From Bacteroidota bacterium (GTDB taxonomy: Bacteria; Bacteroidota; Bacteroidia; NS11-12g; UBA955): 64,000 nt of DNA. Of the stretch, positions 1 to 64,000 are shown piece by piece; the first letter of the stretch is position 1, and the number at the start of each line of letters is the position of its first letter. The notes beneath the pieces were generated by a model. The model searched no databases. It saw nothing but the letters and a program-made list of their open reading frames with translations, and had not been told where the DNA came from. Position numbers and translations under genes: made by a program. The stretch spans positions 1-64,000 of the forward strand of contig JAGFIU010000053.1 of the NCBI GenBank assembly GCA_024103355.1, in the 5' to 3' direction.

Positions 1-310
1 ACATACTAGATAAACTGATGAAAAAACTTAAAACTTATTTTTAAAATCTCATTTGAAAAATATTTGAAAACATATACTTTGTTTTTCTTTTATACACCTG
101 AGAAGTTCTCTCAAACCTTTATCTGTAACCGGTTGTTGTGATTTTGTGCATAGGCAATCATGTCATCGAGGCTCTTGCCTTTTATTAAAAACTTTGAACT
201 ACTGAAATGATAGCAAAAACTGAAGTAGCAAAAGTGATTGTCAACTTATACAAGGCGCCCTTAATTCTTAATGCTGTGAATATAGATTAATAATACTGAC
301 TCTAATATCA
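1..310. other. Non-coding stretch with possible gene relic
   Basis: No intact gene is visible at the window edge. On the minus strand, roughly 90-245, there is a short reading frame ending IAYAQNHNNRLQIKV and then a stop. A one-base shift there continues with KGLRELLRCIKEKQ. This would fit the decayed 3' end of a gene, but it is too short to assign to a family and may be chance. Nothing else recognisable is present. Confidence 0.3.
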
Positions 311-340
311 AAAAAAAAGCCATGTATTAAATACATGGCT
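311..340 (-). terminator. Rho-independent terminator of the small secreted protein gene
   Basis: A perfect 10-bp inverted repeat (arms 318-327 and 331-340) with a 3-nt loop is followed, read on the minus strand, by a run of eight T (311-318 region). It lies about 27 nt after the stop of the minus-strand gene at 367-630, which it should terminate. Confidence 0.85.
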
Positions 341-366
341 TTGAAGTTATTGTGCAAATCTGAATC

Positions 367-630
367 TTACTTCTTTTCAGAAGAGCAGCAAGATTTTTTG
401 TTTTTCTTTTTAGCTTTCTTGCTACTGCAGCATCCATCTTTCTTTGACTTTTCATCCTTTTTGCAATGTGATTCGTTTTTACTATCTTCTTTTTTTACAT
501 TGTTCTCGCCATTAGAGGATGTAGTTACTTCAACTTTTGAGTCTTTCTTTGTGTCCTTAGGAGGTTCTTGTGCATTAACAGCTATAGTAAAAAGCATAAA
601 TAACGCAGCGGAAATGATGATTTTTTTCAT
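367..630 (-). CDS. Small exported Lys/Cys-rich protein
   Basis: An 87-residue protein with a clear Sec signal peptide (residues 1 to about 20, ending VNAQ). The mature part is extremely rich in Lys, Ser, Asp and Glu, with a C-terminal series of Cys residues (one HCK and two CCSS motifs). It resembles no enzyme family I recognise. The paired cysteines could bind metal or form disulfides in the periplasm, which is inference. It is a monocistronic gene with its own ATG at 628-630 and a strong terminator behind it. The opposite-strand reading frame over the same bases is a shadow. Confidence 0.7.
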   Translation of the reverse strand: MKKIIISAALFMLFTIAVNAQEPPKDTKKDSKVEVTTSSNGENNVKKEDSKNESHCKKDEKSKKDGCCSSKKAKKKNKKSCCSSEKK

Positions 631-688
631 GATATAAATATATTGTTTGGAATATGGTAGGCAAAGTTAATACCAAAAAACGGAATTG

Positions 689-1345
689 TCAAGCAAAGTA
701 GGCGATTTTAGTAATACCACCCTTTACCTTCTGTCCGATTTGAACATTTATTTTTGAATCTAATGGTAAAAAGAGATCAACTCTTGAACCGAACTTAATG
801 AAACCCATTTCGTTAGCTTGATTGACCCTTTGTCCTTCTTTGATATACCACTTGATACGTTTTGCCAATGCTCCGGCTATCTGTCTGAAAAGCACCTCTT
901 TGCCGGTGTCAGTTCTAATGACAAAAGTGGTTCTTTCATTCTCTGTGGAAGATTTTGGGTGCCATGCTACCAAATATTTGCCGGGATGATATTTGGCATA
1001 AGAAACGGTTCCCGAAACAGGATTGCGATTGATATGCACATTAAACGGTGACATAAAAACGCTTACTTGTAGTCTTTTTCCCTGAAAATATTCAGGTTCT
1101 TCCACTTCTTCAATTACAACTACTTTTCCATCTGCCGGACAAACAACAGCATTGGCATCGGATACAAGTGTTCGGATTGGATTTCTAAAGAATTGAAGTA
1201 TAATAACAAAGAATACTAAAGAAATAACTTGGATAGACTTTTCGAGCCATAGTGGAATCCCTATGTAGTGTAAGCCTATATTCAACCCTAATAGTACAAT
1301 GGTTGTAATCAGCAAAGTTGTAAACCCTTCTCTGTGTATTCTCAT
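689..1345 (-). CDS. psd: Phosphatidylserine decarboxylase, short (PSD-A) type
   Basis: Makes phosphatidylethanolamine from phosphatidylserine at the inner membrane. The 218-residue protein begins MRIHREG, the usual start of the short Bacteroidota/archaeal-type family. It has two hydrophobic segments within residues 15-60, a conserved middle with MSPFNVHINRNPV, and the self-cleavage site Gly186-Ser187 in the FGSRVD motif, where Ser becomes the pyruvoyl group. A TTG 27 bases upstream would lengthen the frame, but the ATG at 1343-1345 matches the family start, so I chose it. No neighbour is functionally linked. Confidence 0.93.
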   Translation of the reverse strand: MRIHREGFTTLLITTIVLLGLNIGLHYIGIPLWLEKSIQVISLVFFVIILQFFRNPIRTLVSDANAVVCPADGKVVVIEEVEEPEYFQGKRLQVSVFMSPFNVHINRNPVSGTVSYAKYHPGKYLVAWHPKSSTENERTTFVIRTDTGKEVLFRQIAGALAKRIKWYIKEGQRVNQANEMGFIKFGSRVDLFLPLDSKINVQIGQKVKGGITKIAYFA

Positions 1346-1403
1346 TTGTTGACTTATATTTTGGAGCGGCAAAAATAGGTATTTAGGCCTTGTTTTAAAA
1401 CAA

Positions 1404-1973
1404 TTACAACAAACTGAAATTATTCTTGAAAATCTTCATTGCAATTGCCAATAGGATAATTCCAAAAAACTTTCTAACAACCATCAAACCACCTTTGCCC
1501 AATGCTTTTTCAATTTTTGCAGTTGATTTTAAAACAATATAAATCACTAATAGATTGATAAGAATACCAATAAGAATGCTATTAGACTGAAAATCTGCTT
1601 TCAGAGACATTACTGTAGTGAGAGTTCCGGAGCCTGCAATGAGAGGAAAGGCAATCGGGACAATACTTCCTGTTTTTGCATCCGCATCATTTTTGAATAA
1701 TTCTATTCCCAACACCATTTCTAAACCGATAATAAAAATTACAATAGAACCGGCCAGAGCAAACGAATGAATATCAACACTAAGAAGTGCTAAAAATTGC
1801 TCGCCAAAGAATAGAAATGCAAACATCAGTAAGCCTGAAACCAAGGTGGCAACTTCGCTTTGAATATGACCAAGTTTTTCGCGAAGGTTAATAATAACCG
1901 GCACAGAGCCTACGACATCTATCACCGCGAACAGTGTGAATGTTACTGTTAGGATTTCTTTATAATCAAACAT
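1404..1973 (-). CDS. MarC family integral membrane protein
   Basis: A 189-residue, almost wholly hydrophobic protein with about six membrane segments. It has the MarC/UPF0056 family pattern: an N-terminal FAVIDVVGSVPV segment, a central GLEMVLGIELF, and PIAFPLIAGSGTLTTVMSL. Family members are inner-membrane proteins of unknown transport function; the old link to antibiotic resistance is not supported. Starts at the ATG 1971-1973, divergent from mnmE. Confidence 0.88.
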   Translation of the reverse strand: MFDYKEILTVTFTLFAVIDVVGSVPVIINLREKLGHIQSEVATLVSGLLMFAFLFFGEQFLALLSVDIHSFALAGSIVIFIIGLEMVLGIELFKNDADAKTGSIVPIAFPLIAGSGTLTTVMSLKADFQSNSILIGILINLLVIYIVLKSTAKIEKALGKGGLMVVRKFFGIILLAIAMKIFKNNFSLL

Positions 1974-2046
1974 ATTTCAAACTGCAAAACAAGGTTTTTT
2001 TAACTTACTAAATACTACTTACCGGATTAAATGTTATTTTGCACCA

Positions 2047-3393
2047 ATGCTAAATGAAGGAGTGATTGTCGCTTTATCCACTGCAAGCAACAGGGCTGCG
2101 TTACACGTGATTAGACTTTCGGGACAAGGTTGCTTTGAGATGGTAGATAAAGTCTTTGTAGGGAGAAAGATTTCCGATATAAAAAGCAATGCTTTGGTGT
2201 ATGGAAAAATCTGTTCCCAAAATGAGGATATTGATGAAGTAGTTTTATCCGTTTTCAAAGCTCCTCACTCTTTTACCAAAGAAGATGTTGTAGAAATCAG
2301 TTGTCATGGTTCTCCTCTTATCAGTCAAAAAATCATTGATATTATGATAGAATTGGGTGCAAAACCGGCACTCGCAGGTGAGTTTACCCAAAGAGCTTAT
2401 CTGAACGGGAGGTTTGACCTTGCCCAGGCTGAGGCTGTTGCGGATTTGATTAATGCTGAATCTGAACAAGCCAGAAAAATCGCCTTGTCACAACTCAAAG
2501 GCGGGGTTTCTAATCAGATTGAGATGATTCGCGAAAAACTTTTGGAATTCCTTTCTTTGCTCGAACTTGAATTGGATTTTGGAGAAGAAGATGTTGAGTT
2601 CGCTAACAGAGAACAACTGCTGGAAAGGATAGATTCTGCCGAAAGTTATATTGTTAAACTCATTAACAGTTTTGGTTCGGGCAATGCAATCAAAAAAGGA
2701 ATACCCTTGGTAATAGCAGGAAAACCCAATGCAGGCAAGTCAACGCTGTTGAATTGTCTTTTGAATGAAGAAAGGGCTATTGTATCTGATATTGCCGGAA
2801 CCACCCGTGATACAATTGAGGAAAGTTTTATGTTCAATGATTTGCTTTTTAGATTGATTGACACTGCCGGAATCAGACATGATGCAGAATCTGTGATTGA
2901 GCAAATGGGAATTGAAAGAACACTCCAAAAGATTGAAAAAGCAGAAATTGTTCTTTATATGGTTGATGCGCAACATATAGACGACTCAACTGATGAAATC
3001 AAAGCGATAGAAAAGTATCATGATAAGATTATTTGGGTTTTGAATAAAAGTGATTTACTGTCTTCAGAAAAAAAGATTCCCGAAAATGATTGGGTCAGGA
3101 TTTCTGCAAAAAAAGGCGAGATTGAATCATTGTTAAATCGCCTTAAAGAACTATGCAATACCAAGTATCTTAGCAATGATATCACCATCAGTAACACGCG
3201 TCATTTATCTGCACTCAAAGAATCCCTAATTTCAATCCAAAAAGCAAAAGAAAGTCTAAAGCAAGGGCTGTCCGGTGAAATTGTTGTTTTTGAACTCAAG
3301 TCTGCCTTAGAGCATTTAGGTTCAATCACAGGGAAGATAACTAATGACGAGGTGCTCGGGTCTATCTTTTCGAAATTTTGTATCGGAAAATAA
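2047..3393 (+). CDS. mnmE: tRNA uridine-5-carboxymethylaminomethyl modification GTPase MnmE
   Basis: With MnmG it installs the cmnm5 group on U34 of certain tRNAs. The 448-residue protein has the N-terminal formyl-THF-binding domain (residues 1-120, with the GEFTQRAYLNGRFDL signature) and a helical domain interrupted by the G domain. G1 is GKPNAGKS from Gly225; the DTAG and NKSD motifs follow. The C-terminus is FCIGK, carrying the essential Cys. Full family length. ATG at 2047, preceded by TTATTTTGCACC, a near-consensus -7 element. Confidence 0.97.
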   Translation: MLNEGVIVALSTASNRAALHVIRLSGQGCFEMVDKVFVGRKISDIKSNALVYGKICSQNEDIDEVVLSVFKAPHSFTKEDVVEISCHGSPLISQKIIDIMIELGAKPALAGEFTQRAYLNGRFDLAQAEAVADLINAESEQARKIALSQLKGGVSNQIEMIREKLLEFLSLLELELDFGEEDVEFANREQLLERIDSAESYIVKLINSFGSGNAIKKGIPLVIAGKPNAGKSTLLNCLLNEERAIVSDIAGTTRDTIEESFMFNDLLFRLIDTAGIRHDAESVIEQMGIERTLQKIEKAEIVLYMVDAQHIDDSTDEIKAIEKYHDKIIWVLNKSDLLSSEKKIPENDWVRISAKKGEIESLLNRLKELCNTKYLSNDITISNTRHLSALKESLISIQKAKESLKQGLSGEIVVFELKSALEHLGSITGKITNDEVLGSIFSKFCIGK

Positions 3394-3548
3394 TTTAAGA
3401 ATACCACTTTTTTATACTTGTCAAAATGAACAAAAATTTGGTCTTGTATTGAGAATCAAGAGACTGAGTGAGTTATTCACACCCTTAAGGATAAACTCTT
3501 GCAAATAGTGTAAAACTACAAGACAATACCCAAGACATTTGCAATCCG

Positions 3549-4382
3549 GTGAGACTAAAAGGAAAATCGAAGTTTGAGTATATTTTGGAAACCTTGGCAA
3601 TCCTTGAGGAGACGCCTTCTCTTAGTGCACATCTTGATGTAGTAGCTCGAAAGATTCATATTTCTCCCCAAGAGTTTCATCGTTTATTCATAGACTGGTG
3701 CGGTACCGGACCTGTAGAATTTTTAAGATTTACCAAACCCGAGTATTCAAAGTTTGTATTGGCAAACAAAAGTGCACAAAAATCACTTTTTGAAAACCCT
3801 TATGAACATTATCAAAGCGTTAATCAACCTCAAGTTACCATCACACAGATGACCAATGAAGAAGCAAAAAGTGAAAATATGATGATTCATTATTCCATGG
3901 CGGAGAGTCTTTTTGGTCGTTTGTTTATAGCTTCGACATCGAAGGGAATCTGCTATATGGTTTTTAGCCAAGATGAAGAAAAGGAAATATTGAACCTAAA
4001 AAAACTTTTTCCAAAAGCACATATCAGACATCAACCTGAGGAGATTCAAGAAAAGGCATTGTTATCGTTTTTGCCGGAAAGGGCAAAGGACGTAAAGATT
4101 TCACTGCATTTGAAAGGAACTGATTTTCAGATTCAGGTTTGGAAAGCATTGTTGACCGTGCCTTTTGGCAGTTTGGCTACTTATCATAGCATAGCAAAAA
4201 AGATTGGGAGTCCTCGTTCTGCAAGAGCTGCCGGAACCGCTATTGGAGATAATCCCGTAACCTATATTGTGCCTTGTCACAGAATCGTTCGTTCTTCGGG
4301 AGAATATGGTAATTATATGTGGGGAAGCGAGCGAAAACTTGCTATGATTGGCTGGGAGGCAGTCAATTCAAGATTGAAATAA
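3549..4382 (+). CDS. Methylated-DNA-protein cysteine methyltransferase with AraC-like N-terminal region
   Basis: A repair protein that moves an alkyl group from O6-alkylguanine to its own Cys. The C-terminal half (about residues 110-275) is the Ogt/Ada methyltransferase with the acceptor in IVPCHRIV (Cys243) and the typical FQIQVWKAL and PRSARAAGTAIGDNP motifs. Residues 1-75 look like the AraC-type helix-turn-helix of Ada-like proteins (DVVARKIHISPQEFHRLF). The N-terminal Ada zinc domain is absent. The only reasonable start is a GTG at 3549. Convergent with the antiporter gene, so the gene stands alone. Confidence 0.9.
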   Translation: MRLKGKSKFEYILETLAILEETPSLSAHLDVVARKIHISPQEFHRLFIDWCGTGPVEFLRFTKPEYSKFVLANKSAQKSLFENPYEHYQSVNQPQVTITQMTNEEAKSENMMIHYSMAESLFGRLFIASTSKGICYMVFSQDEEKEILNLKKLFPKAHIRHQPEEIQEKALLSFLPERAKDVKISLHLKGTDFQIQVWKALLTVPFGSLATYHSIAKKIGSPRSARAAGTAIGDNPVTYIVPCHRIVRSSGEYGNYMWGSERKLAMIGWEAVNSRLK

Positions 4383-4431
4383 GAATGATTGATTCTTAAT
4401 CTTTACCAACAGAGTATAGAGAACAAAGTGT

Positions 4432-5940
4432 TCAGGCAGCTGTTTCTTCAAAATTGCTATTTGCATTTTTCATACACGACTTCACTTTTTTATAATCCGC
4501 CATATTATTGGTATAAATCATCAGTCGGTCTTTTGCATTGATAACCGTTGAACCACCCGGTCTTATGTATTCGCCATTCCTTTTGATAACCACAATAAAG
4601 GTAGAACCGGGAAATTTGAGTTCTCCAATCTTTTTGCCAACAGCATAATATTCAGGCAAAATATCCACTTCTTGCAGGGTTGAAGAAGGTGTAGCAGCAA
4701 TCTTTTCATTTACTTCTGCCAGCACAGGGCTGAAATTTTGAGGTAGAGTAACATCAAGCCATTTTGCTACAATTGGCAAACTCGTTCCTTGTATGATGAT
4801 TGAGGTAAGTGAAATGAAAAATACTATATTAAAAATCAAATTGGCATTTTCTATACCCGCAATCAGAGGATAAGTTGCAAATACAATTGGGACAGCTCCT
4901 CTCAATCCAACCCAAGAAATATACATTCTTCTTCTGCGTTTCATTTTGAAAGGAGCCAAACTGATTAAAACACTTAAAGGGCGTGCAATAAAGATGAGGA
5001 ATAATGAAATAAGTAATCCTATGCCCATCACATCATAAACTTGGTTGGGGAAGACCAATAAACCAAGGGTAAGAAAAAGTACAATCTGCATTAGCCAAGC
5101 TAAACCGTCATAAACACTAAGGATTGTTTGCTTATATGTGAGCTCCTTATTTCCAAGGAATACACCTGCAATATATATAGCCAAAAAACCATTTCCACCA
5201 ATGAAATCCGTTGCTGAGAATATAAAGAACATGAGTGCTATCATAAGAACCGGATACATGCCCTCAAAGTCAAGCTTTATTCTATTTATAGTGACTTCGC
5301 TGAGTTTTCCTAAGATAAATCCCGCAATGCCACCAATGAGCATCTGTTTAAAAAACATGAGTATTACCAACCATTCATTCATTTCAGGAAATTGTACCAA
5401 TGACAGAAAGGAAATAGTCAGGACATAAGCCATCGGGTCGTTACTTCCGCTTTCAAATTCAAGCGTAGGTTTTAGATTTGTTTTGAGCAATAAATTTTTT
5501 GACCTCAAAATCGAAAAAACTGCTGCAGCATCTGTAGATGAGACAATAGAGCCTAACAACATGCTCTCATTAAAACTTAACGAGATACCGCTTAACGGGA
5601 AAATATAATAAATGAAAGTTCCAAGTGTTACTGCTGTTAGAAGAACTCCCAGAGTTGAAAGAACAATCCCTTGTCCTAATACAGGTCTGACTGATTTCCA
5701 ATTGGTATCAAGACCACCTGAGAATAAAATAAAATTAAGCGCAATAATACCAATGAATTGTGCGGTTCTCGGGTTATCAAATCGAATTCCGCCTATACCC
5801 TCAGAGCCGGATAACATCCCAACACCTAAAAAAAGCAGCAATGTTGGTACTCCAAATCTATAAGAGGTTTTTCCTGCTATTAAGCTTAAAAAGAGTAAAA
5901 TGGAACCTACAAGCAGGATATTTTCTATTGTTAAATTCAC
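4432..5940 (-). CDS. CPA1-type K+/H+ (or Na+/H+) antiporter with C-terminal TrkA-C domain
   Basis: A 502-residue inner-membrane antiporter. About 12-13 membrane segments fill residues 1-395, including SGSNDPMAYVLTISF and the SSTDAAAVFSIL segment with ion-binding acidic residues. Residues about 415-495 form a TrkA-C (RCK-C) domain typical of the NhaP2/CvrA subgroup, which exports K+ in exchange for protons. Substrate ion is inferred from the subgroup. The start is GTG at 5938-5940; no ATG is close. Faces the arg operon end with no shared control visible. Confidence 0.9.
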   Translation of the reverse strand: MNLTIENILLVGSILLFLSLIAGKTSYRFGVPTLLLFLGVGMLSGSEGIGGIRFDNPRTAQFIGIIALNFILFSGGLDTNWKSVRPVLGQGIVLSTLGVLLTAVTLGTFIYYIFPLSGISLSFNESMLLGSIVSSTDAAAVFSILRSKNLLLKTNLKPTLEFESGSNDPMAYVLTISFLSLVQFPEMNEWLVILMFFKQMLIGGIAGFILGKLSEVTINRIKLDFEGMYPVLMIALMFFIFSATDFIGGNGFLAIYIAGVFLGNKELTYKQTILSVYDGLAWLMQIVLFLTLGLLVFPNQVYDVMGIGLLISLFLIFIARPLSVLISLAPFKMKRRRRMYISWVGLRGAVPIVFATYPLIAGIENANLIFNIVFFISLTSIIIQGTSLPIVAKWLDVTLPQNFSPVLAEVNEKIAATPSSTLQEVDILPEYYAVGKKIGELKFPGSTFIVVIKRNGEYIRPGGSTVINAKDRLMIYTNNMADYKKVKSCMKNANSNFEETAA

Positions 5941-6012
5941 AACAATGATTTACAAACTGTTGCGCAAAAATAGAGTTTTAATTAGGTCTATTCAGCATAA
6001 TGAAGATGATTG

Positions 6013-7317
6013 TTATTCAAATTTCTTCATAACGTCCATCATCAATGCTCGAATTTCTTTGTTGCATAAATTGCAGATACTGCCTTCATGCGTGTGTTTG
6101 ATAGATTTATCAGGGTTAAATTTTCCTTCATTTACATCATTGCCGATTTTGCGATAAGCATCTCTGAATGTCATCCCGTTCTTGACAAGTTGGTTGATTT
6201 CATCTACTGTGAATAGAGTATCAAATTTTTTGTCTTCCAATAATCCTTCTTTTATTTTCACATCTTTGAGTGCAAACGTGAGCATTTGCAAGCATTCCTT
6301 AATAGTGTCAATCGCTGAGAATGTAATTTCTTTGGTGAGTTGCATATCTCGATGATAACCTGAGGGAAGGTTGTTTATCAAGAGGGTCATTTCATTTGGA
6401 TATGCCTGAATACGATTACATTTTGCACGCAAAAGCTCAAATACATCAGGATTCTTTTTGTGTGGCATAATGCTCGAACCTGTTGTCAGAGAATCGGGGA
6501 AGATAAGATAGTCAAATTGCTGATTGAGATAGAGACAAATGTCATAAGAAAACTTTGAAATGGTTGCTGCTATTGATGCAATTGCATTGAGCAAAACTTT
6601 TTCTGTTTTACCTCTTGTCATTTGTGCATAAAGAGAGTTAAAGTTTAAAGTTTTCATATTCAGCAATTTGGTAGTAAGAGTTCTGTTGAGCGGAAAAGCA
6701 GAACCATAACCTGCACCCGAGCCGAGCGGATTTTTGTTTGCAAGTGAATATGCACTTGATAAAACTTCCAAATCATCTACCAAAGCCTCTGCATAAGCTC
6801 CAAACCACATTCCAAATGATGAAGGCATGGCAAGTTGTAAGTGAGTGTAACCCGGCATCAAATGAGAGCTGTTTTCTTCGCTTAGTGATTGTAATCTTTC
6901 AAAAAGAGTTAAACTCAGTTGCGCAATCTCTTTTATTTCAGCTTTCAAATACAGTTTGATTGCTACCAAAACCTGGTCATTTCGGGAGCGACCGGTATGA
7001 ACCTTTTTCCCTGCATCCCCAATACTATCAATCAATTCCTTCTCAATCTGTGAATGTATGTCTTCAATATGTTCTTCAATAGCAAACTTACCGGAACGAA
7101 TTTTTTCTTCAATTTGGTGAAGTCCTTTTTGAATATCTTCAAACTCTTGCCCGCTAATGATTCCCACTTCTTTCAGCATTTCTGCATGAGCCAAAGAAGC
7201 CATGATGTCAAAAGGAGCAAGGCGCATATCTAAAACTCTGTCATTTCCGACCGTGAAAGATTCGGTTTTTAGAGAAATATCATTGTGTTCAAAGTCTTTT
7301 TTTTGCCAGATTTTCAT
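6013..7317 (-). CDS. argH: Argininosuccinate lyase
   Basis: Last step of arginine synthesis, splitting argininosuccinate into arginine and fumarate. The 434-residue protein has the fumarase/aspartase superfamily signature GSSIMPHKKNPD with the catalytic Ser in the flexible loop (Ser281/Ser282), the HTGRSRNDQ motif near residue 107 and the catalytic-His region PGYTHLQ (His159). Last gene of the minus-strand arg operon. Its ATG overlaps the argE stop in an ATGA arrangement, implying translational coupling. The C-terminus (CNLCNKEIRALMMDVMKKFE) carries a CxxC of unknown meaning. Confidence 0.97.
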   Translation of the reverse strand: MKIWQKKDFEHNDISLKTESFTVGNDRVLDMRLAPFDIMASLAHAEMLKEVGIISGQEFEDIQKGLHQIEEKIRSGKFAIEEHIEDIHSQIEKELIDSIGDAGKKVHTGRSRNDQVLVAIKLYLKAEIKEIAQLSLTLFERLQSLSEENSSHLMPGYTHLQLAMPSSFGMWFGAYAEALVDDLEVLSSAYSLANKNPLGSGAGYGSAFPLNRTLTTKLLNMKTLNFNSLYAQMTRGKTEKVLLNAIASIAATISKFSYDICLYLNQQFDYLIFPDSLTTGSSIMPHKKNPDVFELLRAKCNRIQAYPNEMTLLINNLPSGYHRDMQLTKEITFSAIDTIKECLQMLTFALKDVKIKEGLLEDKKFDTLFTVDEINQLVKNGMTFRDAYRKIGNDVNEGKFNPDKSIKHTHEGSICNLCNKEIRALMMDVMKKFE

Positions 7318-8408
7318 TTTTTTACTTGATTAAATTGATGGGAGAGTTTGTTTATCAATGAGCAATAACAATTGAGCCCATCTTCAATTTCTTGAATAAA
7401 GATAAATTCGTCAGCAGAATGAGAACGTGCAGAGTCCCCCGGACCTAACTTGATAGAATCCCAAGGCATCAGTGCTTGGTCGGAGGTTGTGGGCGAGCCG
7501 TACAAATCGATATTTAAACGTTGTGCAGCTATTATCAGTGGATGGTTTAAGTCTATAAATGAAGGTTTCATGCGGGAAGAGCGAATCTTCAGTTCAGATT
7601 GCAAATTGTTTTGAAGTATTTCTAAAACTTGTTCGTGAGTATAGTGCTCGTTGAGCCTGATATCAATGGTGAATGAGCATTTCTCGGGTACTTGATTGTG
7701 GGCAGTACCTGCTTGTATTACGGTTACATTCATCGAAATTTTTCCCAACCATTCAGACTCTTTATCAAAAGTGAGGTTTTTGATTTTTTCAATATCCTTT
7801 AGTGCGATATAGATGGCGTTGATTCCTTCATTTCGGGCAGCATGTCCGGCTTTTCCTTTGGCAACAGCATCTACAACCATTAAACCTCTTTCTGCAACAG
7901 CAATTTTGAGCAAAGTAGGTTCACCGACAATAGCGAAATCTATCTTACCGAGTTCTGTGCTAACGAGTTCAACACCACCGGTGCCGGATGTCTCTTCTTC
8001 AGCGGTGGCTGCATAGATGATATTAAACGGCAAATCTTTTTTTTCATAAAAATGAACAAATGCACCCAGCAAACAAACCAATGCGCCACCGGCATCATTG
8101 CTCCCCAAACCGTATGATTTACCGTCCTTTTCGAGTGGCTCAAAGGGATTCAATGTGTAGCCGGAATTGGGCTTCACTGTGTCATGATGAGAGTTGAGCA
8201 AAAGGGTAGGTTTTTTGGAATCATAATAAAGATTTTTTGACCAAACATTATTTCCGATTCGATATGCCGGAATTTGTAGGCTTTGCATAAAATCTGTCAA
8301 TGCCTGAGCAGTTTTATCTTCTTCCTTGCTGAATGAAGGTAAGGCAATCAACTGTTTGAGCAGATTGTAAATTTTATGATTGATATCAGAGAGTGATAGC
8401 GGTTCCAA
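7314..8408 (-). CDS. argE: Acetylornithine/succinylornithine deacylase-type M20 peptidase
   Basis: In this operon it should remove the acyl group from N-acylcitrulline, the product of the ArgF' type pathway, rather than from acylornithine; this is inferred from context. The 364-residue M20 metallopeptidase shows the first metal motif HHDTV (His74, Asp76), the GSNDAGGALV motif with the bridging Asp, and AEEETSGTGG with the catalytic Glu. The start is a TTG at 8406-8408, 23 bases inside argB. No ATG is available nearby and the N-terminus then has normal family length. Confidence 0.9.
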   Translation of the reverse strand: MEPLSLSDINHKIYNLLKQLIALPSFSKEEDKTAQALTDFMQSLQIPAYRIGNNVWSKNLYYDSKKPTLLLNSHHDTVKPNSGYTLNPFEPLEKDGKSYGLGSNDAGGALVCLLGAFVHFYEKKDLPFNIIYAATAEEETSGTGGVELVSTELGKIDFAIVGEPTLLKIAVAERGLMVVDAVAKGKAGHAARNEGINAIYIALKDIEKIKNLTFDKESEWLGKISMNVTVIQAGTAHNQVPEKCSFTIDIRLNEHYTHEQVLEILQNNLQSELKIRSSRMKPSFIDLNHPLIIAAQRLNIDLYGSPTTSDQALMPWDSIKLGPGDSARSHSADEFIFIQEIEDGLNCYCSLINKLSHQFNQVKK

Positions 8409-9165
8409 AATTCTTTTTATTTAAATCCAAAGCATGACCAATAATTACACCAACCCCGTGCTGAGCAGCAAAGAAAGCGTTTTCTGTTTTTGGCAACATC
8501 CCTTTTGTGATGATTCCTTGTTGTTTGTATTGTTGGTACAATGCTGATGAAAGTTCGGGAATAACAGAGTTTTCATCGGTCGCATCACACAAAACTCCTT
8601 TTTTCTCGAAGCAAAGAGCCAATTTAGTTTCAAACAAATGACTCAGTGCAATTGAGAGTGAAGTTGCAATGGTATCAGCATTTACATTGAGTAATACACC
8701 CTTTGAGTCTGAGGTTATGGGGGCAATAACAGGGCTAATATTTTTTTCTATAACCGATGTCAAGAAACTAGTATTGATACGGTCATGCAATAAATCACCA
8801 ACAAAACCATAATCTATTTTATCTACCGGCCTTTTGGTTGCAGGAATCAGGTTTGCATCAACACCGGAAAGCCCCAAGGCCTGTATTCCCAAAGCATTTA
8901 ACATTGCTGTTATTCTTTTGTTAATCAAACCGGCATAAACCATGGTTACTATCTTGATTTCTTCGGCTCCGGTTATACGTCTTCCATCTACAATCCGGGA
9001 TTCAATACCTAATTTGCTGCTGAGTTGAGTTGCAATTTTCCCTCCACCGTGAACCAAAATCTTGTATCCTTGCAAGGCAGCGAATTGTTCGAGAAATTGT
9101 GCGAGGACTTTTTCATCATCTACAATATTTCCGCCAATCTTAACGATGGTCAATGCTTTTTTCAT
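8386..9165 (-). CDS. argB: Acetylglutamate kinase
   Basis: Phosphorylates N-acetylglutamate (or N-succinylglutamate in some Bacteroidota). The 259-residue amino-acid kinase fold protein has IVKIGGNIVDD at the N-terminus, the LVHGGGKIATQLSSKLG motif, and NVNADTIATSLS in the ATP part. It lacks the extended N-terminal helix seen in arginine-inhibited hexameric enzymes, so feedback control may lie elsewhere; that is inference. The ATG at 9163-9165 directly abuts the argF' stop. Confidence 0.95.
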   Translation of the reverse strand: MKKALTIVKIGGNIVDDEKVLAQFLEQFAALQGYKILVHGGGKIATQLSSKLGIESRIVDGRRITGAEEIKIVTMVYAGLINKRITAMLNALGIQALGLSGVDANLIPATKRPVDKIDYGFVGDLLHDRINTSFLTSVIEKNISPVIAPITSDSKGVLLNVNADTIATSLSIALSHLFETKLALCFEKKGVLCDATDENSVIPELSSALYQQYKQQGIITKGMLPKTENAFFAAQHGVGVIIGHALDLNKKNFGTAITL

Positions 9166-10122
9166 TTATAATTCTTTTAGAATTTCCGTCAGAATGGTTT
9201 GTGCGGCAATAACCCTGTTGCCGGCTTGTTGTTGAATTAAAGAAACAGAAGGGTCGTCAATAAGTTCATCGGAAAGTTCAACATTTCTTCTAACCGGAAG
9301 ACAGTGCATAATTTTGGCCTGTTTGGTTAGTTCCATTTTGGATTTGTTCAGCAGCCAATTTTCCTTAACCTCCGGCATTGCTCCATAGTCTGTGTAAGAA
9401 GACCAGTTTTTCACATACACAAAGTCAGCATCTTGAAGGGCCTCCGATTGGTTATGGGTTATGAGAGATGCACCTTTTGTAAATTTTTCATCCAATTCAT
9501 ACCCTTTAGGATGTGCAATCACAAGCTCTGCACCTGACGCAATAGACCATTCTGCAAAAGAATTTGAAACCGCCTGTGGCAATGGTTTAATATGTGGAGC
9601 CCAAGTCAAAACCACTTTTGGTCTTTGTTCCGAGCGATGATGTTCTTTGATTGTAATCATGTCTGCAAAACTCTGCAAGGGATGCAATGTGGCTGATTCC
9701 AAACTAATGAGAGGAACAGAAAGGTTAGCCAAAAAGGCATTAAAAATCTCTTCGTTATAGTCTTTTTCTCGGTCAATCAGACCGGGAAAACTGCGGAGAC
9801 CTACAATATCGCAATACTGAGAAATAACACCGGCAGCTTCTTTGATATGCTCGCTTGTTGAACCGTTCATCACAGCGCCATCTCCGAACTCTAGTTGCCA
9901 ACTGTCTTTATCAAGGTTGACAGTCATAACATTCATACCCAAATTATATGCTGCACGTTGAGTGCTCATACGGGTTCGCAAACTTGGATTCATAAAAAGT
10001 AAACCGATGGTTTTGCCTTTTCCTATGACGGAGTATTCTGAAGGGTTCTGTTTTATATGAATAGCTTTGTTCAATAATGCTACGATATCAGGCACATTTT
10101 GAACAGAAATAAAGTTTCTCAT
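9166..10122 (-). CDS. argF': N-acetyl- or N-succinylornithine carbamoyltransferase
   Basis: Makes N-acylcitrulline from N-acylornithine and carbamoyl phosphate, the variant step of Xanthomonas and Bacteroides. The 318-residue protein has the carbamoyl-phosphate motif NPSLRTR (residues 45-51), the ornithine-loop region and the HCLPVRR motif. I start it at the ATG 10120-10122, which overlaps the argD stop as ATGA. A longer frame with a TTG start adds 25 unlikely residues inside argD. The residue expected to choose acetyl (Glu) or succinyl (Pro) is Ser90 here, in GSTSEHI, so the acyl group cannot be read off directly. Confidence 0.93.
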   Translation of the reverse strand: MRNFISVQNVPDIVALLNKAIHIKQNPSEYSVIGKGKTIGLLFMNPSLRTRMSTQRAAYNLGMNVMTVNLDKDSWQLEFGDGAVMNGSTSEHIKEAAGVISQYCDIVGLRSFPGLIDREKDYNEEIFNAFLANLSVPLISLESATLHPLQSFADMITIKEHHRSEQRPKVVLTWAPHIKPLPQAVSNSFAEWSIASGAELVIAHPKGYELDEKFTKGASLITHNQSEALQDADFVYVKNWSSYTDYGAMPEVKENWLLNKSKMELTKQAKIMHCLPVRRNVELSDELIDDPSVSLIQQQAGNRVIAAQTILTEILKEL

Positions 10123-11261
10123 GAGGCAGCAAGGGAATTTTTCAAAGCAATATTCAAAGCACTGAGAAAAGTGTCTGCTTGTTTGCGTGTTAAACACAAT
10201 GGCGGTAACACTCTCAATGTGTTTTTGTCAGATGAAGAACCGGTAAAAATATGGTGTTTGTGCAGCAGTTCATTTCTAACTGGAGCACAGTTTTCATAAA
10301 GCTCTATACCTATCATCAAACCCATTCCTCTCACTTCTTTAACTTGTTTAATAAGAGCGAGTTCTTGCATGAGGTAATTTCCTATTTCCTTAGCATTAGA
10401 AATCAGGTTTTCATTTTTCATCACATCAAGAACTGCAACGGAGGAAGCGCAAGCCAAATAATTTCCGCCAAAGGTTGTTCCCAATAAACCGTGTTTTGCT
10501 GCAAAAATTGGGGATAGCAAAATCCCGGCAATCGGAAAACCGTTACCCATACCTTTTGCCATTGAAATTATATCTGCTTTGATATCAGCACCTTGATGGG
10601 CAAAGAAATTTCCGCTTCTGCCAAAACCGGATTGTATTTCGTCCAATATCAATATAGCTCCTGTTTTATTACACAATTCTCTTGCTGTTTTCAGAAAGTG
10701 TGTATTGGGAACTTTTACTCCACCCACGCCTTGAATACCTTCAATAATTACTGCACAAACCTCATCCGTTACTATCTTTTTTAAAGCCTCTTCATCATTG
10801 AGAGGTGTAAAGACAACTTCGTGAACTTTGTTAACTTCTGCCTGAATAGAAGGATTGTCAGTGCATGCAACAGCCAGCGAGGTTCTGCCGTGAAAAGCAC
10901 CTTTCATCGCAACTATTTTTTTTCTGCTATTATGAAAAGATGCCATTTTAAGCGCGTTCTCATTGGCTTCAGCACCTGAGTTACAAAGAAAAAGAGCATA
11001 ATCCTCATAGCCTGACAACTTACCTAATTTTTCGGCTAATTCTTTTTGAATGGGTATTTTTACTGAGTTAGAATAGAATCCAATCTTTTTTAACTGTTCC
11101 GTGAGTTTCTCAATATAATGAGGATGGCTGTGTCCTATTGAAATCACAGCATGCCCGCCATAGAGGTCAAGATATTGAACATTGTCCTTGTCATAAACAT
11201 AAGCCCCTTCACCTCTTACGGGTTCTATGTCAAAAAGGGGATAAACATCAAATAAATTCAT
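10119..11261 (-). CDS. argD: Acetylornithine aminotransferase
   Basis: PLP enzyme turning N-acylglutamate semialdehyde into N-acylornithine. The 380-residue class III aminotransferase has the PLP-binding GAEANENALKMA region (about residue 97), AFHGRT, the ILILDEIQSGFGRSG motif with the PLP-contacting Asp, and the Schiff-base Lys236 in ISMAKGMGNG. Fourth gene of the arg operon, 4 nt after argC and overlapping argF' by 4 nt. Confidence 0.95.
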   Translation of the reverse strand: MNLFDVYPLFDIEPVRGEGAYVYDKDNVQYLDLYGGHAVISIGHSHPHYIEKLTEQLKKIGFYSNSVKIPIQKELAEKLGKLSGYEDYALFLCNSGAEANENALKMASFHNSRKKIVAMKGAFHGRTSLAVACTDNPSIQAEVNKVHEVVFTPLNDEEALKKIVTDEVCAVIIEGIQGVGGVKVPNTHFLKTARELCNKTGAILILDEIQSGFGRSGNFFAHQGADIKADIISMAKGMGNGFPIAGILLSPIFAAKHGLLGTTFGGNYLACASSVAVLDVMKNENLISNAKEIGNYLMQELALIKQVKEVRGMGLMIGIELYENCAPVRNELLHKHHIFTGSSSDKNTLRVLPPLCLTRKQADTFLSALNIALKNSLAAS

Positions 11262-11265
11262 GGTA

Positions 11266-12246
11266 TTAAAATGCAGAAGGTTTTAGTTTTAAACCGGTTG
11301 TTTCATCAAATCCAAACATCAGGTTCATGTTTTGAACAGCTTGTCCTGACGCGCCTTTGAGTAAGTTGTCAACCGCAGAAGTAATAAAGGTATAATCGTC
11401 ATGTTTTTCAATTGCTATAAAACAACGGTTGGTATTGACTACCTGTTTTAGATCTATCGGTTGATTGCTAATCCTGATAAAAGGATGTGTTTTGTAATAA
11501 AAATTAAAAAGTTCTAAGATTTCTTCCCGGGTTAAGGAACATTTAAAATATACAGAAGCAAAAATTCCGCGTGAAAAGTTTCCTCTTTGCGGTATGAAAT
11601 TGATTTTGCCGTCAAAATTGCTTTGAAGCGAACACAGGCTTTCGTTTATTTCTGTTAAATGCTGATGTGTAAATGCTTTGTAAACCGAAGTATTGTTATC
11701 TCTCCATGAAAAATGGGTGGTATCGCTTGGTGCTTGTCCTGCACCTGTGGAACCGGTGGTTGCATTTACATGAATTTCATTTGGCAAAATACCGGCATTG
11801 GCGAAGGGCAAGAGAGCTAATTGAACTCCGGTGGCAAAACATCCCGGATTTGCTATATTCCTTGACTTTGAAATTTTATCTCGGTTCAATTCCGGCAATC
11901 CATAAATAAACTTTCTGCCTTGAATCTCACTTTTGTTTCTATGCCTAAAATCTTGGCTCAAATCAATAATAGCAATATGTTCAGGTATCGTATTCTCTGC
12001 AAAAAATGCCTCTGCTTTGTGATGACCGCTGCACAGAAACAGCAGCTCTGCTTCAAAAGAAATTTTATTGGTAAATTCCAATTCGGTTTCTCCCAAAAGA
12101 TCTGTGTGCACATGCCAAATTTTGTTCCCGGCATTGCTGTTACTATGTACAAAAACCAATTCAACATTGGGATGATTAAGCAGAATGCGGATTAATTCAC
12201 CACCTGTATAGCCCGCGCCTCCGATAATGCCAACTTTAATTTTCAT
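11266..12246 (-). CDS. argC: N-acetyl-gamma-glutamyl-phosphate reductase
   Basis: NADPH-dependent reduction of the acylglutamyl phosphate made by ArgB. The 326-residue protein starts with a Rossmann motif GIIGGAGYTGGELIRIL and has the catalytic Cys136 in NPGCFATG. Full family length. The start overlaps the end of argG by 11 nt, which suggests coupled translation. Confidence 0.95.
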   Translation of the reverse strand: MKIKVGIIGGAGYTGGELIRILLNHPNVELVFVHSNSNAGNKIWHVHTDLLGETELEFTNKISFEAELLFLCSGHHKAEAFFAENTIPEHIAIIDLSQDFRHRNKSEIQGRKFIYGLPELNRDKISKSRNIANPGCFATGVQLALLPFANAGILPNEIHVNATTGSTGAGQAPSDTTHFSWRDNNTSVYKAFTHQHLTEINESLCSLQSNFDGKINFIPQRGNFSRGIFASVYFKCSLTREEILELFNFYYKTHPFIRISNQPIDLKQVVNTNRCFIAIEKHDDYTFITSAVDNLLKGASGQAVQNMNLMFGFDETTGLKLKPSAF

Positions 12247-13450
12247 TTTTCTCAGGTTTATTTACTTGAAAATAAAGACTCATTTGGTTCCCGTAAATTT
12301 TGGTAAAACCTTTGACATCCTCACCACTCCAAGCATTGTTCATTTCACCGTAGCTTCCAAATTTTTCAGACATCAAGTCATGCTCGGATTCTATTCCTAT
12401 CAGTTCAAATCGATAGGGAAGCAGGCGCATAAACACTTTACCGGAAACAAATTTTTGACTTGATTCCAGAAAACGCTCTATATCCCGCATTGCAGCTTCA
12501 AAATATTGACCTTCATGCAGCCACATTCCATAATATGCACTCATTTGCTCTTTCAGAAATTGCTGCCATTTGCTAAGGGTATGTTTTTCTAATAAATGAT
12601 GTGCCTTGATGATAATCAAAGGAGCAGCAGCTTCGAAACCCACTCTGCCCTTGATTCCTATGATGGTATCACCCACATGCACATCTCGTCCAATAGCAAA
12701 AGGAGCTGCAATTGCTTGCAGCGCATTTATAGCATCAACGGATTTAGAAAAAGATTGTTTGTTGACACCAATGAGTTCGCCTTTTTCAAATTGAAGTTCG
12801 ATTTCAATAGGGTCTTTTGTTGTCAACTGTGTGGGATAAGCATCTTCGGGTAGTGAATGTCTTGAATTTAATGTTTCTTTTCCTCCAACAGAAGTTCCCC
12901 AAATGCCTTTATTGATGCTGTATGCAGCTTTTTCAAAGTTCATTGAAACATTGTTTTTTTTCAAAAAGTCAATTTCTTGTTCACGAGATAATTTCAAATC
13001 TCTAATAGGGGTAATGACTTTGATTTGAGGTGCAATAATTTGCAGAACTACATCAAATCTTACCTGGTCGTTTCCGGCTCCGGTGCTTCCGTGAGCTATA
13101 TAAGAGGCTCCGATTTCTTTGGCGTAGTTAGCAACTGCAATTGCCTGAACCGTTCTTTCTGCACTCACAGAGAGAGGGTAAGTGTTGTTGCGCAATACAT
13201 TACCGAAAATCATGTATTTGATTACAGATTGATAATAGTTTTCTCTTTCATCAATGGCTTTGAATGAAGAAATACCCAAGCTAAGGGCGTGTTCACGTGT
13301 CTTTGAGATTTCATTTTCAGAGAAACCTCCGGTATTGACCATTAGGGCGTGAACTTCATAGCCTTTTTCCTTGGTAAGATAGACAGCACAAAAGGTAGTG
13401 TCCAAGCCGCCACTAAATGCCAACACCAGCTTTTTGGAGTTATTGGTCAT
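12236..13450 (-). CDS. argG: Argininosuccinate synthase
   Basis: Joins citrulline and aspartate with ATP. The 404-residue protein shows the N-type ATP pyrophosphatase loop LAFSGGLDTT near residue 10 and the HGSTGAGNDQVRF motif that binds citrulline and aspartate. Starts two bases after the GNAT gene stops (abutting), and overlaps argC at its end. As the second gene of the operon it should be expressed with the whole arginine set. Confidence 0.95.
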   Translation of the reverse strand: MTNNSKKLVLAFSGGLDTTFCAVYLTKEKGYEVHALMVNTGGFSENEISKTREHALSLGISSFKAIDERENYYQSVIKYMIFGNVLRNNTYPLSVSAERTVQAIAVANYAKEIGASYIAHGSTGAGNDQVRFDVVLQIIAPQIKVITPIRDLKLSREQEIDFLKKNNVSMNFEKAAYSINKGIWGTSVGGKETLNSRHSLPEDAYPTQLTTKDPIEIELQFEKGELIGVNKQSFSKSVDAINALQAIAAPFAIGRDVHVGDTIIGIKGRVGFEAAAPLIIIKAHHLLEKHTLSKWQQFLKEQMSAYYGMWLHEGQYFEAAMRDIERFLESSQKFVSGKVFMRLLPYRFELIGIESEHDLMSEKFGSYGEMNNAWSGEDVKGFTKIYGNQMSLYFQVNKPEKNEN

Positions 13451-14113
13451 TTATAGTATGGTTTCTTTTTGGTTGCGTTTCAAAAATGATTTAACCATCT
13501 TTTTTACATTCATATAGATGGAAGTATAGCTCTTTGTTTTTTGTTCCGGTGCAGAAACAGGTTTCTCATTTTTATGTTCAGCCGGATTGTACAACATGGC
13601 AGTACACAAGCAGTTTTTTCTGCCTTTGCTCATCAAAATGGGATAGTTTACGCAGCTTTTGCAACCTGCCCAAAACTCATCATCATCGGTTAATTCTGAA
13701 TATGTAACCGGTTTGTATCCCAATTCAGCATTGATTTTCATAACAGCCAATCCTGTAGTAAGCCCAAACAATTGAGCTTCGGGATATTTTTCTCTTGAGA
13801 GGTTAAAAGCTTTCTTTTTAATCTCCTTGGCTAAACCATCCTGCCTATATTTTGGGGAGACAATCAAACCGGAGTTTGCAACAAACTTTCCGTGTCCCCA
13901 TGTCTCGATGTAGCAAAAGCCTGCCCAATCTCCGTTGAGAGTAACAGCAATGACTGCTTTTCCTTCATCCATTTTCTTTTGTAAATATTCCGGTGTTCTT
14001 TTGGCAATTCCGGTACCTCTTTGTTTCGCAGATTCTTCGTATTCTATACATATCTGCTCAGCATATTTATAGTGTGAGCGGTCTGCAATAGTGATCAAAT
14101 AGGTTTCTTCCAT
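13451..14113 (-). CDS. GNAT N-acyltransferase, possible acylglutamate synthase
   Basis: First gene of the arg operon. The 220-residue protein has a GNAT fold over residues 5-135 with the acetyl-CoA loop RQDGLA (residues 90-95). Residues 151-170 carry four Cys as CKSC and CLC, which could hold a zinc ion. The region after residue 180 is Lys-rich and unstructured in appearance. No argA or argJ is present in the cluster, so this is the best candidate for making the N-acylglutamate precursor; that is an inference from position and family, not from a diagnostic motif. ATG at 14111-14113. Confidence 0.75.
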   Translation of the reverse strand: MEETYLITIADRSHYKYAEQICIEYEESAKQRGTGIAKRTPEYLQKKMDEGKAVIAVTLNGDWAGFCYIETWGHGKFVANSGLIVSPKYRQDGLAKEIKKKAFNLSREKYPEAQLFGLTTGLAVMKINAELGYKPVTYSELTDDDEFWAGCKSCVNYPILMSKGRKNCLCTAMLYNPAEHKNEKPVSAPEQKTKSYTSIYMNVKKMVKSFLKRNQKETIL

Positions 14114-14259
14114 TTCTGTTGCTAAAGCATAAAAGTTGTTTTGAATAGATATTTTTTAAGGGGTGCGAATATGAATAAATTAATCAAACAAAAAACAATG
14201 AATATTGGTTAAAATCTGAATTAACCCAATCAATATATAAACGAGTAAAAAACAACGAT

Positions 14260-14267
14260 TATCTTTG
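14260..14267 (+). promoter_or_regulatory. -7 promoter element for the PspC-like gene
   Basis: TATCTTTG matches the Bacteroidota -7 consensus TAnnTTTG exactly and ends 5 nt before the ATG at 14273, so the mRNA would be nearly leaderless. No good -33 TTTG is seen. Confidence 0.5.
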
Positions 14268-14272
14268 CAGCC

Positions 14273-14491
14273 ATGAAATGGCTAAAAAAGTTTTTTGAAC
14301 CCAAGATTTTCGGTGTCTGCACTGAGATTGCAGAGAAATTTAATCTGCCTATTTCTTTGGTTAGAATGTTTTTTATTTATCTGAGTTTTGTAACCTTTTT
14401 CTCACCGGTTATTTTTTATCTTGGGGTTGCATTCTTTTTGCGTTTTAAAGAACTTTTTATTACCAAACGCATTACTGTTAGAGATTTATAA
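14273..14491 (+). CDS. PspC-domain small membrane protein
   Basis: A 72-residue protein with the PspC pattern: GVCTEIAEKFNLPISLVRMFFIYLSF, then a second membrane segment ending in a basic tail. PspC proteins sit in the inner membrane and take part in envelope-stress responses in enterobacteria. Here no pspA or pspB is near, so a stress role is only an inference. Divergent from the arg operon; prmA follows 41 nt downstream. Confidence 0.8.
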   Translation: MKWLKKFFEPKIFGVCTEIAEKFNLPISLVRMFFIYLSFVTFFSPVIFYLGVAFFLRFKELFITKRITVRDL

Positions 14492-14532
14492 TAAGTGATT
14501 GTTTTTTCTTATCCTTGCACCGCAGGATATTT

Positions 14533-15390
14533 ATGTCAAATCAAGACCATACCCAAGTTTCACTCCGAATAAAAGAATCTATTTTAGAAAATTCTGAAAT
14601 TGCTTCGGCATTTTTGACTTCAATAGGTTATGTTGGTTTTGTTGAAGAAAATGAAAAACTGTTAGCGTATATTCCGGTTGATGATTATGATTCAACAGCC
14701 TTGGAAGTCTTGATTCAGGATTTAACAGAGAAAAATATTGTAGAACGTGAAATTGAAATACAAGTAATTGAAGACAGAAACTGGAATGAGGTTTGGGAGC
14801 AGCATTATTTTCAACCTATTGCGATACAAGACAGACTGTATGTTCGAGGAAGTTTTCACAAACGAGACAAGAGCTTTGAGGATGAAATTATTATAGACCC
14901 AAAGATGTCTTTTGGGACAGGACATCACCAAACGACCAAAATGATGTTGGAAAGTCTGTTAGAAGCAGATTTGAAAAATAAGTCAGTGATGGATATGGGC
15001 ACAGGTACAGGAATTTTGGCTATTTATGCAGCAAAAGCCGGAGCCGTTGATATTGAGTCAGTTGATATTGATGATTGGTCGGTTGAGAATGCGGTTGAGA
15101 ATTTTGAACTCAATGGGTTAAAAGATAAAATTAAGATTCACAAGGGAGATGCAAGAATCCTGAAAACATTGAACAAGTCTTTTGATGTGTTTATTGCAAA
15201 TATCAATCTTGGGGTGCTTATAGATGATATGCAAATCTATTGTGAGTATATAAACCAAGGAGGAGAGCTGTTTTTGAGCGGTTTCCTGCAATCAGATATT
15301 CCGGCTATTAAGGCTGCTTGTCCGCTGAGATTGGCGGACATAAAAAAAGACGGGGATTGGTCAATGCTTAAATTTATGAAAACTAATTAG
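14533..15390 (+). CDS. prmA: Ribosomal protein L11 methyltransferase
   Basis: SAM-dependent methylation of ribosomal protein L11. The 285-residue protein has the PrmA signature DPKMSFGTGHHQTT (from residue 122), the SAM loop MDMGTGTGILA (from 153) and a later NINLGVL, the family's NPPY-like motif. A TTG at 14515 would add six residues and overlaps the promoter-like TATCCTTG at 14510-14517, so the ATG at 14533 is preferred. The POT transporter gene starts 10 nt after the stop and is probably co-transcribed. Confidence 0.95.
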   Translation: MSNQDHTQVSLRIKESILENSEIASAFLTSIGYVGFVEENEKLLAYIPVDDYDSTALEVLIQDLTEKNIVEREIEIQVIEDRNWNEVWEQHYFQPIAIQDRLYVRGSFHKRDKSFEDEIIIDPKMSFGTGHHQTTKMMLESLLEADLKNKSVMDMGTGTGILAIYAAKAGAVDIESVDIDDWSVENAVENFELNGLKDKIKIHKGDARILKTLNKSFDVFIANINLGVLIDDMQIYCEYINQGGELFLSGFLQSDIPAIKAACPLRLADIKKDGDWSMLKFMKTN

Positions 15391-15400
15391 TAAAAGAAAT

Positions 15401-17038
15401 ATGAAAAATAAGAAACACCCTGCGGCTTTACCCTATTTGTTCTTCACCGAAATGTGGGAGCGTTTTGGATACTATCTCATGCTCGGCATTTTTGTGCTTT
15501 ATATGATTGATGTGGACAAAGGTGGAATGGCTTTTGGCGACCGAAATGCCGATGATATTTTCGGGACTTTTATTGCACTTACTTATCTCACACCATTTTT
15601 GGGTGGTTTTATTGCAGACCGTATTTTGGGTTATGTTAAATCAGTCTATATTGGGGGAATATTAATGGGAATTGGGTATATCTCATTGGCACTGCCGGGA
15701 CTTACTTCTTTCTATGTGGCATTGGCATTGATTATATTGGGAAATGGAATGTTTAAACCCAATATTTCAACTTTGCTTGGTAACCTTTACTCCGAAGAAA
15801 AATACAAACCATATAAGGACTCCGGTTACAATATATTCTATATGGGAATCAATATAGGGGCATTTATTTGCAATATAATAGCCGCTTTTATGCGAAATAA
15901 ATTCGATTGGGGTGCTGCATTTATGACTGCCGGAATCGGAATGTTTTTGGGACTAATTGTATTTACTTTTGGCCTGAAACATTATAAAACTGCAAATATT
16001 ATCAAACCCAAAGAGGAGGGTGATTTTGGTTTGGGCAAAGTTCTACTCATCGTATTTGTTCCCGCAATCATAGCAGGTCTGATAGGATGGTTTATTCCCG
16101 GTAACTTTTTAGGAAGCGACTCTACGGATGCCTTTATATTTGCCTGTGTACCGGTTGTGCTTTTTTATGTATCTCTTTATTTCAGAGCACACTCGGCAGA
16201 TAAAAAACCAATAGCAGCACTTCTTGCTGTTTTTGCTGTGAGTATTATGTTTTGGGCGGTTTTCAAACAGAATGGAACAGCTCTGACACGTTGGGCAAAA
16301 TTTTACACTGACAGAAGTGTTTCAGAGAGTTTAGAAAAACCATTGAACAAACTTTATCTTGCAGAAGAAATCAAATATGAAAATAAAAAAACACCGGTTT
16401 ATGACGAACAATTCAGTGTAGTGAGAGATGAAAGTGGAAATGCAGTCAAAGAAACAGGGAAAGATATCTACTTTAGAAATGCAGCACAGAATAAATTACC
16501 TGAAGAGGGTGGAAGTGTTTTTGTAATTAATACTGAGATTTTCCAATCTGTGAATCCGTTTTGGATTATTATTCTAACACCCATTGTTGTTGGGCTTTTT
16601 ATGTTCTTGGGTAGGAGAAATCGCGAACCTTCAACACCCAATAAAATTGCGCTTGGTCTGTTCATCTCTGCTTTGTCGTGTATTGTAATGGTTGGAGCAG
16701 CCTATGCAGGCAGTAATGGAGCAATAAAGGTTTCACCGCTTTGGTTGGTGGCATGTTATGGTGTTATAACTGTTGGAGAATTGTGTCTGAGCCCTATGGG
16801 ATTATCATTGGTTTCAAAACTCAGTCCGCCCAGAATTACAGCACTGATGATGGGAGGGTTCTTTCTTTCAACTGCAATAGGAAACAAACTTTCCGGGGTT
16901 CTTGCGAGTATGTGGTATGACTACGAACAAAAGGCAAATTTCTTTTGGACCAATTTTGTTCTTCTGATGATTGCTACCCTGTTGACACTTTCGATTCTCA
17001 AATGGTTAAATAAGATTGTCAAAGAACACGGAGGATAA
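15401..17038 (+). CDS. POT (PTR2) family proton-coupled peptide transporter
   Basis: A 545-residue inner-membrane major facilitator that takes up di- and tripeptides with protons. The N-terminus has the ExxERFGYY motif (EMWERFGYY) in the first helix, and the PTR2 signature lies near residues 75-100. There is a long non-membrane stretch around residues 300-380 that many Bacteroidota POT proteins share, then the last helices with ELCLSPMGLSLVSKLSPPR. Follows prmA by 10 nt. Confidence 0.92.
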   Translation: MKNKKHPAALPYLFFTEMWERFGYYLMLGIFVLYMIDVDKGGMAFGDRNADDIFGTFIALTYLTPFLGGFIADRILGYVKSVYIGGILMGIGYISLALPGLTSFYVALALIILGNGMFKPNISTLLGNLYSEEKYKPYKDSGYNIFYMGINIGAFICNIIAAFMRNKFDWGAAFMTAGIGMFLGLIVFTFGLKHYKTANIIKPKEEGDFGLGKVLLIVFVPAIIAGLIGWFIPGNFLGSDSTDAFIFACVPVVLFYVSLYFRAHSADKKPIAALLAVFAVSIMFWAVFKQNGTALTRWAKFYTDRSVSESLEKPLNKLYLAEEIKYENKKTPVYDEQFSVVRDESGNAVKETGKDIYFRNAAQNKLPEEGGSVFVINTEIFQSVNPFWIIILTPIVVGLFMFLGRRNREPSTPNKIALGLFISALSCIVMVGAAYAGSNGAIKVSPLWLVACYGVITVGELCLSPMGLSLVSKLSPPRITALMMGGFFLSTAIGNKLSGVLASMWYDYEQKANFFWTNFVLLMIATLLTLSILKWLNKIVKEHGG

Positions 17039-17056
17039 AATTCGATTTTAACCCAT

Positions 17057-17064
17057 TAATTTTG
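17057..17064 (+). promoter_or_regulatory. -7 promoter element for the polysaccharide deacetylase gene
   Basis: TAATTTTG fits TAnnTTTG, 22 nt before the ATG at 17087. The upstream TTG at 17078 is too close to the element to be a convincing start. Confidence 0.5.
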
Positions 17065-17086
17065 CGACCGTCATTCATTGCACTTC

Positions 17087-17698
17087 ATGCTTTATCCTCA
17101 AATAATACCTCCTTTTATAGACAAGATTTTCAATCATTATACTTGGAGGAAAGAGGTGGAAAGAAAAGAAATATTCTTGACTTTTGATGATGGTCCACAT
17201 CCGGAAATAACCCCTTGGGTACTGTCTTTGTTGGAAAAGTATGGGTTCAAGGCAACTTTTTTTTGTGTAGGAGATAATGTTAGAAAATATCCTGAAACCT
17301 ATCAACAAATCATTGCTGCCGGACACAGAACCGGTAATCATACTTTTAACCACCTCAAGGGTTGGAAAACCTCTCTTGATGAATATATTTCTAATGTTCA
17401 AGAGTGCAGGGAACTTGTTGACAGCAATCTGATGCGTCCGCCTTATGGCAGGATAACAAAGGCTCAGACATCGCGTTTGATACGTGAGTATGAAATCATA
17501 ATGTGGACTCTGTTAAGCGGAGATTTTTATCATGGTTTGGATTGTGCCAAGGCTATAGACAAAATGATTAGAAAAACTTCAGCTGGTCAAATTGTAGTAT
17601 TCCATGACTCAGTAAAGGCAGAAAGAAATCTCAAAGAAATACTGCCACCATACTTAGAGTTCTTGAGTAGAGAATCTTATATAGGGATTGGATTATAG
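17087..17698 (+). CDS. NodB-type polysaccharide deacetylase
   Basis: A 203-residue carbohydrate esterase 4 protein, likely deacetylating peptidoglycan or a cell-surface N-acetyl polysaccharide. Visible motifs are TFDDGPHPE with Asp34/Asp35, HTFNH (His85 and His89, metal ligands), RPPYGR near residue 115 and the late VVFHDS with the catalytic His. No cleavable signal peptide is evident, so location is uncertain. The gene is convergent with the SCO gene, with five bases between the stops. Confidence 0.88.
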   Translation: MLYPQIIPPFIDKIFNHYTWRKEVERKEIFLTFDDGPHPEITPWVLSLLEKYGFKATFFCVGDNVRKYPETYQQIIAAGHRTGNHTFNHLKGWKTSLDEYISNVQECRELVDSNLMRPPYGRITKAQTSRLIREYEIIMWTLLSGDFYHGLDCAKAIDKMIRKTSAGQIVVFHDSVKAERNLKEILPPYLEFLSRESYIGIGL

Positions 17699-17703
17699 TA
17701 GTG

Positions 17704-18282
17704 TTATCTGAACATTTGAGCTGTACTATTTACCTTGGTTGCAACACTTTCAACATCAATTTCGGTGCCTTGTTCTTGGCTAACCATTTTACCATTAGGG
17801 TTAAATACAGTGATGATATTGGAATGAGAGAAATCAACAGGGTCAATTTTTTTGTATTTCATTGATAAAACATTTGCAAACTCTTGTGTTGCAAGTTCAT
17901 CGGAACGAAGAAAGATCCATTGTTTATCTTCCATCTTGTTGGATTTAGCAAACTTCTTAAGACGTTCTGGTGTGTCAATCTCCGGGTCTATAGAAACGAG
18001 AATCAGCGAAACATTATCAATATATTTTCGATCAATTTTTTTCTCTATCTGCTTCATCTTAGCAACCAAAATTGGGCAAGCGGCTTTGCAACTCGTATAA
18101 ATCATGACTACTACCAATGTTTTCCCTTGCAAATCTTTTAAATAAAGACTTTTTCCATCTTGATTCTGCCAAACAGAGTTGAGATTAAAAATGGAATCCG
18201 ATGGAATATCATTAGATTGATTTTTTTTACCGGTACAAGAAGCAAGGAAAACAACAGAAAGAAGGATGCTCAGGTATTTCAT
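17704..18282 (-). CDS. SCO1/SenC/PrrC family copper chaperone lipoprotein
   Basis: A 192-residue thioredoxin-fold protein, lipidated at Cys16 (lipobox LASC). The copper-binding CxxxC is Cys65-Cys69 (TSCKAAC), and the third ligand is His153 in DFSHSN. SCO proteins deliver copper to CuA centres or copper enzymes in the periplasm. As the last gene of the nirK operon it is likely to serve the copper nitrite reductase, which is an inference from context. Starts 1 nt after the nirV-like gene. Confidence 0.9.
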   Translation of the reverse strand: MKYLSILLSVVFLASCTGKKNQSNDIPSDSIFNLNSVWQNQDGKSLYLKDLQGKTLVVVMIYTSCKAACPILVAKMKQIEKKIDRKYIDNVSLILVSIDPEIDTPERLKKFAKSNKMEDKQWIFLRSDELATQEFANVLSMKYKKIDPVDFSHSNIITVFNPNGKMVSQEQGTEIDVESVATKVNSTAQMFR

Positions 18283-18283
18283 A

Positions 18284-19132
18284 TTAATTATTGTTTAAAG
18301 AGGTATCTTTTGCACATCTGAAGCCGAGGTTAGCAACAGTATAATGTGCTTTCAGCGATGTCCTAAGTCCAAATCGCATAAATGCAGCATAGTTCATTAC
18401 ATCAGTTGAGTTTGTGGCAGCACCGGCACAAAATAGCCCTTTGTCATCGTATTGTCCGGTGCGGGAGTCACCCGTAACCATAATAGAGTTAAAGTCATCT
18501 GTCCATTCCCATACCAAATCAAACATATTATAGACTCCCCAATAATTAGGTGGACTTTGTTTTACTGGGTTAAGATGTTTGTTTTTGATAAGATAGAGGT
18601 CAACAATATAGTCAGAGTATGCAGGTTTTCTTCTGGCGTTAGGAGTGTCAGCATCTGCCATCGCAACAAATTCCCATTCATCCAATGTAGGGAGTCGTTT
18701 GCCAACACTCTCGGCAAACCATTTTGCTGCAAACCAGGATACATTGCAAACAGGTGCATCAGGGTCAGCTCCAATTGGTAATTCTAAGTCTGAAGGCCAT
18801 AATTTCAGGTAATTACTATCAGCATAGATTCTTTTAACAACAGATTTTCTCCATTGAGGGTTTGCTTTTACAAATGAAAGAAATTCTTTATTTGTAACCG
18901 GCCTCTCGTCAATCATAAAAGGCTTTACTTCAACTAAGACTGTATCTTCTCCATAAAAAGGTAAATATTCCCCACCGGGAATATAAACCATCTTGACATC
19001 AACCGTTATGGGTTGGATAGTATCCGGCTCCCTGCTTTCATTCATAGCAACAGAAGCAGAAGTTTCTTCCTTACTTTTGCTGCATGAGAAAAGAATGAAA
19101 GCAAGGGATATAATGCCGAAATACTTATACAT
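18284..19132 (-). CDS. nirV: NirV-like formylglycine-generating-enzyme family lipoprotein
   Basis: A 282-residue protein with lipobox FSC (Cys17) and a SUMF1/FGE-sulfatase domain over about residues 45-275: PGGEYLPF, FMIDERPVTNKEFLSFV, PVCNVSWFAAKWFAESVGKR, LPTLDEWEF and the C-terminal GFRCAKD. Proteins of this family next to nirK are called NirV; their biochemical role is not settled. Here the position directly after nirK supports that name. It sits between nirK (15 nt) and the SCO gene (1 nt). Confidence 0.85.
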   Translation of the reverse strand: MYKYFGIISLAFILFSCSKSKEETSASVAMNESREPDTIQPITVDVKMVYIPGGEYLPFYGEDTVLVEVKPFMIDERPVTNKEFLSFVKANPQWRKSVVKRIYADSNYLKLWPSDLELPIGADPDAPVCNVSWFAAKWFAESVGKRLPTLDEWEFVAMADADTPNARRKPAYSDYIVDLYLIKNKHLNPVKQSPPNYWGVYNMFDLVWEWTDDFNSIMVTGDSRTGQYDDKGLFCAGAATNSTDVMNYAAFMRFGLRTSLKAHYTVANLGFRCAKDTSLNNN

Positions 19133-19147
19133 TAAATTATTTTTAGT

Positions 19148-20185
19148 TTAATTCTTTTTGAAAACCTTTGGGTTTGCATCCCCGGTAACTTTAATTTTAC
19201 CTAAAGCACCTTTGTTAAATGTTCTTGATAGAGAGTGGTCAACAATATTGTATTCACCCGGTACTTCTACAGTAAACTCAACAATAGTTGCACCTCCTGC
19301 TGGGATTAAAGTTGTTTGTACATTATGAGAAACTGTGCTACCTCCTTCAGTATAAACATTGTCAAAAATTTCACCAATAACGTGGAATGATGAAACTAAG
19401 TTAGGACCCCCGTTTCCAACAAATAAGCGAATTTTGTCACCAACTTTTGCTTCCAGCATATTGGGTCCTAACATAGAACCTTTTTTACCATTAAATAAAA
19501 CATAAGTAGGATTTTCATCATTACCTTTATCATTATCAAACTCTAATAGTTTAGGGCTTCTGGAAGTAGGTTTTGCGTAGAATTCACCTTGCATGATATA
19601 AAACTCTTTGTCCACCGGTTCAAGTCCACCTTCGGGTTCAACCAAGATAAGACCGTACATTCCGTTTCCGATATGTTGTGGAACCGGAGGTGCTGCACAG
19701 TGATAAACATAAAGGCCTGGATTAAGCGCTTTGAATGTGAAACTTGCTTCCTGTCCGGGAGATGCAAATGTTGCTTCAGCACCACCACCGGGTCCATTAA
19801 CCGCATGTAGGTCAATGTTATGTGGTAAAATACTGTTTTCAGCATTTTTTAGATTCAGTTGGATTTCATCCCCTTCTCTTACTCTGATAAAACTTCCTGG
19901 AACAATATTGTTAAATGTCCAAAAAGTATAGCTAAATGTGTCTGCAATAATGGCTTCAATTTCTGTTGTTTCAAGGTTGACAATCAGTTTCTTAGGTCCT
20001 CTTTTGCCAACAGGTGCAGGGACATTAGGTGCAGCTGTGATATCAGCTACTTCAAATTCTCCGGTTGCTTCCATGTCAATTGCTTTGTTCTTGTTTTGAG
20101 CAGTGTTACCCGAATTTGAGCCACAGCTCCAGAGTGCGAAAGTCATTGCGACTGCGGCACTGATGATGAATGGTTTTTTGTTCAT
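19148..20185 (-). CDS. nirK: Copper-containing nitrite reductase (NO-forming)
   Basis: Reduces nitrite to nitric oxide outside the inner membrane. The 345-residue protein has two cupredoxin domains and a lipobox (LWSC, Cys21), so it is probably a lipoprotein. All copper ligands are present: type 1 His122, Cys163, His171, Met176; type 2 His127, His162, His317; catalytic Asp125 and His268. The longest frame starts 30 residues earlier inside the porin tail. The ATG at 20183-20185 gives a proper signal peptide and is preferred. It follows the porin gene by 16 nt. Confidence 0.96.
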   Translation of the reverse strand: MNKKPFIISAAVAMTFALWSCGSNSGNTAQNKNKAIDMEATGEFEVADITAAPNVPAPVGKRGPKKLIVNLETTEIEAIIADTFSYTFWTFNNIVPGSFIRVREGDEIQLNLKNAENSILPHNIDLHAVNGPGGGAEATFASPGQEASFTFKALNPGLYVYHCAAPPVPQHIGNGMYGLILVEPEGGLEPVDKEFYIMQGEFYAKPTSRSPKLLEFDNDKGNDENPTYVLFNGKKGSMLGPNMLEAKVGDKIRLFVGNGGPNLVSSFHVIGEIFDNVYTEGGSTVSHNVQTTLIPAGGATIVEFTVEVPGEYNIVDHSLSRTFNKGALGKIKVTGDANPKVFKKN

Positions 20186-20201
20186 TTTATTTATTTTTTG
20201 G

Positions 20202-21536
20202 TTAAAAATTTGTTTTAAAAATTGTTGGATTGATGTTGATTGACAACCATCCCCATTGCTGAAAGTCTTTAGCATTTGGTTTGTTTTTGAGCATATTCAA
20301 GGTTGAGGTGTTGAGAAAGAATGAATATCCTCCCAACAAGGTTGCAAATTTATTGATATTATAGGTAAATCCTAAGTCCAATTCTTGTCCAAGGTTTGGT
20401 TCATAGTTTACGTTGAGTATATTGACTTTGTTGGGTGTAGTAAACTGATGGATTGTGAGATTGACAGAATAATTCTTTTTTGACTTATAATTAATTCTCA
20501 CATAGTTGTCTGACAATCCAACCCCATTGTGTCCATTTCCTACATAGAAGTAATCCATTGAACCATAGAATTTATGTCCGGTATGAAAGTATGGATTGAA
20601 CGCATTATTTTCTGAGCTTACAGAACCAATATCATTTCCTGATAAAAAGTCACTTCCAAGTCCTAAACTCCAGTTGGAATTTATGAAATAATCTGCATTG
20701 ATTGAAGCCATAACTGCTGCTAATTTTTCTCCCATTTGATAGTATACGGCAGTTTGAAAAGAAAGCTTCTTATTATTAATAAAATAATTGACTCCATAGG
20801 TTTGAATAAATTTGGTTTTTGAGCTAGGAGGTGCTATGTAATTCTGAATTCCGAGGTTGTTTGCAAGCATTGTAATTTTCATGGTTTCATTCAAAGGGAT
20901 ATTAGCCCACAATGTTTGCATAGTTTTGTATGGGAGTGCACCAGCTATGCTATATAAATTCCCTGATGGGTTATTTAGATTATTGTTGTAGTTTGCCCTG
21001 TAATTTTGGTTATAAGCGAAGAAACCTTTGAGTTCGTATTTATTTTTTAGAAAACTAAAAGAAAGTGCGTCATGGGCTCTTGCGCCTTGAGCCCAGTCCA
21101 ATACTCCAAAAAATCTTTCATCGTCCAACGAAATAACCTGACGTCCAAATTTTACATTCCAATACTCAGATAGTTTTAATTGTGCCCAAGATTCGAATAA
21201 TGAAAATTGATTACCACTGTTTTCAGGACTTTGTACCATATTTCCTTGTCCCCAAATACTTACACTTTGAGGAGATACTAGTATGGTTAATAAATCTTTA
21301 TGTTGATATTCTATACTTAGTCTGTCTCTTTGACTTATTAGAACTGCAGGTTCACCGCTTTTGTTCGCAGGTGAAAAAGCACCATCACGAAATTCTAATC
21401 GGGGTCTCAGCTGATATGAAACTTTGATGTTGTTATCGTGATTTTGATTGTTTTGAGCCTTTATGTCTGATACTAGTAAAAATAAGGTTGATACTACAAT
21501 GATTTGGTAATATAATATTTTGCGAATAGATTTCAT
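20202..21536 (-). CDS. Outer-membrane beta-barrel, alginate-export-like porin
   Basis: A 444-residue protein with a signal peptide (to about residue 27, IKAQ), a repeated amphipathic beta pattern, and features of the alginate-export/phosphate-selective porin-like barrels, such as RPRLEFRDGAF, RQVISLDDERFFG and DWAQGARAHDAL. It ends in Phe, as usual for outer-membrane barrels. It heads the nirK operon and may admit nitrite or another small solute; this is inference. ATG at 21534-21536. Confidence 0.8.
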   Translation of the reverse strand: MKSIRKILYYQIIVVSTLFLLVSDIKAQNNQNHDNNIKVSYQLRPRLEFRDGAFSPANKSGEPAVLISQRDRLSIEYQHKDLLTILVSPQSVSIWGQGNMVQSPENSGNQFSLFESWAQLKLSEYWNVKFGRQVISLDDERFFGVLDWAQGARAHDALSFSFLKNKYELKGFFAYNQNYRANYNNNLNNPSGNLYSIAGALPYKTMQTLWANIPLNETMKITMLANNLGIQNYIAPPSSKTKFIQTYGVNYFINNKKLSFQTAVYYQMGEKLAAVMASINADYFINSNWSLGLGSDFLSGNDIGSVSSENNAFNPYFHTGHKFYGSMDYFYVGNGHNGVGLSDNYVRINYKSKKNYSVNLTIHQFTTPNKVNILNVNYEPNLGQELDLGFTYNINKFATLLGGYSFFLNTSTLNMLKNKPNAKDFQQWGWLSININPTIFKTNF

Positions 21537-21570
21537 GACAATTTTGCTATCTTATTGGCAGCAAAGATGG

Positions 21571-21591
21571 TGTACAATTATTCTCTGTACA
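21571..21591. promoter_or_regulatory. Paired TGTACA palindromes upstream of the nirK operon
   Basis: Two identical TGTACAAT direct repeats (TGTACA at 21571-21576 and 21586-21591), each half self-complementary, lie 15 bp apart between the FNR-like palindrome and the probable -7 element CATCTTTG (minus strand, 21562-21569). They could be a second operator. Function unproven. Confidence 0.3.
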
Positions 21592-21611
21592 ATGATTGTT
21601 GTCATAGGGGT

Positions 21612-21629
21612 ATATGATAATTATCATAT
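21612..21629. promoter_or_regulatory. Perfect 18-bp palindrome, FNR/CRP-type operator candidate
   Basis: The sequence ATATGATAATTATCATAT is a perfect inverted repeat. Its core TGAT-N4-ATCA is the FNR-type half-site arrangement. It lies 76 nt upstream of the porin ATG and about 65 bp from the start point predicted from the CATCTTTG element. A CRP/FNR-family regulator sensing oxygen or NO would fit a nirK operon. Confidence 0.55.
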
Positions 21630-21694
21630 TGTATAATTGTTTTGTCTATTGTCCTTATTATGAATGGTTTGCACTCATTTAAATAGATATGTTG

Positions 21695-21702
21695 TACTTT
21701 TG
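21695..21702 (+). promoter_or_regulatory. -7 promoter element for recX
   Basis: TACTTTTG matches TAnnTTTG and lies 30 nt before the TTG at 21733. Confidence 0.45.
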
Positions 21703-21732
21703 TTTTGACGAAAGTGCAATTTTAGAACTATA

Positions 21733-22245
21733 TTGAATTCTTCATTAACAGATAATTTTAATTTTGCCTCTGTGCAAACAGAGAGATTATCCTTTAATGC
21801 CGCTAGAAAAAGAATTGAAAAGTTTTGTGCATATCAGGAAAGGCACCAAGAGGAGGTAAGGGCAAAACTGTATTCATTTGGGTTGGGTTTTGATGATGTT
21901 GAATTGATACTAACCGAAATGATTCAATCTAAGTTTTTAAATGAAGAACGCTTTGCCAAGGCGTACAGTGGTGGTAAATTCCGGCAGAAAAAATGGGGTA
22001 GATTGAAGATTGTTCAGGAGTTAAGATTGCGAAAAATCAGTGAACGAAATATTAAGATAGGACTAAAAGAGATAGACCCTCATTTGTATGAAAAAACACT
22101 GAGAGATTTGGTGGAGAAACTTAAAATAAAGTATAAGAGAAGTGGCTTAAAGGATTGGCAAAAAAAACAAAAAGTGATTCGTGCTCTGATGACCAAGGGA
22201 TATGAACCCGATATGATTTCGGACATTTATAATATAGAAGATTAA
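21733..22245 (+). CDS. recX: Regulatory protein RecX
   Basis: Modulator of RecA filaments. The 170-residue frame has the RecX three-helix repeats: RIEKFCAYQERHQEEVRAKL, then LILTEMIQSKFLNEERFAKAYSGGKFR and KKWGRLKIVQELR, and the C-terminal YKRSGLKDWQKKQKVIRALMTKGY. No ATG lies before the conserved part. The start is either TTG 21733 or the in-frame GTG at 21772; the second would give 157 residues. recA is not in the window. Confidence 0.88.
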   Translation: MNSSLTDNFNFASVQTERLSFNAARKRIEKFCAYQERHQEEVRAKLYSFGLGFDDVELILTEMIQSKFLNEERFAKAYSGGKFRQKKWGRLKIVQELRLRKISERNIKIGLKEIDPHLYEKTLRDLVEKLKIKYKRSGLKDWQKKQKVIRALMTKGYEPDMISDIYNIED

Positions 22246-22260
22246 AGCGTTGTTTTTCTG

Positions 22261-22268
22261 TACTTTTG
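22261..22268 (+). promoter_or_regulatory. -7 promoter element for the YdcF-like gene
   Basis: TACTTTTG matches TAnnTTTG. The TTG of a longer reading frame (22266) lies inside the element, which supports the GTG start at 22287. Confidence 0.5.
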
Positions 22269-22286
22269 CAAAACGGAAATTTACTT

Positions 22287-23051
22287 GTGTTTTTTATTTT
22301 AAGCAAAATATTGGGGTTTATACTTAATCCTTTCTTTTGGATATTGGTTTTATTGACCATAAGCCTTGCAACTAAAAATATTATAAAGCGTAAGAGATTG
22401 ATTTTCATATCTCTGATTTTGGTTTTTGTATTCGGAAACGGAGTATTGGTAAATGAAATCGGGCTGTTAAAAGAAAACAAATGGAGAGAAGCAGCCAAAA
22501 AATATCAAACATACCCTGATACGGCAGTCTTATTAGGAGGTTTTTGTTATTATAATAATGAGTTAAATCGGGTTGAGTTTTCTGAATCGTCAGATCGCCT
22601 ATTTCAGATTCTTAAGCTATATCAATCACATAGAATAGGAACTCTAATTATTTCAGGAGGAAGTGGGAGTCTACGCTATCCGAAAGAGAAAGAGGCAATC
22701 ATGGTTGAAAACTATCTCAGAGAGGGTCAATTTAGGACTGATAGTCTATTAATAGAAGCGCAATCAAGAAATACTTATGAAAATGCACAATTCACGAAAG
22801 AATTAATCGGATTGTCAAATCCTAATATTTTATTAGTAACATCTGCTTTTCACATGGATAGAGCAATGAGGGTGTTCAGCAAAGCGGGTTTTAACCCACA
22901 ACCCTACCCAACAAATTTTATCTTCGAGCCAATGAGAGATTATACTTTTGAAACATTCATTCTGCCAAAAGCAAAAAATTTTGAGAAGTGGGAACTTCTT
23001 ATAAAAGAAAATGTAGGCTCTATGGTATATAGAATAAAAGGGTATTTGTAG
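22287..23051 (+). CDS. YdcF/SanA/ElyC-like DUF218 membrane protein
   Basis: A 254-residue protein with two N-terminal membrane segments (residues 2-25 and 30-50) and a DUF218 domain: DTAVLLGGFCYYNNE, TLIISGGSGSLRYPKEKEA, EAQSRNTYENAQFTKEL, LLVTSAFHMDRAMRVFSKAG. ElyC and SanA homologues affect the envelope and peptidoglycan-precursor metabolism; the biochemical activity is unknown. GTG at 22287 gives the common N-terminus VFFILSKILGFIL. Followed after about 105 nt by the Skp-like genes. Confidence 0.85.
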   Translation: MFFILSKILGFILNPFFWILVLLTISLATKNIIKRKRLIFISLILVFVFGNGVLVNEIGLLKENKWREAAKKYQTYPDTAVLLGGFCYYNNELNRVEFSESSDRLFQILKLYQSHRIGTLIISGGSGSLRYPKEKEAIMVENYLREGQFRTDSLLIEAQSRNTYENAQFTKELIGLSNPNILLVTSAFHMDRAMRVFSKAGFNPQPYPTNFIFEPMRDYTFETFILPKAKNFEKWELLIKENVGSMVYRIKGYL

Positions 23052-23057
23052 AGTAAC

Positions 23058-23087
23058 TTTGACCAAAGCAAAAAATAAATAAATTTG
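23058..23087 (+). promoter_or_regulatory. Bacteroidota-type promoter for the Skp/OmpH pair
   Basis: A -33 TTTG (23058-23061) and a -7 TAAATTTG (23080-23087) are separated by 18 bp, the best two-box match in the window. The first ATG is 70 nt downstream. Confidence 0.65.
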
Positions 23088-23156
23088 CGCGCTCCTAAAA
23101 TTGGTATGTGATTTGAATTACTACCGAAAATAAAAACAATAATAATAGACAGAATT

Positions 23157-23681
23157 ATGAAAAAGTTCCTTTTAATCACAATTGCATTTTTATTAGCAAC
23201 AACTGCATTTTCTCAGAAGCAGAAATTTGGATATGTAGATACAGAATATATTTTGGGGAAAATGCCCGAATATCGTTCTGCACAAAAACAATTGGATGAA
23301 ATTTCTAATGGTTGGCAGGCAGAAGTAGATAAAAAGTATAGCGAATTGGATGCAAAATTCAAAGAATACAAAGCAGAAGAGCCACTGTTAACAAAAGAAC
23401 AGAAGAAAGAAAGAGAACAAGAAATTGTTAGGATGGAAACCGAAGTAAAAAAGTATGAGAATGAAAAATTTGGACAAGACGGAGAACTATTCAAGAAGCG
23501 TCAAGAATTGATAAAGCCCATTCAAGACAAGGTGTTCAAAGCTATTCAGAATGTAGCTAAGGAAGGTGCCTACGACTTTGTTTTTGATATCGCAGGGAAT
23601 ATGGTTGTACTTATTACCGACCCCAAGTACGATTTGAGTGATAATGTACTAGAAGAACTGGGGATCACCTCTAATGATTGA
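23157..23681 (+). CDS. OmpH/Skp family periplasmic chaperone
   Basis: Holds unfolded outer-membrane proteins in transit to the Bam complex. The 174-residue protein has a signal peptide (residues 1-20, TTAFSQ), then FGYVDTEYILGKMPEY, the family's first strand and helix, and a long charged coiled coil (about 35-120) that builds the Skp tentacles. First of two tandem paralogues, 31 nt before the second. Confidence 0.9.
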   Translation: MKKFLLITIAFLLATTAFSQKQKFGYVDTEYILGKMPEYRSAQKQLDEISNGWQAEVDKKYSELDAKFKEYKAEEPLLTKEQKKEREQEIVRMETEVKKYENEKFGQDGELFKKRQELIKPIQDKVFKAIQNVAKEGAYDFVFDIAGNMVVLITDPKYDLSDNVLEELGITSND

Positions 23682-23712
23682 TTAATAAACTAACTAATAA
23701 CAGATATAAAAT

Positions 23713-24318
23713 ATGACAAGCAGAATTTTAAAAAATGCAGTGTTGAGTTTGCTAATGCTTACATCCTCTTATTGCGTTAAATCTCAAGGAGTAAAAATTG
23801 GTTACCTCAATTATGGAAATGTAGTATTGGATTTACCAGAGTACAAGGTAATGAACGACAGTTTAATGTCTTATTATCTCACTTTACAAGAAGATCTAAA
23901 AAAGATAGAAGACGATTATATTGCAAAGCAAACTGAACTCAATAAGAAAATAGAATCAGGTAACCAGAATAAGAGATTGATAGAATTAGAGCAATATGCC
24001 CTCGAACAACTTCAACAGATATATCAATTCCAGCAAAGAGAGAATGAAGAAAAAATTGCACAAAAACAAGAAGAACTCCTTGCACCATTAAGGAAAAAAG
24101 TTGATGATGCAATAGAAGCTATTGCAAAAGAAAAAGGCTTTACTTTGGTCTTAGACGCATCAGTAATTCATTATAAGAGAGAAGCAGACGATGTTGAAAA
24201 CCTCGTAAGAGCAAAACTAAAAGTAATAACAAAGGAAGAATCAGAGAAAAAGAGAAAGGAAGGTGGAGATAATAATGTAGAGACACCTCCAATCCCCAAG
24301 AATACGATCGGAAATTAA
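23713..24318 (+). CDS. Second OmpH/Skp family periplasmic chaperone
   Basis: A 201-residue paralogue of the gene before it. The signal peptide ends near residue 25 (CVKSQG), IGYLNYGNVVLDLPEY aligns with the first strand, and a coiled coil follows over about 45-130. The C-terminal extension after residue 170 (KEESEKKRKEGG onward) is Lys/Glu- then Pro/Asn-rich. Tandem skp-like pairs before murI are common in Bacteroidota. The murI start lies 7 nt downstream. Confidence 0.88.
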   Translation: MTSRILKNAVLSLLMLTSSYCVKSQGVKIGYLNYGNVVLDLPEYKVMNDSLMSYYLTLQEDLKKIEDDYIAKQTELNKKIESGNQNKRLIELEQYALEQLQQIYQFQQRENEEKIAQKQEELLAPLRKKVDDAIEAIAKEKGFTLVLDASVIHYKREADDVENLVRAKLKVITKEESEKKRKEGGDNNVETPPIPKNTIGN

Positions 24319-24325
24319 TTAAGCC

Positions 24326-25132
24326 TTGTCAGACAATCCAATTGGAATATTTGATTCCGGTATTGGCGGACTCACTGTAGCCAATGCAATCTCATCACTA
24401 CTGCCAAATGAGAAAATAATTTATTTTGGCGATACTGCTCATTTGCCCTATGGAGATAAGTCAGCAAAAGCTATCAGAGATTACTCAAAAGAGATTATAA
24501 AGTTCTTACTTAGCCATCATTGTAAATTGATAGTGATTGCTTGTAATTCAGCGTCTGCAAGTGTTGGTAATGCTTATCTTAAATGGGTTCCAAAAGATAT
24601 GCCTGTAGTGAATGTTATTGACCCTATTGTAGAGTATCTATCTAGGGAGAAATATACACGAATAGGTCTGATAGGTACCAAACGCACCATACACTCGAGG
24701 ATATTTCCTAAAAATTTGAATAAAATAACTTCTTCAAAAATTATTCAAAGTTTAGCTACTCCATTATTAGCACCTATGATTGAAGAAGGTTTTTATAACA
24801 ACAATATCAGCAAGGCAGTGATCAATTCCTACCTTTCAAATTCTCGCCTTATTGGTATTCAATCATTGGTGCTTGCTTGTACACACTATCCATTGATAGA
24901 GAATCAAATTAGAGAGCTCCTAGGACAAAAAATTGAAATTGTGAATAGCGCATATGTAGTTGCTCGCAAAGTTGAGACAGTTCTCAAGCTATCATCTTCT
25001 GAAAGACATGAACGTAGATCACCCGAACATCAATTCTTTGTTTCTGACTTTACATCAGGATTTGAGCAAGCTGCTAATCGCTTTTTTGGGAAGAAAGTAA
25101 AACTGCAAGAACATAATTTGTGGAAGAGATAA
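24326..25132 (+). CDS. murI: Glutamate racemase
   Basis: Provides D-glutamate for peptidoglycan. The 268-residue protein has GIFDSGIGGLTV at the N-terminus and both catalytic cysteines, Cys73 in ACNSAS and Cys185 in LACTHYPL. The start is TTG at 24326 (giving MSDNPIGIFDSG); no ATG precedes the conserved part. Third gene of the Skp-murI operon, followed by a terminator-like hairpin. Confidence 0.95.
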   Translation: MSDNPIGIFDSGIGGLTVANAISSLLPNEKIIYFGDTAHLPYGDKSAKAIRDYSKEIIKFLLSHHCKLIVIACNSASASVGNAYLKWVPKDMPVVNVIDPIVEYLSREKYTRIGLIGTKRTIHSRIFPKNLNKITSSKIIQSLATPLLAPMIEEGFYNNNISKAVINSYLSNSRLIGIQSLVLACTHYPLIENQIRELLGQKIEIVNSAYVVARKVETVLKLSSSERHERRSPEHQFFVSDFTSGFEQAANRFFGKKVKLQEHNLWKR

Positions 25133-25150
25133 TTCTTTCCTTTTATATTT

Positions 25151-25172
25151 AAGATTGACGGCAATTTTTTTT
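25151..25172 (+). terminator. Probable rho-independent terminator after murI
   Basis: A 7-bp stem (25151-25157 with 25162-25168, one G-T pair) around the loop ACGG runs into a T tract ending at 25172. It lies about 18 nt after the murI stop. Confidence 0.55.
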
Positions 25173-25255
25173 AGAACATTTTTTTCAATCAATTTAGATT
25201 TGATGTGAATAATGCCGTTAGTAAGAATAAACTATCCATTCTTAAAAATTGGTTT

Positions 25256-25284
25256 TAACTTTGCCACTTCTGATAATAATTTTG
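25256..25284 (+). promoter_or_regulatory. Two -7 elements before the 2-hydroxyacid dehydrogenase gene
   Basis: TAACTTTG (25256-25263) and TAATTTTG (25277-25284) both match TAnnTTTG. The second ends 2 nt before the ATG at 25287. Their presence inside the longer frame from 25212 argues against that earlier start. Confidence 0.45.
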
Positions 25285-25286
25285 CG

Positions 25287-26249
25287 ATGAGAAAAGAAAC
25301 AGAAATCCATCCAGAAGTACTGATTATTGATGATTTTCATCCTTTGTTAATGGAAGGATTATCAATGTTAAATATAACTTTTGACTATAATCCTGAAATA
25401 GAAAAAGATGAAATTCTCAAACGAATTGAGGGATATAGAGGCCTAATAGTTAGGAGTAAGATTGAATGTGACAAGTCGTTCTTTGAAAAGGCAAAACAAC
25501 TTAAATGGATTGCAAAGGGCGGCTCAGGCGTTGATAGTATCGATGAAGAAGAAGCACAATATAAGAATATAAAAATTATTAATGCACCGGAAGGAAACAA
25601 GAATGCAGTAGCCGAACATACATTGGGAATGATATTGGGACTTTCAAACAATATTGTTCGTTCATACTCTGGTGTTAAGAACTATAGATGGAATAGGGAA
25701 GCGAACAGGGGTATAGAATTAGAAGGAAAAACTATTGGGATAATAGGATTTGGCAATATTGGCTCAACACTGGCAAAGCGCTTATCGGGATTTGACATGA
25801 GAGTACTCGCCTACGATAAGTATAAACCCATACAATCACCTTTTGCTATTGAATCTTCATTAGAAGAGATATTTGAAGAAGCAGACTGGGTGTCTCTTCA
25901 TGTTCCACTTACTGAAGAAACCTGTGGGATGGTAAATTCGTCTTTTTTATTGAATTTTAAAAAATGCATCGGTTTAATTAATGCATCCAGAGGAAAAGTT
26001 GTAAACGCAAATGACGTTTTGGAATTCTTAAAACTAGGAAAGATATTTGCCTTTGGTGCAGATGTCTTAGAAAATGAAAAGCCAAAAAATTGGAGTAATT
26101 CAGAAAGACTAGTTTATGATAATTTGATGCGTATGCAAAATGTGATTATTACACCTCATATTGCAGGATGGACAAAAGAATCCTATAAGAAGATTTCTGA
26201 AACACTCATCTCAAAATTGTCGATGGAATATTTAGATAAAGTAAGATAA
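25287..26249 (+). CDS. D-isomer-specific 2-hydroxyacid dehydrogenase (SerA-like)
   Basis: A 320-residue NAD-dependent oxidoreductase. The Rossmann motif GIIGFGNIGSTLAKRL, the INASRGKVVNANDVL loop and the HIAGWT catalytic-His segment are all visible, with the active-site Arg in WIAKGGSGVDSID replaced by the usual layout of serine-pathway members. It lacks the C-terminal ACT domain of long SerA. Substrate could be 3-phosphoglycerate or another 2-hydroxyacid; I cannot tell. The frame can start at 25212, but the ATG at 25287 follows promoter elements directly. Confidence 0.85.
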   Translation: MRKETEIHPEVLIIDDFHPLLMEGLSMLNITFDYNPEIEKDEILKRIEGYRGLIVRSKIECDKSFFEKAKQLKWIAKGGSGVDSIDEEEAQYKNIKIINAPEGNKNAVAEHTLGMILGLSNNIVRSYSGVKNYRWNREANRGIELEGKTIGIIGFGNIGSTLAKRLSGFDMRVLAYDKYKPIQSPFAIESSLEEIFEEADWVSLHVPLTEETCGMVNSSFLLNFKKCIGLINASRGKVVNANDVLEFLKLGKIFAFGADVLENEKPKNWSNSERLVYDNLMRMQNVIITPHIAGWTKESYKKISETLISKLSMEYLDKVR

Positions 26250-26256
26250 AAATAAA

Positions 26257-26299
26257 AATTCTGTTTTGATTTGTGGTTTTACAAATAAAAACAGAAATT
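26257..26299. terminator. Long imperfect inverted repeat after the dehydrogenase gene
   Basis: Arms 26257-26274 and 26281-26299 pair over about 17 bp, with one mismatch and one bulge around a 6-nt loop. No clear T run follows on the plus strand, so it may act as a weak terminator or mRNA-end protector. Confidence 0.4.
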
Positions 26300-26367
26300 G
26301 CACCGCCCAAAGAGAGCCCTTAAATAGAATTGAAATTACGAGTTAAAAAATAACTGAAAAAATACTT

Positions 26368-29300
26368 ATGAGACTGATTTATACTAACTTACGGACCTTA
26401 TTGTTTGGATTGTTTATGGTTTTTGCAGTAGTTGCAAAAGCCCAAACAAACTATGGTCAATTACGTGGAACCGTTAAGGATGCATTAACAGGAAAAATAT
26501 TAGATTATGCAACTGTCAGACTTGAACAAAACGGAATTTTTGTTGATGGAGCCTATTCTGACTTTGACGGAAACTTCACTTTCGCCACACTCAATCCTGG
26601 AAATTATGAAGTAATAGTTACCTATATTGGATACGATACTGCAATAGTTTCTGTAACAATAACTTCCGACTCATATATCTTCAGAGAAATTAAAATGAGT
26701 AAAGCAGGAGGAGGAGACGGGGGCAAAGTTTTAGGCACTGTTGGAGTTTCCGGTTTGAAATCAAGGAAACTTATAGAGGCAGACGATCAGAAAAAAACTT
26801 TTACAGATAAAGATATTAAAGTTCTTCCTACCCGAAATGTTGCATCCATAGCAGGTCTTACTGCCGGTGTAAACGTAACACGAGGAGGCGTAAGTTTTAG
26901 AGGTTCACGTACAGATGGTACTGCTTATTTTATTGACGGTGTGAGAGCTATTGGTGCCTTTGGTCAAACTCAAGCATCGCAAAGTCAGATTACAATTTAT
27001 CAAAATGGAATACCTGCTCAATTCGGAGACTTTACCGGAGGCGCTATCTCTATTACAACAAAAGGAGCTTCCAGACATCATCAGGGGTCTTTTGAAATTA
27101 CAACATCTACTCCAACTGAATTTATAAAACTTACCGGAGATAAATTTGATAATGATAATCGATTCAAAAGAGCAAATCGTTTTGATTGGAATCAGATGGA
27201 GGGTTTTGCACAAGGGCCGCTCTATATTAAGAATAAGGGCCAAGGAGCGAAAGAGCGTGTAGTGCTAGGTTATATGGTTGCAGGAAATTTAACTTACACA
27301 AGAGACCCAAGCCCTTCTTACATTGGCGTTTACAGAGTGAATGATGAAAAGCTTTCAGAAATTGAAGCTAATCCATTGGTTACAAATGTTGACGGAGGCT
27401 TAGTTCATGCTGGTAACTTCTTAACCATGAAAGATATGGAAAATGTTAGGGTTAGACCTAATAGCCATGATGTAGGTGCAAATTTCCAAGGGAAAATTGA
27501 TTATAGCCCTAAGAAAAACATGGATTTGAGCTTCTTTACAAGTTTACAGTATGCAGGAGGTCCTTCTGTTAATAACAATATAATGAATTTTAAACTCAAT
27601 GCTATCACCAATAATATTACTGTCCGTTCCTATTTAAGATTTACACATAAAATACCGTCCGACACAGCAAAAGCTAGGGCAGGCAAAACCACTTTTAATA
27701 ACACTTATTATACGATTAGAGTTGATTATCAGAATACCTTCAGTAGAGCGTATGATCCAGTACATGGTGATAGAATATTTGATTATGGATATATTGGTAA
27801 ATTTGAAAGATACCAAACACCAAATTATGCATATAGAGCGGATCCCTCAGGTTCAAACCCTAAGATGTATGTTGATCAAAATGGTGACACGGTATATCTA
27901 AGTAATTATTTTGAACAGATTGGATTTTCTGATACTGCCTATAAATTTACTAGAGCAGACGAGTTTATACCGGGAGACAGAGGTAAAAACATGAATCCAT
28001 TAAGGGCAAATTATACTTCTATACTGTATGATTATTATCAAGAAAGAGGCTCAACTATTTCTAATGAGTTTCAGGTTTTACAAGGACAAGGCTTAATTAA
28101 TGGATATAATCCCCCAAACGTTTATTCAATATGGTCAACTCCCGGATTTATTACCGCAAATTGGAGCAAAGGACAAGCAGAAAGATACACTGCGTTTGCT
28201 ATGTTTGAGACTCAAGTTAAAAATAACAAAAAATCAGAAACATATAAACCGCCACATGATTTACAATTTGGGTTCATGTATGAAAAAACGGTTAATAGAG
28301 GCTATGGCCTTGGGGCTGCTGGACTGTGGACTCTTATGCCTCAGTTAATGAACTCACATTTAAAAGAATTAGACAAGGATCATCCATTCTTAACCTATGA
28401 TGAAAACGGTGTATTTACAGACACTGTAAAATATCAACGCTTTATTAATACAGAACAGCAAACCAACTTTGATAAAAACTTTCGTAATAAGATTATAAAA
28501 GAAGGAATAAGAGATGTTCACGGTAACTTTTATGATGAAAGGAGCTTTATTGAAATAAATTCATTTACTCCTGATGACTTTGATTTAGGGTTATTTAGTG
28601 CCAATGAGTTATTAAATAACGGAAGTAGTTATGTGAGTTACTATGGATATGACCATCTTGGGAATATTGTCAGAGGAAAACCCAGTGTCGAATCCTTTAC
28701 TAATGACCCCGCGAGAAGATTGATTGGTGCTTTTCAACCGGTATATTCAGCAGCATGGATTCAAGACAAGTTTGCTTATAAAGATATTATCTTCCGACTT
28801 GGATTAAGAATGGAGAGATATGACGCTAACCAACTTGTTTTGAAAGATCCCTATTCTCTTTTCCCAATTAGGACTGTTGGAGAAGTGAGCAAACTCAATG
28901 GTAATGATGTCATCCATCCTTCAAATATGGGAGAGGACTATAAAGTTTATGTAAACGATGTTAAGAATCCAACCCGTGTCTTAGGATACAGAAATGGAGA
29001 TCAGTGGTATGACGCTTCAGGAAATGAAGTGAATAACCCTGAGATCATTGCAAATCAGACAAATTCAGGAAGAATAGCCCCATACTTAGTTGACCCAACT
29101 AACCAAAAGTTAACGGGTAACTCATTTAAAGACTTTACACCCAAAATTAATATACTACCACGTATTCTTTTCTCATTCCCTATCAAGGAAGATGCTAACT
29201 TCTATGCTAGTTTTGATGTATTAGCACAGAAACCACTATCCCAATATTCATTTGCTACAATTGATAATTACTATTTTATGGATACTCGTAATACAGGAGC

Positions 29301-30228
29301 ACTTGCAAATCCTAACCTAAAACCTCGTATTAAAACTGAGTACCAGATTGGATTTAAGCAAATGTTGGGAGAAAATTCATCAATTGAATTAGGTTCCTAC
29401 TATGCTGAAATAAAAAATGATATCCAGTTATACCAATACAATCAATCATATCCCGTTAATTATATTAGCTATCAAAACATTGACTTTAGTACAATTAAAG
29501 GATTTACAACCGAATATCAATTGGACGGAGATCATCTATCATTTAGAGCAAATTATAATCTACAATTTGCTGACGGTACAGGTTCTAATCCAAATGCCGC
29601 AAGCGCTTTAATTGCATCAGGTCAACCAAATTTGAGAACCCTTTTCCCATTAGGAGACTTGGATATTAGACACCAAATTAGAGTTATCTTCAACTATAAT
29701 TTTGGTAGAAATCAAGGAAGCAGAAAGTATCAAGGTCCTACATGGGGAAATTGGGGTGAGAAAGTATTTAGAGATGTTAACGCTAATGTGGTTATTACTG
29801 CGAACTCAGGTCTTCCCTACACCCAAACTAATGTTCCTACTCAAATTGGTTCTGCTGATAGAGCTAATATCAAAGGAACACCATTTGGCGCTAGGTTGCC
29901 TTGGCAGTTTAATATGGACTTAAACATCCAAAAAGACTTCTTGATTAAGCGAGGCAAGACCCGTGATGGAAAAGACAATAAACCAATGACAGCAACTGCA
30001 TTCTTATGGGTTACAAATGTGTTAAACTTAGAAAGAATCTCAGGAGTGTATCCCTACACTGGCTCTCCAACAGATGACGGATTTTTAAATTCACCTCGTG
30101 GTCAGCAAGCTGTTTCTGAGCAATTAAGTGCTCAATCATATTATGATTTATATCGTATTCTAACTACTAATCCGGGAAATTTCCTTGCGCCACGTTTCTC
30201 AAGACTAGGTGTAAGATTTAATTTCTAA
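26368..30228 (+). CDS. TonB-dependent receptor with N-terminal carboxypeptidase-like regulatory domain
   Basis: A 1286-residue outer-membrane receptor. After the signal peptide (to about residue 25, AKAQ) comes a CarboxypepD-regulatory-like beta-sandwich (about 28-110: GQLRGTVKDALTGKILDYA), then the plug (about 140-250, with TAGVNVTRGGVSFRGSR) and a very large barrel ending in FNF. It is not a SusC-type protein, since no SusD partner follows. It is 29 nt before the large exported protein gene, which suggests a shared operon and a surface complex. The ligand is unknown. Confidence 0.9.
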   Translation: MRLIYTNLRTLLFGLFMVFAVVAKAQTNYGQLRGTVKDALTGKILDYATVRLEQNGIFVDGAYSDFDGNFTFATLNPGNYEVIVTYIGYDTAIVSVTITSDSYIFREIKMSKAGGGDGGKVLGTVGVSGLKSRKLIEADDQKKTFTDKDIKVLPTRNVASIAGLTAGVNVTRGGVSFRGSRTDGTAYFIDGVRAIGAFGQTQASQSQITIYQNGIPAQFGDFTGGAISITTKGASRHHQGSFEITTSTPTEFIKLTGDKFDNDNRFKRANRFDWNQMEGFAQGPLYIKNKGQGAKERVVLGYMVAGNLTYTRDPSPSYIGVYRVNDEKLSEIEANPLVTNVDGGLVHAGNFLTMKDMENVRVRPNSHDVGANFQGKIDYSPKKNMDLSFFTSLQYAGGPSVNNNIMNFKLNAITNNITVRSYLRFTHKIPSDTAKARAGKTTFNNTYYTIRVDYQNTFSRAYDPVHGDRIFDYGYIGKFERYQTPNYAYRADPSGSNPKMYVDQNGDTVYLSNYFEQIGFSDTAYKFTRADEFIPGDRGKNMNPLRANYTSILYDYYQERGSTISNEFQVLQGQGLINGYNPPNVYSIWSTPGFITANWSKGQAERYTAFAMFETQVKNNKKSETYKPPHDLQFGFMYEKTVNRGYGLGAAGLWTLMPQLMNSHLKELDKDHPFLTYDENGVFTDTVKYQRFINTEQQTNFDKNFRNKIIKEGIRDVHGNFYDERSFIEINSFTPDDFDLGLFSANELLNNGSSYVSYYGYDHLGNIVRGKPSVESFTNDPARRLIGAFQPVYSAAWIQDKFAYKDIIFRLGLRMERYDANQLVLKDPYSLFPIRTVGEVSKLNGNDVIHPSNMGEDYKVYVNDVKNPTRVLGYRNGDQWYDASGNEVNNPEIIANQTNSGRIAPYLVDPTNQKLTGNSFKDFTPKINILPRILFSFPIKEDANFYASFDVLAQKPLSQYSFATIDNYYFMDTRNTGALANPNLKPRIKTEYQIGFKQMLGENSSIELGSYYAEIKNDIQLYQYNQSYPVNYISYQNIDFSTIKGFTTEYQLDGDHLSFRANYNLQFADGTGSNPNAASALIASGQPNLRTLFPLGDLDIRHQIRVIFNYNFGRNQGSRKYQGPTWGNWGEKVFRDVNANVVITANSGLPYTQTNVPTQIGSADRANIKGTPFGARLPWQFNMDLNIQKDFLIKRGKTRDGKDNKPMTATAFLWVTNVLNLERISGVYPYTGSPTDDGFLNSPRGQQAVSEQLSAQSYYDLYRILTTNPGNFLAPRFSRLGVRFNF

Positions 30229-30257
30229 TTTTATTATTTATTAAAAAAGAAAAAAGC

Positions 30258-33200
30258 ATGAAAGCAATGAATAAAATACTTTTCTGTTTAGCACTTGTTT
30301 CTACAATTTCATATGGAGAATTGTCTGCAAGAGAAATACAAGGGTTTTACAAAAATCCTCATAGAAATCAAACCAACCCTAATGATTTGCCAAGCAATAG
30401 TTTCAGACGTTTTGCTAATGATTGCAAAGCAGCCAGTCAGAGCGCTGACTTGGATATTAATAACGTTAGAACAAAGATTCTGAATGGAGGTGATATGTGG
30501 TGGGATTTAAGTTTACCTAAATATGAGATACCCAAAGTAACAGACGCCAACTCTGTTAGAAGACACTCTCTTTTTGCGGGTGCTTTGTGGATAGGCGGAA
30601 TTGGAAGAGGTGATGGAAATCTTAGGGTAGCAGCAATGACTTATCGTCAGAATGGTTCAGACTTTTGGCCTGGACCTCTTGATACCGCACTTGCATCAAC
30701 TGAAGCAGATCAATGCTTGGCTTACGATAAAGTTTGGAAAGTAACCCGAGAAGAGTTACTACAAGCAGAAGAATCGGGGTGGACAGATTTAAGTCCTAAT
30801 TTATTGGAGTGGCCTTCTGGTTCTAATAGACCTCAAAGATATAGTCCGGGTGAACCTGATTACCTTGCGCCATATTTTGAACGAATTGGATTTGGTGCAC
30901 CGGGTGTATACGAGCCATTTAATGGGGAATACCCTGTTCTTAATCCCCTTAGACCCGCAGCATCTAATAGACCACAAGATCAACCAGATATGATGCTGTG
31001 GTTTGTATATAATGACAGAGGTAATGTACATACTGAAACCGGTGGACTACCTATAGGATTGGAGCTTAGAACAACAGCTTTCGCATTTGCAACCAATGAT
31101 GAGGTAAATAACATGACTTTCTATCGTTCTGAAATTGTAAATAGAGGTAATGAACCATTAGACAACACCTATTTTGGTCAATGGGTAGATGCTGACTTGG
31201 GTTTTGCATTTGACGATTATGTTGGCTGTGACGTTCCAAGAGATTTAGGATACTGCTATAACGGTGATGACTTTGATGAGGGAGTATTGGGTTATGGATT
31301 GAATCCGCCTTCAATTGGAACAGACTTCTTCGAAGGCCCTCGTGACTCCGCAGGCAATCAATTAGGTTTATATGCCTTTGTTTATTACAATAATGACTGG
31401 GATCCTGTAAATGGAAATCCTCAACAATCTATTCATTACTACAATTACTTGATGGCAAAATGGAAAAATGGAAATAATATGACTTTTGGCGGAAATGGCG
31501 TTGGCGGTTCACAAGTCACAACTTATATGTTCCCGGGAGATACTGACCCCAATTTTACTGGACAAGTTTGGAGTGAACATTCCGTTGGAAATGCACCCGG
31601 TGATAGAAGATACATGCAATCATCCGGGCCTTTTACTCTTTATCCAGGTGCAGTTAATTATGTTACTGTTGGAGTGGTTTGGTCAAGAACGACTAGTGGT
31701 GGTGCAACAGGCTCGCTTGGATTATTAAAAAGGGCATCTGATGGTGCTCAACGACTATTCAATAATAATTTCTTGCTAACTCAAGGTCCTGATGCTCCAG
31801 ATGTTGAAATTCAGGAGCTAGAGAATGAATTAGTTTTCAAATTTCTCAATTCTAGTAAAGTTAGAAACTATAATGAAGTTGTTTTGAATGAAAATGGAGA
31901 TTCAATCGAATATAGATTTCAAGGATACATGGTCTATCAGTTAAAAGACGGTACAGTTAGTACAGGTGATATTAAAAACATTGACAAAGCCCGTCTTGTT
32001 TTTCAATGTGATATTAAGGATGGAATTGGTCAGATGATTAATATGGAATATGACCCGATAGTACAACAAGATATTCCTGTAATGAAGGTAGATGGAAGTG
32101 ACGAAGGATTGGTTAATACATTCAGTTTAACAGAAGATGCTTTTGCAACCAGTTCGAACAAAACCTTAGTTAATTTTAAGAAGTACTACTACATGGTTTA
32201 TGCGTATGGTTTCCCTGCCAATGACTCTTTAAAGACTGAGCCATTACAATTTCTTGCAGGAAGAACCGTCAAAAAAGTTGATGGTGTCCCACACAAGTCT
32301 CAACCAGAATATCAAGGCACTATTTTAAATTCAAAGTATGGTACAGGTCCAAAAATTACAAGAATTGAGGGGAGAGGAAATGGAGGAAATGTGTTAGAGT
32401 TTACCAAGGAAACTATCGATAGAATCTTATTATACAATTCTGTGGATGAGGTAACCTATCTTAACGGTGCAGGCCCTGTTAAGATAAAAGTAGTTGACCC
32501 ATTCAAAGTGCCAAAAGCAGATTTTGAACTTGTTTTTGTAGAAGATCCCTTATTACCACTTAAAGGACAAAATAATGCCGTTCCTCCATCTCTGCCTGAT
32601 GCAAGATATAAAGATAATATTGATAGTAGTAGTTATTGGTTTTTGGTTAACAAAACAACCGGGGATACAATCTATTCTGATACTACATTAGCATTGCCTT
32701 ATGAAACTGTTCAGGGTGTTGATGCACAGAAAAAGCCCCTTGTTAACAGGCCTACTTTAGCTGATTGGGGTTTGTCTATCACAATTGAACAAGTTAAGGT
32801 TCCCGGATATGCGCCCAAAGCAGACCCTAGCAATGGATTCTTGAGCTATGAAGTTGAATTTTCAGATTTAAGTAAACAATGGTTATCTGCTGTACCCGAT
32901 GTGAATGGAAACCCTACTTTCAATTGGATACGTTCAGGAGGTGTCACAAGCAATCCAGCAAGTGGATTAACGGATGCAAATCGGGTTAAAGGTGAATTAA
33001 TGGATCCCAATGAAAATTATGAAAAAATATGGGATGGAAGAATTGCTCCTTATGCCTTGTGTTCACGTGCTGATGGTACTTATGGAATGGCATGGGGCGC
33101 AAGCCAAACTGCTGATAATCCCATGGAAGAGTTAGCAAGTATTGATTTTGTTATTACACCGGATAAATCTAAGTGGACAAAATGTATAGTGTTTGAGTTA

Positions 33201-34139
33201 GGTGAAAACAAAGATTTGAACCAAGGCAGAATGTCGAAGTTCAATATCAGAAGAGCTAACTCTGTTGATAAAGACTTTAAACCTATTCCAGGAGATAGCG
33301 GGACTTCTTATTTCCCGGGATATGCAATTAATGTTGAAACCGGAGAAAGACTGAACCTTGCTTTTGGAGAGGATTCTTATCTTGTTGGGCAAAATGGTAG
33401 AGATATGATTTGGAACCCAACATCAAATTTCTATGACATACAAAATAATGGAAATGAACCTGTATTTGGAGGAAAACACTATGTCTATATTATGGGTAGT
33501 TATTCAGGTATGGCACTTAGAAACTTTAAAGGACCAATTTATGATGAGGGACAATTTTATAAAAACATTCTAAAAGTAAATAGTGACGGAGCAATACCTC
33601 TGGAAGCAAACAAACGCAGAGTACTCTCTCAGATAATGTGGGTAATTCCAACTATGGTTAACCCCGGATTTGAATTCAAAAATGGTATCCCTCCATCAGA
33701 AGTAACTATAAAAATTAGAGTTAGAAAACCTTATACAACCAATATTAATAATGTTCCACCTATCTATACTTTTAATACCAATGATATTGCTCCTGAAACC
33801 AATGTTGGTAAGAAAATTAACTCAATGGATTTGGTTAATATTGTTCCAAACCCGTATTATGCATATTCTGAGTATGAAACAAGCCCTGTAGATAGTAGAG
33901 TGAAAATTACTAATCTACCCAAAACTTGTACAGTATCAATTTATACCCTAAGCGGAACCCTCGTAAGAAGAATTAAAAAAGATGATGATCTTACATGGTT
34001 GGATTGGGACTTAAAGAACAATACCGGTGTTCCTATAGCCACAGGATTATATATCATTCATGTTGATGGAAAAGACTTGGGTGAAAAGATATTGAAGTGG
34101 TATGGTGTGATGAGAACAATAGATTTAGATTCATATTAA
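30258..34139 (+). CDS. Large exported protein with T9SS-like C-terminal domain
   Basis: A 1293-residue protein with a signal peptide (residues 1 to about 24). No catalytic motif is recognisable; there are many Asn/Gly/Asp-rich turns as in surface beta-proteins. The last ~100 residues resemble the type A sorting domain or FlgD-like fold of type IX secretion substrates (IVPNPYYAYSEYE, VSIYTLSGTLVRRIK, WDLKNNTGVPIATGLYIIHV). They continue with an unusual tail KWYGVMRTIDLDSY. Lies between a TonB receptor and a PorV-family barrel; all three are probably co-transcribed. Confidence 0.8.
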   Translation: MKAMNKILFCLALVSTISYGELSAREIQGFYKNPHRNQTNPNDLPSNSFRRFANDCKAASQSADLDINNVRTKILNGGDMWWDLSLPKYEIPKVTDANSVRRHSLFAGALWIGGIGRGDGNLRVAAMTYRQNGSDFWPGPLDTALASTEADQCLAYDKVWKVTREELLQAEESGWTDLSPNLLEWPSGSNRPQRYSPGEPDYLAPYFERIGFGAPGVYEPFNGEYPVLNPLRPAASNRPQDQPDMMLWFVYNDRGNVHTETGGLPIGLELRTTAFAFATNDEVNNMTFYRSEIVNRGNEPLDNTYFGQWVDADLGFAFDDYVGCDVPRDLGYCYNGDDFDEGVLGYGLNPPSIGTDFFEGPRDSAGNQLGLYAFVYYNNDWDPVNGNPQQSIHYYNYLMAKWKNGNNMTFGGNGVGGSQVTTYMFPGDTDPNFTGQVWSEHSVGNAPGDRRYMQSSGPFTLYPGAVNYVTVGVVWSRTTSGGATGSLGLLKRASDGAQRLFNNNFLLTQGPDAPDVEIQELENELVFKFLNSSKVRNYNEVVLNENGDSIEYRFQGYMVYQLKDGTVSTGDIKNIDKARLVFQCDIKDGIGQMINMEYDPIVQQDIPVMKVDGSDEGLVNTFSLTEDAFATSSNKTLVNFKKYYYMVYAYGFPANDSLKTEPLQFLAGRTVKKVDGVPHKSQPEYQGTILNSKYGTGPKITRIEGRGNGGNVLEFTKETIDRILLYNSVDEVTYLNGAGPVKIKVVDPFKVPKADFELVFVEDPLLPLKGQNNAVPPSLPDARYKDNIDSSSYWFLVNKTTGDTIYSDTTLALPYETVQGVDAQKKPLVNRPTLADWGLSITIEQVKVPGYAPKADPSNGFLSYEVEFSDLSKQWLSAVPDVNGNPTFNWIRSGGVTSNPASGLTDANRVKGELMDPNENYEKIWDGRIAPYALCSRADGTYGMAWGASQTADNPMEELASIDFVITPDKSKWTKCIVFELGENKDLNQGRMSKFNIRRANSVDKDFKPIPGDSGTSYFPGYAINVETGERLNLAFGEDSYLVGQNGRDMIWNPTSNFYDIQNNGNEPVFGGKHYVYIMGSYSGMALRNFKGPIYDEGQFYKNILKVNSDGAIPLEANKRRVLSQIMWVIPTMVNPGFEFKNGIPPSEVTIKIRVRKPYTTNINNVPPIYTFNTNDIAPETNVGKKINSMDLVNIVPNPYYAYSEYETSPVDSRVKITNLPKTCTVSIYTLSGTLVRRIKKDDDLTWLDWDLKNNTGVPIATGLYIIHVDGKDLGEKILKWYGVMRTIDLDSY

Positions 34140-34160
34140 TAAAGCTAAAACAAATTTACA

Positions 34161-35300
34161 ATGACAAAACTCGAAATGAAAAATTTTGTAAAGAGTATTC
34201 TACTAGTCGGATTCGTGATGTTGCTTACATCAAATAACAGTTTAGCATCTGATGAAGCACGTTTTGGAACTGCCGGTGCTCCACAATTAACCATTAATGG
34301 CTGGGCTAGAAGTTCAGGGTGGGGAAATGCAAATGTAGGCGGTATAAGAGGCGCTGAATCTTTCTTTTTTAACCCTGCCGGTTTAGCAAAAACTGCACAA
34401 ACTGAATTGGTTTTTGCTCGTACTGCTTGGCTTATGGGGACAGGGATTAGTATTAACAATGTTGCCTTTACTCAAAATATTGGTAAAAGTGGTTCTGATG
34501 TTATCGGAATAAGCCTTATGTCCTATGAAATTGGGAATATTAACATCACAACAGTACAACAACCTGATGGAGGTTTGGGAACATATAGACCTTCCTTTAT
34601 GAATCTTGGGTTTGGTTATGGAAAGAAATTCACGAAATCTATCTCTGGAGGAATTGTAGCTAGAATTGTTCAAGAACAAATTCCGGATGTAAGAATGGTA
34701 GGGGTATGCTTTGATGCAGGTGTTCAGTATGCGGCTTCTTCTAATCCCAATAGCAAGGTAAAAAAGGACGACTTGAAATTTGGTATATCTTTAAGAAATA
34801 TTGGACCTAATATGCGCCCCTCCGGAGACGGCTTAACTAAAAAGTCCACAATTCAAGGAGCCGGGTATGAAAGCTCTATGTTCTCTCGTGCAGATGAAGT
34901 GCAATTACCTTCTCTAATTAATATTGGTGGTAGTTATGATTTCAAATTAGATAAAGATCCGGATGTCTTCTTTAATCGATTGACTTTGGCAGCTAACTAT
35001 AATTTTAATGCATTTTCTCCAAATCTCACTACTGTGGGTCTTGAATATGCTTATAAAGAAATTTTTATGATTAGAACAGGATATAACTTTCAACAAGGAG
35101 GATTTAATTATGAAACCAGAAATGATGCACTTACAGGATTCTGTGCAGGAGCAACCGTAGAAATCCCTCTCGGTGGTAAAGGCAACTCTGATAATAAATC
35201 TACATTGGCAGTTGATTATTCATATCGTTCTACCAATCCATTTAATGGCGTACATTCATTCGGTTTGAGAATCAATATTGATAGTAAAGGACACAAATAA
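34161..35300 (+). CDS. PorV/PorQ family outer-membrane protein
   Basis: A 379-residue barrel protein. The signal peptide ends near SLAS, then comes the family's start of the mature part GTAGAPQLTINGWARSSGWGNANVGGIRGAESFFFNPAGLA, here split across two stretches. PorV (LptO) shuttles type IX cargo from the translocon to the attachment complex. This is a paralogue placed directly behind a probable T9SS substrate gene (21 nt). Two ATGs are possible, 34161 and 34176; the second gives a more compact signal peptide. A strong terminator follows. Confidence 0.85.
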   Translation: MTKLEMKNFVKSILLVGFVMLLTSNNSLASDEARFGTAGAPQLTINGWARSSGWGNANVGGIRGAESFFFNPAGLAKTAQTELVFARTAWLMGTGISINNVAFTQNIGKSGSDVIGISLMSYEIGNINITTVQQPDGGLGTYRPSFMNLGFGYGKKFTKSISGGIVARIVQEQIPDVRMVGVCFDAGVQYAASSNPNSKVKKDDLKFGISLRNIGPNMRPSGDGLTKKSTIQGAGYESSMFSRADEVQLPSLINIGGSYDFKLDKDPDVFFNRLTLAANYNFNAFSPNLTTVGLEYAYKEIFMIRTGYNFQQGGFNYETRNDALTGFCAGATVEIPLGGKGNSDNKSTLAVDYSYRSTNPFNGVHSFGLRINIDSKGHK

Positions 35301-35326
35301 GTAATTAAATAATAATAAACTTTTGA

Positions 35327-35362
35327 TGTTGCACTTGCAAAAGCAAGTGCAACATTTTTTTT
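35327..35362 (+). terminator. Rho-independent terminator of the TonB/T9SS/PorV module
   Basis: A perfect 12-bp stem (35327-35338 with 35343-35354), loop AAAA, followed by eight T. It is 26 nt after the PorV-family stop and separates the module from greA. Confidence 0.95.
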
Positions 35363-35386
35363 AGAATAGGTATAAATTTTATTGAT

Positions 35387-35863
35387 ATGGCTACAGAATT
35401 AAATTATGTTACGAAGGAAGGCATGGATTCCCTTCGCAAAGAATTAGAACATCTTAAAAAGGTTGAAAGACCAGGAATCAGCAAACAAATTGCTGAAGCC
35501 AGAGACAAAGGTGATTTGTCTGAAAATGCTGAGTATGATGCAGCCAAAGATGCTCAGGGATTATTAGAAGCAAAAATTGCAAAACTCGAAAATCTGATTG
35601 CACACAGCAGGATTATTGATGAGTCTAAATTGGATAGTTCAAAAATTTCATTGTTGAGTAAGGTTACAGTTAAGAATTTGAAAATCAACAAGGAAATGGT
35701 TTATACCATTGTATCTGAATCAGAAGCTAATTTAAAAGAAGGCAAGATTTCTTCTAAATCCGCAATTGGTGCCGGGTTGCTCGGAAAAGAAAAAGGAGAT
35801 ATTGTTGAAATTACAGTCCCTGCCGGTATAGTTAAATTTGAAATCATCAATATTCAAAGGTAA
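35387..35863 (+). CDS. greA: Transcription elongation factor GreA
   Basis: Rescues backtracked RNA polymerase by stimulating transcript cleavage. The 158-residue protein has the N-terminal coiled coil with the acidic tip motif DKGDLSENAEYDAAKD and a C-terminal FKBP-like domain (KSAIGAGLLGKEKGDIVEI). Full family length. The HIT gene starts 4 nt downstream. Confidence 0.97.
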   Translation: MATELNYVTKEGMDSLRKELEHLKKVERPGISKQIAEARDKGDLSENAEYDAAKDAQGLLEAKIAKLENLIAHSRIIDESKLDSSKISLLSKVTVKNLKINKEMVYTIVSESEANLKEGKISSKSAIGAGLLGKEKGDIVEITVPAGIVKFEIINIQR

Positions 35864-35867
35864 GGTT

Positions 35868-36269
35868 ATGTCAAACTCCGAAACCATTTTTTCTAAAATA
35901 ATCAGAGGTGAAATTCCTTGTTTTAAGATTGCTGAAGATAGCCATCATCTAGCTTTTTTAGATATAATGCCTATAACTAAGGGACATGTTTTGGTTATTC
36001 CTAAAAAGGAAATTGATTATTATTTTGATTTAAGTGACGAAAACATGGCTGAGCTTCATGCTTTTGCAAAGAAGGTGGCTATCGCTTTGAAAAAGGCTAT
36101 CCCATGCAAGAAAGTGGGATTGTCAATTGTGGGGTTAGAGGTAGCTCATGTGCATATTCACTTAGTCCCTTTGAACCATGTATCTGATATGAGTTTCTCC
36201 AATCCTAGACCAAAATTTTCTCCCGAAGAATTTGAAGAAGTTGCCGGTTTGATTCGCTCGTTTCTATAA
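35868..36269 (+). CDS. HIT family nucleotide hydrolase/transferase
   Basis: A 133-residue protein starting MSNSETIFSKIIRGEIPC, the standard N-terminus of bacterial HIT proteins. The histidine triad is His94, His96, His98 in HVHIHLVP. Such proteins hydrolyse nucleoside phosphoramidates. A longer frame opens with a TTG inside greA and is rejected in favour of the ATG at 35868. Confidence 0.93.
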   Translation: MSNSETIFSKIIRGEIPCFKIAEDSHHLAFLDIMPITKGHVLVIPKKEIDYYFDLSDENMAELHAFAKKVAIALKKAIPCKKVGLSIVGLEVAHVHIHLVPLNHVSDMSFSNPRPKFSPEEFEEVAGLIRSFL

Positions 36270-36274
36270 TTTTG
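36267..36274 (+). promoter_or_regulatory. -7 promoter element for the next small gene
   Basis: TAATTTTG matches TAnnTTTG and overlaps the HIT stop codon; the ATG at 36279 is 4 nt downstream. Confidence 0.4.
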
Positions 36275-36278
36275 CATT

Positions 36279-36746
36279 ATGATTAATTCTGTTCTTCCTG
36301 AGAGTTCTCGTGTTCATGTTTACCCTACTGACATGCCTATTGATAAAGACATCCAAATTACGATTATTGATAGCTTTAAAGCCTTTTTACATAATTGGAA
36401 CTATCATGGTACTCCTTTGCAAACGGATGTGTTTTTTTTATATAACCGGTTTTTGATTTTGGTTATTAATGACGAGACTATTCCGGGTGGATGTTCATTG
36501 GATGTATTGAGCAGATTTGTAACTAAGGTAGAAAATGAAGTAGGTGTTAATCTCAATAACAGACACAATATTTATATACATAGAGACGAAGAGATTTTTT
36601 CTGTTCCCTTTAATCAAACCTCCGATTTTGTTATAAGGCCAGATGATAAAGTTGTAAATCTGCTTTGTGAAAATCTGAATGAACTTAAAACTAATTTCTT
36701 CAAAAATCTTTTGGAGTCAAATTATGCAAGGTTGTTCTCTGTGTGA
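36279..36746 (+). CDS. Conserved Bacteroidota hypothetical protein
   Basis: A 155-residue soluble protein. It belongs to a family I recognise from Bacteroidota genomes by the pattern SRVHVYPTDMPI, FKAFLHNWNYHGTPL and a GCSLDVLSRFV segment with a conserved Cys. Members are often named ABC transporter ATPase, but there is no Walker A or B motif here and that name is not supported. Function unknown. Convergent with the glycosyltransferase gene. Confidence 0.75.
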   Translation: MINSVLPESSRVHVYPTDMPIDKDIQITIIDSFKAFLHNWNYHGTPLQTDVFFLYNRFLILVINDETIPGGCSLDVLSRFVTKVENEVGVNLNNRHNIYIHRDEEIFSVPFNQTSDFVIRPDDKVVNLLCENLNELKTNFFKNLLESNYARLFSV

Positions 36747-36756
36747 AAATCGGCTA

Positions 36757-37488
36757 TCAAAGCGCACATTTGTTTTTTAAGAACACTTCTCGTGCGGATT
36801 GGCATGCAATATAAAAACCCTCCTTGCCGTCTTTATATCCTGATTTTATAATATAATCTCTCAAAAACCTTATCAAAGGTGAAAGAAGCATTTTTGAAAT
36901 TAGATATAATTTAGGTTTTTCCCTTAGTGAATCTGCTGCTAATAGAGCATACTTTTTTGTTTTTGTCTTCAACTCAATAAGGTTCTTGTAGCTATAATGA
37001 AGAAGATAGCCATCAAGAGAAAAGGGTTTTACAGAGCCTGAGTCAGCCCATTCATGTACTTTCCCGCCTTTCCATGAAACCATTGACTTTTGGTATAACC
37101 TGATTTTGTTGTCGGGAAACCATGCTCCATGCTTAATGGCTTTGTTGCCAAGATAATTTAATCTACTCAGGGAATAAACACTGTGTGTAAAGCCCTTTGA
37201 TTTCTCTTCCAATATTTCGCTTGTCAGCTCTTCAGATAGTCTTTCATCAGCATCTAAAAAGAGGATATATTCAAATCGGATAATATCAGCCGCATCATTG
37301 CGTGCCTTCACCCATCCTTGCCAATCAATCATTTTAACTTTGGCATTTTCTTGTATTGCCAGATTGACTGTGTTGTCATTGCTGTTGCTGTCTAAGACCC
37401 ATACCTCATCAGCAACCTTGAATGCTGATTTTATGCATTCTGCTATATTATTTTCTTCGTTATAAGTAAGAATAACAGCAGACAGCAT
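36757..37488 (-). CDS. Family 2 glycosyltransferase, WaaE/KdtX-like
   Basis: A 243-residue GT-A fold enzyme: LSAVILTYNEENNIAECI at the N-terminus, VLDSNSNDNT, and the metal-binding FLDADER (DxD). The later part (KGGKVHEW) and length match the WaaE/LpsA group, which adds sugars to lipooligosaccharide core. The exact donor and acceptor cannot be read. Follows the LUD-like gene with two bases between. Confidence 0.85.
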   Translation of the reverse strand: MLSAVILTYNEENNIAECIKSAFKVADEVWVLDSNSNDNTVNLAIQENAKVKMIDWQGWVKARNDAADIIRFEYILFLDADERLSEELTSEILEEKSKGFTHSVYSLSRLNYLGNKAIKHGAWFPDNKIRLYQKSMVSWKGGKVHEWADSGSVKPFSLDGYLLHYSYKNLIELKTKTKKYALLAADSLREKPKLYLISKMLLSPLIRFLRDYIIKSGYKDGKEGFYIACQSAREVFLKNKCAL

Positions 37489-37490
37489 AG

Positions 37491-38081
37491 TTAAAGTGTG
37501 TCATTAATAAAAAAGTAATAGACTTCTTTGTCTTGAAAAACAGCCGGATGAATAGCACTGCGAGTGTAGTTTTCGAGTGCATTGATTTGTAGAGAACTCT
37601 TGTCTTCCAGATAAATTCCAAGTTGATTCTCTGTCATAACAATAATAAGAATAGGGGCGGAAAGAATTTTTTTTACAAATTGAAAACGATGGTCGAAAAT
37701 TAGAACTGAGGGTTTGCTCAATGCTTTAGAACAAGTTGTAATTAAAGGATTTTTTTTTGTTGGAGTATTGACATGTGTTGCGATTCCATTGCTGTTTAAT
37801 AACTCTGTTAGTGTAGCATCTTGACAGGTAGGTTCCTTCCATCCTCTAGCTTTTTTTAGTTGGTTAAGGGTTGTTAGAAACTCAAATTTGTTACTGAATG
37901 ACTGAAAAAATGCGTTCTCATTCTGAAGAAATACTTCAATGATTGATTCTTCTTTTCTCACCTTAGAATCCTTATATATGGCTGAATCAAGGTCTAAGTC
38001 TCCAAATTGCTTTTCGGATGGAGTCACCAAACCCTTCCGTATATTCTTAAGAATCTTTTCTTTAGGAATAATCTCCGACAT
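37491..38081 (-). CDS. Possible LUD-domain (LutC-like) protein
   Basis: A 196-residue protein. The opening (KEKILKNIRKGL) is like LutC/YkgG lactate-utilisation proteins, and the middle has segments spaced as in the LUD fold, but I cannot see diagnostic residues. Members of the group are sometimes found alone in Bacteroidota. Directly precedes the glycosyltransferase gene. The ATG at 38079-38081 has a TAAGTTTG element 8 nt upstream. Confidence 0.5.
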   Translation of the reverse strand: MSEIIPKEKILKNIRKGLVTPSEKQFGDLDLDSAIYKDSKVRKEESIIEVFLQNENAFFQSFSNKFEFLTTLNQLKKARGWKEPTCQDATLTELLNSNGIATHVNTPTKKNPLITTCSKALSKPSVLIFDHRFQFVKKILSAPILIIVMTENQLGIYLEDKSSLQINALENYTRSAIHPAVFQDKEVYYFFINDTL

Positions 38082-38088
38082 AATAATG

Positions 38089-38096
38089 CAAACTTA
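38089..38096 (-). promoter_or_regulatory. -7 promoter element overlapping the M13 peptidase stop
   Basis: Read on the minus strand, TAAGTTTG matches TAnnTTTG. Its first three bases are the stop codon of the upstream peptidase gene, so the LUD/glycosyltransferase pair may have its own promoter. Confidence 0.45.
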
Positions 38097-40142
38097 CCAA
38101 ATAATTACCCTGTTTTCATCATTCGATTGCATTTTACTTTCCGGTTTGCAACCAAATGCTTCCTGAAATTCGGGCATATTGCTCAAGGGGCCTAAAACCC
38201 TGTATTTGCCGGGAGCGTGAGGATCTGTAATTACTCGTTGTCGCAATTCTTTGTCTGTAATATTGTTTGCCCATACCAAGGCCCAACCCATAAAGAAACG
38301 TTGCTGCCATGTGAAACCATCAGGAGATGCTTGTGAGATTCCCTGCTTTTCAATATGATTCTTTAATGCGTAGTATGCGATTGTCAAGCCGGCAAAATCT
38401 GCAATATTCTCGCCTTGTGTAAGTTCCCCATTGATGAAAACACTATCCAATACTTCAAACTTGTTAAATTGTTCAACAATCTTTTTGGTACGCTTTCTAA
38501 AAAGTTCATTATCTTTTTCTGTCCACCAATTTGATAAATTACCATTACCGTCATATTTGCTTCCTTCATCATCAAACCCGTGAGAAAATTCGTGGCCTAT
38601 TACAGCTCCGATACCTCCGTAATTTAAAGCATCATCAGCATTTGGGTTATAAAACGGAGGTTGGAGGATACCTGCCGGGAAAACTATCTCATTTCGTGTA
38701 GGTTCATAATATGCGTTGACCGTTTGAGGAGTCATTTCCCATTCTGTTTTGTCAATGGGTTTACCTATTTTGTCAAGCATAATTTCAGTTTCTCTTAGGT
38801 TGACATTGATGATGTTTTCAACCAAAGTGTTTGGAGAAATAACCACCATGCTATAGTCTTTCCATTTGTCGGGATAGCCAATTTTGTACCCGAAAGATTT
38901 GAGCTTTTCCATTGCTTTTGCTTTGGTTTCAGGGCTCATCCAATCCAATTTTTGGATTCTTTGTCCGAAGGCAGTTCGGAGTTCTTCTACCATTTCACTA
39001 ACCCTCTTTTTTGATTCTGCGCTGAAGTATTTTTTCACAAAGAGTTGCCCCAATGTTTCACCCAGATGGCTGTTTACCATGTCAACAGACCTTTCCCACA
39101 GCGGTTTTATTTCTTTGGTGCCGCGTAATGTGGTTTGATAAAAATCAAAACTTGCCTGAACCATGTCTTTGTTCAGATAAGGTGCGAAACCTCTTGTTAT
39201 ATGCCACTTTAGATAGGTCTTCCAATCTTCTAAATTATATTGCGCAAAAATATTTTTGAACTTTAAAAAGAAGTCCGGTTGTGAAACTACAATTTCTTCA
39301 ATCCCTTTTGCACCAACATTCTCAAAAAAATTATCCCAATTAAAGTAAGCATAATCCTTTTTAAACTCGGCATAAGTCTTTTTATTATAGGTCTTTTCAG
39401 GGTCTCTCATCTCTGTTTTTGCCATTGAGATTTGAGCAATTTGGGTTTCCATTGACATGATTTTCTTGGCATCATTAACGTTTTTTGATTGGCTAATAAA
39501 TCCAAGTATAGTAGAAATATAGGTCTGATAAGCCGTTCTTATTTCTTGTGAATGTTGATCTTCTTTGAGATAGTAATCTCTGTCAGGCAATCCAAGTCCG
39601 CCTTGTCCCATATAAACAGCATTGTATTCACTGTTTTTTGCATCGGTATAAACATAAAAACTGAATGGATTAAACAAACCTATTTTGTTAAATGCACCTA
39701 ATAGAGAGGGTAATTCTTCCTTGTTTTTAAGATTATCAATTTGATTGAGATATTTCATCAAAGGTTCAATACCGAGTTTCTCACGAATGGCAGTATCTGA
39801 TGCGGACAAATAGAAATCGTGGGTCAATTGTTCAGGACTCCCTTTTGCGGGTTTGTCTTTCAAAGGTTCTTCGAGCAATTCTCTAATTTTTTCATTGTTC
39901 TGTTTGTCAAGAACATTGAATGTACCCCATCTGCTTTCGGTAGATGGAATTGGGTTAGCAGCAAGCCAACCGCCAACTGCATATTGATAAAAATCTTCAC
40001 AAGGATTAATGGTAGTGTCCATCAGGCTTTTGTCATAGCCAAGGGGAGTTTGTGTGTTTGTTTCTTTCATGGGAGTATTGCAGGCAGTAAAGAAAAATGC
40101 GGGTAATATAAAAAGTCCCGCACGGTTAAATTTTTTGTTCAT
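38094..40142 (-). CDS. M13 family (neprilysin/PepO-like) zinc metallopeptidase lipoprotein
   Basis: A 682-residue endopeptidase for small peptides. It has a signal peptide with lipobox FTAC (Cys21), a large helical domain, and the zinc site His517-Glu-x-x-His521 (GHEFSHGFDDEG) with the third ligand Glu578 in GENIADFAGL. The RVLGPLSNMPEF near the C-terminus is typical; the usual terminal CxVW pattern is replaced by ENRVIIW. Probably anchored in the outer or inner membrane facing the periplasm. Confidence 0.95.
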   Translation of the reverse strand: MNKKFNRAGLFILPAFFFTACNTPMKETNTQTPLGYDKSLMDTTINPCEDFYQYAVGGWLAANPIPSTESRWGTFNVLDKQNNEKIRELLEEPLKDKPAKGSPEQLTHDFYLSASDTAIREKLGIEPLMKYLNQIDNLKNKEELPSLLGAFNKIGLFNPFSFYVYTDAKNSEYNAVYMGQGGLGLPDRDYYLKEDQHSQEIRTAYQTYISTILGFISQSKNVNDAKKIMSMETQIAQISMAKTEMRDPEKTYNKKTYAEFKKDYAYFNWDNFFENVGAKGIEEIVVSQPDFFLKFKNIFAQYNLEDWKTYLKWHITRGFAPYLNKDMVQASFDFYQTTLRGTKEIKPLWERSVDMVNSHLGETLGQLFVKKYFSAESKKRVSEMVEELRTAFGQRIQKLDWMSPETKAKAMEKLKSFGYKIGYPDKWKDYSMVVISPNTLVENIINVNLRETEIMLDKIGKPIDKTEWEMTPQTVNAYYEPTRNEIVFPAGILQPPFYNPNADDALNYGGIGAVIGHEFSHGFDDEGSKYDGNGNLSNWWTEKDNELFRKRTKKIVEQFNKFEVLDSVFINGELTQGENIADFAGLTIAYYALKNHIEKQGISQASPDGFTWQQRFFMGWALVWANNITDKELRQRVITDPHAPGKYRVLGPLSNMPEFQEAFGCKPESKMQSNDENRVIIW

Positions 40143-40294
40143 TTTGCAATCTTTGCTTATTAGCGAGCGAAATTACAATTAAAATCAGAACGCAAGAAAG
40201 TTTTGTAGAGAAAGGAAACAGCAGCAGTTTGCATTATTTAACGATTTGTATTTCAGTTTTTGCAGTAAATACGGTTGAGATAAAAAATATGGAA

Positions 40295-41512
40295 TTATTT
40301 TTTCTTCAAATCGGGCAGCCACCATGTTACAAAGCCCATCAGCAGCATAAAAGAACACAGGTAATAAACAAAATAAATGCCTTTGTAATCTGCCAAAATA
40401 CCCAATATCGCAGAAGCCAATCCCCCCACACCAAAAGCAAAGCCATAAAATAGTCCTGATACCATGCCAATTTTGCCCGGCAATAACTCTTGTGCATAAA
40501 CGATTATGGCGGGAAATGCTGAAGATAATACCAACCCTATGATAATACTCAATACGCAAGTCCAGAACAAGCTTACATAAGGTAATAACAGCGCAAATGG
40601 TGCTGCGCCAAGAATAGAAAACCAAATTACATATTTCCTGCCGTATTTGTCGCCCATAGGACCTCCCAAATAGGTGCCAACTGCAGAAGCCAATAGAAAA
40701 CCGAAAAGGAATAGTTGAGAATGTTTGATGCTTACTCCGAATTTTTCAATCAAGAAAAATGTAAAATAACTGCTGATGCTTGCGGAATAAATGTATTTGG
40801 AAAAAATCAGAATCAATAAAATTACAATGCTCTGATAAACTTTTCTTTTGGTCAAATGCGGGTGATGTTCTCCGGAATCTACTCTCTTGTGATTTGCAGC
40901 TCTGGCGGAATATTGCTTGCTTGCCCATTTTCCTATATATATCAGAACAAAAATGGCTATGAGAGCCAAGATGCCGAAATAAACCGCATGGCTTCTGCCA
41001 TATTGTACAACAATCAAAGCGGCAAGCAAGGGGCCAATTGCACTGCCGGTATTTCCTCCAACCTGGAAAATAGACTGTGCCATGCCCCGCCTTCCACCCG
41101 ATGCCATATATGCTAATTTTGAAGATTCAGGATGAAAAATTGAGGAACCTGTTCCTATCAGAGCAACTGAAAGCAGTATCAATGGAAAGCTGTTGGCAAA
41201 AGAAATCAGAATCAAACCAATGAGTGTGATGCACATTCCAACTGCCAATGAATATGGCTGGGGATGTTTGTCGGTATATGCTCCTACTAAAGGCTGCAAA
41301 ATGCTTGCGGTTACTTGGAAAGTAAAAGTTATGAGACCTATTTGTTTGAAGTTCAATGCAAATGATTCTTTCAGTAAAGGATAAATAGACGGAATCAGAG
41401 ATTGAATGGAATCATTGAGTAGATGAGCAAAACTGACACTGATAATAATTCCAAAAGCGGTATTTTGGGCAAATTTATTGACTTTACTACTCTCTTCTGC
41501 GGAAGCACTCAT
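40295..41512 (-). CDS. MFS transporter, fosmidomycin-resistance (Fsr)-like
   Basis: A 405-residue protein with 12 membrane segments and a central loop rich in Lys/His (about residues 195-225). The motifs SFAHLLNDSIQSLIPSIYP and GTGSSIFHPESSKLAYMASGGRRGMAQSIFQVGGNTGSAIGP (split here by loops) are characteristic of Fsr-type exporters. The substrate is unknown. Single gene with its own -7 element. Confidence 0.85.
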   Translation of the reverse strand: MSASAEESSKVNKFAQNTAFGIIISVSFAHLLNDSIQSLIPSIYPLLKESFALNFKQIGLITFTFQVTASILQPLVGAYTDKHPQPYSLAVGMCITLIGLILISFANSFPLILLSVALIGTGSSIFHPESSKLAYMASGGRRGMAQSIFQVGGNTGSAIGPLLAALIVVQYGRSHAVYFGILALIAIFVLIYIGKWASKQYSARAANHKRVDSGEHHPHLTKRKVYQSIVILLILIFSKYIYSASISSYFTFFLIEKFGVSIKHSQLFLFGFLLASAVGTYLGGPMGDKYGRKYVIWFSILGAAPFALLLPYVSLFWTCVLSIIIGLVLSSAFPAIIVYAQELLPGKIGMVSGLFYGFAFGVGGLASAILGILADYKGIYFVYYLCSFMLLMGFVTWWLPDLKKK

Positions 41513-41523
41513 TTTGAATGCGG

Positions 41524-41531
41524 CAAAAGTA
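41524..41531 (-). promoter_or_regulatory. -7 promoter element for the MFS gene
   Basis: Minus-strand TACTTTTG matches TAnnTTTG, 11 nt before the ATG at 41512. Confidence 0.5.
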
Positions 41532-41602
41532 ACTTGATATTATTCAGAATGTTTGATGTATCAAGATGATTTTTGTGTGTTTGTCAAAATTTGAATGGGT
41601 TT

Positions 41603-43462
41603 CTATTTGGCAATAAAAACGGGAATGTCAACCAGATGCCTTACTTTATTAACGGTCTCTCCAAAAATAAAATCTTTGAAAATATGATGACCGTGACTAC
41701 CCATTATCAGCAATTCGGCATTCTGATTTTTGCAATGTTCTGCAATTGATTGATGACGGTTTCTATAACCCAATACATAAGAGGCTTGAAAATTGTTTTT
41801 TCTCAACAATTCAATATAAGATTCCATAATATCTCTGTCTGTTCTGATTTCATGGTCTTCCGAATTATGCCCCAAAACCAAAGGAGAAGCACTCTCTGAT
41901 ACATGGATTAGAATAAGCTCTGTGTCGGCTGAGGCAAACTTGATTCCGTATGAAAGAACTTTGTCATCTGTCGGTGAAAAATCTACTGCCAATGCAATTC
42001 TTTTGAAATGATTTCCATTGATTATGTTCAATTCTGTAATAGGTGTATGAACGGTATCACTGTGTCTTCGTTTTTTCAATTTTGGGTTGAAAACAATCAG
42101 TAACAGAATAACTACGAGAATGGCACACAGCCCTATCAGCATCAGTTTGAACCAGATATTTTGGCTATTTGAAATCCAAATTGCAGTTTGATCGAAAACA
42201 AGCTTAAAATTCAGAACCACAATAATCAAAGTGATAAACCATGAGAGAATTTTTGTTTTAGTGCTAATCACAAAATCTTTCATAGTTTTTTTGTCACTCA
42301 CAAAATGGATTAAAGGAATGACGGCAAATGCAAGTTGAATACTGAGTATGACCTGACTTAAGATGAGTAAGTTGCCAACTCCTTTTTCATGAGAAATGAC
42401 AATAACGATATAAGCGGGAATGATAGCCAATAACCTTGTAATTAATCTTCTAAAAACGGGGTTAATCCTTATTTGCAGATATCCTTCCATCACAATTTGT
42501 CCTGCCAGAGTACCGGTAACGGTGGAACTTTGTCCCGCTGCAATCAATGCAACAGCAAAAAGTATGGGTGCCAAATTTGAACCTAATAAAGGAGCCAATA
42601 GTTTATGTGCATCTTCCAACTCCACTACTTCTTTTAGACCATTGTTATGAAAGACAGCAGCAGCCAAAATAAGAATAGCAGCATTGACAAAAAATGCAAG
42701 ATTAAGTGCTATTGCCGTGTCCCAAAAATTGTATTTAATGGCTTTTCGGATAGAGGTTTCATCTTGTTTGAAATTCCTGGTTTGAACCAATGCAGAGTGC
42801 AGGTATAGGTTATGAGGCATCACTGTAGCGCCAATTATTCCGATAGCAATATAAAGAGCCTGATATCCGGGGATAGTTGGTATCAAACCCTTTGCAACCT
42901 CATTCCACTCCGGTTTTGCTATGAAAATCTGAATCAGAAAGCACATTCCGATGATAAAAATCAACCCGACTATGAATAACTCCATTTTGCGCATTCCATA
43001 CCTTTGCAACAACATCAATAGTAAAGTATCTGCAAAACTGATAGTTACTCCCCAAAATAAATCCAGACCAAACAAAAGTTGAAGACCGATTGCCATTCCC
43101 AATAACTCGGCAAGGTCACAAGCTGCAATAGCAATTTCTGCAAACAAGTATAACACAAAATTCAAAGCACGGGGATAATGCTCTCTGTTGCATTGTGCCA
43201 AATCCATGCCTCTAACAATACCTAACCTTGCACTCAAACCTTGAAGCAACAATGCAATAATATTGCTCAACAGAAGTACCCAAATCAATTTATACCCAAA
43301 CTGACTGCCTCCCGCTATGTCTGTAGCCCAGTTTCCCGGGTCCATATATCCTACACTAATCAAATATGCAGGACCAAAAAATGATAGAATCTTTTGCCAT
43401 TTTGATTTCTTGTTTTGAACTTCAACCTTGCTTAATATATCTCCTGATGGCCTTAGATTCAT
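41603..43462 (-). CDS. Nramp divalent-metal transporter fused to a UspA domain
   Basis: A 619-residue fusion. Residues 1 to about 455 are an Nramp/MntH transporter with about 11-12 membrane helices, with the metal site motifs DPGNW (Asp41-Asn44) and ATVMPHN (Met215, His217), as in Mn2+/Fe2+ importers. Residues about 475-619 are a universal stress protein domain (IALAVDFSPTDDKVL, then LLIMGSHGHHIFKDFIFGETVNKV, seen with the ATP-binding G-x2-G-x9-G spacing). The reading frame is continuous. The domain could regulate transport by nucleotide binding, which is inference. Confidence 0.92.
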   Translation of the reverse strand: MNLRPSGDILSKVEVQNKKSKWQKILSFFGPAYLISVGYMDPGNWATDIAGGSQFGYKLIWVLLLSNIIALLLQGLSARLGIVRGMDLAQCNREHYPRALNFVLYLFAEIAIAACDLAELLGMAIGLQLLFGLDLFWGVTISFADTLLLMLLQRYGMRKMELFIVGLIFIIGMCFLIQIFIAKPEWNEVAKGLIPTIPGYQALYIAIGIIGATVMPHNLYLHSALVQTRNFKQDETSIRKAIKYNFWDTAIALNLAFFVNAAILILAAAVFHNNGLKEVVELEDAHKLLAPLLGSNLAPILFAVALIAAGQSSTVTGTLAGQIVMEGYLQIRINPVFRRLITRLLAIIPAYIVIVISHEKGVGNLLILSQVILSIQLAFAVIPLIHFVSDKKTMKDFVISTKTKILSWFITLIIVVLNFKLVFDQTAIWISNSQNIWFKLMLIGLCAILVVILLLIVFNPKLKKRRHSDTVHTPITELNIINGNHFKRIALAVDFSPTDDKVLSYGIKFASADTELILIHVSESASPLVLGHNSEDHEIRTDRDIMESYIELLRKNNFQASYVLGYRNRHQSIAEHCKNQNAELLIMGSHGHHIFKDFIFGETVNKVRHLVDIPVFIAK

Positions 43463-43497
43463 TCGTAACTAATATATTGATTCTATGAATTGTACTG

Positions 43498-43505
43498 CAA
43501 AAGTG
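43498..43505 (-). promoter_or_regulatory. Possible -7 element for the Nramp-UspA gene
   Basis: Minus-strand CACTTTTG differs from TAnnTTTG only in the first position and lies 35 nt upstream of the ATG. Confidence 0.35.
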
Positions 43506-43542
43506 AAAAATGTAGTTGCACAATCTCCATGATTCTTGCAAT

Positions 43543-43980
43543 TTATTTTTGGTGAAGCAGATTACACTCTTCTTTCATAACTCCGGTAATAACCACAGGA
43601 GCTTTCTGCCATTTGCTAATTGCATCTGTACTTAAAATATTAAAATCTGAGCTGTATCCTCCGATTTCATCAACACATAAGCCCATGACTACAGTATTTA
43701 TCTTATAATGCCTGATAACATAAGAACATAATATACATGGTTCATGAGTAGTTATCAGACTACAATCCGACAAATCATTTGTGTTTAGTTTACGAACAGC
43801 ATCCCTGATTGCTTCTATTTCGGCATGATAGGTTATATCATGATGGGTTTTGCCTCCTACGATACCTTCACCCACTATTTCATTATTTCTGATTACAATT
43901 GAGCCGACAGGGCTGTCACCTCGTTCTTTTGCCTTTTTTGCAAGTTCTATGCACTTGCACATAAAAGATGAATAATCCAT
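43543..43980 (-). CDS. Nucleoside/guanine deaminase (CDA superfamily)
   Basis: A 145-residue zinc deaminase. It has the catalytic HAE (His52-Ala53-Glu54) and PCILC (Cys82, Cys85) motifs. The short size and HHDITYHAEIEAI context fit guanine deaminase or TadA-like nucleobase deaminases; the substrate cannot be fixed. A TTG three codons earlier overlaps the promoter element, so ATG 43978-43980 is chosen. Confidence 0.85.
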   Translation of the reverse strand: MDYSSFMCKCIELAKKAKERGDSPVGSIVIRNNEIVGEGIVGGKTHHDITYHAEIEAIRDAVRKLNTNDLSDCSLITTHEPCILCSYVIRHYKINTVVMGLCVDEIGGYSSDFNILSTDAISKWQKAPVVITGVMKEECNLLHQK

Positions 43981-43986
43981 ACTCTG

Positions 43987-43994
43987 CAAAATTA
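43987..43994 (-). promoter_or_regulatory. -7 promoter element for the deaminase gene
   Basis: Minus-strand TAATTTTG matches TAnnTTTG, 6 nt before the ATG at 43980. Confidence 0.5.
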
Positions 43995-44054
43995 GATTGT
44001 ATGAACTTATAACAGAATTGATTTCAATTCATAGATTTTGAAGGCGTTTTCTCA

Positions 44055-44062
44055 TACTTTTG
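44055..44062 (+). promoter_or_regulatory. -7 promoter element for the TM2-domain gene
   Basis: TACTTTTG matches TAnnTTTG, 24 nt before the ATG at 44087. Confidence 0.5.
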
Positions 44063-44086
44063 CCTTGAAATTAAAAATCTGTAATA

Positions 44087-44872
44087 ATGAAAAAAATAGA
44101 CGGTAAATCAAGAAGCGTGTATGGAATAGTCGTGTTCTATTTGCTTTCTTCTTTTGTTTTTAACTCTTGCAGCATTGACAAAAGAGTTTATAATAACGGA
44201 TATCATATTGAGAATATCTTTAGCAGCAATAAAGATTCTTATGTGAAGCATGAGAAAAGAAAAAATGAAAATACAGCCATCGTTTCTTTGAATGCTAAAA
44301 CTTTTTCAAAGTTAGAGTTATCCGAAAATACGATTTCAAGTTTCCAAGAAAACTTATATTCCGGCAATACACAACTGAAGCCGTTTATTATCACTCATAA
44401 AGTTGGTGAAAGATTACAAAGATTCGTAAATGAAGATAGTTGTGATGTAATTATTTTTAAAAATGGAGAACAAATTAATGCCATTGTACTTGAGATAGGC
44501 GATAAGGAAGTGAAATTTAAGGAATGTGATAAACCAAACGGTCCTATCTTTAGCAAACAAAAATCTTCAATAGTAAGAATAAACTACCCTAATGGAACAA
44601 GTACTGTTATAAGCAGTGACCGCTATGTTTCAATGGGAAAAGATAATAGTAATACAGAAAGTAGTCCCAATGACAGGAGCTTTGTGATTACTATTTTGTT
44701 ATGGCTTTTTTTAGGAACTCTTGGGTTACATAGATTTTATTTGGGGCATATCGGTATAGGGATTTTGTATTTGCTAACCGGTGGATTGTGTGGATTTGGA
44801 TGGTTGATTGATGGAATATTATTGTTGACCAAACAGCTAAAACCCAAAAACGGGAACTATACCGACTTCTAA
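44087..44872 (+). CDS. TM2-domain membrane protein with exported N-terminal region
   Basis: A 261-residue protein. An N-terminal hydrophobic segment ends in VFNSCS, which may be a lipobox (Cys about 27) or just a membrane anchor. The middle (about 110-180) contains a DVIIFKNGEQINAIVLEIGDKEVKFK stretch similar to small beta domains common in Bacteroidota exported proteins. The C-terminus is a TM2 domain: two helices with GTLGLHRFYLGHIGIGI and the GGLCGFGWLIDG turn. Function unknown. Confidence 0.8.
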   Translation: MKKIDGKSRSVYGIVVFYLLSSFVFNSCSIDKRVYNNGYHIENIFSSNKDSYVKHEKRKNENTAIVSLNAKTFSKLELSENTISSFQENLYSGNTQLKPFIITHKVGERLQRFVNEDSCDVIIFKNGEQINAIVLEIGDKEVKFKECDKPNGPIFSKQKSSIVRINYPNGTSTVISSDRYVSMGKDNSNTESSPNDRSFVITILLWLFLGTLGLHRFYLGHIGIGILYLLTGGLCGFGWLIDGILLLTKQLKPKNGNYTDF

Positions 44873-44912
44873 TTCTTAGAATTGTTCTATAAGCTAATTA
44901 GCTTCATTCGAT

Positions 44913-44920
44913 TACTTTTG
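44913..44920 (+). promoter_or_regulatory. -7 promoter element before the large membrane protein gene
   Basis: TACTTTTG matches TAnnTTTG. The predicted start point (about 44927) falls 30-40 nt before the available start codons. Confidence 0.45.
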
Positions 44921-44957
44921 CCACATCGAACTTTATCTTCAATATAGTAAGTGGTGG

Positions 44958-47012
44958 TTGTTACTCATGCTAATCATAGCAGGCGTTGCAGCCATTTGGT
45001 TATATTCCGCACCCAAAAGCAATTCTATATCTGATAAGATATTATTTTGGGTAAAACGTTTTTGTCGTTTTGCAGCATTTTTTCTGATTCTGCTGTTATT
45101 GTTATCTCCTGTTTTGAAATTTTTTAGTCATGAAGAAGAAAAACCAATTCTTCTTTTTTACTTAGATGATTCACAAAGTATAAAATCCGTTGACTCTGTT
45201 GCAGCAGCACAATTTCATCAGCAATGGGAGCAATTTGCAGACAAACTCTCTCCGGATTTTGAAGTACACAAATTCTTTTTCTCCAATGATGTTAAAGATA
45301 GTTTCTCCGGATTTTTTGGAAAGAGAACAAATCTTAGCGCTCCCGCTCAATACACTCGGTCTGTTTTTAATAGAAAGAATACCGGTGCTGTCATTGTTGC
45401 TTCTGACGGCATAGCCAATGTGGGGAATAATCCTGTTTATGAGTCATTGGGTACTGATATCGCAGTTTTTACTATGGGACTGGGAGATACATCTCAGCGA
45501 AAAGATGTTTTAATAAAAGAAGTCAATCATAACAGCCTTGTTTTTCTTAACAATGCTTTCAATATTTTAGTTAATATTCAATCCTATGGGTTTGAAGGAA
45601 GAACTATGAAAGTAAGTCTAATTCAAGCAGAAAAGGAACTTGGCTCGCAAAATATCAATATAACTTCTGCCAACGACTATAAGGTAGTTGAATTTGTTGT
45701 CAATGCAGAAAAACCCGGTTATCAGAGATATACAGTTAAAGTCAGTCCTTTGGATGGAGAACAGACTTTGACCAATAACCAAAAGGATTTTTATGTAGAG
45801 GTTATTGATGGCAGAGAGAAAATTCTTGTTGTGTATCAATCACCGCACCCGGATGTTAATGCGATAGCAAGTGCCTTGGCGCAAAACAAAAACTTTGAAG
45901 TTATTTCAAAACCGGCACAAAATACGGAAGCCTCCGATTTAAAAGAAGTTAGTCTTATTGTTGGGCATCAATTTCCTTCAGGCAATGCCAAAGATGCGCG
46001 TCTGATGAGCGATATACGCAGTAAAAAAATGGCTTTTTGGGAGATAGTTGGTGCACAGAGCCCTGTTGACAGATTGAGTGATTTTTTCCCTGAAATGAGG
46101 ATTCAACGCAGAGGTAATTCATGGAATGATGCGCAACCTAATTTGAATCCGCATTTTAATGCATTTTCATTTTCAGAAAAATTAATTGAACAAAGTCCTG
46201 ATTGGCCTCCCGTTATAGCTCCATTCGGACAATACAGCACCCAATCAAAGTTGGATGTTTTGGCGTATCAAACCGTTAATAAAATTAAGACTGACTATCC
46301 TTTGATTGCGTTTTCAGAAAATGAAGGAGTTAAAACAGGTTGGACTTTTGGTGAAGGAATGTGGCGTTGGAGAATGACTGATTTTGCTCGAAATAACAGC
46401 CCTGAACTTTTTGATGAATTGGTTAACAAAATTGCCCGATTCCTGATGGTAAAAGAAGACAAACGCAGGTTCAGGGTTTATCCTGTCAAAAACGAGTTTG
46501 AAGAAGATGAGTCGGTGAAATTGCAAGGAGAGCTTTTTGTCCGGAATTTTGAACCCATTACAGATGCCGAAATTATGATTACCCTTACCAATGAACAAGG
46601 AAAGGACTTTAGTTATCGAATGAGCCGCTCGGCCTCAGCAAACGGCTACGAGTTGGATGCAGGAAATTTTGAAGCAGGATATTATACTTTCAAAGCCGAA
46701 GTAACAGGAAGACCCGAATTTGAAAAAATTAAAGGCGGTTTTTTGATTAAACCGGTTCAGATTGAACTTACACAACTCAAAGCCGATTTTAGTGTTTTGA
46801 GAGAATGGTCTGCCAAAACAGAAGGCAAATTCTTCTATAAAAACCAATTTGATGCATTAGAAAAAGCAATCAGAAATGATATGAGGATTAAGCCATTAAT
46901 AAAGACCAAAACCAAAATTCAAGAGTTGGTTAAAATCAAATACATCCTACTGTTGATTGCTTTGCTTTTGAGTATAGAATGGTTTATAAGAAAGTGGGAG
47001 GGGGGTTACTAA
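44958..47012 (+). CDS. Bacteroidota membrane-anchored protein with VWA/glutamine-amidotransferase-like layout
   Basis: A 684-residue protein with two N-terminal membrane helices, a long extracytoplasmic part and a C-terminal helix (about residues 662-680). It belongs with the large hypothetical membrane proteins that resemble BatA/VWA or GATase-1-like proteins: PILLFYLDDSQSIK, then GAVIVASDGIANVGNNPVYE look like a degenerate VWA fold. A later KILVVYQSPHPDVNAIASAL is GATase-like. Start is TTG 44958 or ATG 44967. The same frame stays open upstream and encodes QYSKWW, which looks protein-like, but offers no standard start. Confidence 0.7.
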   Translation: MLLMLIIAGVAAIWLYSAPKSNSISDKILFWVKRFCRFAAFFLILLLLLSPVLKFFSHEEEKPILLFYLDDSQSIKSVDSVAAAQFHQQWEQFADKLSPDFEVHKFFFSNDVKDSFSGFFGKRTNLSAPAQYTRSVFNRKNTGAVIVASDGIANVGNNPVYESLGTDIAVFTMGLGDTSQRKDVLIKEVNHNSLVFLNNAFNILVNIQSYGFEGRTMKVSLIQAEKELGSQNINITSANDYKVVEFVVNAEKPGYQRYTVKVSPLDGEQTLTNNQKDFYVEVIDGREKILVVYQSPHPDVNAIASALAQNKNFEVISKPAQNTEASDLKEVSLIVGHQFPSGNAKDARLMSDIRSKKMAFWEIVGAQSPVDRLSDFFPEMRIQRRGNSWNDAQPNLNPHFNAFSFSEKLIEQSPDWPPVIAPFGQYSTQSKLDVLAYQTVNKIKTDYPLIAFSENEGVKTGWTFGEGMWRWRMTDFARNNSPELFDELVNKIARFLMVKEDKRRFRVYPVKNEFEEDESVKLQGELFVRNFEPITDAEIMITLTNEQGKDFSYRMSRSASANGYELDAGNFEAGYYTFKAEVTGRPEFEKIKGGFLIKPVQIELTQLKADFSVLREWSAKTEGKFFYKNQFDALEKAIRNDMRIKPLIKTKTKIQELVKIKYILLLIALLLSIEWFIRKWEGGY

Positions 47013-47071
47013 GACCTTATTTTCTTTAAAAAACTTACTTAATCGCACAGCTTGACTTGTTTTTTTTTCGC

Positions 47072-47101
47072 TTTGTAAATAAAGAAAATTAACCACATTT
47101 G
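47072..47101 (+). promoter_or_regulatory. Promoter for the second TonB-dependent receptor gene
   Basis: TTTG (47072-47075), an 18-bp spacer, then CACATTTG (47094-47101), one base off the -7 consensus. The ATG is 13 nt downstream. Confidence 0.5.
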
Positions 47102-47114
47102 CGCCCCAATCTTT

Positions 47115-49016
47115 ATGAAAGCAAAAATCAATTTTGTAACATCGTTATTCCTTTCAAGTTTCTTGTGTAATAGTGCAAGTTCTCTTGCACAATCCGACAC
47201 CGGTTCATATAAACTTGAGGATGTTGTTATCCAAAGTGAAAGAATGGATATCCCTTTCTCCAAACAGAATCGCGATATTGTAATATTGGATTCAAAAGCA
47301 ATCAAAGACATGCCGGTTCAATCACTTAACGAAATCTTGGGATATATATCAGGAGTTGACCTCAGACAAAGAGGTCCTTGGGGCGGACAAGCAGATGTGA
47401 GTATTAACGGAGGTACATTTGACCAAACCTTGATTTTGCTTAATGGTGTCAGAATCATCGACCCGCAAACAGGACATAATATGATGAATCTACCCATCAA
47501 TCCGCAGATTATTGATAGAATTGAAATCATGAAAGGGGCCGCTGCAAGTGCTTATGGTATCAATGCTTTGAGTGGTGTAATCAACATTGTTACAAAAAAT
47601 CCTGACGAAAATAATGTGTGGGTGGATGTTAGTTCCGGCAGTTCATTCCGCTCGGACACAAGCAACAATAAGATGTATGGAGGAACTAATCTGAATGTTT
47701 CTGCTAGTTTTAACAACAAAAATATGAGGCATTTAATCTCCTTATCTTCTCTGAACAGCTCAGGATATCGATACAATACTGCTATGTCTAATCAAAAAGC
47801 GTATTATCAAAATCAAATTGATTTGAAAAACCAAAACACAATAAGACTTATGGGTGGTTTTGTGTATAATGATTTTGGAGCAAATGCTTTCTATGCAGCT
47901 CCGGGTGATATCGAATCAAGGGAGATTGTGCAGACCGGACTTGCTGCCGCTAAAGGAGATTTCAAGATAAGCAAATTGTGGAACTTTCGTCCAAGCCTTA
48001 GTTATCGCTATGGCTATGACGACTATATTTATATAAGAAAGAAACCTTCTGTATATCGCAATCAACATTTCACACATGTGGCAGAGGCTTCTCTGAACAA
48101 CATGATAAAAACCCGCATCGGAATAATTGGATTTGGTGCAGAATATAGGTTTGAAACTATCAGAAGTAATAGTTTGGGTAAAAGAGAAAGAAATAATTTT
48201 GGATTTTATGCTAATTATAGTTTTGAAAGAATAAAGAACCTGACTTCCAATATTGGGGCGTATCTTAATTATAGCAAGCATTTTGGTTGGAAACTGTTAC
48301 CTTCTTTAGATGCCGGATATCAAATCAATGAGAAATGGAGAGTGTTTTCCAATATTGGTACAGGAACGCGAATACCCACTTATACCGATTGGTATTACAA
48401 GGGTCCTCAGAATATCGGAAACAGTAATTTGATGCCCGAAAATGCAATCCACTCTGAGTTGGGAGCGAGGTTTAATAACAAGAAAAACCTAAGAATGTCA
48501 CTCATTGCTTTTCATCACACTACAACCGATTTTATAGATTGGACAAAAGACAGCCTTGCGGCACCATGGCAACCGGAGAATTTCCAAACCATTACATTCA
48601 ATGGAATCACGGCTGCTGCAGATTATATTTCTAAACAAGGATTTATACATCCTGAAAACAAACTTTTACTCGGAGTTTCTTATACACGATTGGAACCTAA
48701 AATTGAATCAATAAACAATGAAGTGCCGGTTATTTCACACTATGCGTTAGAAAATCTTACCGACCAACTCATAATCCATCTTGGAATAAAGTTCAAACAA
48801 AGCTATTCTGCCACGATTGCAGGGAGATATGAACAAAGAATAAGAAAGCAAGATTACTGGTTGTTAGATGCAAAATTCGATGTCAGTTTTGGAAATTTTA
48901 TTGCCTATCTGAATTTGAATAATTTATTGAATATAACCTATATAGAAGCCGGTGCGGTACCACTTCCAGGCAGATGGGTTAGTGTGGGTCTGATGTGGCA
49001 GATGAAAAAGCAATAG
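47115..49016 (+). CDS. TonB-dependent receptor, BtuB-like size
   Basis: A 633-residue receptor. It has a signal peptide to about residue 26 (SLAQ), a plug (about 50-155: QSLNEILGYISGVDLRQRG, then IEIMKGAAASAYGINALSGVINIVTK) and a 22-strand-type barrel. There is no carboxypeptidase-like prefix. Size and plug resemble BtuB/siderophore receptors, but no ligand can be inferred. Its stop directly abuts the pdxH stop (convergent). Confidence 0.9.
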   Translation: MKAKINFVTSLFLSSFLCNSASSLAQSDTGSYKLEDVVIQSERMDIPFSKQNRDIVILDSKAIKDMPVQSLNEILGYISGVDLRQRGPWGGQADVSINGGTFDQTLILLNGVRIIDPQTGHNMMNLPINPQIIDRIEIMKGAAASAYGINALSGVINIVTKNPDENNVWVDVSSGSSFRSDTSNNKMYGGTNLNVSASFNNKNMRHLISLSSLNSSGYRYNTAMSNQKAYYQNQIDLKNQNTIRLMGGFVYNDFGANAFYAAPGDIESREIVQTGLAAAKGDFKISKLWNFRPSLSYRYGYDDYIYIRKKPSVYRNQHFTHVAEASLNNMIKTRIGIIGFGAEYRFETIRSNSLGKRERNNFGFYANYSFERIKNLTSNIGAYLNYSKHFGWKLLPSLDAGYQINEKWRVFSNIGTGTRIPTYTDWYYKGPQNIGNSNLMPENAIHSELGARFNNKKNLRMSLIAFHHTTTDFIDWTKDSLAAPWQPENFQTITFNGITAAADYISKQGFIHPENKLLLGVSYTRLEPKIESINNEVPVISHYALENLTDQLIIHLGIKFKQSYSATIAGRYEQRIRKQDYWLLDAKFDVSFGNFIAYLNLNNLLNITYIEAGAVPLPGRWVSVGLMWQMKKQ

Positions 49017-49658
49017 TTAAGGGAATAACCTGCTTTTTATCCAAACTCCTTCTTTTAAATCATAACAAATTCTGTCGTGTAGGCGACTGCTTCTGCCTTG
49101 CCAAAATTCAAAATGATTTGGAATAAGTCTGAAACCACCCCAATTTTCGGGTCGTTGAACCTGCTTGGGATGTGTTTTGTGAAGATTTTCAAAAATGAGT
49201 TCCAATTCTTCTCTACTTTTTAGAATAGAGCTTTGTGCAGAGGCGATTGCACCCAATTGACTTTCAAAAGGGCGTGAATGAAAGTATTCATCACTTTCGG
49301 CTGCACTCACTTTTTCTACTTTGCCTCTGATTCTGATTTGACGAGCAATGTCTAACCAAAGCAAACTCATGGCAGCATAAGGTGTTTTCAGCAATTCTTT
49401 GCCTTTGGTAGAATTGTAATTTGTATAAAAAATAAAGCCGGAATCAACCCCTTTGAGTAAAACGGTTCGCAAATTAGGATAGCCGTTTTCGTCAACAGTA
49501 GCAAGATTCAGCGCATTGGGTTCGAGAATATGACATTCCAACGCATGGTTAAACCATTTGTCAAATTGAATAAATGGATTGGAATCAGCATCCTTCTCAT
49601 CAAAAGGAGCCTGCATATAATTTTGTCTAAGATTTTGAAGGGTTTCTTTGTCCAACAT
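49017..49658 (-). CDS. pdxH: Pyridoxamine 5'-phosphate oxidase
   Basis: FMN enzyme making pyridoxal 5'-phosphate. The 213-residue protein starts MLDKETLQNLRQNYMQAPF and has NLATVDENGYPNLRTVLLKG, the FYTNYNSTKGKEL loop, the SRPFESQLGAIAS segment and the C-terminal RLHDR...RLFP pattern. A longer frame of 253 residues runs into mnmA and the promoters; ATG 49656-49658 with a TACTTTTG element just upstream is the likely start. Confidence 0.95.
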   Translation of the reverse strand: MLDKETLQNLRQNYMQAPFDEKDADSNPFIQFDKWFNHALECHILEPNALNLATVDENGYPNLRTVLLKGVDSGFIFYTNYNSTKGKELLKTPYAAMSLLWLDIARQIRIRGKVEKVSAAESDEYFHSRPFESQLGAIASAQSSILKSREELELIFENLHKTHPKQVQRPENWGGFRLIPNHFEFWQGRSSRLHDRICYDLKEGVWIKSRLFP

Positions 49659-49663
49659 TGGTA

Positions 49664-49671
49664 CAAAAGTA
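49664..49671 (-). promoter_or_regulatory. -7 promoter element for pdxH
   Basis: Minus-strand TACTTTTG matches TAnnTTTG and lies 5 nt before the pdxH ATG. Confidence 0.5.
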
Positions 49672-49684
49672 GCACAGAACAACC

Positions 49685-49692
49685 TATTTTTG
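49685..49692 (+). promoter_or_regulatory. -7 promoter element for mnmA
   Basis: TATTTTTG matches TAnnTTTG, 16 nt before the mnmA ATG. The pdxH and mnmA elements are back to back within 30 bp. Confidence 0.5.
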
Positions 49693-49708
49693 CAGCAGTT
49701 TTTGAAAC

Positions 49709-50923
49709 ATGGAAAATGCGGTCGGGAAAACGGTTGTTGTGGGCTTGTCAGGAGGCGTTGATTCTTCCGTATCTGCATTGTTGCTCAAAGAACAAGGCTA
49801 CAATGTGATTGGAATTTTTATGCGTAATTGGAATGACCCGACAGTATTAATTGATGACGAGTGTCCATGGGTGGAAGATAGCAATGACGCTATGATGGTT
49901 GCCGATAAACTTGAAATTCCTTTTCAAACCCTGGATTTAAGTGAACAGTACAAACAGCGGATTGTTGATTATATGTTTTCGGAATACGAAGCAGGAAGAA
50001 CGCCAAATCCGGATGTGCTTTGTAATCGAGAGATTAAATTTGATGTTTTTCTGAAAGCAGCCTTAAAATTGGGAGCGGATTATGTTGCGACCGGACATTA
50101 TTGTCAAAAAAATGAACAAATAATTGATGGCAAAGCAATTTTTTCCCTGATTGCAGGAGCCGATAAAAATAAAGACCAAAGCTATTTTTTGTGTCAGATT
50201 ACACAAGAGCAACTTTCGCGAATTTTGTTCCCGATAGGACATTTGCAAAAGCACGAAGTAAGGGAGTTGGCTCATCGTGCAGGGTTGATTACTGCGGGAA
50301 AAAAAGACTCTCAAGGATTGTGTTTTATTGGTAAAATAAGCCTTCCTGATTTTTTACAAAGACGTTTGGCGACAAAAAAGGGTGTTGTGGTTGAAATAGA
50401 AAAAGATTCTCCTGTTTTCAAAAGAAGAAAAGATGCTAAACCCACAGATGAAACTTCTGAAGAGTATCTGAAATGGTTATGTGAGCGTTGGCATTTTGTA
50501 AAAGAGGATGGGAGTGTAATAGGGGAGCATAACGGAGCACATTTCTATACAGTAGGTCAACGCAGAGGGTTAAATATAGGAGGGAAACCCTTGCCTATAT
50601 TTGTTTTAGCAATAGATGTAAGCAATAATATTATCTATGTAGGGCAAGGGGAGAAGCATCGGGGTTTGTCAGGAACCGGATTGTTTATGAATCATTCGGA
50701 TATATCTTTTGTCAGAGAAGATTTAGCACCTGCTTTGAATACCTCACTAAGAGTAAAAACACGTATCAGATATAGGCAACCACTTTTTGAAGCAGAATTG
50801 TTTCACAGACATGATGGTTATTACCTTGTTTTTGATAATATGCAATACGCAGTAGCTCCCGGACAGTTCGCAGCATTTTATATCAATGCTGAACTTATTG
50901 GCAGCGGTGCTATTGCGCCATAA
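49709..50923 (+). CDS. mnmA: tRNA-specific 2-thiouridylase MnmA
   Basis: Thiolates U34 of tRNA-Lys, -Glu and -Gln. The 404-residue protein has the PP-loop GLSGGVDSSVSALLL, the catalytic Cys in NPDVLCNREIKF and the second Cys in SQGLCFIGK. It is 30-40 residues longer than enterobacterial MnmA owing to an insert around residues 235-275 (TDETSEEYLKWLCERWHF), as in other Bacteroidota. Together with mnmE this window holds two enzymes of the same wobble base. Confidence 0.95.
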   Translation: MENAVGKTVVVGLSGGVDSSVSALLLKEQGYNVIGIFMRNWNDPTVLIDDECPWVEDSNDAMMVADKLEIPFQTLDLSEQYKQRIVDYMFSEYEAGRTPNPDVLCNREIKFDVFLKAALKLGADYVATGHYCQKNEQIIDGKAIFSLIAGADKNKDQSYFLCQITQEQLSRILFPIGHLQKHEVRELAHRAGLITAGKKDSQGLCFIGKISLPDFLQRRLATKKGVVVEIEKDSPVFKRRKDAKPTDETSEEYLKWLCERWHFVKEDGSVIGEHNGAHFYTVGQRRGLNIGGKPLPIFVLAIDVSNNIIYVGQGEKHRGLSGTGLFMNHSDISFVREDLAPALNTSLRVKTRIRYRQPLFEAELFHRHDGYYLVFDNMQYAVAPGQFAAFYINAELIGSGAIAP

Positions 50924-51022
50924 AGACAAATTAGGTTTTATGGTAAAAATTTTCTGAAAAAATACTAATTTATTCAATAGTGATTTTGAGAATCATACTG
51001 ATGAGTTTATTACATGTTGATT

Positions 51023-53047
51023 TTACTTCTCATTAATTATTAACTTTTGAGAGCTAAATTGTCCGTCCTTAGCTACAACTGAAATAAAATAAACTCCTTG
51101 CGAAAGCCCGTTAAGTGAAATATTAAACCGGGTTATTTCATTTTGATTAGGTTGACTTTTGTAAACTACTTTTCCAAAAATATCTGTTATTTTTATTTCT
51201 TTGATACCGTTCTCACTTGTCAGATTTAATTCAATTGCACCATTAGTTGGATTTGGGAAAATTGTAAAGTTGAATGAGATATATTCAGGAGTTTTTTTAC
51301 TCAATATATCAATTGTATTTCCATTGTTATTAAAAGGCACTACCATTGCAGGTTCATGGTTAAAACCACAATCGTCAATAAATGGCGTGCATGGTGCTAT
51401 TTGAAAACTTACTCGGTTTTGGTTGCCAAATTGAAAAAACGTGGTATATACACCAGTAGTACCTATTCTGTTAGGTGCATTAATTCTAAAGCCAGAATTA
51501 ATAGTAATTCTATTACCTGCACGAATTACGTAATCAGAATTATGCCGAGGTGTAAAAAACGCTGGTGGAGAATTCTCAATACTTGTTTCGGCAATATTTG
51601 CAACGTTGACCACATTATTAGCCTGAATGATTATTTCGTTCTTAACCTGCCAGTCATTTCCCGGAAAGAAACTTCCATTAAGGTCTATTATATCCTGGCA
51701 AGCGGAAATAGGGTCAATCCCAACATGTGTAAGCGCATCCGAATTTCCCGGAGCCAAGTGTGGTTGCATTTCATCCCATGATTGGCTCAGCTTGCTGTAA
51801 AAGAAATTGGCATCATCCTCGCAATCATCTTCTTCATGCCAACTCCAAGATAGAACCCCCCCCACCTCTCTTGTTGACACAAACAATGGTGAACCAGATG
51901 ACCCTCCTTCAGTGTAGCCAATATCCCAGTTTACTTTGATGCATGATGATAGTAAAGGATTATTTCTTTCCCCTTGTGAGAACTTCTTTATATCTCCGGC
52001 AGGGTGATGAATGCCAACTGCAATATCATCATTCGGTAATGAACTGTATGCTCTTCTGTTCCAGCCACTATAAAACGAATTAAACTGTAAAGGTACTGCT
52101 TCATGGGCTCTCATTATTGCAATATCAGGACATCCAAAACCTGTTAATGTTTTTTCAAAATCCAACACATTTGCTCCGGTTATAAACATACGGTCGTTTC
52201 CGTTAGTGGAAGGATTACAGGTAATACTTTGGAAATTGAAATAAAATAATACGGTGTTAAAATCATCAACACCATCAATACTGTGATGTGCAGTAAGGAT
52301 TAAGGGGTCAAAATTATTGTTTGTGTTGTTTAGAAGTACTGCTGAAGAAACGGTTCTTCTTCCATTCTTTGTTTTTTCAAACTTAACAACACTTCTGATT
52401 TCATTACACCACTCATTGTACCATGGAGCGCAAATCACATTTTCATGACATTCCAATGCTCTGCCAAAATCATCTCTGTTTTTATAAACATGAATAAAAC
52501 TCCTGATATTGAGTATATCAGCAAGCTGACCCAAAGTTCTTTTCTTTCGGTTTAGCTCTATTACAATTTCATTATCCCAAATCCGACCCGAGACAAACAC
52601 CCCATTTGCTTTATTATTCAGTTTGCCGAAAGCCCCTAAAAAGTCTGCTGTATCATCAGGGCTGTAAATATAAAGCTTTGAGTCTTCCTGCAAATTAAAG
52701 TGACTAAAAATTACATTAAGTGCCTGTGCAGTAGGAGAATTTATTCGTAATCTGTAAATTTCAAATTCTTCAACCCCGTCAATAATTACAGACTTCATGC
52801 TATTCTGAAAAAAGTCCAGTTCGAAATCCACATCAATTGCAAAGTTTAATTTACACTCCAGGCAGGTGTCAGATTGAATTAACTCCTCATTGTTAATAAA
52901 AGGCAGGTTAAATACAGGAATACCGGCAGGTGGTAATTCATAAGCAAAACTGGCAGGGAAACCCGGTACTGAAACCTGTGAAAAACTTCTGAATGTTAGT
53001 AACATCAGAAGCAGTAACAAACTACATCTCTTATTCATATTTTTCAT
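51023..53047 (-). CDS. T9SS-secreted trypsin-like serine protease
   Basis: A 674-residue protein with a signal peptide (to about residue 23), an N-terminal pro/adhesin-like region and a PA-clan protease domain (about 195-420) with triad His255 (LTAHHS), Asp308 (PDIAIM) and Ser384 (GGSSGSPLF), the lysyl-endopeptidase pattern. The C-terminal ~75 residues are a type A T9SS sorting domain (FTIFPNPTNGAIELNL, IKITDIFGKVVYKS, GLSQGVYFISVV). Last gene of a coupled cassette; its ATG overlaps the previous stop. It could act on surface or environmental protein. Confidence 0.88.
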   Translation of the reverse strand: MKNMNKRCSLLLLLMLLTFRSFSQVSVPGFPASFAYELPPAGIPVFNLPFINNEELIQSDTCLECKLNFAIDVDFELDFFQNSMKSVIIDGVEEFEIYRLRINSPTAQALNVIFSHFNLQEDSKLYIYSPDDTADFLGAFGKLNNKANGVFVSGRIWDNEIVIELNRKKRTLGQLADILNIRSFIHVYKNRDDFGRALECHENVICAPWYNEWCNEIRSVVKFEKTKNGRRTVSSAVLLNNTNNNFDPLILTAHHSIDGVDDFNTVLFYFNFQSITCNPSTNGNDRMFITGANVLDFEKTLTGFGCPDIAIMRAHEAVPLQFNSFYSGWNRRAYSSLPNDDIAVGIHHPAGDIKKFSQGERNNPLLSSCIKVNWDIGYTEGGSSGSPLFVSTREVGGVLSWSWHEEDDCEDDANFFYSKLSQSWDEMQPHLAPGNSDALTHVGIDPISACQDIIDLNGSFFPGNDWQVKNEIIIQANNVVNVANIAETSIENSPPAFFTPRHNSDYVIRAGNRITINSGFRINAPNRIGTTGVYTTFFQFGNQNRVSFQIAPCTPFIDDCGFNHEPAMVVPFNNNGNTIDILSKKTPEYISFNFTIFPNPTNGAIELNLTSENGIKEIKITDIFGKVVYKSQPNQNEITRFNISLNGLSQGVYFISVVAKDGQFSSQKLIINEK

Positions 53048-53625
53048 GGCTTTTCAACATTAATTAACTGAAATACATTCCTAATCGCATTTCCCTCCAT
53101 ATTATTAAACAAGACAACTCCCAAGCCTTTGCTGATATATACCCCCGACAAGTATTGTGTCCCACTTAAAGTTGTAATTACTTTATAATAAATTTTCTTG
53201 TGCAATACAACGCTATCATAATAATTAAGCCATTCTCCCCACTCTCCATCGTAATTTTCAAAAGTTACAGCCCCTGAACCTGTGACATCTGTGTACATGT
53301 TAATATAAAAAGAATTCTTTATACCTCTGCCTACTGAAACTTTAAAATCCCTTGATTTTCGGGCTTTGTAGTGAAGTATATACCCTTTTTCCAAAACCCC
53401 TTTTCTGTTTGTGTCATAGGGTTCTCTCTTTATCAACTCTATGGTATCAAAGTTTGAATTGTCCAGCGTGTCCTGATATATCCATTTTGTTCCCACTTCA
53501 TAATCCACAAAATAGGCTTTCATTTCGGGGGATATGTCTAAAGTGCTTGTAATCTTTGGCTCTTTGTCCTTGCAACCACTAATGGCAATAAGTGCCAAAC
53601 ATAGTATAGTTAATGATGTTCTCAT
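53044..53625 (-). CDS. Lipoprotein of a tandem family, copy B
   Basis: A 193-residue lipoprotein (lipobox ISGC, Cys18). The mature part opens with a conserved EMKAYFVDYEVGTKWIYQDT stretch followed by FDTIEL, shared with the gene next to it and weakly with the one at 61584. No enzymatic motif is seen. It lies between copy A and the secreted protease, overlapping both by 4 nt (ATGA). Confidence 0.75.
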   Translation of the reverse strand: MRTSLTILCLALIAISGCKDKEPKITSTLDISPEMKAYFVDYEVGTKWIYQDTLDNSNFDTIELIKREPYDTNRKGVLEKGYILHYKARKSRDFKVSVGRGIKNSFYINMYTDVTGSGAVTFENYDGEWGEWLNYYDSVVLHKKIYYKVITTLSGTQYLSGVYISKGLGVVLFNNMEGNAIRNVFQLINVEKP

Positions 53626-53630
53626 GGCTT
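53550..53630. repeat. Direct repeat, copy 1, covering the signal peptide region
   Basis: These 81 bp match 54137-54217 with three differences by eye. They encode the start, signal peptide and first mature residues of lipoprotein copy B and the end of the preceding overlap. Confidence 0.85.
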
Positions 53631-54212
53631 TATTGTTTTTATTAAGTGGTAATTTCCTCCTTTACTTATACCTCCAGTATAGTCTCTAAACGTGAAATAG
53701 ACAATACCATTATTTTTTGATACATGCACAAAAGAATACCCTCCGCCATCTGCTAAACTGCTAATGACCTGATAGTATTTTTCTGTTTTAATTTCGATAC
53801 TATCATAATAAGTTATCCAATCAGCCCATTCACCATTATAATTTTCAAAAGAAACTGCACCCGCAGCCGTTACCATAGGATCAACCTTTACAAAGTAGGT
53901 ATTATTAACTCCGGGACTTACCCATACTTTAAAATCTTTTGATTTAATTGGTTTATAATACAATTCATAACCCTTTTTTAAAGACGTACCATCCGTTACA
54001 TCAAAGTGTTTCTTTGAAATTAATTCTACTGTATCAAAATTGTTTGCATCCAGAGTATCCCTATAAATCCATTTGGTTCCTACTTCGTAGTTTACAAAAT
54101 AAGCCATCATTTCTTCCGAAAGTTCGTAGGTTTTGGTAATCTTTGGCTCTTTGTCCTTGCAACCACTAATGGTAATAAGTGCCAAACATAGTATAGTTAA
54201 CGATGTTTTCAT
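53622..54212 (-). CDS. Lipoprotein of a tandem family, copy A
   Basis: A 196-residue paralogue of the downstream gene: same lipobox (ISGC, Cys18) and the same mature start. The rest (about residues 60-196) is clearly diverged, with substitutions and indels. Its stop overlaps the next ATG and its own ATG overlaps the stop of the small membrane protein gene. Function unknown. Confidence 0.75.
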   Translation of the reverse strand: MKTSLTILCLALITISGCKDKEPKITKTYELSEEMMAYFVNYEVGTKWIYRDTLDANNFDTVELISKKHFDVTDGTSLKKGYELYYKPIKSKDFKVWVSPGVNNTYFVKVDPMVTAAGAVSFENYNGEWADWITYYDSIEIKTEKYYQVISSLADGGGYSFVHVSKNNGIVYFTFRDYTGGISKGGNYHLIKTIKP

Positions 54213-54217
54213 GGCTT
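54137..54217. repeat. Direct repeat, copy 2, covering the signal peptide region
   Basis: Second copy of the 81-bp repeat, 587 bp from the first. Confidence 0.85.
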
Positions 54218-54439
54218 TTGTTTTTTAATAAGTTTTAAAATTTGTTCTTTTACAATCACTATTGCAAATATGGCAAGGGTTGCAATCAATAATCCATTTT
54301 CAGCTTGACTTTTAAATGATATTTGATAATAACCTGTACTATTAGATTCAATTTTTTCTAATCTTTCTTTTAAGTTATCTATCTCTCTTTGTTGTGAAAT
54401 GGTATGTAAAGTCAATGCAGTTAATGTATTTACTGCCAT
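54209..54439 (-). CDS. Small coiled-coil membrane protein
   Basis: A 76-residue protein. Residues about 12-35 form a coiled coil (ISQQREIDNLKERLEKIES) and residues 49-65 one membrane helix, then a short basic tail. First gene of the cassette; ATG at 54437-54439. The coiled coil suggests oligomerisation. Function unknown. Confidence 0.6.
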   Translation of the reverse strand: MAVNTLTALTLHTISQQREIDNLKERLEKIESNSTGYYQISFKSQAENGLLIATLAIFAIVIVKEQILKLIKKQKP

Positions 54440-54494
54440 AGAGTTTGATTGTGTGTAATTTCTTTTTCATATTCTCTTTTATTTATATAAAAAA

Positions 54495-54502
54495 CAAATG
54501 TA
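54495..54502 (-). promoter_or_regulatory. -7 promoter element for the lipoprotein-protease cassette
   Basis: Minus-strand TACATTTG matches TAnnTTTG; the leader to the ATG at 54439 is about 55 nt. Confidence 0.45.
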
Positions 54503-54576
54503 GCCATATTTTATTAATGCAGATAAATAGAATTTTATTTATATACATTGATAGGGAAAAATCTGCCTCATAATTT

Positions 54577-54584
54577 TATCTTTG
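54577..54584 (+). promoter_or_regulatory. -7 promoter element for the alpha/beta hydrolase gene
   Basis: TATCTTTG matches TAnnTTTG, 71 nt before the ATG at 54656. Confidence 0.5.
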
Positions 54585-54655
54585 CACTTTAATTTAAATT
54601 TATCAGCGAAACAAAAAATGAGTAAAATTGCTGCTTGAAGTAAAGCGTTGAAAAT

Positions 54656-55420
54656 ATGGAAATAAAAGTTCATAAGGAAAATGGTTTTGAGTATGTAGAA
54701 GAAGGGGAAGGAGAGGTATTGTTGCTTCTTCATGGCTTGTTTGGAGCACTTAGCAATTGGCAACATGTACTTGATAAATTTGCCGGTAAATACAAAGTGG
54801 TGATTCCTCTGATGCCTATTTTTACTATGCCATTGATAAAACTGGGAGTAAAAGGCTTGTCAGATTTCATCTATTCCTTTGTTAAATATAAGGGATATGA
54901 CAAAGTTACTTTGCTTGGAAATTCACTTGGAGGTCATGTAGGACTCGTTTTTGCTACTACACACCCTGAAAAAGTTAAAGCAATGATGCTTACGGGTTCT
55001 TCCGGATTATATGAAAATGCATTTGGTGGTTCATATCCCAAACGAGGCGACAGAGAATACATCAGAAAGAAAGTTGAAGTCACTTTTTATGATCCTGCGA
55101 CTGCTTCAGAGGAACTCGTTGATGAGGTTCTTGCAATCACAAGTGATAGAAATATGGTGCTGCGAATTTTGACAATGGCAAAAAGTGCTATTAGACACAA
55201 TATGCGAAATGAAATACCTACTATCAAAGTACCGGTTTGTCTGATTTGGGGAAAACAAGATATTATTACTCCTCCACATGTTGCAGAAGAATTTCATGAG
55301 CTATTGCCTAATAATGAACTTCATTGGATTGATAAGTGTGGTCATGCTGCCATGATGGAACAACCGCATGAGTTTAATGAACTCTTAGATGATTTTCTGG
55401 CAAGGGTTTTGCCGGCTTAA
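54656..55420 (+). CDS. Alpha/beta hydrolase
   Basis: A 254-residue cytoplasmic hydrolase. The oxyanion HGLFGALSNW, nucleophile Ser in LLGNSLGGH, acidic residue in IWGKQDIITPP and the His in DKCGHAAMMEQP make a full catalytic triad. Substrate unknown (ester, thioester or meta-cleavage product are typical). The CBS protein gene follows after 6 nt. Confidence 0.88.
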   Translation: MEIKVHKENGFEYVEEGEGEVLLLLHGLFGALSNWQHVLDKFAGKYKVVIPLMPIFTMPLIKLGVKGLSDFIYSFVKYKGYDKVTLLGNSLGGHVGLVFATTHPEKVKAMMLTGSSGLYENAFGGSYPKRGDREYIRKKVEVTFYDPATASEELVDEVLAITSDRNMVLRILTMAKSAIRHNMRNEIPTIKVPVCLIWGKQDIITPPHVAEEFHELLPNNELHWIDKCGHAAMMEQPHEFNELLDDFLARVLPA

Positions 55421-55426
55421 TAAAGC

Positions 55427-56101
55427 ATGATTGCCTCTCAATTATTGAATCATAAATTAAGTGCTTTGCATATTTCTATGAATGCAAAGGAGGCTGAGCT
55501 TCTGTTTGAAAAAGCACAAGTTTTTTATTTGCCGATTATTTCAGAAGATAATACTGTATTGGGTTTGATTTGCCTCGACAATGTTTTGGCATTGGTCAAT
55601 ACTGAAAAGGAAGACCTAAAGTCGGTATTGAAAGATGTGATTATAACTCCGGTTCTGCCCTCTACGTGTCACTATTATGAAATCATTAATGTGTTAAATC
55701 GCTCTGAAGCCGATATTGTACCGGTGGTGGATGAACATAATCAATATGTGGGTTGTGTAACTGTTCATGAGGTAATTAGTCAGGCAGGGGCTTTGTTGTC
55801 AGTTGAATATCCCGGTGCTATTATTGTTTTGGAAATTGATAAGAAAGATTATAGTCTTGCCGAGGTCATTCGATTAATTGAAAGTAACGACATCAAAGTT
55901 TTGGGAATGGAAACCGTTGAGGTGATACATTCTAATAAATTACATCTCCACATTAAACTCAATACGGGTATCCTCAGGCCTTTATTAGCAAGTCTGGAAA
56001 GATTTGGATACAATGTTTACGCACACTTTATGCGTCAGGACATAGCTGACGATACCGAAGAGCGATATCGTCAACTAATGAATTATCTTGATTTGGATTA
56101 A
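55427..56101 (+). CDS. CBS-domain pair protein
   Basis: A 224-residue protein: two CBS modules (about 1-60 and 72-125) and a C-terminal ACT-like region (about 127-200, [22 protein letters not shown]). Such proteins sense adenine nucleotides. It lies 6 nt behind the hydrolase gene and is likely in the same operon. Convergent with floA; the two stop codons overlap. Confidence 0.85.
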
Positions 56102-57075
56102 GCTTTTTTGTTTGGCTTAGCAATAGAATCTCTCATTTCGGTATCAGCCATTATATTTTTCATTTTATAATAGTCCATAATACCCAAATTACCATTTCTA
56201 AATGCTTCTGCCATAGCTTTAGGCACTTCCGCTTCAGCCTGAATAACATTTGCACGTGCTTCTTGTGCTTTTGCTCTCATTTCTTGTTCACTTGCAACAG
56301 CCATAGCTCTTCTTTCTTCAGCTTTGGCTTGTGCAATATTTTTGTCCGCTTCAGCCTGATCCATTTGGAGTTTTGCTCCAATATTTTCGCCAATATTAAT
56401 ATCCGCAATATCAATAGAAAGGATTTCAAAAGCAGTACCGGCATCAAGTCCTTTTGCAAGAACGGTTTTTGAAATTCTATCCGGCTGCGCCAAAACCTCT
56501 TTATGATTATCGGAAGAACCAATAGTGGTTACAATACCTTCACCCACACGGGCAAGCACAGTTTCTTCTCCGGCACCTCCTACCAACTGTCTTATATTAG
56601 CTCTAACAGTAACCCTTGCTGTAGCAATCAACTGAATACCATCCTTTGCAACTGCTGCAACAGGCGGAGTTGTAATCACCTTGGGATTAACCGACATCTG
56701 AACAGCTTCAAACACATCACGACCTGCCAGATCAATTGCAGTTGCAGAATTAAAATCCAGTGGAATAACTGCTTTGTCCGCAGAAATCAGTGCATTTACC
56801 ACATTGATAACATTTCCTCCTGCGAGATAGTGAGCCTCTAACTGGTCACGAGTAAGCCTGATACCTGCTTTGGTTGAGTTAATCATTGCTTTTACTATAA
56901 TTGATGGCGGTACTTTTCTCCATCTCATAAAGATAAGTTGGATAAGTGAAATTCTTACTCCTGACAAAAGCGCTGAGAACCAAAGTCCGATTGGTACAAA
57001 ATAAAAGAAGATAAAAAGAGCAATGATTACTCCTATAAAACCTCCCATGTAAAAAAGTGGATTAATTGTTTCCAT
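56098..57075 (-). CDS. floA: Flotillin-like protein FloA
   Basis: Membrane-microdomain scaffold. The 325-residue protein has an N-terminal membrane segment (about 10-35), an SPFH domain (about 60-215: [31 protein letters not shown] is its core, read in parts) and a C-terminal Ala/Glu-rich coiled coil (about 225-300, [20 protein letters not shown]). Matches the YqfA/FloA family in length and order. Co-transcribed behind nfeD. Confidence 0.93.
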
Positions 57076-57098
57076 ATTGATTATTTATATATTATATA

Positions 57099-57563
57099 TT
57101 AAATTTTATCTGTTGTTTGAACGTAGATTTTGCCATGTTCTATAGCAATTATTTCTATCCCTTCCCCTTGATTTATCATTTCGCCTCTTGAATCGACTTC
57201 TATTACAGAGTCCCCAAAACGAGCACTCCCCATCGGTCTAAGTGTACTAATGGCAATACCTTTCATCCCCTTTTCCGGAATAAATCCTTCGTTTTGATTT
57301 GATCTGCCGGTTAGGCTTTCGTGTACAGTCACTTTATTCCAAATATTTGTCTTTAAACCCCATACGATGAGTAGGATTGTTAATGTAATCATACCGGCAG
57401 TGGTCCAATTTCCGGCCCTTGCACCGTAAAGTAAATATATTTGGTAAATAGCACCTATCCAACATAAGAATCCAATGACCCCCACAATGAGTCCCGGAGT
57501 TAGAAATAACTCCATTAAAATCAATAGTAGTCCAATAAGTAGTAAGAAAATTATCCAACCCAT
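57099..57563 (-). CDS. NfeD family membrane protein
   Basis: A 154-residue protein with two to three N-terminal helices (LLIGLLLILMELFLTPGL) and a C-terminal OB-fold NfeD domain (about 80-154: GMKGIAISTLRPMGSARFGD). NfeD partners FloA; this is the short form without the serine-protease part. 23 nt before floA. Divergent from leuS. Confidence 0.9.
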   Translation of the reverse strand: MGWIIFLLLIGLLLILMELFLTPGLIVGVIGFLCWIGAIYQIYLLYGARAGNWTTAGMITLTILLIVWGLKTNIWNKVTVHESLTGRSNQNEGFIPEKGMKGIAISTLRPMGSARFGDSVIEVDSRGEMINQGEGIEIIAIEHGKIYVQTTDKI

Positions 57564-57664
57564 TTCTTCAAAATTTGGAGGGGTAAAATTAGCACTTTTT
57601 TACTTAGTTTCTCAAACTTAATAAATACTTATTTTTACCTTATTTTCGCGCTCTACAGACAATC

Positions 57665-60600
57665 ATGGGTGACAGTAATTACAAGCACGAAGAGATAGAA
57701 AAAAAGTGGCAGAAATTTTGGCAAGAAAATCAAAGTTTCAAGGCAGAAAACGAAAAATCCGGAACAAAAGAACCGTTTTATGTTTTGGACATGTTTCCAT
57801 ATCCAAGCGGAGCGGGTCTGCATGTTGGACATCCTTTAGGATATATCGCATCTGATATCGTTGCACGCTACAAAAGACATGTGGGATACAATGTTCTTCA
57901 CCCAATGGGATATGATTCTTTTGGTCTCCCGGCAGAACAATACGCTATTCAAACCGGACAACACCCGGCAAAAACCACTGAGCAAAACATCGCACGTTAC
58001 AGAGAACAACTTGACAAAATCGGATTCTCTTTTGATTGGGACAGAGAAGTTCGCACTTCAGACCCTGAATACTACAATTGGACTCAATATATTTTCCTGC
58101 TATTTTTTAATTCCTGGTATAATCCGGATTCAAATAAAGCAGAAAACATCCAAACACTCATTTCTCGCTTTGAATCAAAAGGAAGTGAAGGTTTAGATAC
58201 TAAAAACTCAGAACCGTTTTCAGCTCAACAATGGAAAGGTTTTTCAGAAAAACAAAAACAAGATACTTTGATGAACTTTCGCCTTGCCTATCTTAGTGAA
58301 GCGTTTGTAAATTGGTGTCCGGCATTGGGTACTGTCTTGGCAAATGACGAAGTCAAGGACGGACTTTCTGAAAGAGGAGGATACCCCGTTGAACGCAAAA
58401 AAATGAAGCAATGGAGTATGCGAATAACAGCCTATGCAGATAGGCTTTTACAAGATTTGGAAGACGTAGATTGGAATGAAAATATAAAAGAAATTCAAAG
58501 AAATTGGATAGGGAAAAGCGAAGGAACGGGGGTGAGATATCACCTCACCCCTAACCCCTCTCCTCAAGGAGAGGGGGACGGCTGGCGCACGACAAGCAAA
58601 GACGTCAATGGGGATAGCAGAAATGAAAAAAAATTGGATGAAGGAAACGGCTGGCGCACGAAAAGCGAAGACAGCGAGGGAGATAGTTACGAGAATCGGA
58701 ATGATGAAGATAACAATGTTGTGAATGAAATTGACCATAATCAGTTTTATACTACCGATGGTCAGCTGTGGAATATTTTAATAGAAAAAGCAAAGTCCAT
58801 GAGAACTAACCCAACTAAAGCAGAATGGATTTTGTGGCAAAATATTAGAAACTGTGCATTAGGACACAAATTCAGAAGACAACATATTATTGATAGATTC
58901 ATAGTTGATTTCGCTTGCCTTTCTAAAATGTTGGTAGTAGAAGTTGATGGTGATATTCATGACTTACAAAAAGAAGAGGATGAAATAAGAAGTTCCATAT
59001 TAAGTAAACATGGTTTTAAAGTAATCAGATTCCGAAATGAGGAAATAATCAATCAAACTAACAAGGTTATTTCACAAATCAAACAAGAGTTAGAGTCTCT
59101 CCCTACCTCATATCCCAATATACAATCACACAACACAAGAATTATTGTTTCAGAAAAAAAAGAGAATTATTCCAAAAACGAGATTAATTCAGAAAAAGGA
59201 GAACAAAATATTAATCCGATTAAGACCGACAATTCTTATACCTCTCCAAACACTCAGGATAGTTCGTCACCAACAAACGAGATTAATTCAGAAAAAGGAG
59301 GGCAAAATATTAATCCGCTAAAGACCGACAATTCACATTTAACTCCAAACACTCAGGATAGTTCTTCACCAACAAACGAGATTAACTTAGAAAAAGGAGA
59401 ACAAAATATTAATCCGATTAAATCCGACAATTCACATCTAACTCCAAAAACTCAGGATAGTTCGTCACCCCTCTCCCTGAGGAGAGGGGCCGGGGGTGAG
59501 GTGATCGAAGTCTTCACCACCCGTCCTGACACTCTTTTTGGTGTTTCATATCTAACCCTTGCACCTGAGCATGATTTGGTTTTAAAAATCACAACTCCTG
59601 ACAGAAGGAGCAAGGTGGAAGCCTATATTGAATACGCAAAAAGCAGAAGCGAGCGCGACCGACAGACGGAAGTTAAAAAAATAACAGGTGAGTTTACAGG
59701 TGCTTATGTCACTCATCCTTTTAGCGGAGAAGAGATTCCTGTATGGGTTGGAGAATATGTACTTGCCGGATATGGTACCGGAGCTGTCATGGCTGTACCG
59801 GCACATGATGAAAGAGATTTTGCATTTGCAAAACATTTTGGACTACCAATCAAACAGGTTATTGAAGCACCTGAAGGATGGGATATTAACAAAGAACCTT
59901 GGTGCGAGAAACAAGGAAAAGTTTTTAATTCAGACTTTCTGAATGGATTGGAAGTAAAAGAAGCAATCAGCAGGATGATAGAGGAGATAGAAGCTTCATA
60001 CATAGGAGAAGGGAAGACAAATTATAGGCTTAGAGATGCAGTATTTGGCAGACAAAGGTATTGGGGAGAACCCATTCCTGTTTATTACAAAGATGGCATT
60101 GCATATCCGGTGGCAGAAAAACATCTCCCATTGATATTGCCTGAAGTGGACAAATTTTTACCGACAGAAAGCGGGGAACCGCCTTTGGGAAGAGCAGGTA
60201 ATTGGAATTACAACCCCGACAAAGGTGTGGTTGCAAATGGCGATGGATATCCGTTGGAACTCACCACAATGCCCGGCTGGGCAGGCAGTTCTTGGTATTT
60301 CTTCCGATATATGGATGCAAAAAATCCTACTGAGTTTGCTGATAGAAATGCTTTAGATTATTGGAAAAATGTTGACTTTTATGTTGGAGGAGCAGAACAT
60401 GCAACAGGACACTTACTATATTCCAGATTTTGGACAAAATTCCTCTTTGACATAGGATTGGTTGGGGTAAAAGAGCCTTTCAAAAAGATGCTCAACCAAG
60501 GAATGATTTTGGGTGAGAGTGCGTTTATTTACAGAGCAGACGGTGAAAATAAATTACTTTCAAAAAATCAGGTTCACAACAAGAAAACTCATCTTATACG

Positions 60601-61426
60601 TGTGGATTTATCTGTTATTGACGATGCACACAATGAACTAAATATTGAAAAAATCAAAAAACATCCGCTTTATCAAGATTATAAAGATTTTGAATTTGTA
60701 ACAGAAAGCAATGGGAAATTCATTGTTGAACGCGAGGTTGAAAAGATGTCAAAATCCAAATACAATGTTGTCAATCCCGATGATATATGTCATGAATACG
60801 GTGCTGACACACTCAGGATGTATGAAATGTTCTTAGGTCCGATTGAAGATGCAAAACCATGGAGTACCAAAGGAATTGAGGGAGTTTATAAATTTCTTAG
60901 AAAACTTTGGAGATTGTTTTACAATGAACAAGAAGAATTTTATCTCAGTGAAGAAAAACCAAACGAAAAAGAATTTAAAACACTTCATAAAACCATAAAA
61001 AAAGTAACATCAGACATAGAGTCATTGTCTTTTAACACATCTGTAAGTGCATTTATGATTTGTGTAAATGAGTTACAGGAACTAAAATGCAACAAAAGAC
61101 AAGTACTAGAGCCTTTACTTATACTTCTATCACCCTTTGCACCACATATATGTGAAGAACTATGGGAAAAGTGCCGACACCACGGTGGAATTTCAAAAGT
61201 AACATGGCCTGAGTTTAAAGAAGAATATTTGACTGAGAGCAATATAACCTATCCTATCTCTGTAAACGGCAAGACAAGAGCTCAAATAACCGTACCTGCC
61301 ACTGCCGGCAAAGATGAAGTTGAAAAATTGGTATTGGCAAATGAAATAGTCCAAAAATGGATGGAAGGAAAAACCTTGAAAAAATTCATTTTTGTTCCCG
61401 GAAAGATTGTGAATGTAGTCGTGTAA
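57665..61426 (+). CDS. leuS: Leucyl-tRNA synthetase interrupted in frame by a DUF559 element
   Basis: A 1253-residue frame, about 320 residues longer than a normal LeuS of about 930. Residues 1-292 and about 614-1253 are ordinary LeuS: class I HVGH (53-56), CP1 editing motifs TTRPDT (618-623) and GTGAVMAVPAHDERDFAFAKHFG, and KMSKS (1027-1031). The insert sits between WIGKSEGTGVRYH and IEVFTTRPDT, a loop before the threonine-rich editing strand. It contains a DUF559 nuclease-like domain (about 368-478) and tandem repeats. No stop codon or frameshift interrupts the frame. Starts ATG 57665. Confidence 0.95.
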   Translation: MGDSNYKHEEIEKKWQKFWQENQSFKAENEKSGTKEPFYVLDMFPYPSGAGLHVGHPLGYIASDIVARYKRHVGYNVLHPMGYDSFGLPAEQYAIQTGQHPAKTTEQNIARYREQLDKIGFSFDWDREVRTSDPEYYNWTQYIFLLFFNSWYNPDSNKAENIQTLISRFESKGSEGLDTKNSEPFSAQQWKGFSEKQKQDTLMNFRLAYLSEAFVNWCPALGTVLANDEVKDGLSERGGYPVERKKMKQWSMRITAYADRLLQDLEDVDWNENIKEIQRNWIGKSEGTGVRYHLTPNPSPQGEGDGWRTTSKDVNGDSRNEKKLDEGNGWRTKSEDSEGDSYENRNDEDNNVVNEIDHNQFYTTDGQLWNILIEKAKSMRTNPTKAEWILWQNIRNCALGHKFRRQHIIDRFIVDFACLSKMLVVEVDGDIHDLQKEEDEIRSSILSKHGFKVIRFRNEEIINQTNKVISQIKQELESLPTSYPNIQSHNTRIIVSEKKENYSKNEINSEKGEQNINPIKTDNSYTSPNTQDSSSPTNEINSEKGGQNINPLKTDNSHLTPNTQDSSSPTNEINLEKGEQNINPIKSDNSHLTPKTQDSSSPLSLRRGAGGEVIEVFTTRPDTLFGVSYLTLAPEHDLVLKITTPDRRSKVEAYIEYAKSRSERDRQTEVKKITGEFTGAYVTHPFSGEEIPVWVGEYVLAGYGTGAVMAVPAHDERDFAFAKHFGLPIKQVIEAPEGWDINKEPWCEKQGKVFNSDFLNGLEVKEAISRMIEEIEASYIGEGKTNYRLRDAVFGRQRYWGEPIPVYYKDGIAYPVAEKHLPLILPEVDKFLPTESGEPPLGRAGNWNYNPDKGVVANGDGYPLELTTMPGWAGSSWYFFRYMDAKNPTEFADRNALDYWKNVDFYVGGAEHATGHLLYSRFWTKFLFDIGLVGVKEPFKKMLNQGMILGESAFIYRADGENKLLSKNQVHNKKTHLIRVDLSVIDDAHNELNIEKIKKHPLYQDYKDFEFVTESNGKFIVEREVEKMSKSKYNVVNPDDICHEYGADTLRMYEMFLGPIEDAKPWSTKGIEGVYKFLRKLWRLFYNEQEEFYLSEEKPNEKEFKTLHKTIKKVTSDIESLSFNTSVSAFMICVNELQELKCNKRQVLEPLLILLSPFAPHICEELWEKCRHHGGISKVTWPEFKEEYLTESNITYPISVNGKTRAQITVPATAGKDEVEKLVLANEIVQKWMEGKTLKKFIFVPGKIVNVVV
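58539..58576. repeat. Left terminal inverted repeat with hairpin
   Basis: Pairs with the reverse complement of 59468-59505 at 34 of 38 positions; all four differences are transitions. It contains a 10-bp stem and 2-nt loop hairpin at 58555-58576. GC-rich, unlike the surrounding gene. In the leuS frame it encodes HLTPNPSPQGEG. Confidence 0.85.
58574..58711. repeat. Two 69-bp direct repeats
   Basis: Units 58574-58642 and 58643-58711, each 23 codons in the leuS frame, beginning G(D/N)GWRT(T/K)S and diverging toward the end. The first half of each unit is nearly identical, GC-rich, with GGCTGGCGCACG. Confidence 0.7.
59177..59473. repeat. Three 99-bp direct repeats
   Basis: Units at 59177-59275, 59276-59374 and 59375-59473, each 33 codons (residues 505-603 of the frame) encoding NEI(N)xEKGxQNINP(I/L)K and a TQDSSSP end. 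Copy three runs into the right inverted repeat. The length keeps the frame open at any copy number. Confidence 0.9.
59468..59505. repeat. Right terminal inverted repeat with hairpin
   Basis: Reverse complement of the left repeat with four transitions. Contains a 9-bp stem hairpin at 59468-59489. Encodes PLSLRRGAGGEV in the leuS frame, just before IEVFTTRPDT. Confidence 0.85.
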
Positions 61427-61497
61427 AAAGATAAAATAGCATTTATTTATGTTTGTAAGTTGAAAAACACTTAAAAAATTAAATTATTGCTATGTTA
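61343..61497. repeat. leuS 3' end and following spacer, copy 1
   Basis: The last ~84 coding bases of leuS plus ~70 bp of spacer, repeated at 62839-62990. This copy is the functional one. Confidence 0.9.
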
Positions 61498-61572
61498 AAA
61501 ATTCAAATTACACACTCCAATGGAGAAACTAAAAACTTGGGAACTCATCAATTACGAAGTCAAACAATAAAA
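61498..61572 (+). pseudogene. Decayed 3' tail of a lipoprotein gene
   Basis: About 75 bp that match the last 74 bp of the lipoprotein gene at 61584 (62223-62296): QITHSNGETKN is identical, then an inserted base (CTTGGG versus CTGGG) shifts the frame so that the original end is lost. It joins the leuS spacer at TGTTAAA, a string present in both parents, so a paralogue was probably deleted by microhomology. Confidence 0.75.
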
Positions 61573-61583
61573 CAAATAAAAAC

Positions 61584-62294
61584 ATGAAAAATCTAAAATT
61601 ACTTATTACAGGCGTACTAATTGCCTGTTTCGCAGTCTCATTTACAGGCTGCTGCTGCAAAGACAACTGCCCGCCTTGTGGGAACGATTACCTGCAAATC
61701 CCCAAAGAAATGAAAGAATGGGCATTGTTTGAAGAAGGAAGTTGGTGGGTGTATAGATTAGCAGAAGACACAACAGTTTTTGATACGGTGAGAGTTGTGC
61801 CAAATTCATTAAGGGATTTCAGGTCAAACAAATCGAAGTGTTATGACAACAATTCATTGGCAGTCCAATGTAGTGAAACTTTGACCTATGACCTGCAACA
61901 TTCTAATATTGATTATTTCCCTCACCATGCTGATACCACAATTGGAGGTTTTGATGAAATTAACCTTTATTACCCACCAGGGGGGGTGTTTCTTAAATAT
62001 AATAATGGGGCAGCTCCACTAACATCAGGAGTAATATTTGGGATAGAGCCAATTAAAATTGGAGAACATTATGGCAATTTTACATTAGTTGATACTCTTA
62101 TTAATTTTGATTTCAATAATATTTTAGTAAAACATGGTTTTAATTCAGCCAAGAATTCTGGCAACTCTCCAATTCCTAAGACTTTTGATAAGGTCTATTG
62201 GGGAAAAAACATAGGCTTGTTAAAGATTCAAATAACACACTCCAATGGAGAAACAAAAAACTGGGAACTTATCAATTATGAAGTTAAACAATAA
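61584..62294 (+). CDS. Lipoprotein distantly related to the tandem pair at 53-54 kb
   Basis: A 236-residue lipoprotein: signal peptide with FTGC (Cys22, then CCK and CPPC, so six Cys within 15 residues). The mature part starts PKEMKEWALFEEGSWWVYRL followed by FDTVRV, clearly like the EMKAYF...VGTKWIY...FDTIEL start of the lipoproteins at 53044 and 53622. No enzymatic motif. Sits between two leuS-tail copies. ATG at 61584. Confidence 0.75.
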   Translation: MKNLKLLITGVLIACFAVSFTGCCCKDNCPPCGNDYLQIPKEMKEWALFEEGSWWVYRLAEDTTVFDTVRVVPNSLRDFRSNKSKCYDNNSLAVQCSETLTYDLQHSNIDYFPHHADTTIGGFDEINLYYPPGGVFLKYNNGAAPLTSGVIFGIEPIKIGEHYGNFTLVDTLINFDFNNILVKHGFNSAKNSGNSPIPKTFDKVYWGKNIGLLKIQITHSNGETKNWELINYEVKQ

Positions 62295-62327
62295 AATTTA
62301 TACATCATAAAAAACAAAATAACAATT

Positions 62328-62816
62328 TTGATCTTATTCGCAACTTTCCTCGCTTTAGGTAATAGTTGCAAAGAGAAATACGAAGTACCAGAGGGCGACA
62401 TTATACACCCATGGCATTTATCATTTTATTTGGCAGACTCTCTGGGTAACAACCTGTTACCTTATGATCTGCCAGATACTCCTGTTATCAACCCCGATGA
62501 CTATCGTGTAATCAGTGATTTCCCTTCAACTGTCTTTTTCTATCGCTACAATAGGTTTAAAGAGTTTGGATATTCTTTTACTTTCGGTGAAGACCCTTAT
62601 GTGATTAGAACTTCTTCACTATATCAGAGTGATTCTGTTTATAAAGTAACCGTTTGTTTTTCGGAGCAATGTGATACAGTAATTGCAAGAGTTCATTCCA
62701 TGGATGAACAGTTTAATGCCAAAGATGTCTTTCCCTGTGGAACAAAATGGGTAGTTTGGGGCAATGACACCATATACCCCAAAAGTTGTGCTGCTATTCC
62801 TGTAAAAATCAAATAA
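62328..62816 (+). CDS. Lipoprotein with damaged start codon
   Basis: A 162-residue frame from TTG 62328 with a lipobox-like LGNSC. The same frame is open further up and encodes KNKITILILFATFLALGNSC, a perfect signal peptide, if it began at ATA 62307-62309. That codon looks like a mutated ATG. The mature part (VPEGDIIHPWHLSFYLADSL) is not recognised. Either expressed weakly from TTG or decaying. Lies 33 nt after the lipoprotein gene. Confidence 0.6.
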   Translation: MILFATFLALGNSCKEKYEVPEGDIIHPWHLSFYLADSLGNNLLPYDLPDTPVINPDDYRVISDFPSTVFFYRYNRFKEFGYSFTFGEDPYVIRTSSLYQSDSVYKVTVCFSEQCDTVIARVHSMDEQFNAKDVFPCGTKWVVWGNDTIYPKSCAAIPVKIK

Positions 62817-62838
62817 TAAAAGTGATGAATACTAAATT

Positions 62839-62990
62839 GAGATAGTCCAAAAATGGATGGAAGGGGAAACCTTAAAATTTCATTTTGTCCCCGGAAAGAT
62901 TGTGAATGTAGTCGTGTAAAAAGATAAAATAGCATTTATTTATGTTTGTAAGTTGAAAAACACTTAATAAATTAAATTATTGCTATGTTA
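62839..62990. repeat. leuS 3' end and spacer, copy 2 (non-functional)
   Basis: A second copy of 61343-61497 with scattered substitutions and small deletions that break the leuS frame (for example CCTTAAAATTTCATTTTGTCCC). It is joined to the start of the next gene. Confidence 0.9.
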
Positions 62991-63008
62991 TAAATTCCGT
63001 TCACAATT

Positions 63009-63572
63009 TTGATAATCGTACTTGGCTTTTTCAAGTTTGATTTTGCGTTTAACTCAAATAAAAACTCAAAAACTCCTCCCGGCACTCATTTTATTAAAGA
63101 GATTGGCTATTATGTTGACAAAAATGAAATAACCAATTTTGCATGGAGAGAATTTTACTGGTACACCAAAAACACACAAGGTGATTCTATGGCAACACTC
63201 TGTTTGCCTGACACAAATATCATTAAATCTTATTATGGGAAAAACACCTATAACAGTCTTGAAGAAGCAGACAAAAGATTGCCGATAGTTGGAGTTACCT
63301 TAGAACAGATTAATAATTACTGTAAGTTTAGGACAGAGGTTGTTAGACAGTTGAAGCAGTATAGTGGTACCAACCTAAGCTACTATCCAATAGATTCTGT
63401 AACCTATGTTAATTCAACTCTTAAAAACAATAAAATCAGTAAAATAGCTTCTAAAGTACCCGAAGTCATTTTTTATAACAATGAATACAAGGTTGCAACT
63501 ACTGACAATGGTTTGCAAAGCTACAAAAACTACAATTCGGTTTTTGGTTTTAGATGTATTGCAAAGTACTAA
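63009..63572 (+). CDS. Small divergent FGE/SUMF1-like protein, 5' end altered
   Basis: A 187-residue protein with FGE-sulfatase hallmarks: YYVDKNEITNFAWREFYWY, LPIVGVTLEQINNYCKFRT and the C-terminal FGFRCIAKY. The catalytic Cys pair region is missing, so formylglycine synthesis is unlikely. The start is TTG 63009 and gives a short signal-like segment; upstream the sequence is the leuS-tail copy, so the original 5' end was probably lost or replaced. Similar in fold to the NirV-like gene at 18284. Confidence 0.6.
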   Translation: MIIVLGFFKFDFAFNSNKNSKTPPGTHFIKEIGYYVDKNEITNFAWREFYWYTKNTQGDSMATLCLPDTNIIKSYYGKNTYNSLEEADKRLPIVGVTLEQINNYCKFRTEVVRQLKQYSGTNLSYYPIDSVTYVNSTLKNNKISKIASKVPEVIFYNNEYKVATTDNGLQSYKNYNSVFGFRCIAKY

Positions 63573-63674
63573 TAATCAGATAAAGAAGTACTGATTGCTC
63601 TCTCAAGTTTCTATCGCTGAGAGGTACAAACATTTTTTACTATAAATGCAGATTAATAAATATCTGTTGAGGGA

Positions 63675-64000
63675 TTATTTCTGAGTACCAAACTCTTGAG
63701 CCCAAAATTTGCCGGTCTTAGCAATACCCATTTCCTTAAAGCCAGCTTTCATAATATTTCTGCAATGGGGTTCACTGTTTATCCAAGCATTAACAACGTC
63801 TTCTTCTGTTGGATAACCTATGGCAATATTTTCACCCCAAGTACTCCAATTATATCCCACACTTTTAATTCTCTCACCTCCATTACTTCCGTCAGAGCCG
63901 GTATGGGTCATGTTGTTCATTTTATCCATGTCGTCCGCATGAATCTTAGCCGCTTTTTCCAAAAGAGTATTCCATTTGAGAACAGGGACTGCCAGCATCT
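63675..64000 (-). CDS. CAP/SCP (PR-1-like) domain protein, cut by the window end
   Basis: The visible 107 residues cover most of a CAP domain: AAKIHADDMDKMN, HTGSDGSNGGERI, YNWSTWGENIAIGY, VVNAWINSEPHCRNIM and FWAQEFG, with the CAP His residues (in HADDM/HTG and PHC). The gene's 5' end lies beyond 64000. CAP proteins are secreted and of varied function. Convergent with the FGE-like gene. Confidence 0.85.
   Translation of the reverse strand, partial: MLAVPVLKWNTLLEKAAKIHADDMDKMNNMTHTGSDGSNGGERIKSVGYNWSTWGENIAIGYPTEEDVVNAWINSEPHCRNIMKAGFKEMGIAKTGKFWAQEFGTQK

Follow-up and report, generated by a model that had tools for sequence, protein, structure and literature searches.

A role as acylglutamate synthase, the first enzyme of arginine synthesis, has already been published and is well supported for one family of GNAT proteins (PMC7311316, PMC9026213, PMC5317091). 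The GapMind work used fitness data from three Bacteroidetes to report a role for BT3761 in arginine synthesis, probably as an N-succinylglutamate synthase, and it places a succinyl pathway in most Bacteroidetes (PMC7311316). The family has been named ArgA2 and assigned to 194 Bacteroidetes genomes that lack ArgA (PMC9026213). In Caldithrix abyssi, Cabys_1732 is the first gene of an argAGCBEH locus, is described as restricted to Bacteroidetes and C. abyssi, and is called a new N-acetylglutamate synthase on the basis of unpublished results (PMC5317091).

Here we analyze a gene of this kind in a 64,000-nucleotide stretch of a Bacteroidota genome (hereafter the window). Like ArgA2/BT3761, it encodes a GNAT in an arginine operon, adjoins argG, and is found with a succinyl-type ArgF' and with neither ArgA nor ArgJ; in a comparison by description rather than by sequence, we found no difference between the two. 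Cabys_1732, also likened to the window gene by description, differs in that it is reported to be acetyl-type. The GNAT catalytic domain of classical ArgA/NAGS (N. gonorrhoeae 2r8v) is the closest solved fold, but the window protein has no AAK domain or TIGR01890 match and carries a four-cysteine (Cys4) insert. This insert also distinguishes it from S-NAGS (M. tuberculosis ArgA, 5yge, 5yo2), which likewise consists of a GNAT domain alone and is second in our VIA-align comparison; a close sequence match to S-NAGS was not found. Lastly, as in H-NAGS, the Moritella ArgH-NAGS fusion (PMC4490483), some genomes join the first-step GNAT to an enzyme from late in the arginine pathway, but here the fusion partner is ArgG and the window genes are separate.

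A GNAT gene heads the arginine operon

The operon comprises eight genes on the minus strand in the order GNAT-argG-argC-argD-argF'-argB-argE-argH, in which neighbors overlap, abut or lie at most four bases apart:

13451..14113, minus strand: predicted acylglutamate synthase of ArgA2 type with a GNAT fold, 220 aa, ATG start, operon gene 1
13604..13663, minus strand: Cys4 segment, codons 151-170 (C151, C154, C168, C170), from alignment columns, conservation and secondary structure
12236..13450, minus strand: argG, argininosuccinate synthase, abutting the GNAT gene, from family matches
11266..12246, minus strand: argC, N-acyl-gamma-glutamyl-phosphate reductase, TIGR01850 above cut-off
10119..11261, minus strand: argD, acylornithine aminotransferase, from family matches
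9166..10122, minus strand: argF', N-succinylornithine-type transcarbamylase, closest to 1js1/2fg6 of B. fragilis, from marker residues
8386..9165, minus strand: argB, acylglutamate kinase, lacking the N-terminal helix and the arginine-binding motif
7314..8408, minus strand: argE, M20-type deacylase, nearest to solved chain 3ct9
6013..7317, minus strand: argH, argininosuccinate lyase, from protein sequence and loci of the same order

The start of argF' is taken to be the ATG that overlaps the argD stop, where the open reading frame list instead gives a GTG at 10197, and argH owes its name to its protein sequence and to loci of the same order rather than to a family search. The original prediction had described an operon with argB, C, D, F', E, G and H and a GNAT gene in first place, and this is what the open reading frames and family matches give. 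It had also named cysteines 151, 154, 168 and 170, which are exactly where we find them, on a strand (minus) that it did not give. Between the GNAT gene and a prmA-like gene (14515-15390), a small divergent frame that resembles a membrane protein can be made out by eye (14240-14515).

The sole Pfam match of the GNAT protein is to the generic family PF00583 (22.8 bits; cut-off 20.7), and none of the NCBIfam models matches it. Its segment R90-Q-D-G93-L-A95 fits (R/Q)xxGx(G/A), the CoA motif rule of GNATs (PMC4490483), and with its predicted fold and this motif the protein belongs to the GNAT superfamily. A sequence search found no solved homolog over the full length of the protein. For an AlphaFold2 model built from the window protein and 23 relatives (mean pLDDT 87), the best Foldseek match is the N-acetylglutamate synthase 2r8v of N. 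gonorrhoeae (E 8.7e-8). The same structure takes the first row of VIA-align (Z 17.6, rmsd 2.7, 153 aligned), followed by M. tuberculosis ArgA 5yge (Z 16.4, rmsd 2.8, 145 aligned), with other GNATs at Z 15-16, just 1-2 units behind NAGS. As modeled, the fold agrees with an assignment as acylglutamate synthase, short of proof.

We propose that the window protein very probably catalyzes the first step in the Bacteroidota type of arginine pathway, as a stand-alone GNAT that would acylate glutamate, most likely from succinyl-CoA. As far as can be read from the DNA, the proposal draws on the operon, the GNAT fold and CoA motif, the lack of ArgA and ArgJ matches and the succinyl-type ArgF'; the reaction itself we infer. 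The GNAT would move an acyl group, most likely the succinyl group of succinyl-CoA, onto the amino group of glutamate, and ArgB, ArgC and ArgD would convert the acylglutamate product to N-succinylornithine. ArgF' would then carbamoylate N-succinylornithine, ArgE would take off the succinyl group, and ArgG and ArgH would complete arginine. The four cysteines, in an insert between strands beta6 and beta7, may bind a metal, for which a structural zinc is the likeliest choice.

The first step elsewhere in the host genome

The original prediction had suggested a search for argA or argJ elsewhere in the genome, and the search yields none of either: the host assembly (2.3 Mb in 60 contigs, completeness listed as 100%) has zero matches to ArgJ (PF01960) and zero to full-length ArgA (TIGR01890). 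The window protein itself has no PF01960 domain and so is not an ArgJ, and it does not show the AAK and GNAT domains and above-cut-off TIGR01890 match of a classical ArgA. A profile search identifies four other GNATs in the host. None is near arg genes in the loci read, and three short ones passed no curated cut-off when scanned with NCBIfam. The host GNAT L029 has weak matches to two N-acetylglutamate synthase models, PRK05279 (27.7 bits of 344) and TIGR01890 (15.9 of 202.85), both far short of the cut-off. The fourth (G000:C58:75435-75770, L030) fronts a long frame that looks ATP-grasp-like by eye and is not arg-linked.

Distribution and mutual exclusion with ArgJ

A scan of named genomes with six peptide patterns, of which one includes C151, returned 24 loci, 23 with titles that name Bacteroidota groups and one titled as a Kapaibacterium. 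In 23 of 23 loci (L005-L027) the GNAT ortholog immediately precedes argG or is fused to it, a count that leaves out L028, where the contig ends inside the gene. Because the order with argG is kept in all 23, the operon position of the GNAT is not chance. Orthologs from Bacteroidales (L010, L011, L021 and L024) have 52-66% identity to the window protein.

Across a phylum sample of 247 genomes, each at least 90% complete, the GNAT is present in 103 and ArgJ in 104, and both are present in one. These counts include fragmentary ArgJ hits in two genomes (G158 and G200) and follow the removal of one GNAT-profile match (G216; 19.5 bits), which if kept would make them 104, 104 and 2. The Fisher p value for the exclusion is 3.4e-34, a figure that overstates independence given that many genomes come from one family (f19). 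This near-exclusion is the pattern expected from two alternative solutions to the first step, though shared ancestry inflates the p value. The one genome with both genes (G323) has strong scores for each. All 103 genomes with the GNAT have an argB match. Of the 247 genomes, 33 have an argB match but lack both the GNAT and ArgJ, and therefore further first-step enzymes exist; options for these 33 are classical ArgA, another enzyme for the first step, or kinases of the LysW type.

Retention, loss and gene fusion among relatives

Among 97 relatives, the host included, the GNAT was found in four, argB is above cut-off in four, and the ArgG N-terminal domain is above cut-off in seven, five of which are short matches at the cut-off; high ArgG-domain scores are confined to the host and its genus mate (G001). 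Within this sample, genes for arginine synthesis are missing from nearly all members of the host's family and order, and the window genus is an exception. The genus mate has the same eight genes in identical order. A member of the same order (G066; L034 5467-10578) retains GNAT-argC-argD-argB-argE, while neither argG nor argF' was found in its genome, where a carbamoyltransferase search gave just a 27% match, and its argH is fragmentary with no intact copy. This degenerate locus may serve ornithine supply only. Since the GNAT is kept with argC-argD-argB-argE despite these losses, it goes with that half of the pathway in which the intermediates are acylated. In a member of the same family (G043), the GNAT has an internal stop and no arg genes adjoin it.

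We considered horizontal gain of the operon, given that the GNAT and argB each occur in four of 97 relatives, and do not favor it. A tree of GNAT, ArgC and ArgD together from 21 loci places the window genus beside G066, a member of its order, with 100% support, a grouping that fits inheritance with repeated loss. As a counterpoint, a tree of the GNAT alone (56 genes) groups neither G066 nor G043 with the window genus.

Natural fusions of the GNAT to ArgG in a single reading frame occur at four loci (L018 5357-6901, L069, L070 and L071), with open frames of 588-630 aa. Three of these (L069, L070 and L071) are complete frames from one family, and L018 is from an uncultured Bacteroidales bin and is cut by a contig end. 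In the fusions the Cys4 segment is located just before the ArgG part. A literature search found no paper on a GNAT-ArgG fusion.

Acyl donor and the case for the first-step role

The likely acyl donor is suggested by ArgF', whose nearest solved relative is N-succinylornithine transcarbamylase of B. fragilis (1js1/2fg6). Acetyl enzymes are marked by Glu92, Asn185 and Lys302, and succinyl enzymes by A/S/P/V/Q, P and V/I/E at the same positions (PMC4581275). The window ArgF' has Ser (Ser90), Pro (in PLPQ) and Glu (in RRNVE), and because all three residues are succinyl-type, the donor is most likely succinyl-CoA. At the first marker position, the 15 loci that cover it have V (5), A (3), P (3), S (2), T (1) and Q (1), with no Glu. 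The solved chain closest to the window ArgE is 3ct9, which we take to be BT3549, the desuccinylase candidate of GapMind. An enzyme of the same role that instead uses acetyl-CoA physiologically, and hence is an N-acetylglutamate synthase, would accord with the top fold matches, which are acetyl-CoA enzymes, and with the name given to the homolog Cabys_1732 (PMC5317091). We regard this as fairly unlikely, given the Ser, Pro and Glu of an ArgF' encoded in the same operon and a first marker that is succinyl-type (A, S, P, V or Q) at 14 of the 15 loci, the remaining one being Thr.

Alternatively, the GNAT might have some other substrate, such as a protein or a different amino acid, and merely share the operon, as might be suspected of a protein whose one family match, a weak one, is to generic GNATs and which has no full-length solved homolog by sequence search. 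We consider this very improbable: the strong mutual exclusion with ArgJ, the order with argG kept in 23 of 23 loci and the natural fusions to ArgG all argue against it, as does the fitness defect of BT3761, which is reported to be rescued by arginine (PMC7311316, PMC9026213). The ArgJ exclusion, the NAGS fold match, the GNAT-ArgG fusions and the retention in G066 are new support from this work. The original prediction had offered the GNAT as a candidate for the missing first step. Genomic context, predicted fold, ArgJ exclusion, fusions and the published fitness of BT3761 support that role, and the term candidate understates it since the family is already published.

The Cys4 segment and control of the pathway

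In the model, the Cys4 segment is within the beta6-beta7 insert (residues 137-170), which contains two short helices and lies between strands 134-136 and 171-175. Every one of the 56 distinct genes spanning the segment (56 of 56) has all four cysteines, a set that includes the window gene and one broken gene (L036), leaves out L028, which ends before the segment, and counts duplicates once (L001, L033 and L040; L002/L035; L003/L034; L004/L036). The set leans to close orthologs, as one of the peptide patterns behind L005-L028 itself includes C151 and L039-L068 are the 30 best-scoring places of the phylum GNAT search. Given this conservation, the segment belongs to the whole family; thus, the original prediction was right that it is real in the sequence, but it is not an addition peculiar to this gene. 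We infer from the invariance that the four cysteines form a needed site, most simply and most likely a structural zinc. A literature search found no paper on these cysteines, and the main texts of the two main family papers do not contain the word zinc.

Classical enzymes sense arginine in the AAK domain, through the motif E(L/I)(F/M)(T/S)xxGxGT (PMC4490483). Pfam finds no AAK domain on the window GNAT, and the window ArgB has nothing ahead of its kinase core. The arginine-binding motif is absent from the window ArgB and from 15 of 15 other ArgB frames, two of them from genomes without the GNAT, in a motif search that had no positive control. In addition, the host genome has zero matches to ArgR (PF01316). 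An Rfam search upstream gave one match, to a snoRNA family of nematodes (20.4 bits, below the gathering score of 44), which we took as chance. No sigma-70-like site turned up when 14050-14560 was scanned for promoters; the scan does not cover Bacteroidota promoters. The DNA upstream of the GNAT is partly conserved with the genus mate, and part of it looks by eye like coding sequence of the small divergent protein.

These absences, namely of ArgR in the host, of the ArgB motif in the window and 15 of 15 other frames, and of an AAK domain on the GNAT, would leave room for the Cys4 segment to act in regulation, as a switch that responds to metal or redox state and stands in for feedback by arginine, and invariance of the cysteines in 56 of 56 genes would fit such a role. 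The original prediction had raised metal-dependent control as a possibility, and here nothing beyond that strict conservation supports it. This idea adds to, rather than competes with, the first-step assignment, and we think it quite unlikely to be correct, because a structural zinc explains the strict invariance at least as well. A more elaborate and still improbable version is that the insert gates succinylglutamate formation by metal or redox state, in a pathway that here lacks the AAK sensor, the ArgB motif and an ArgR match, and that it also docks the synthase onto ArgG. Docking of this kind would explain why the Cys4 segment sits at the junction of the natural GNAT-ArgG fusions.

With the window protein as the very probable first enzyme, our analysis confirms the published gap-filling assignment in a lineage where arginine synthesis appears to have been lost from most relatives, and it shows near mutual exclusion of the enzyme with ArgJ across Bacteroidota. 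If the cysteines are regulatory, arginine control without a known arginine sensor in these bacteria would become directly testable.
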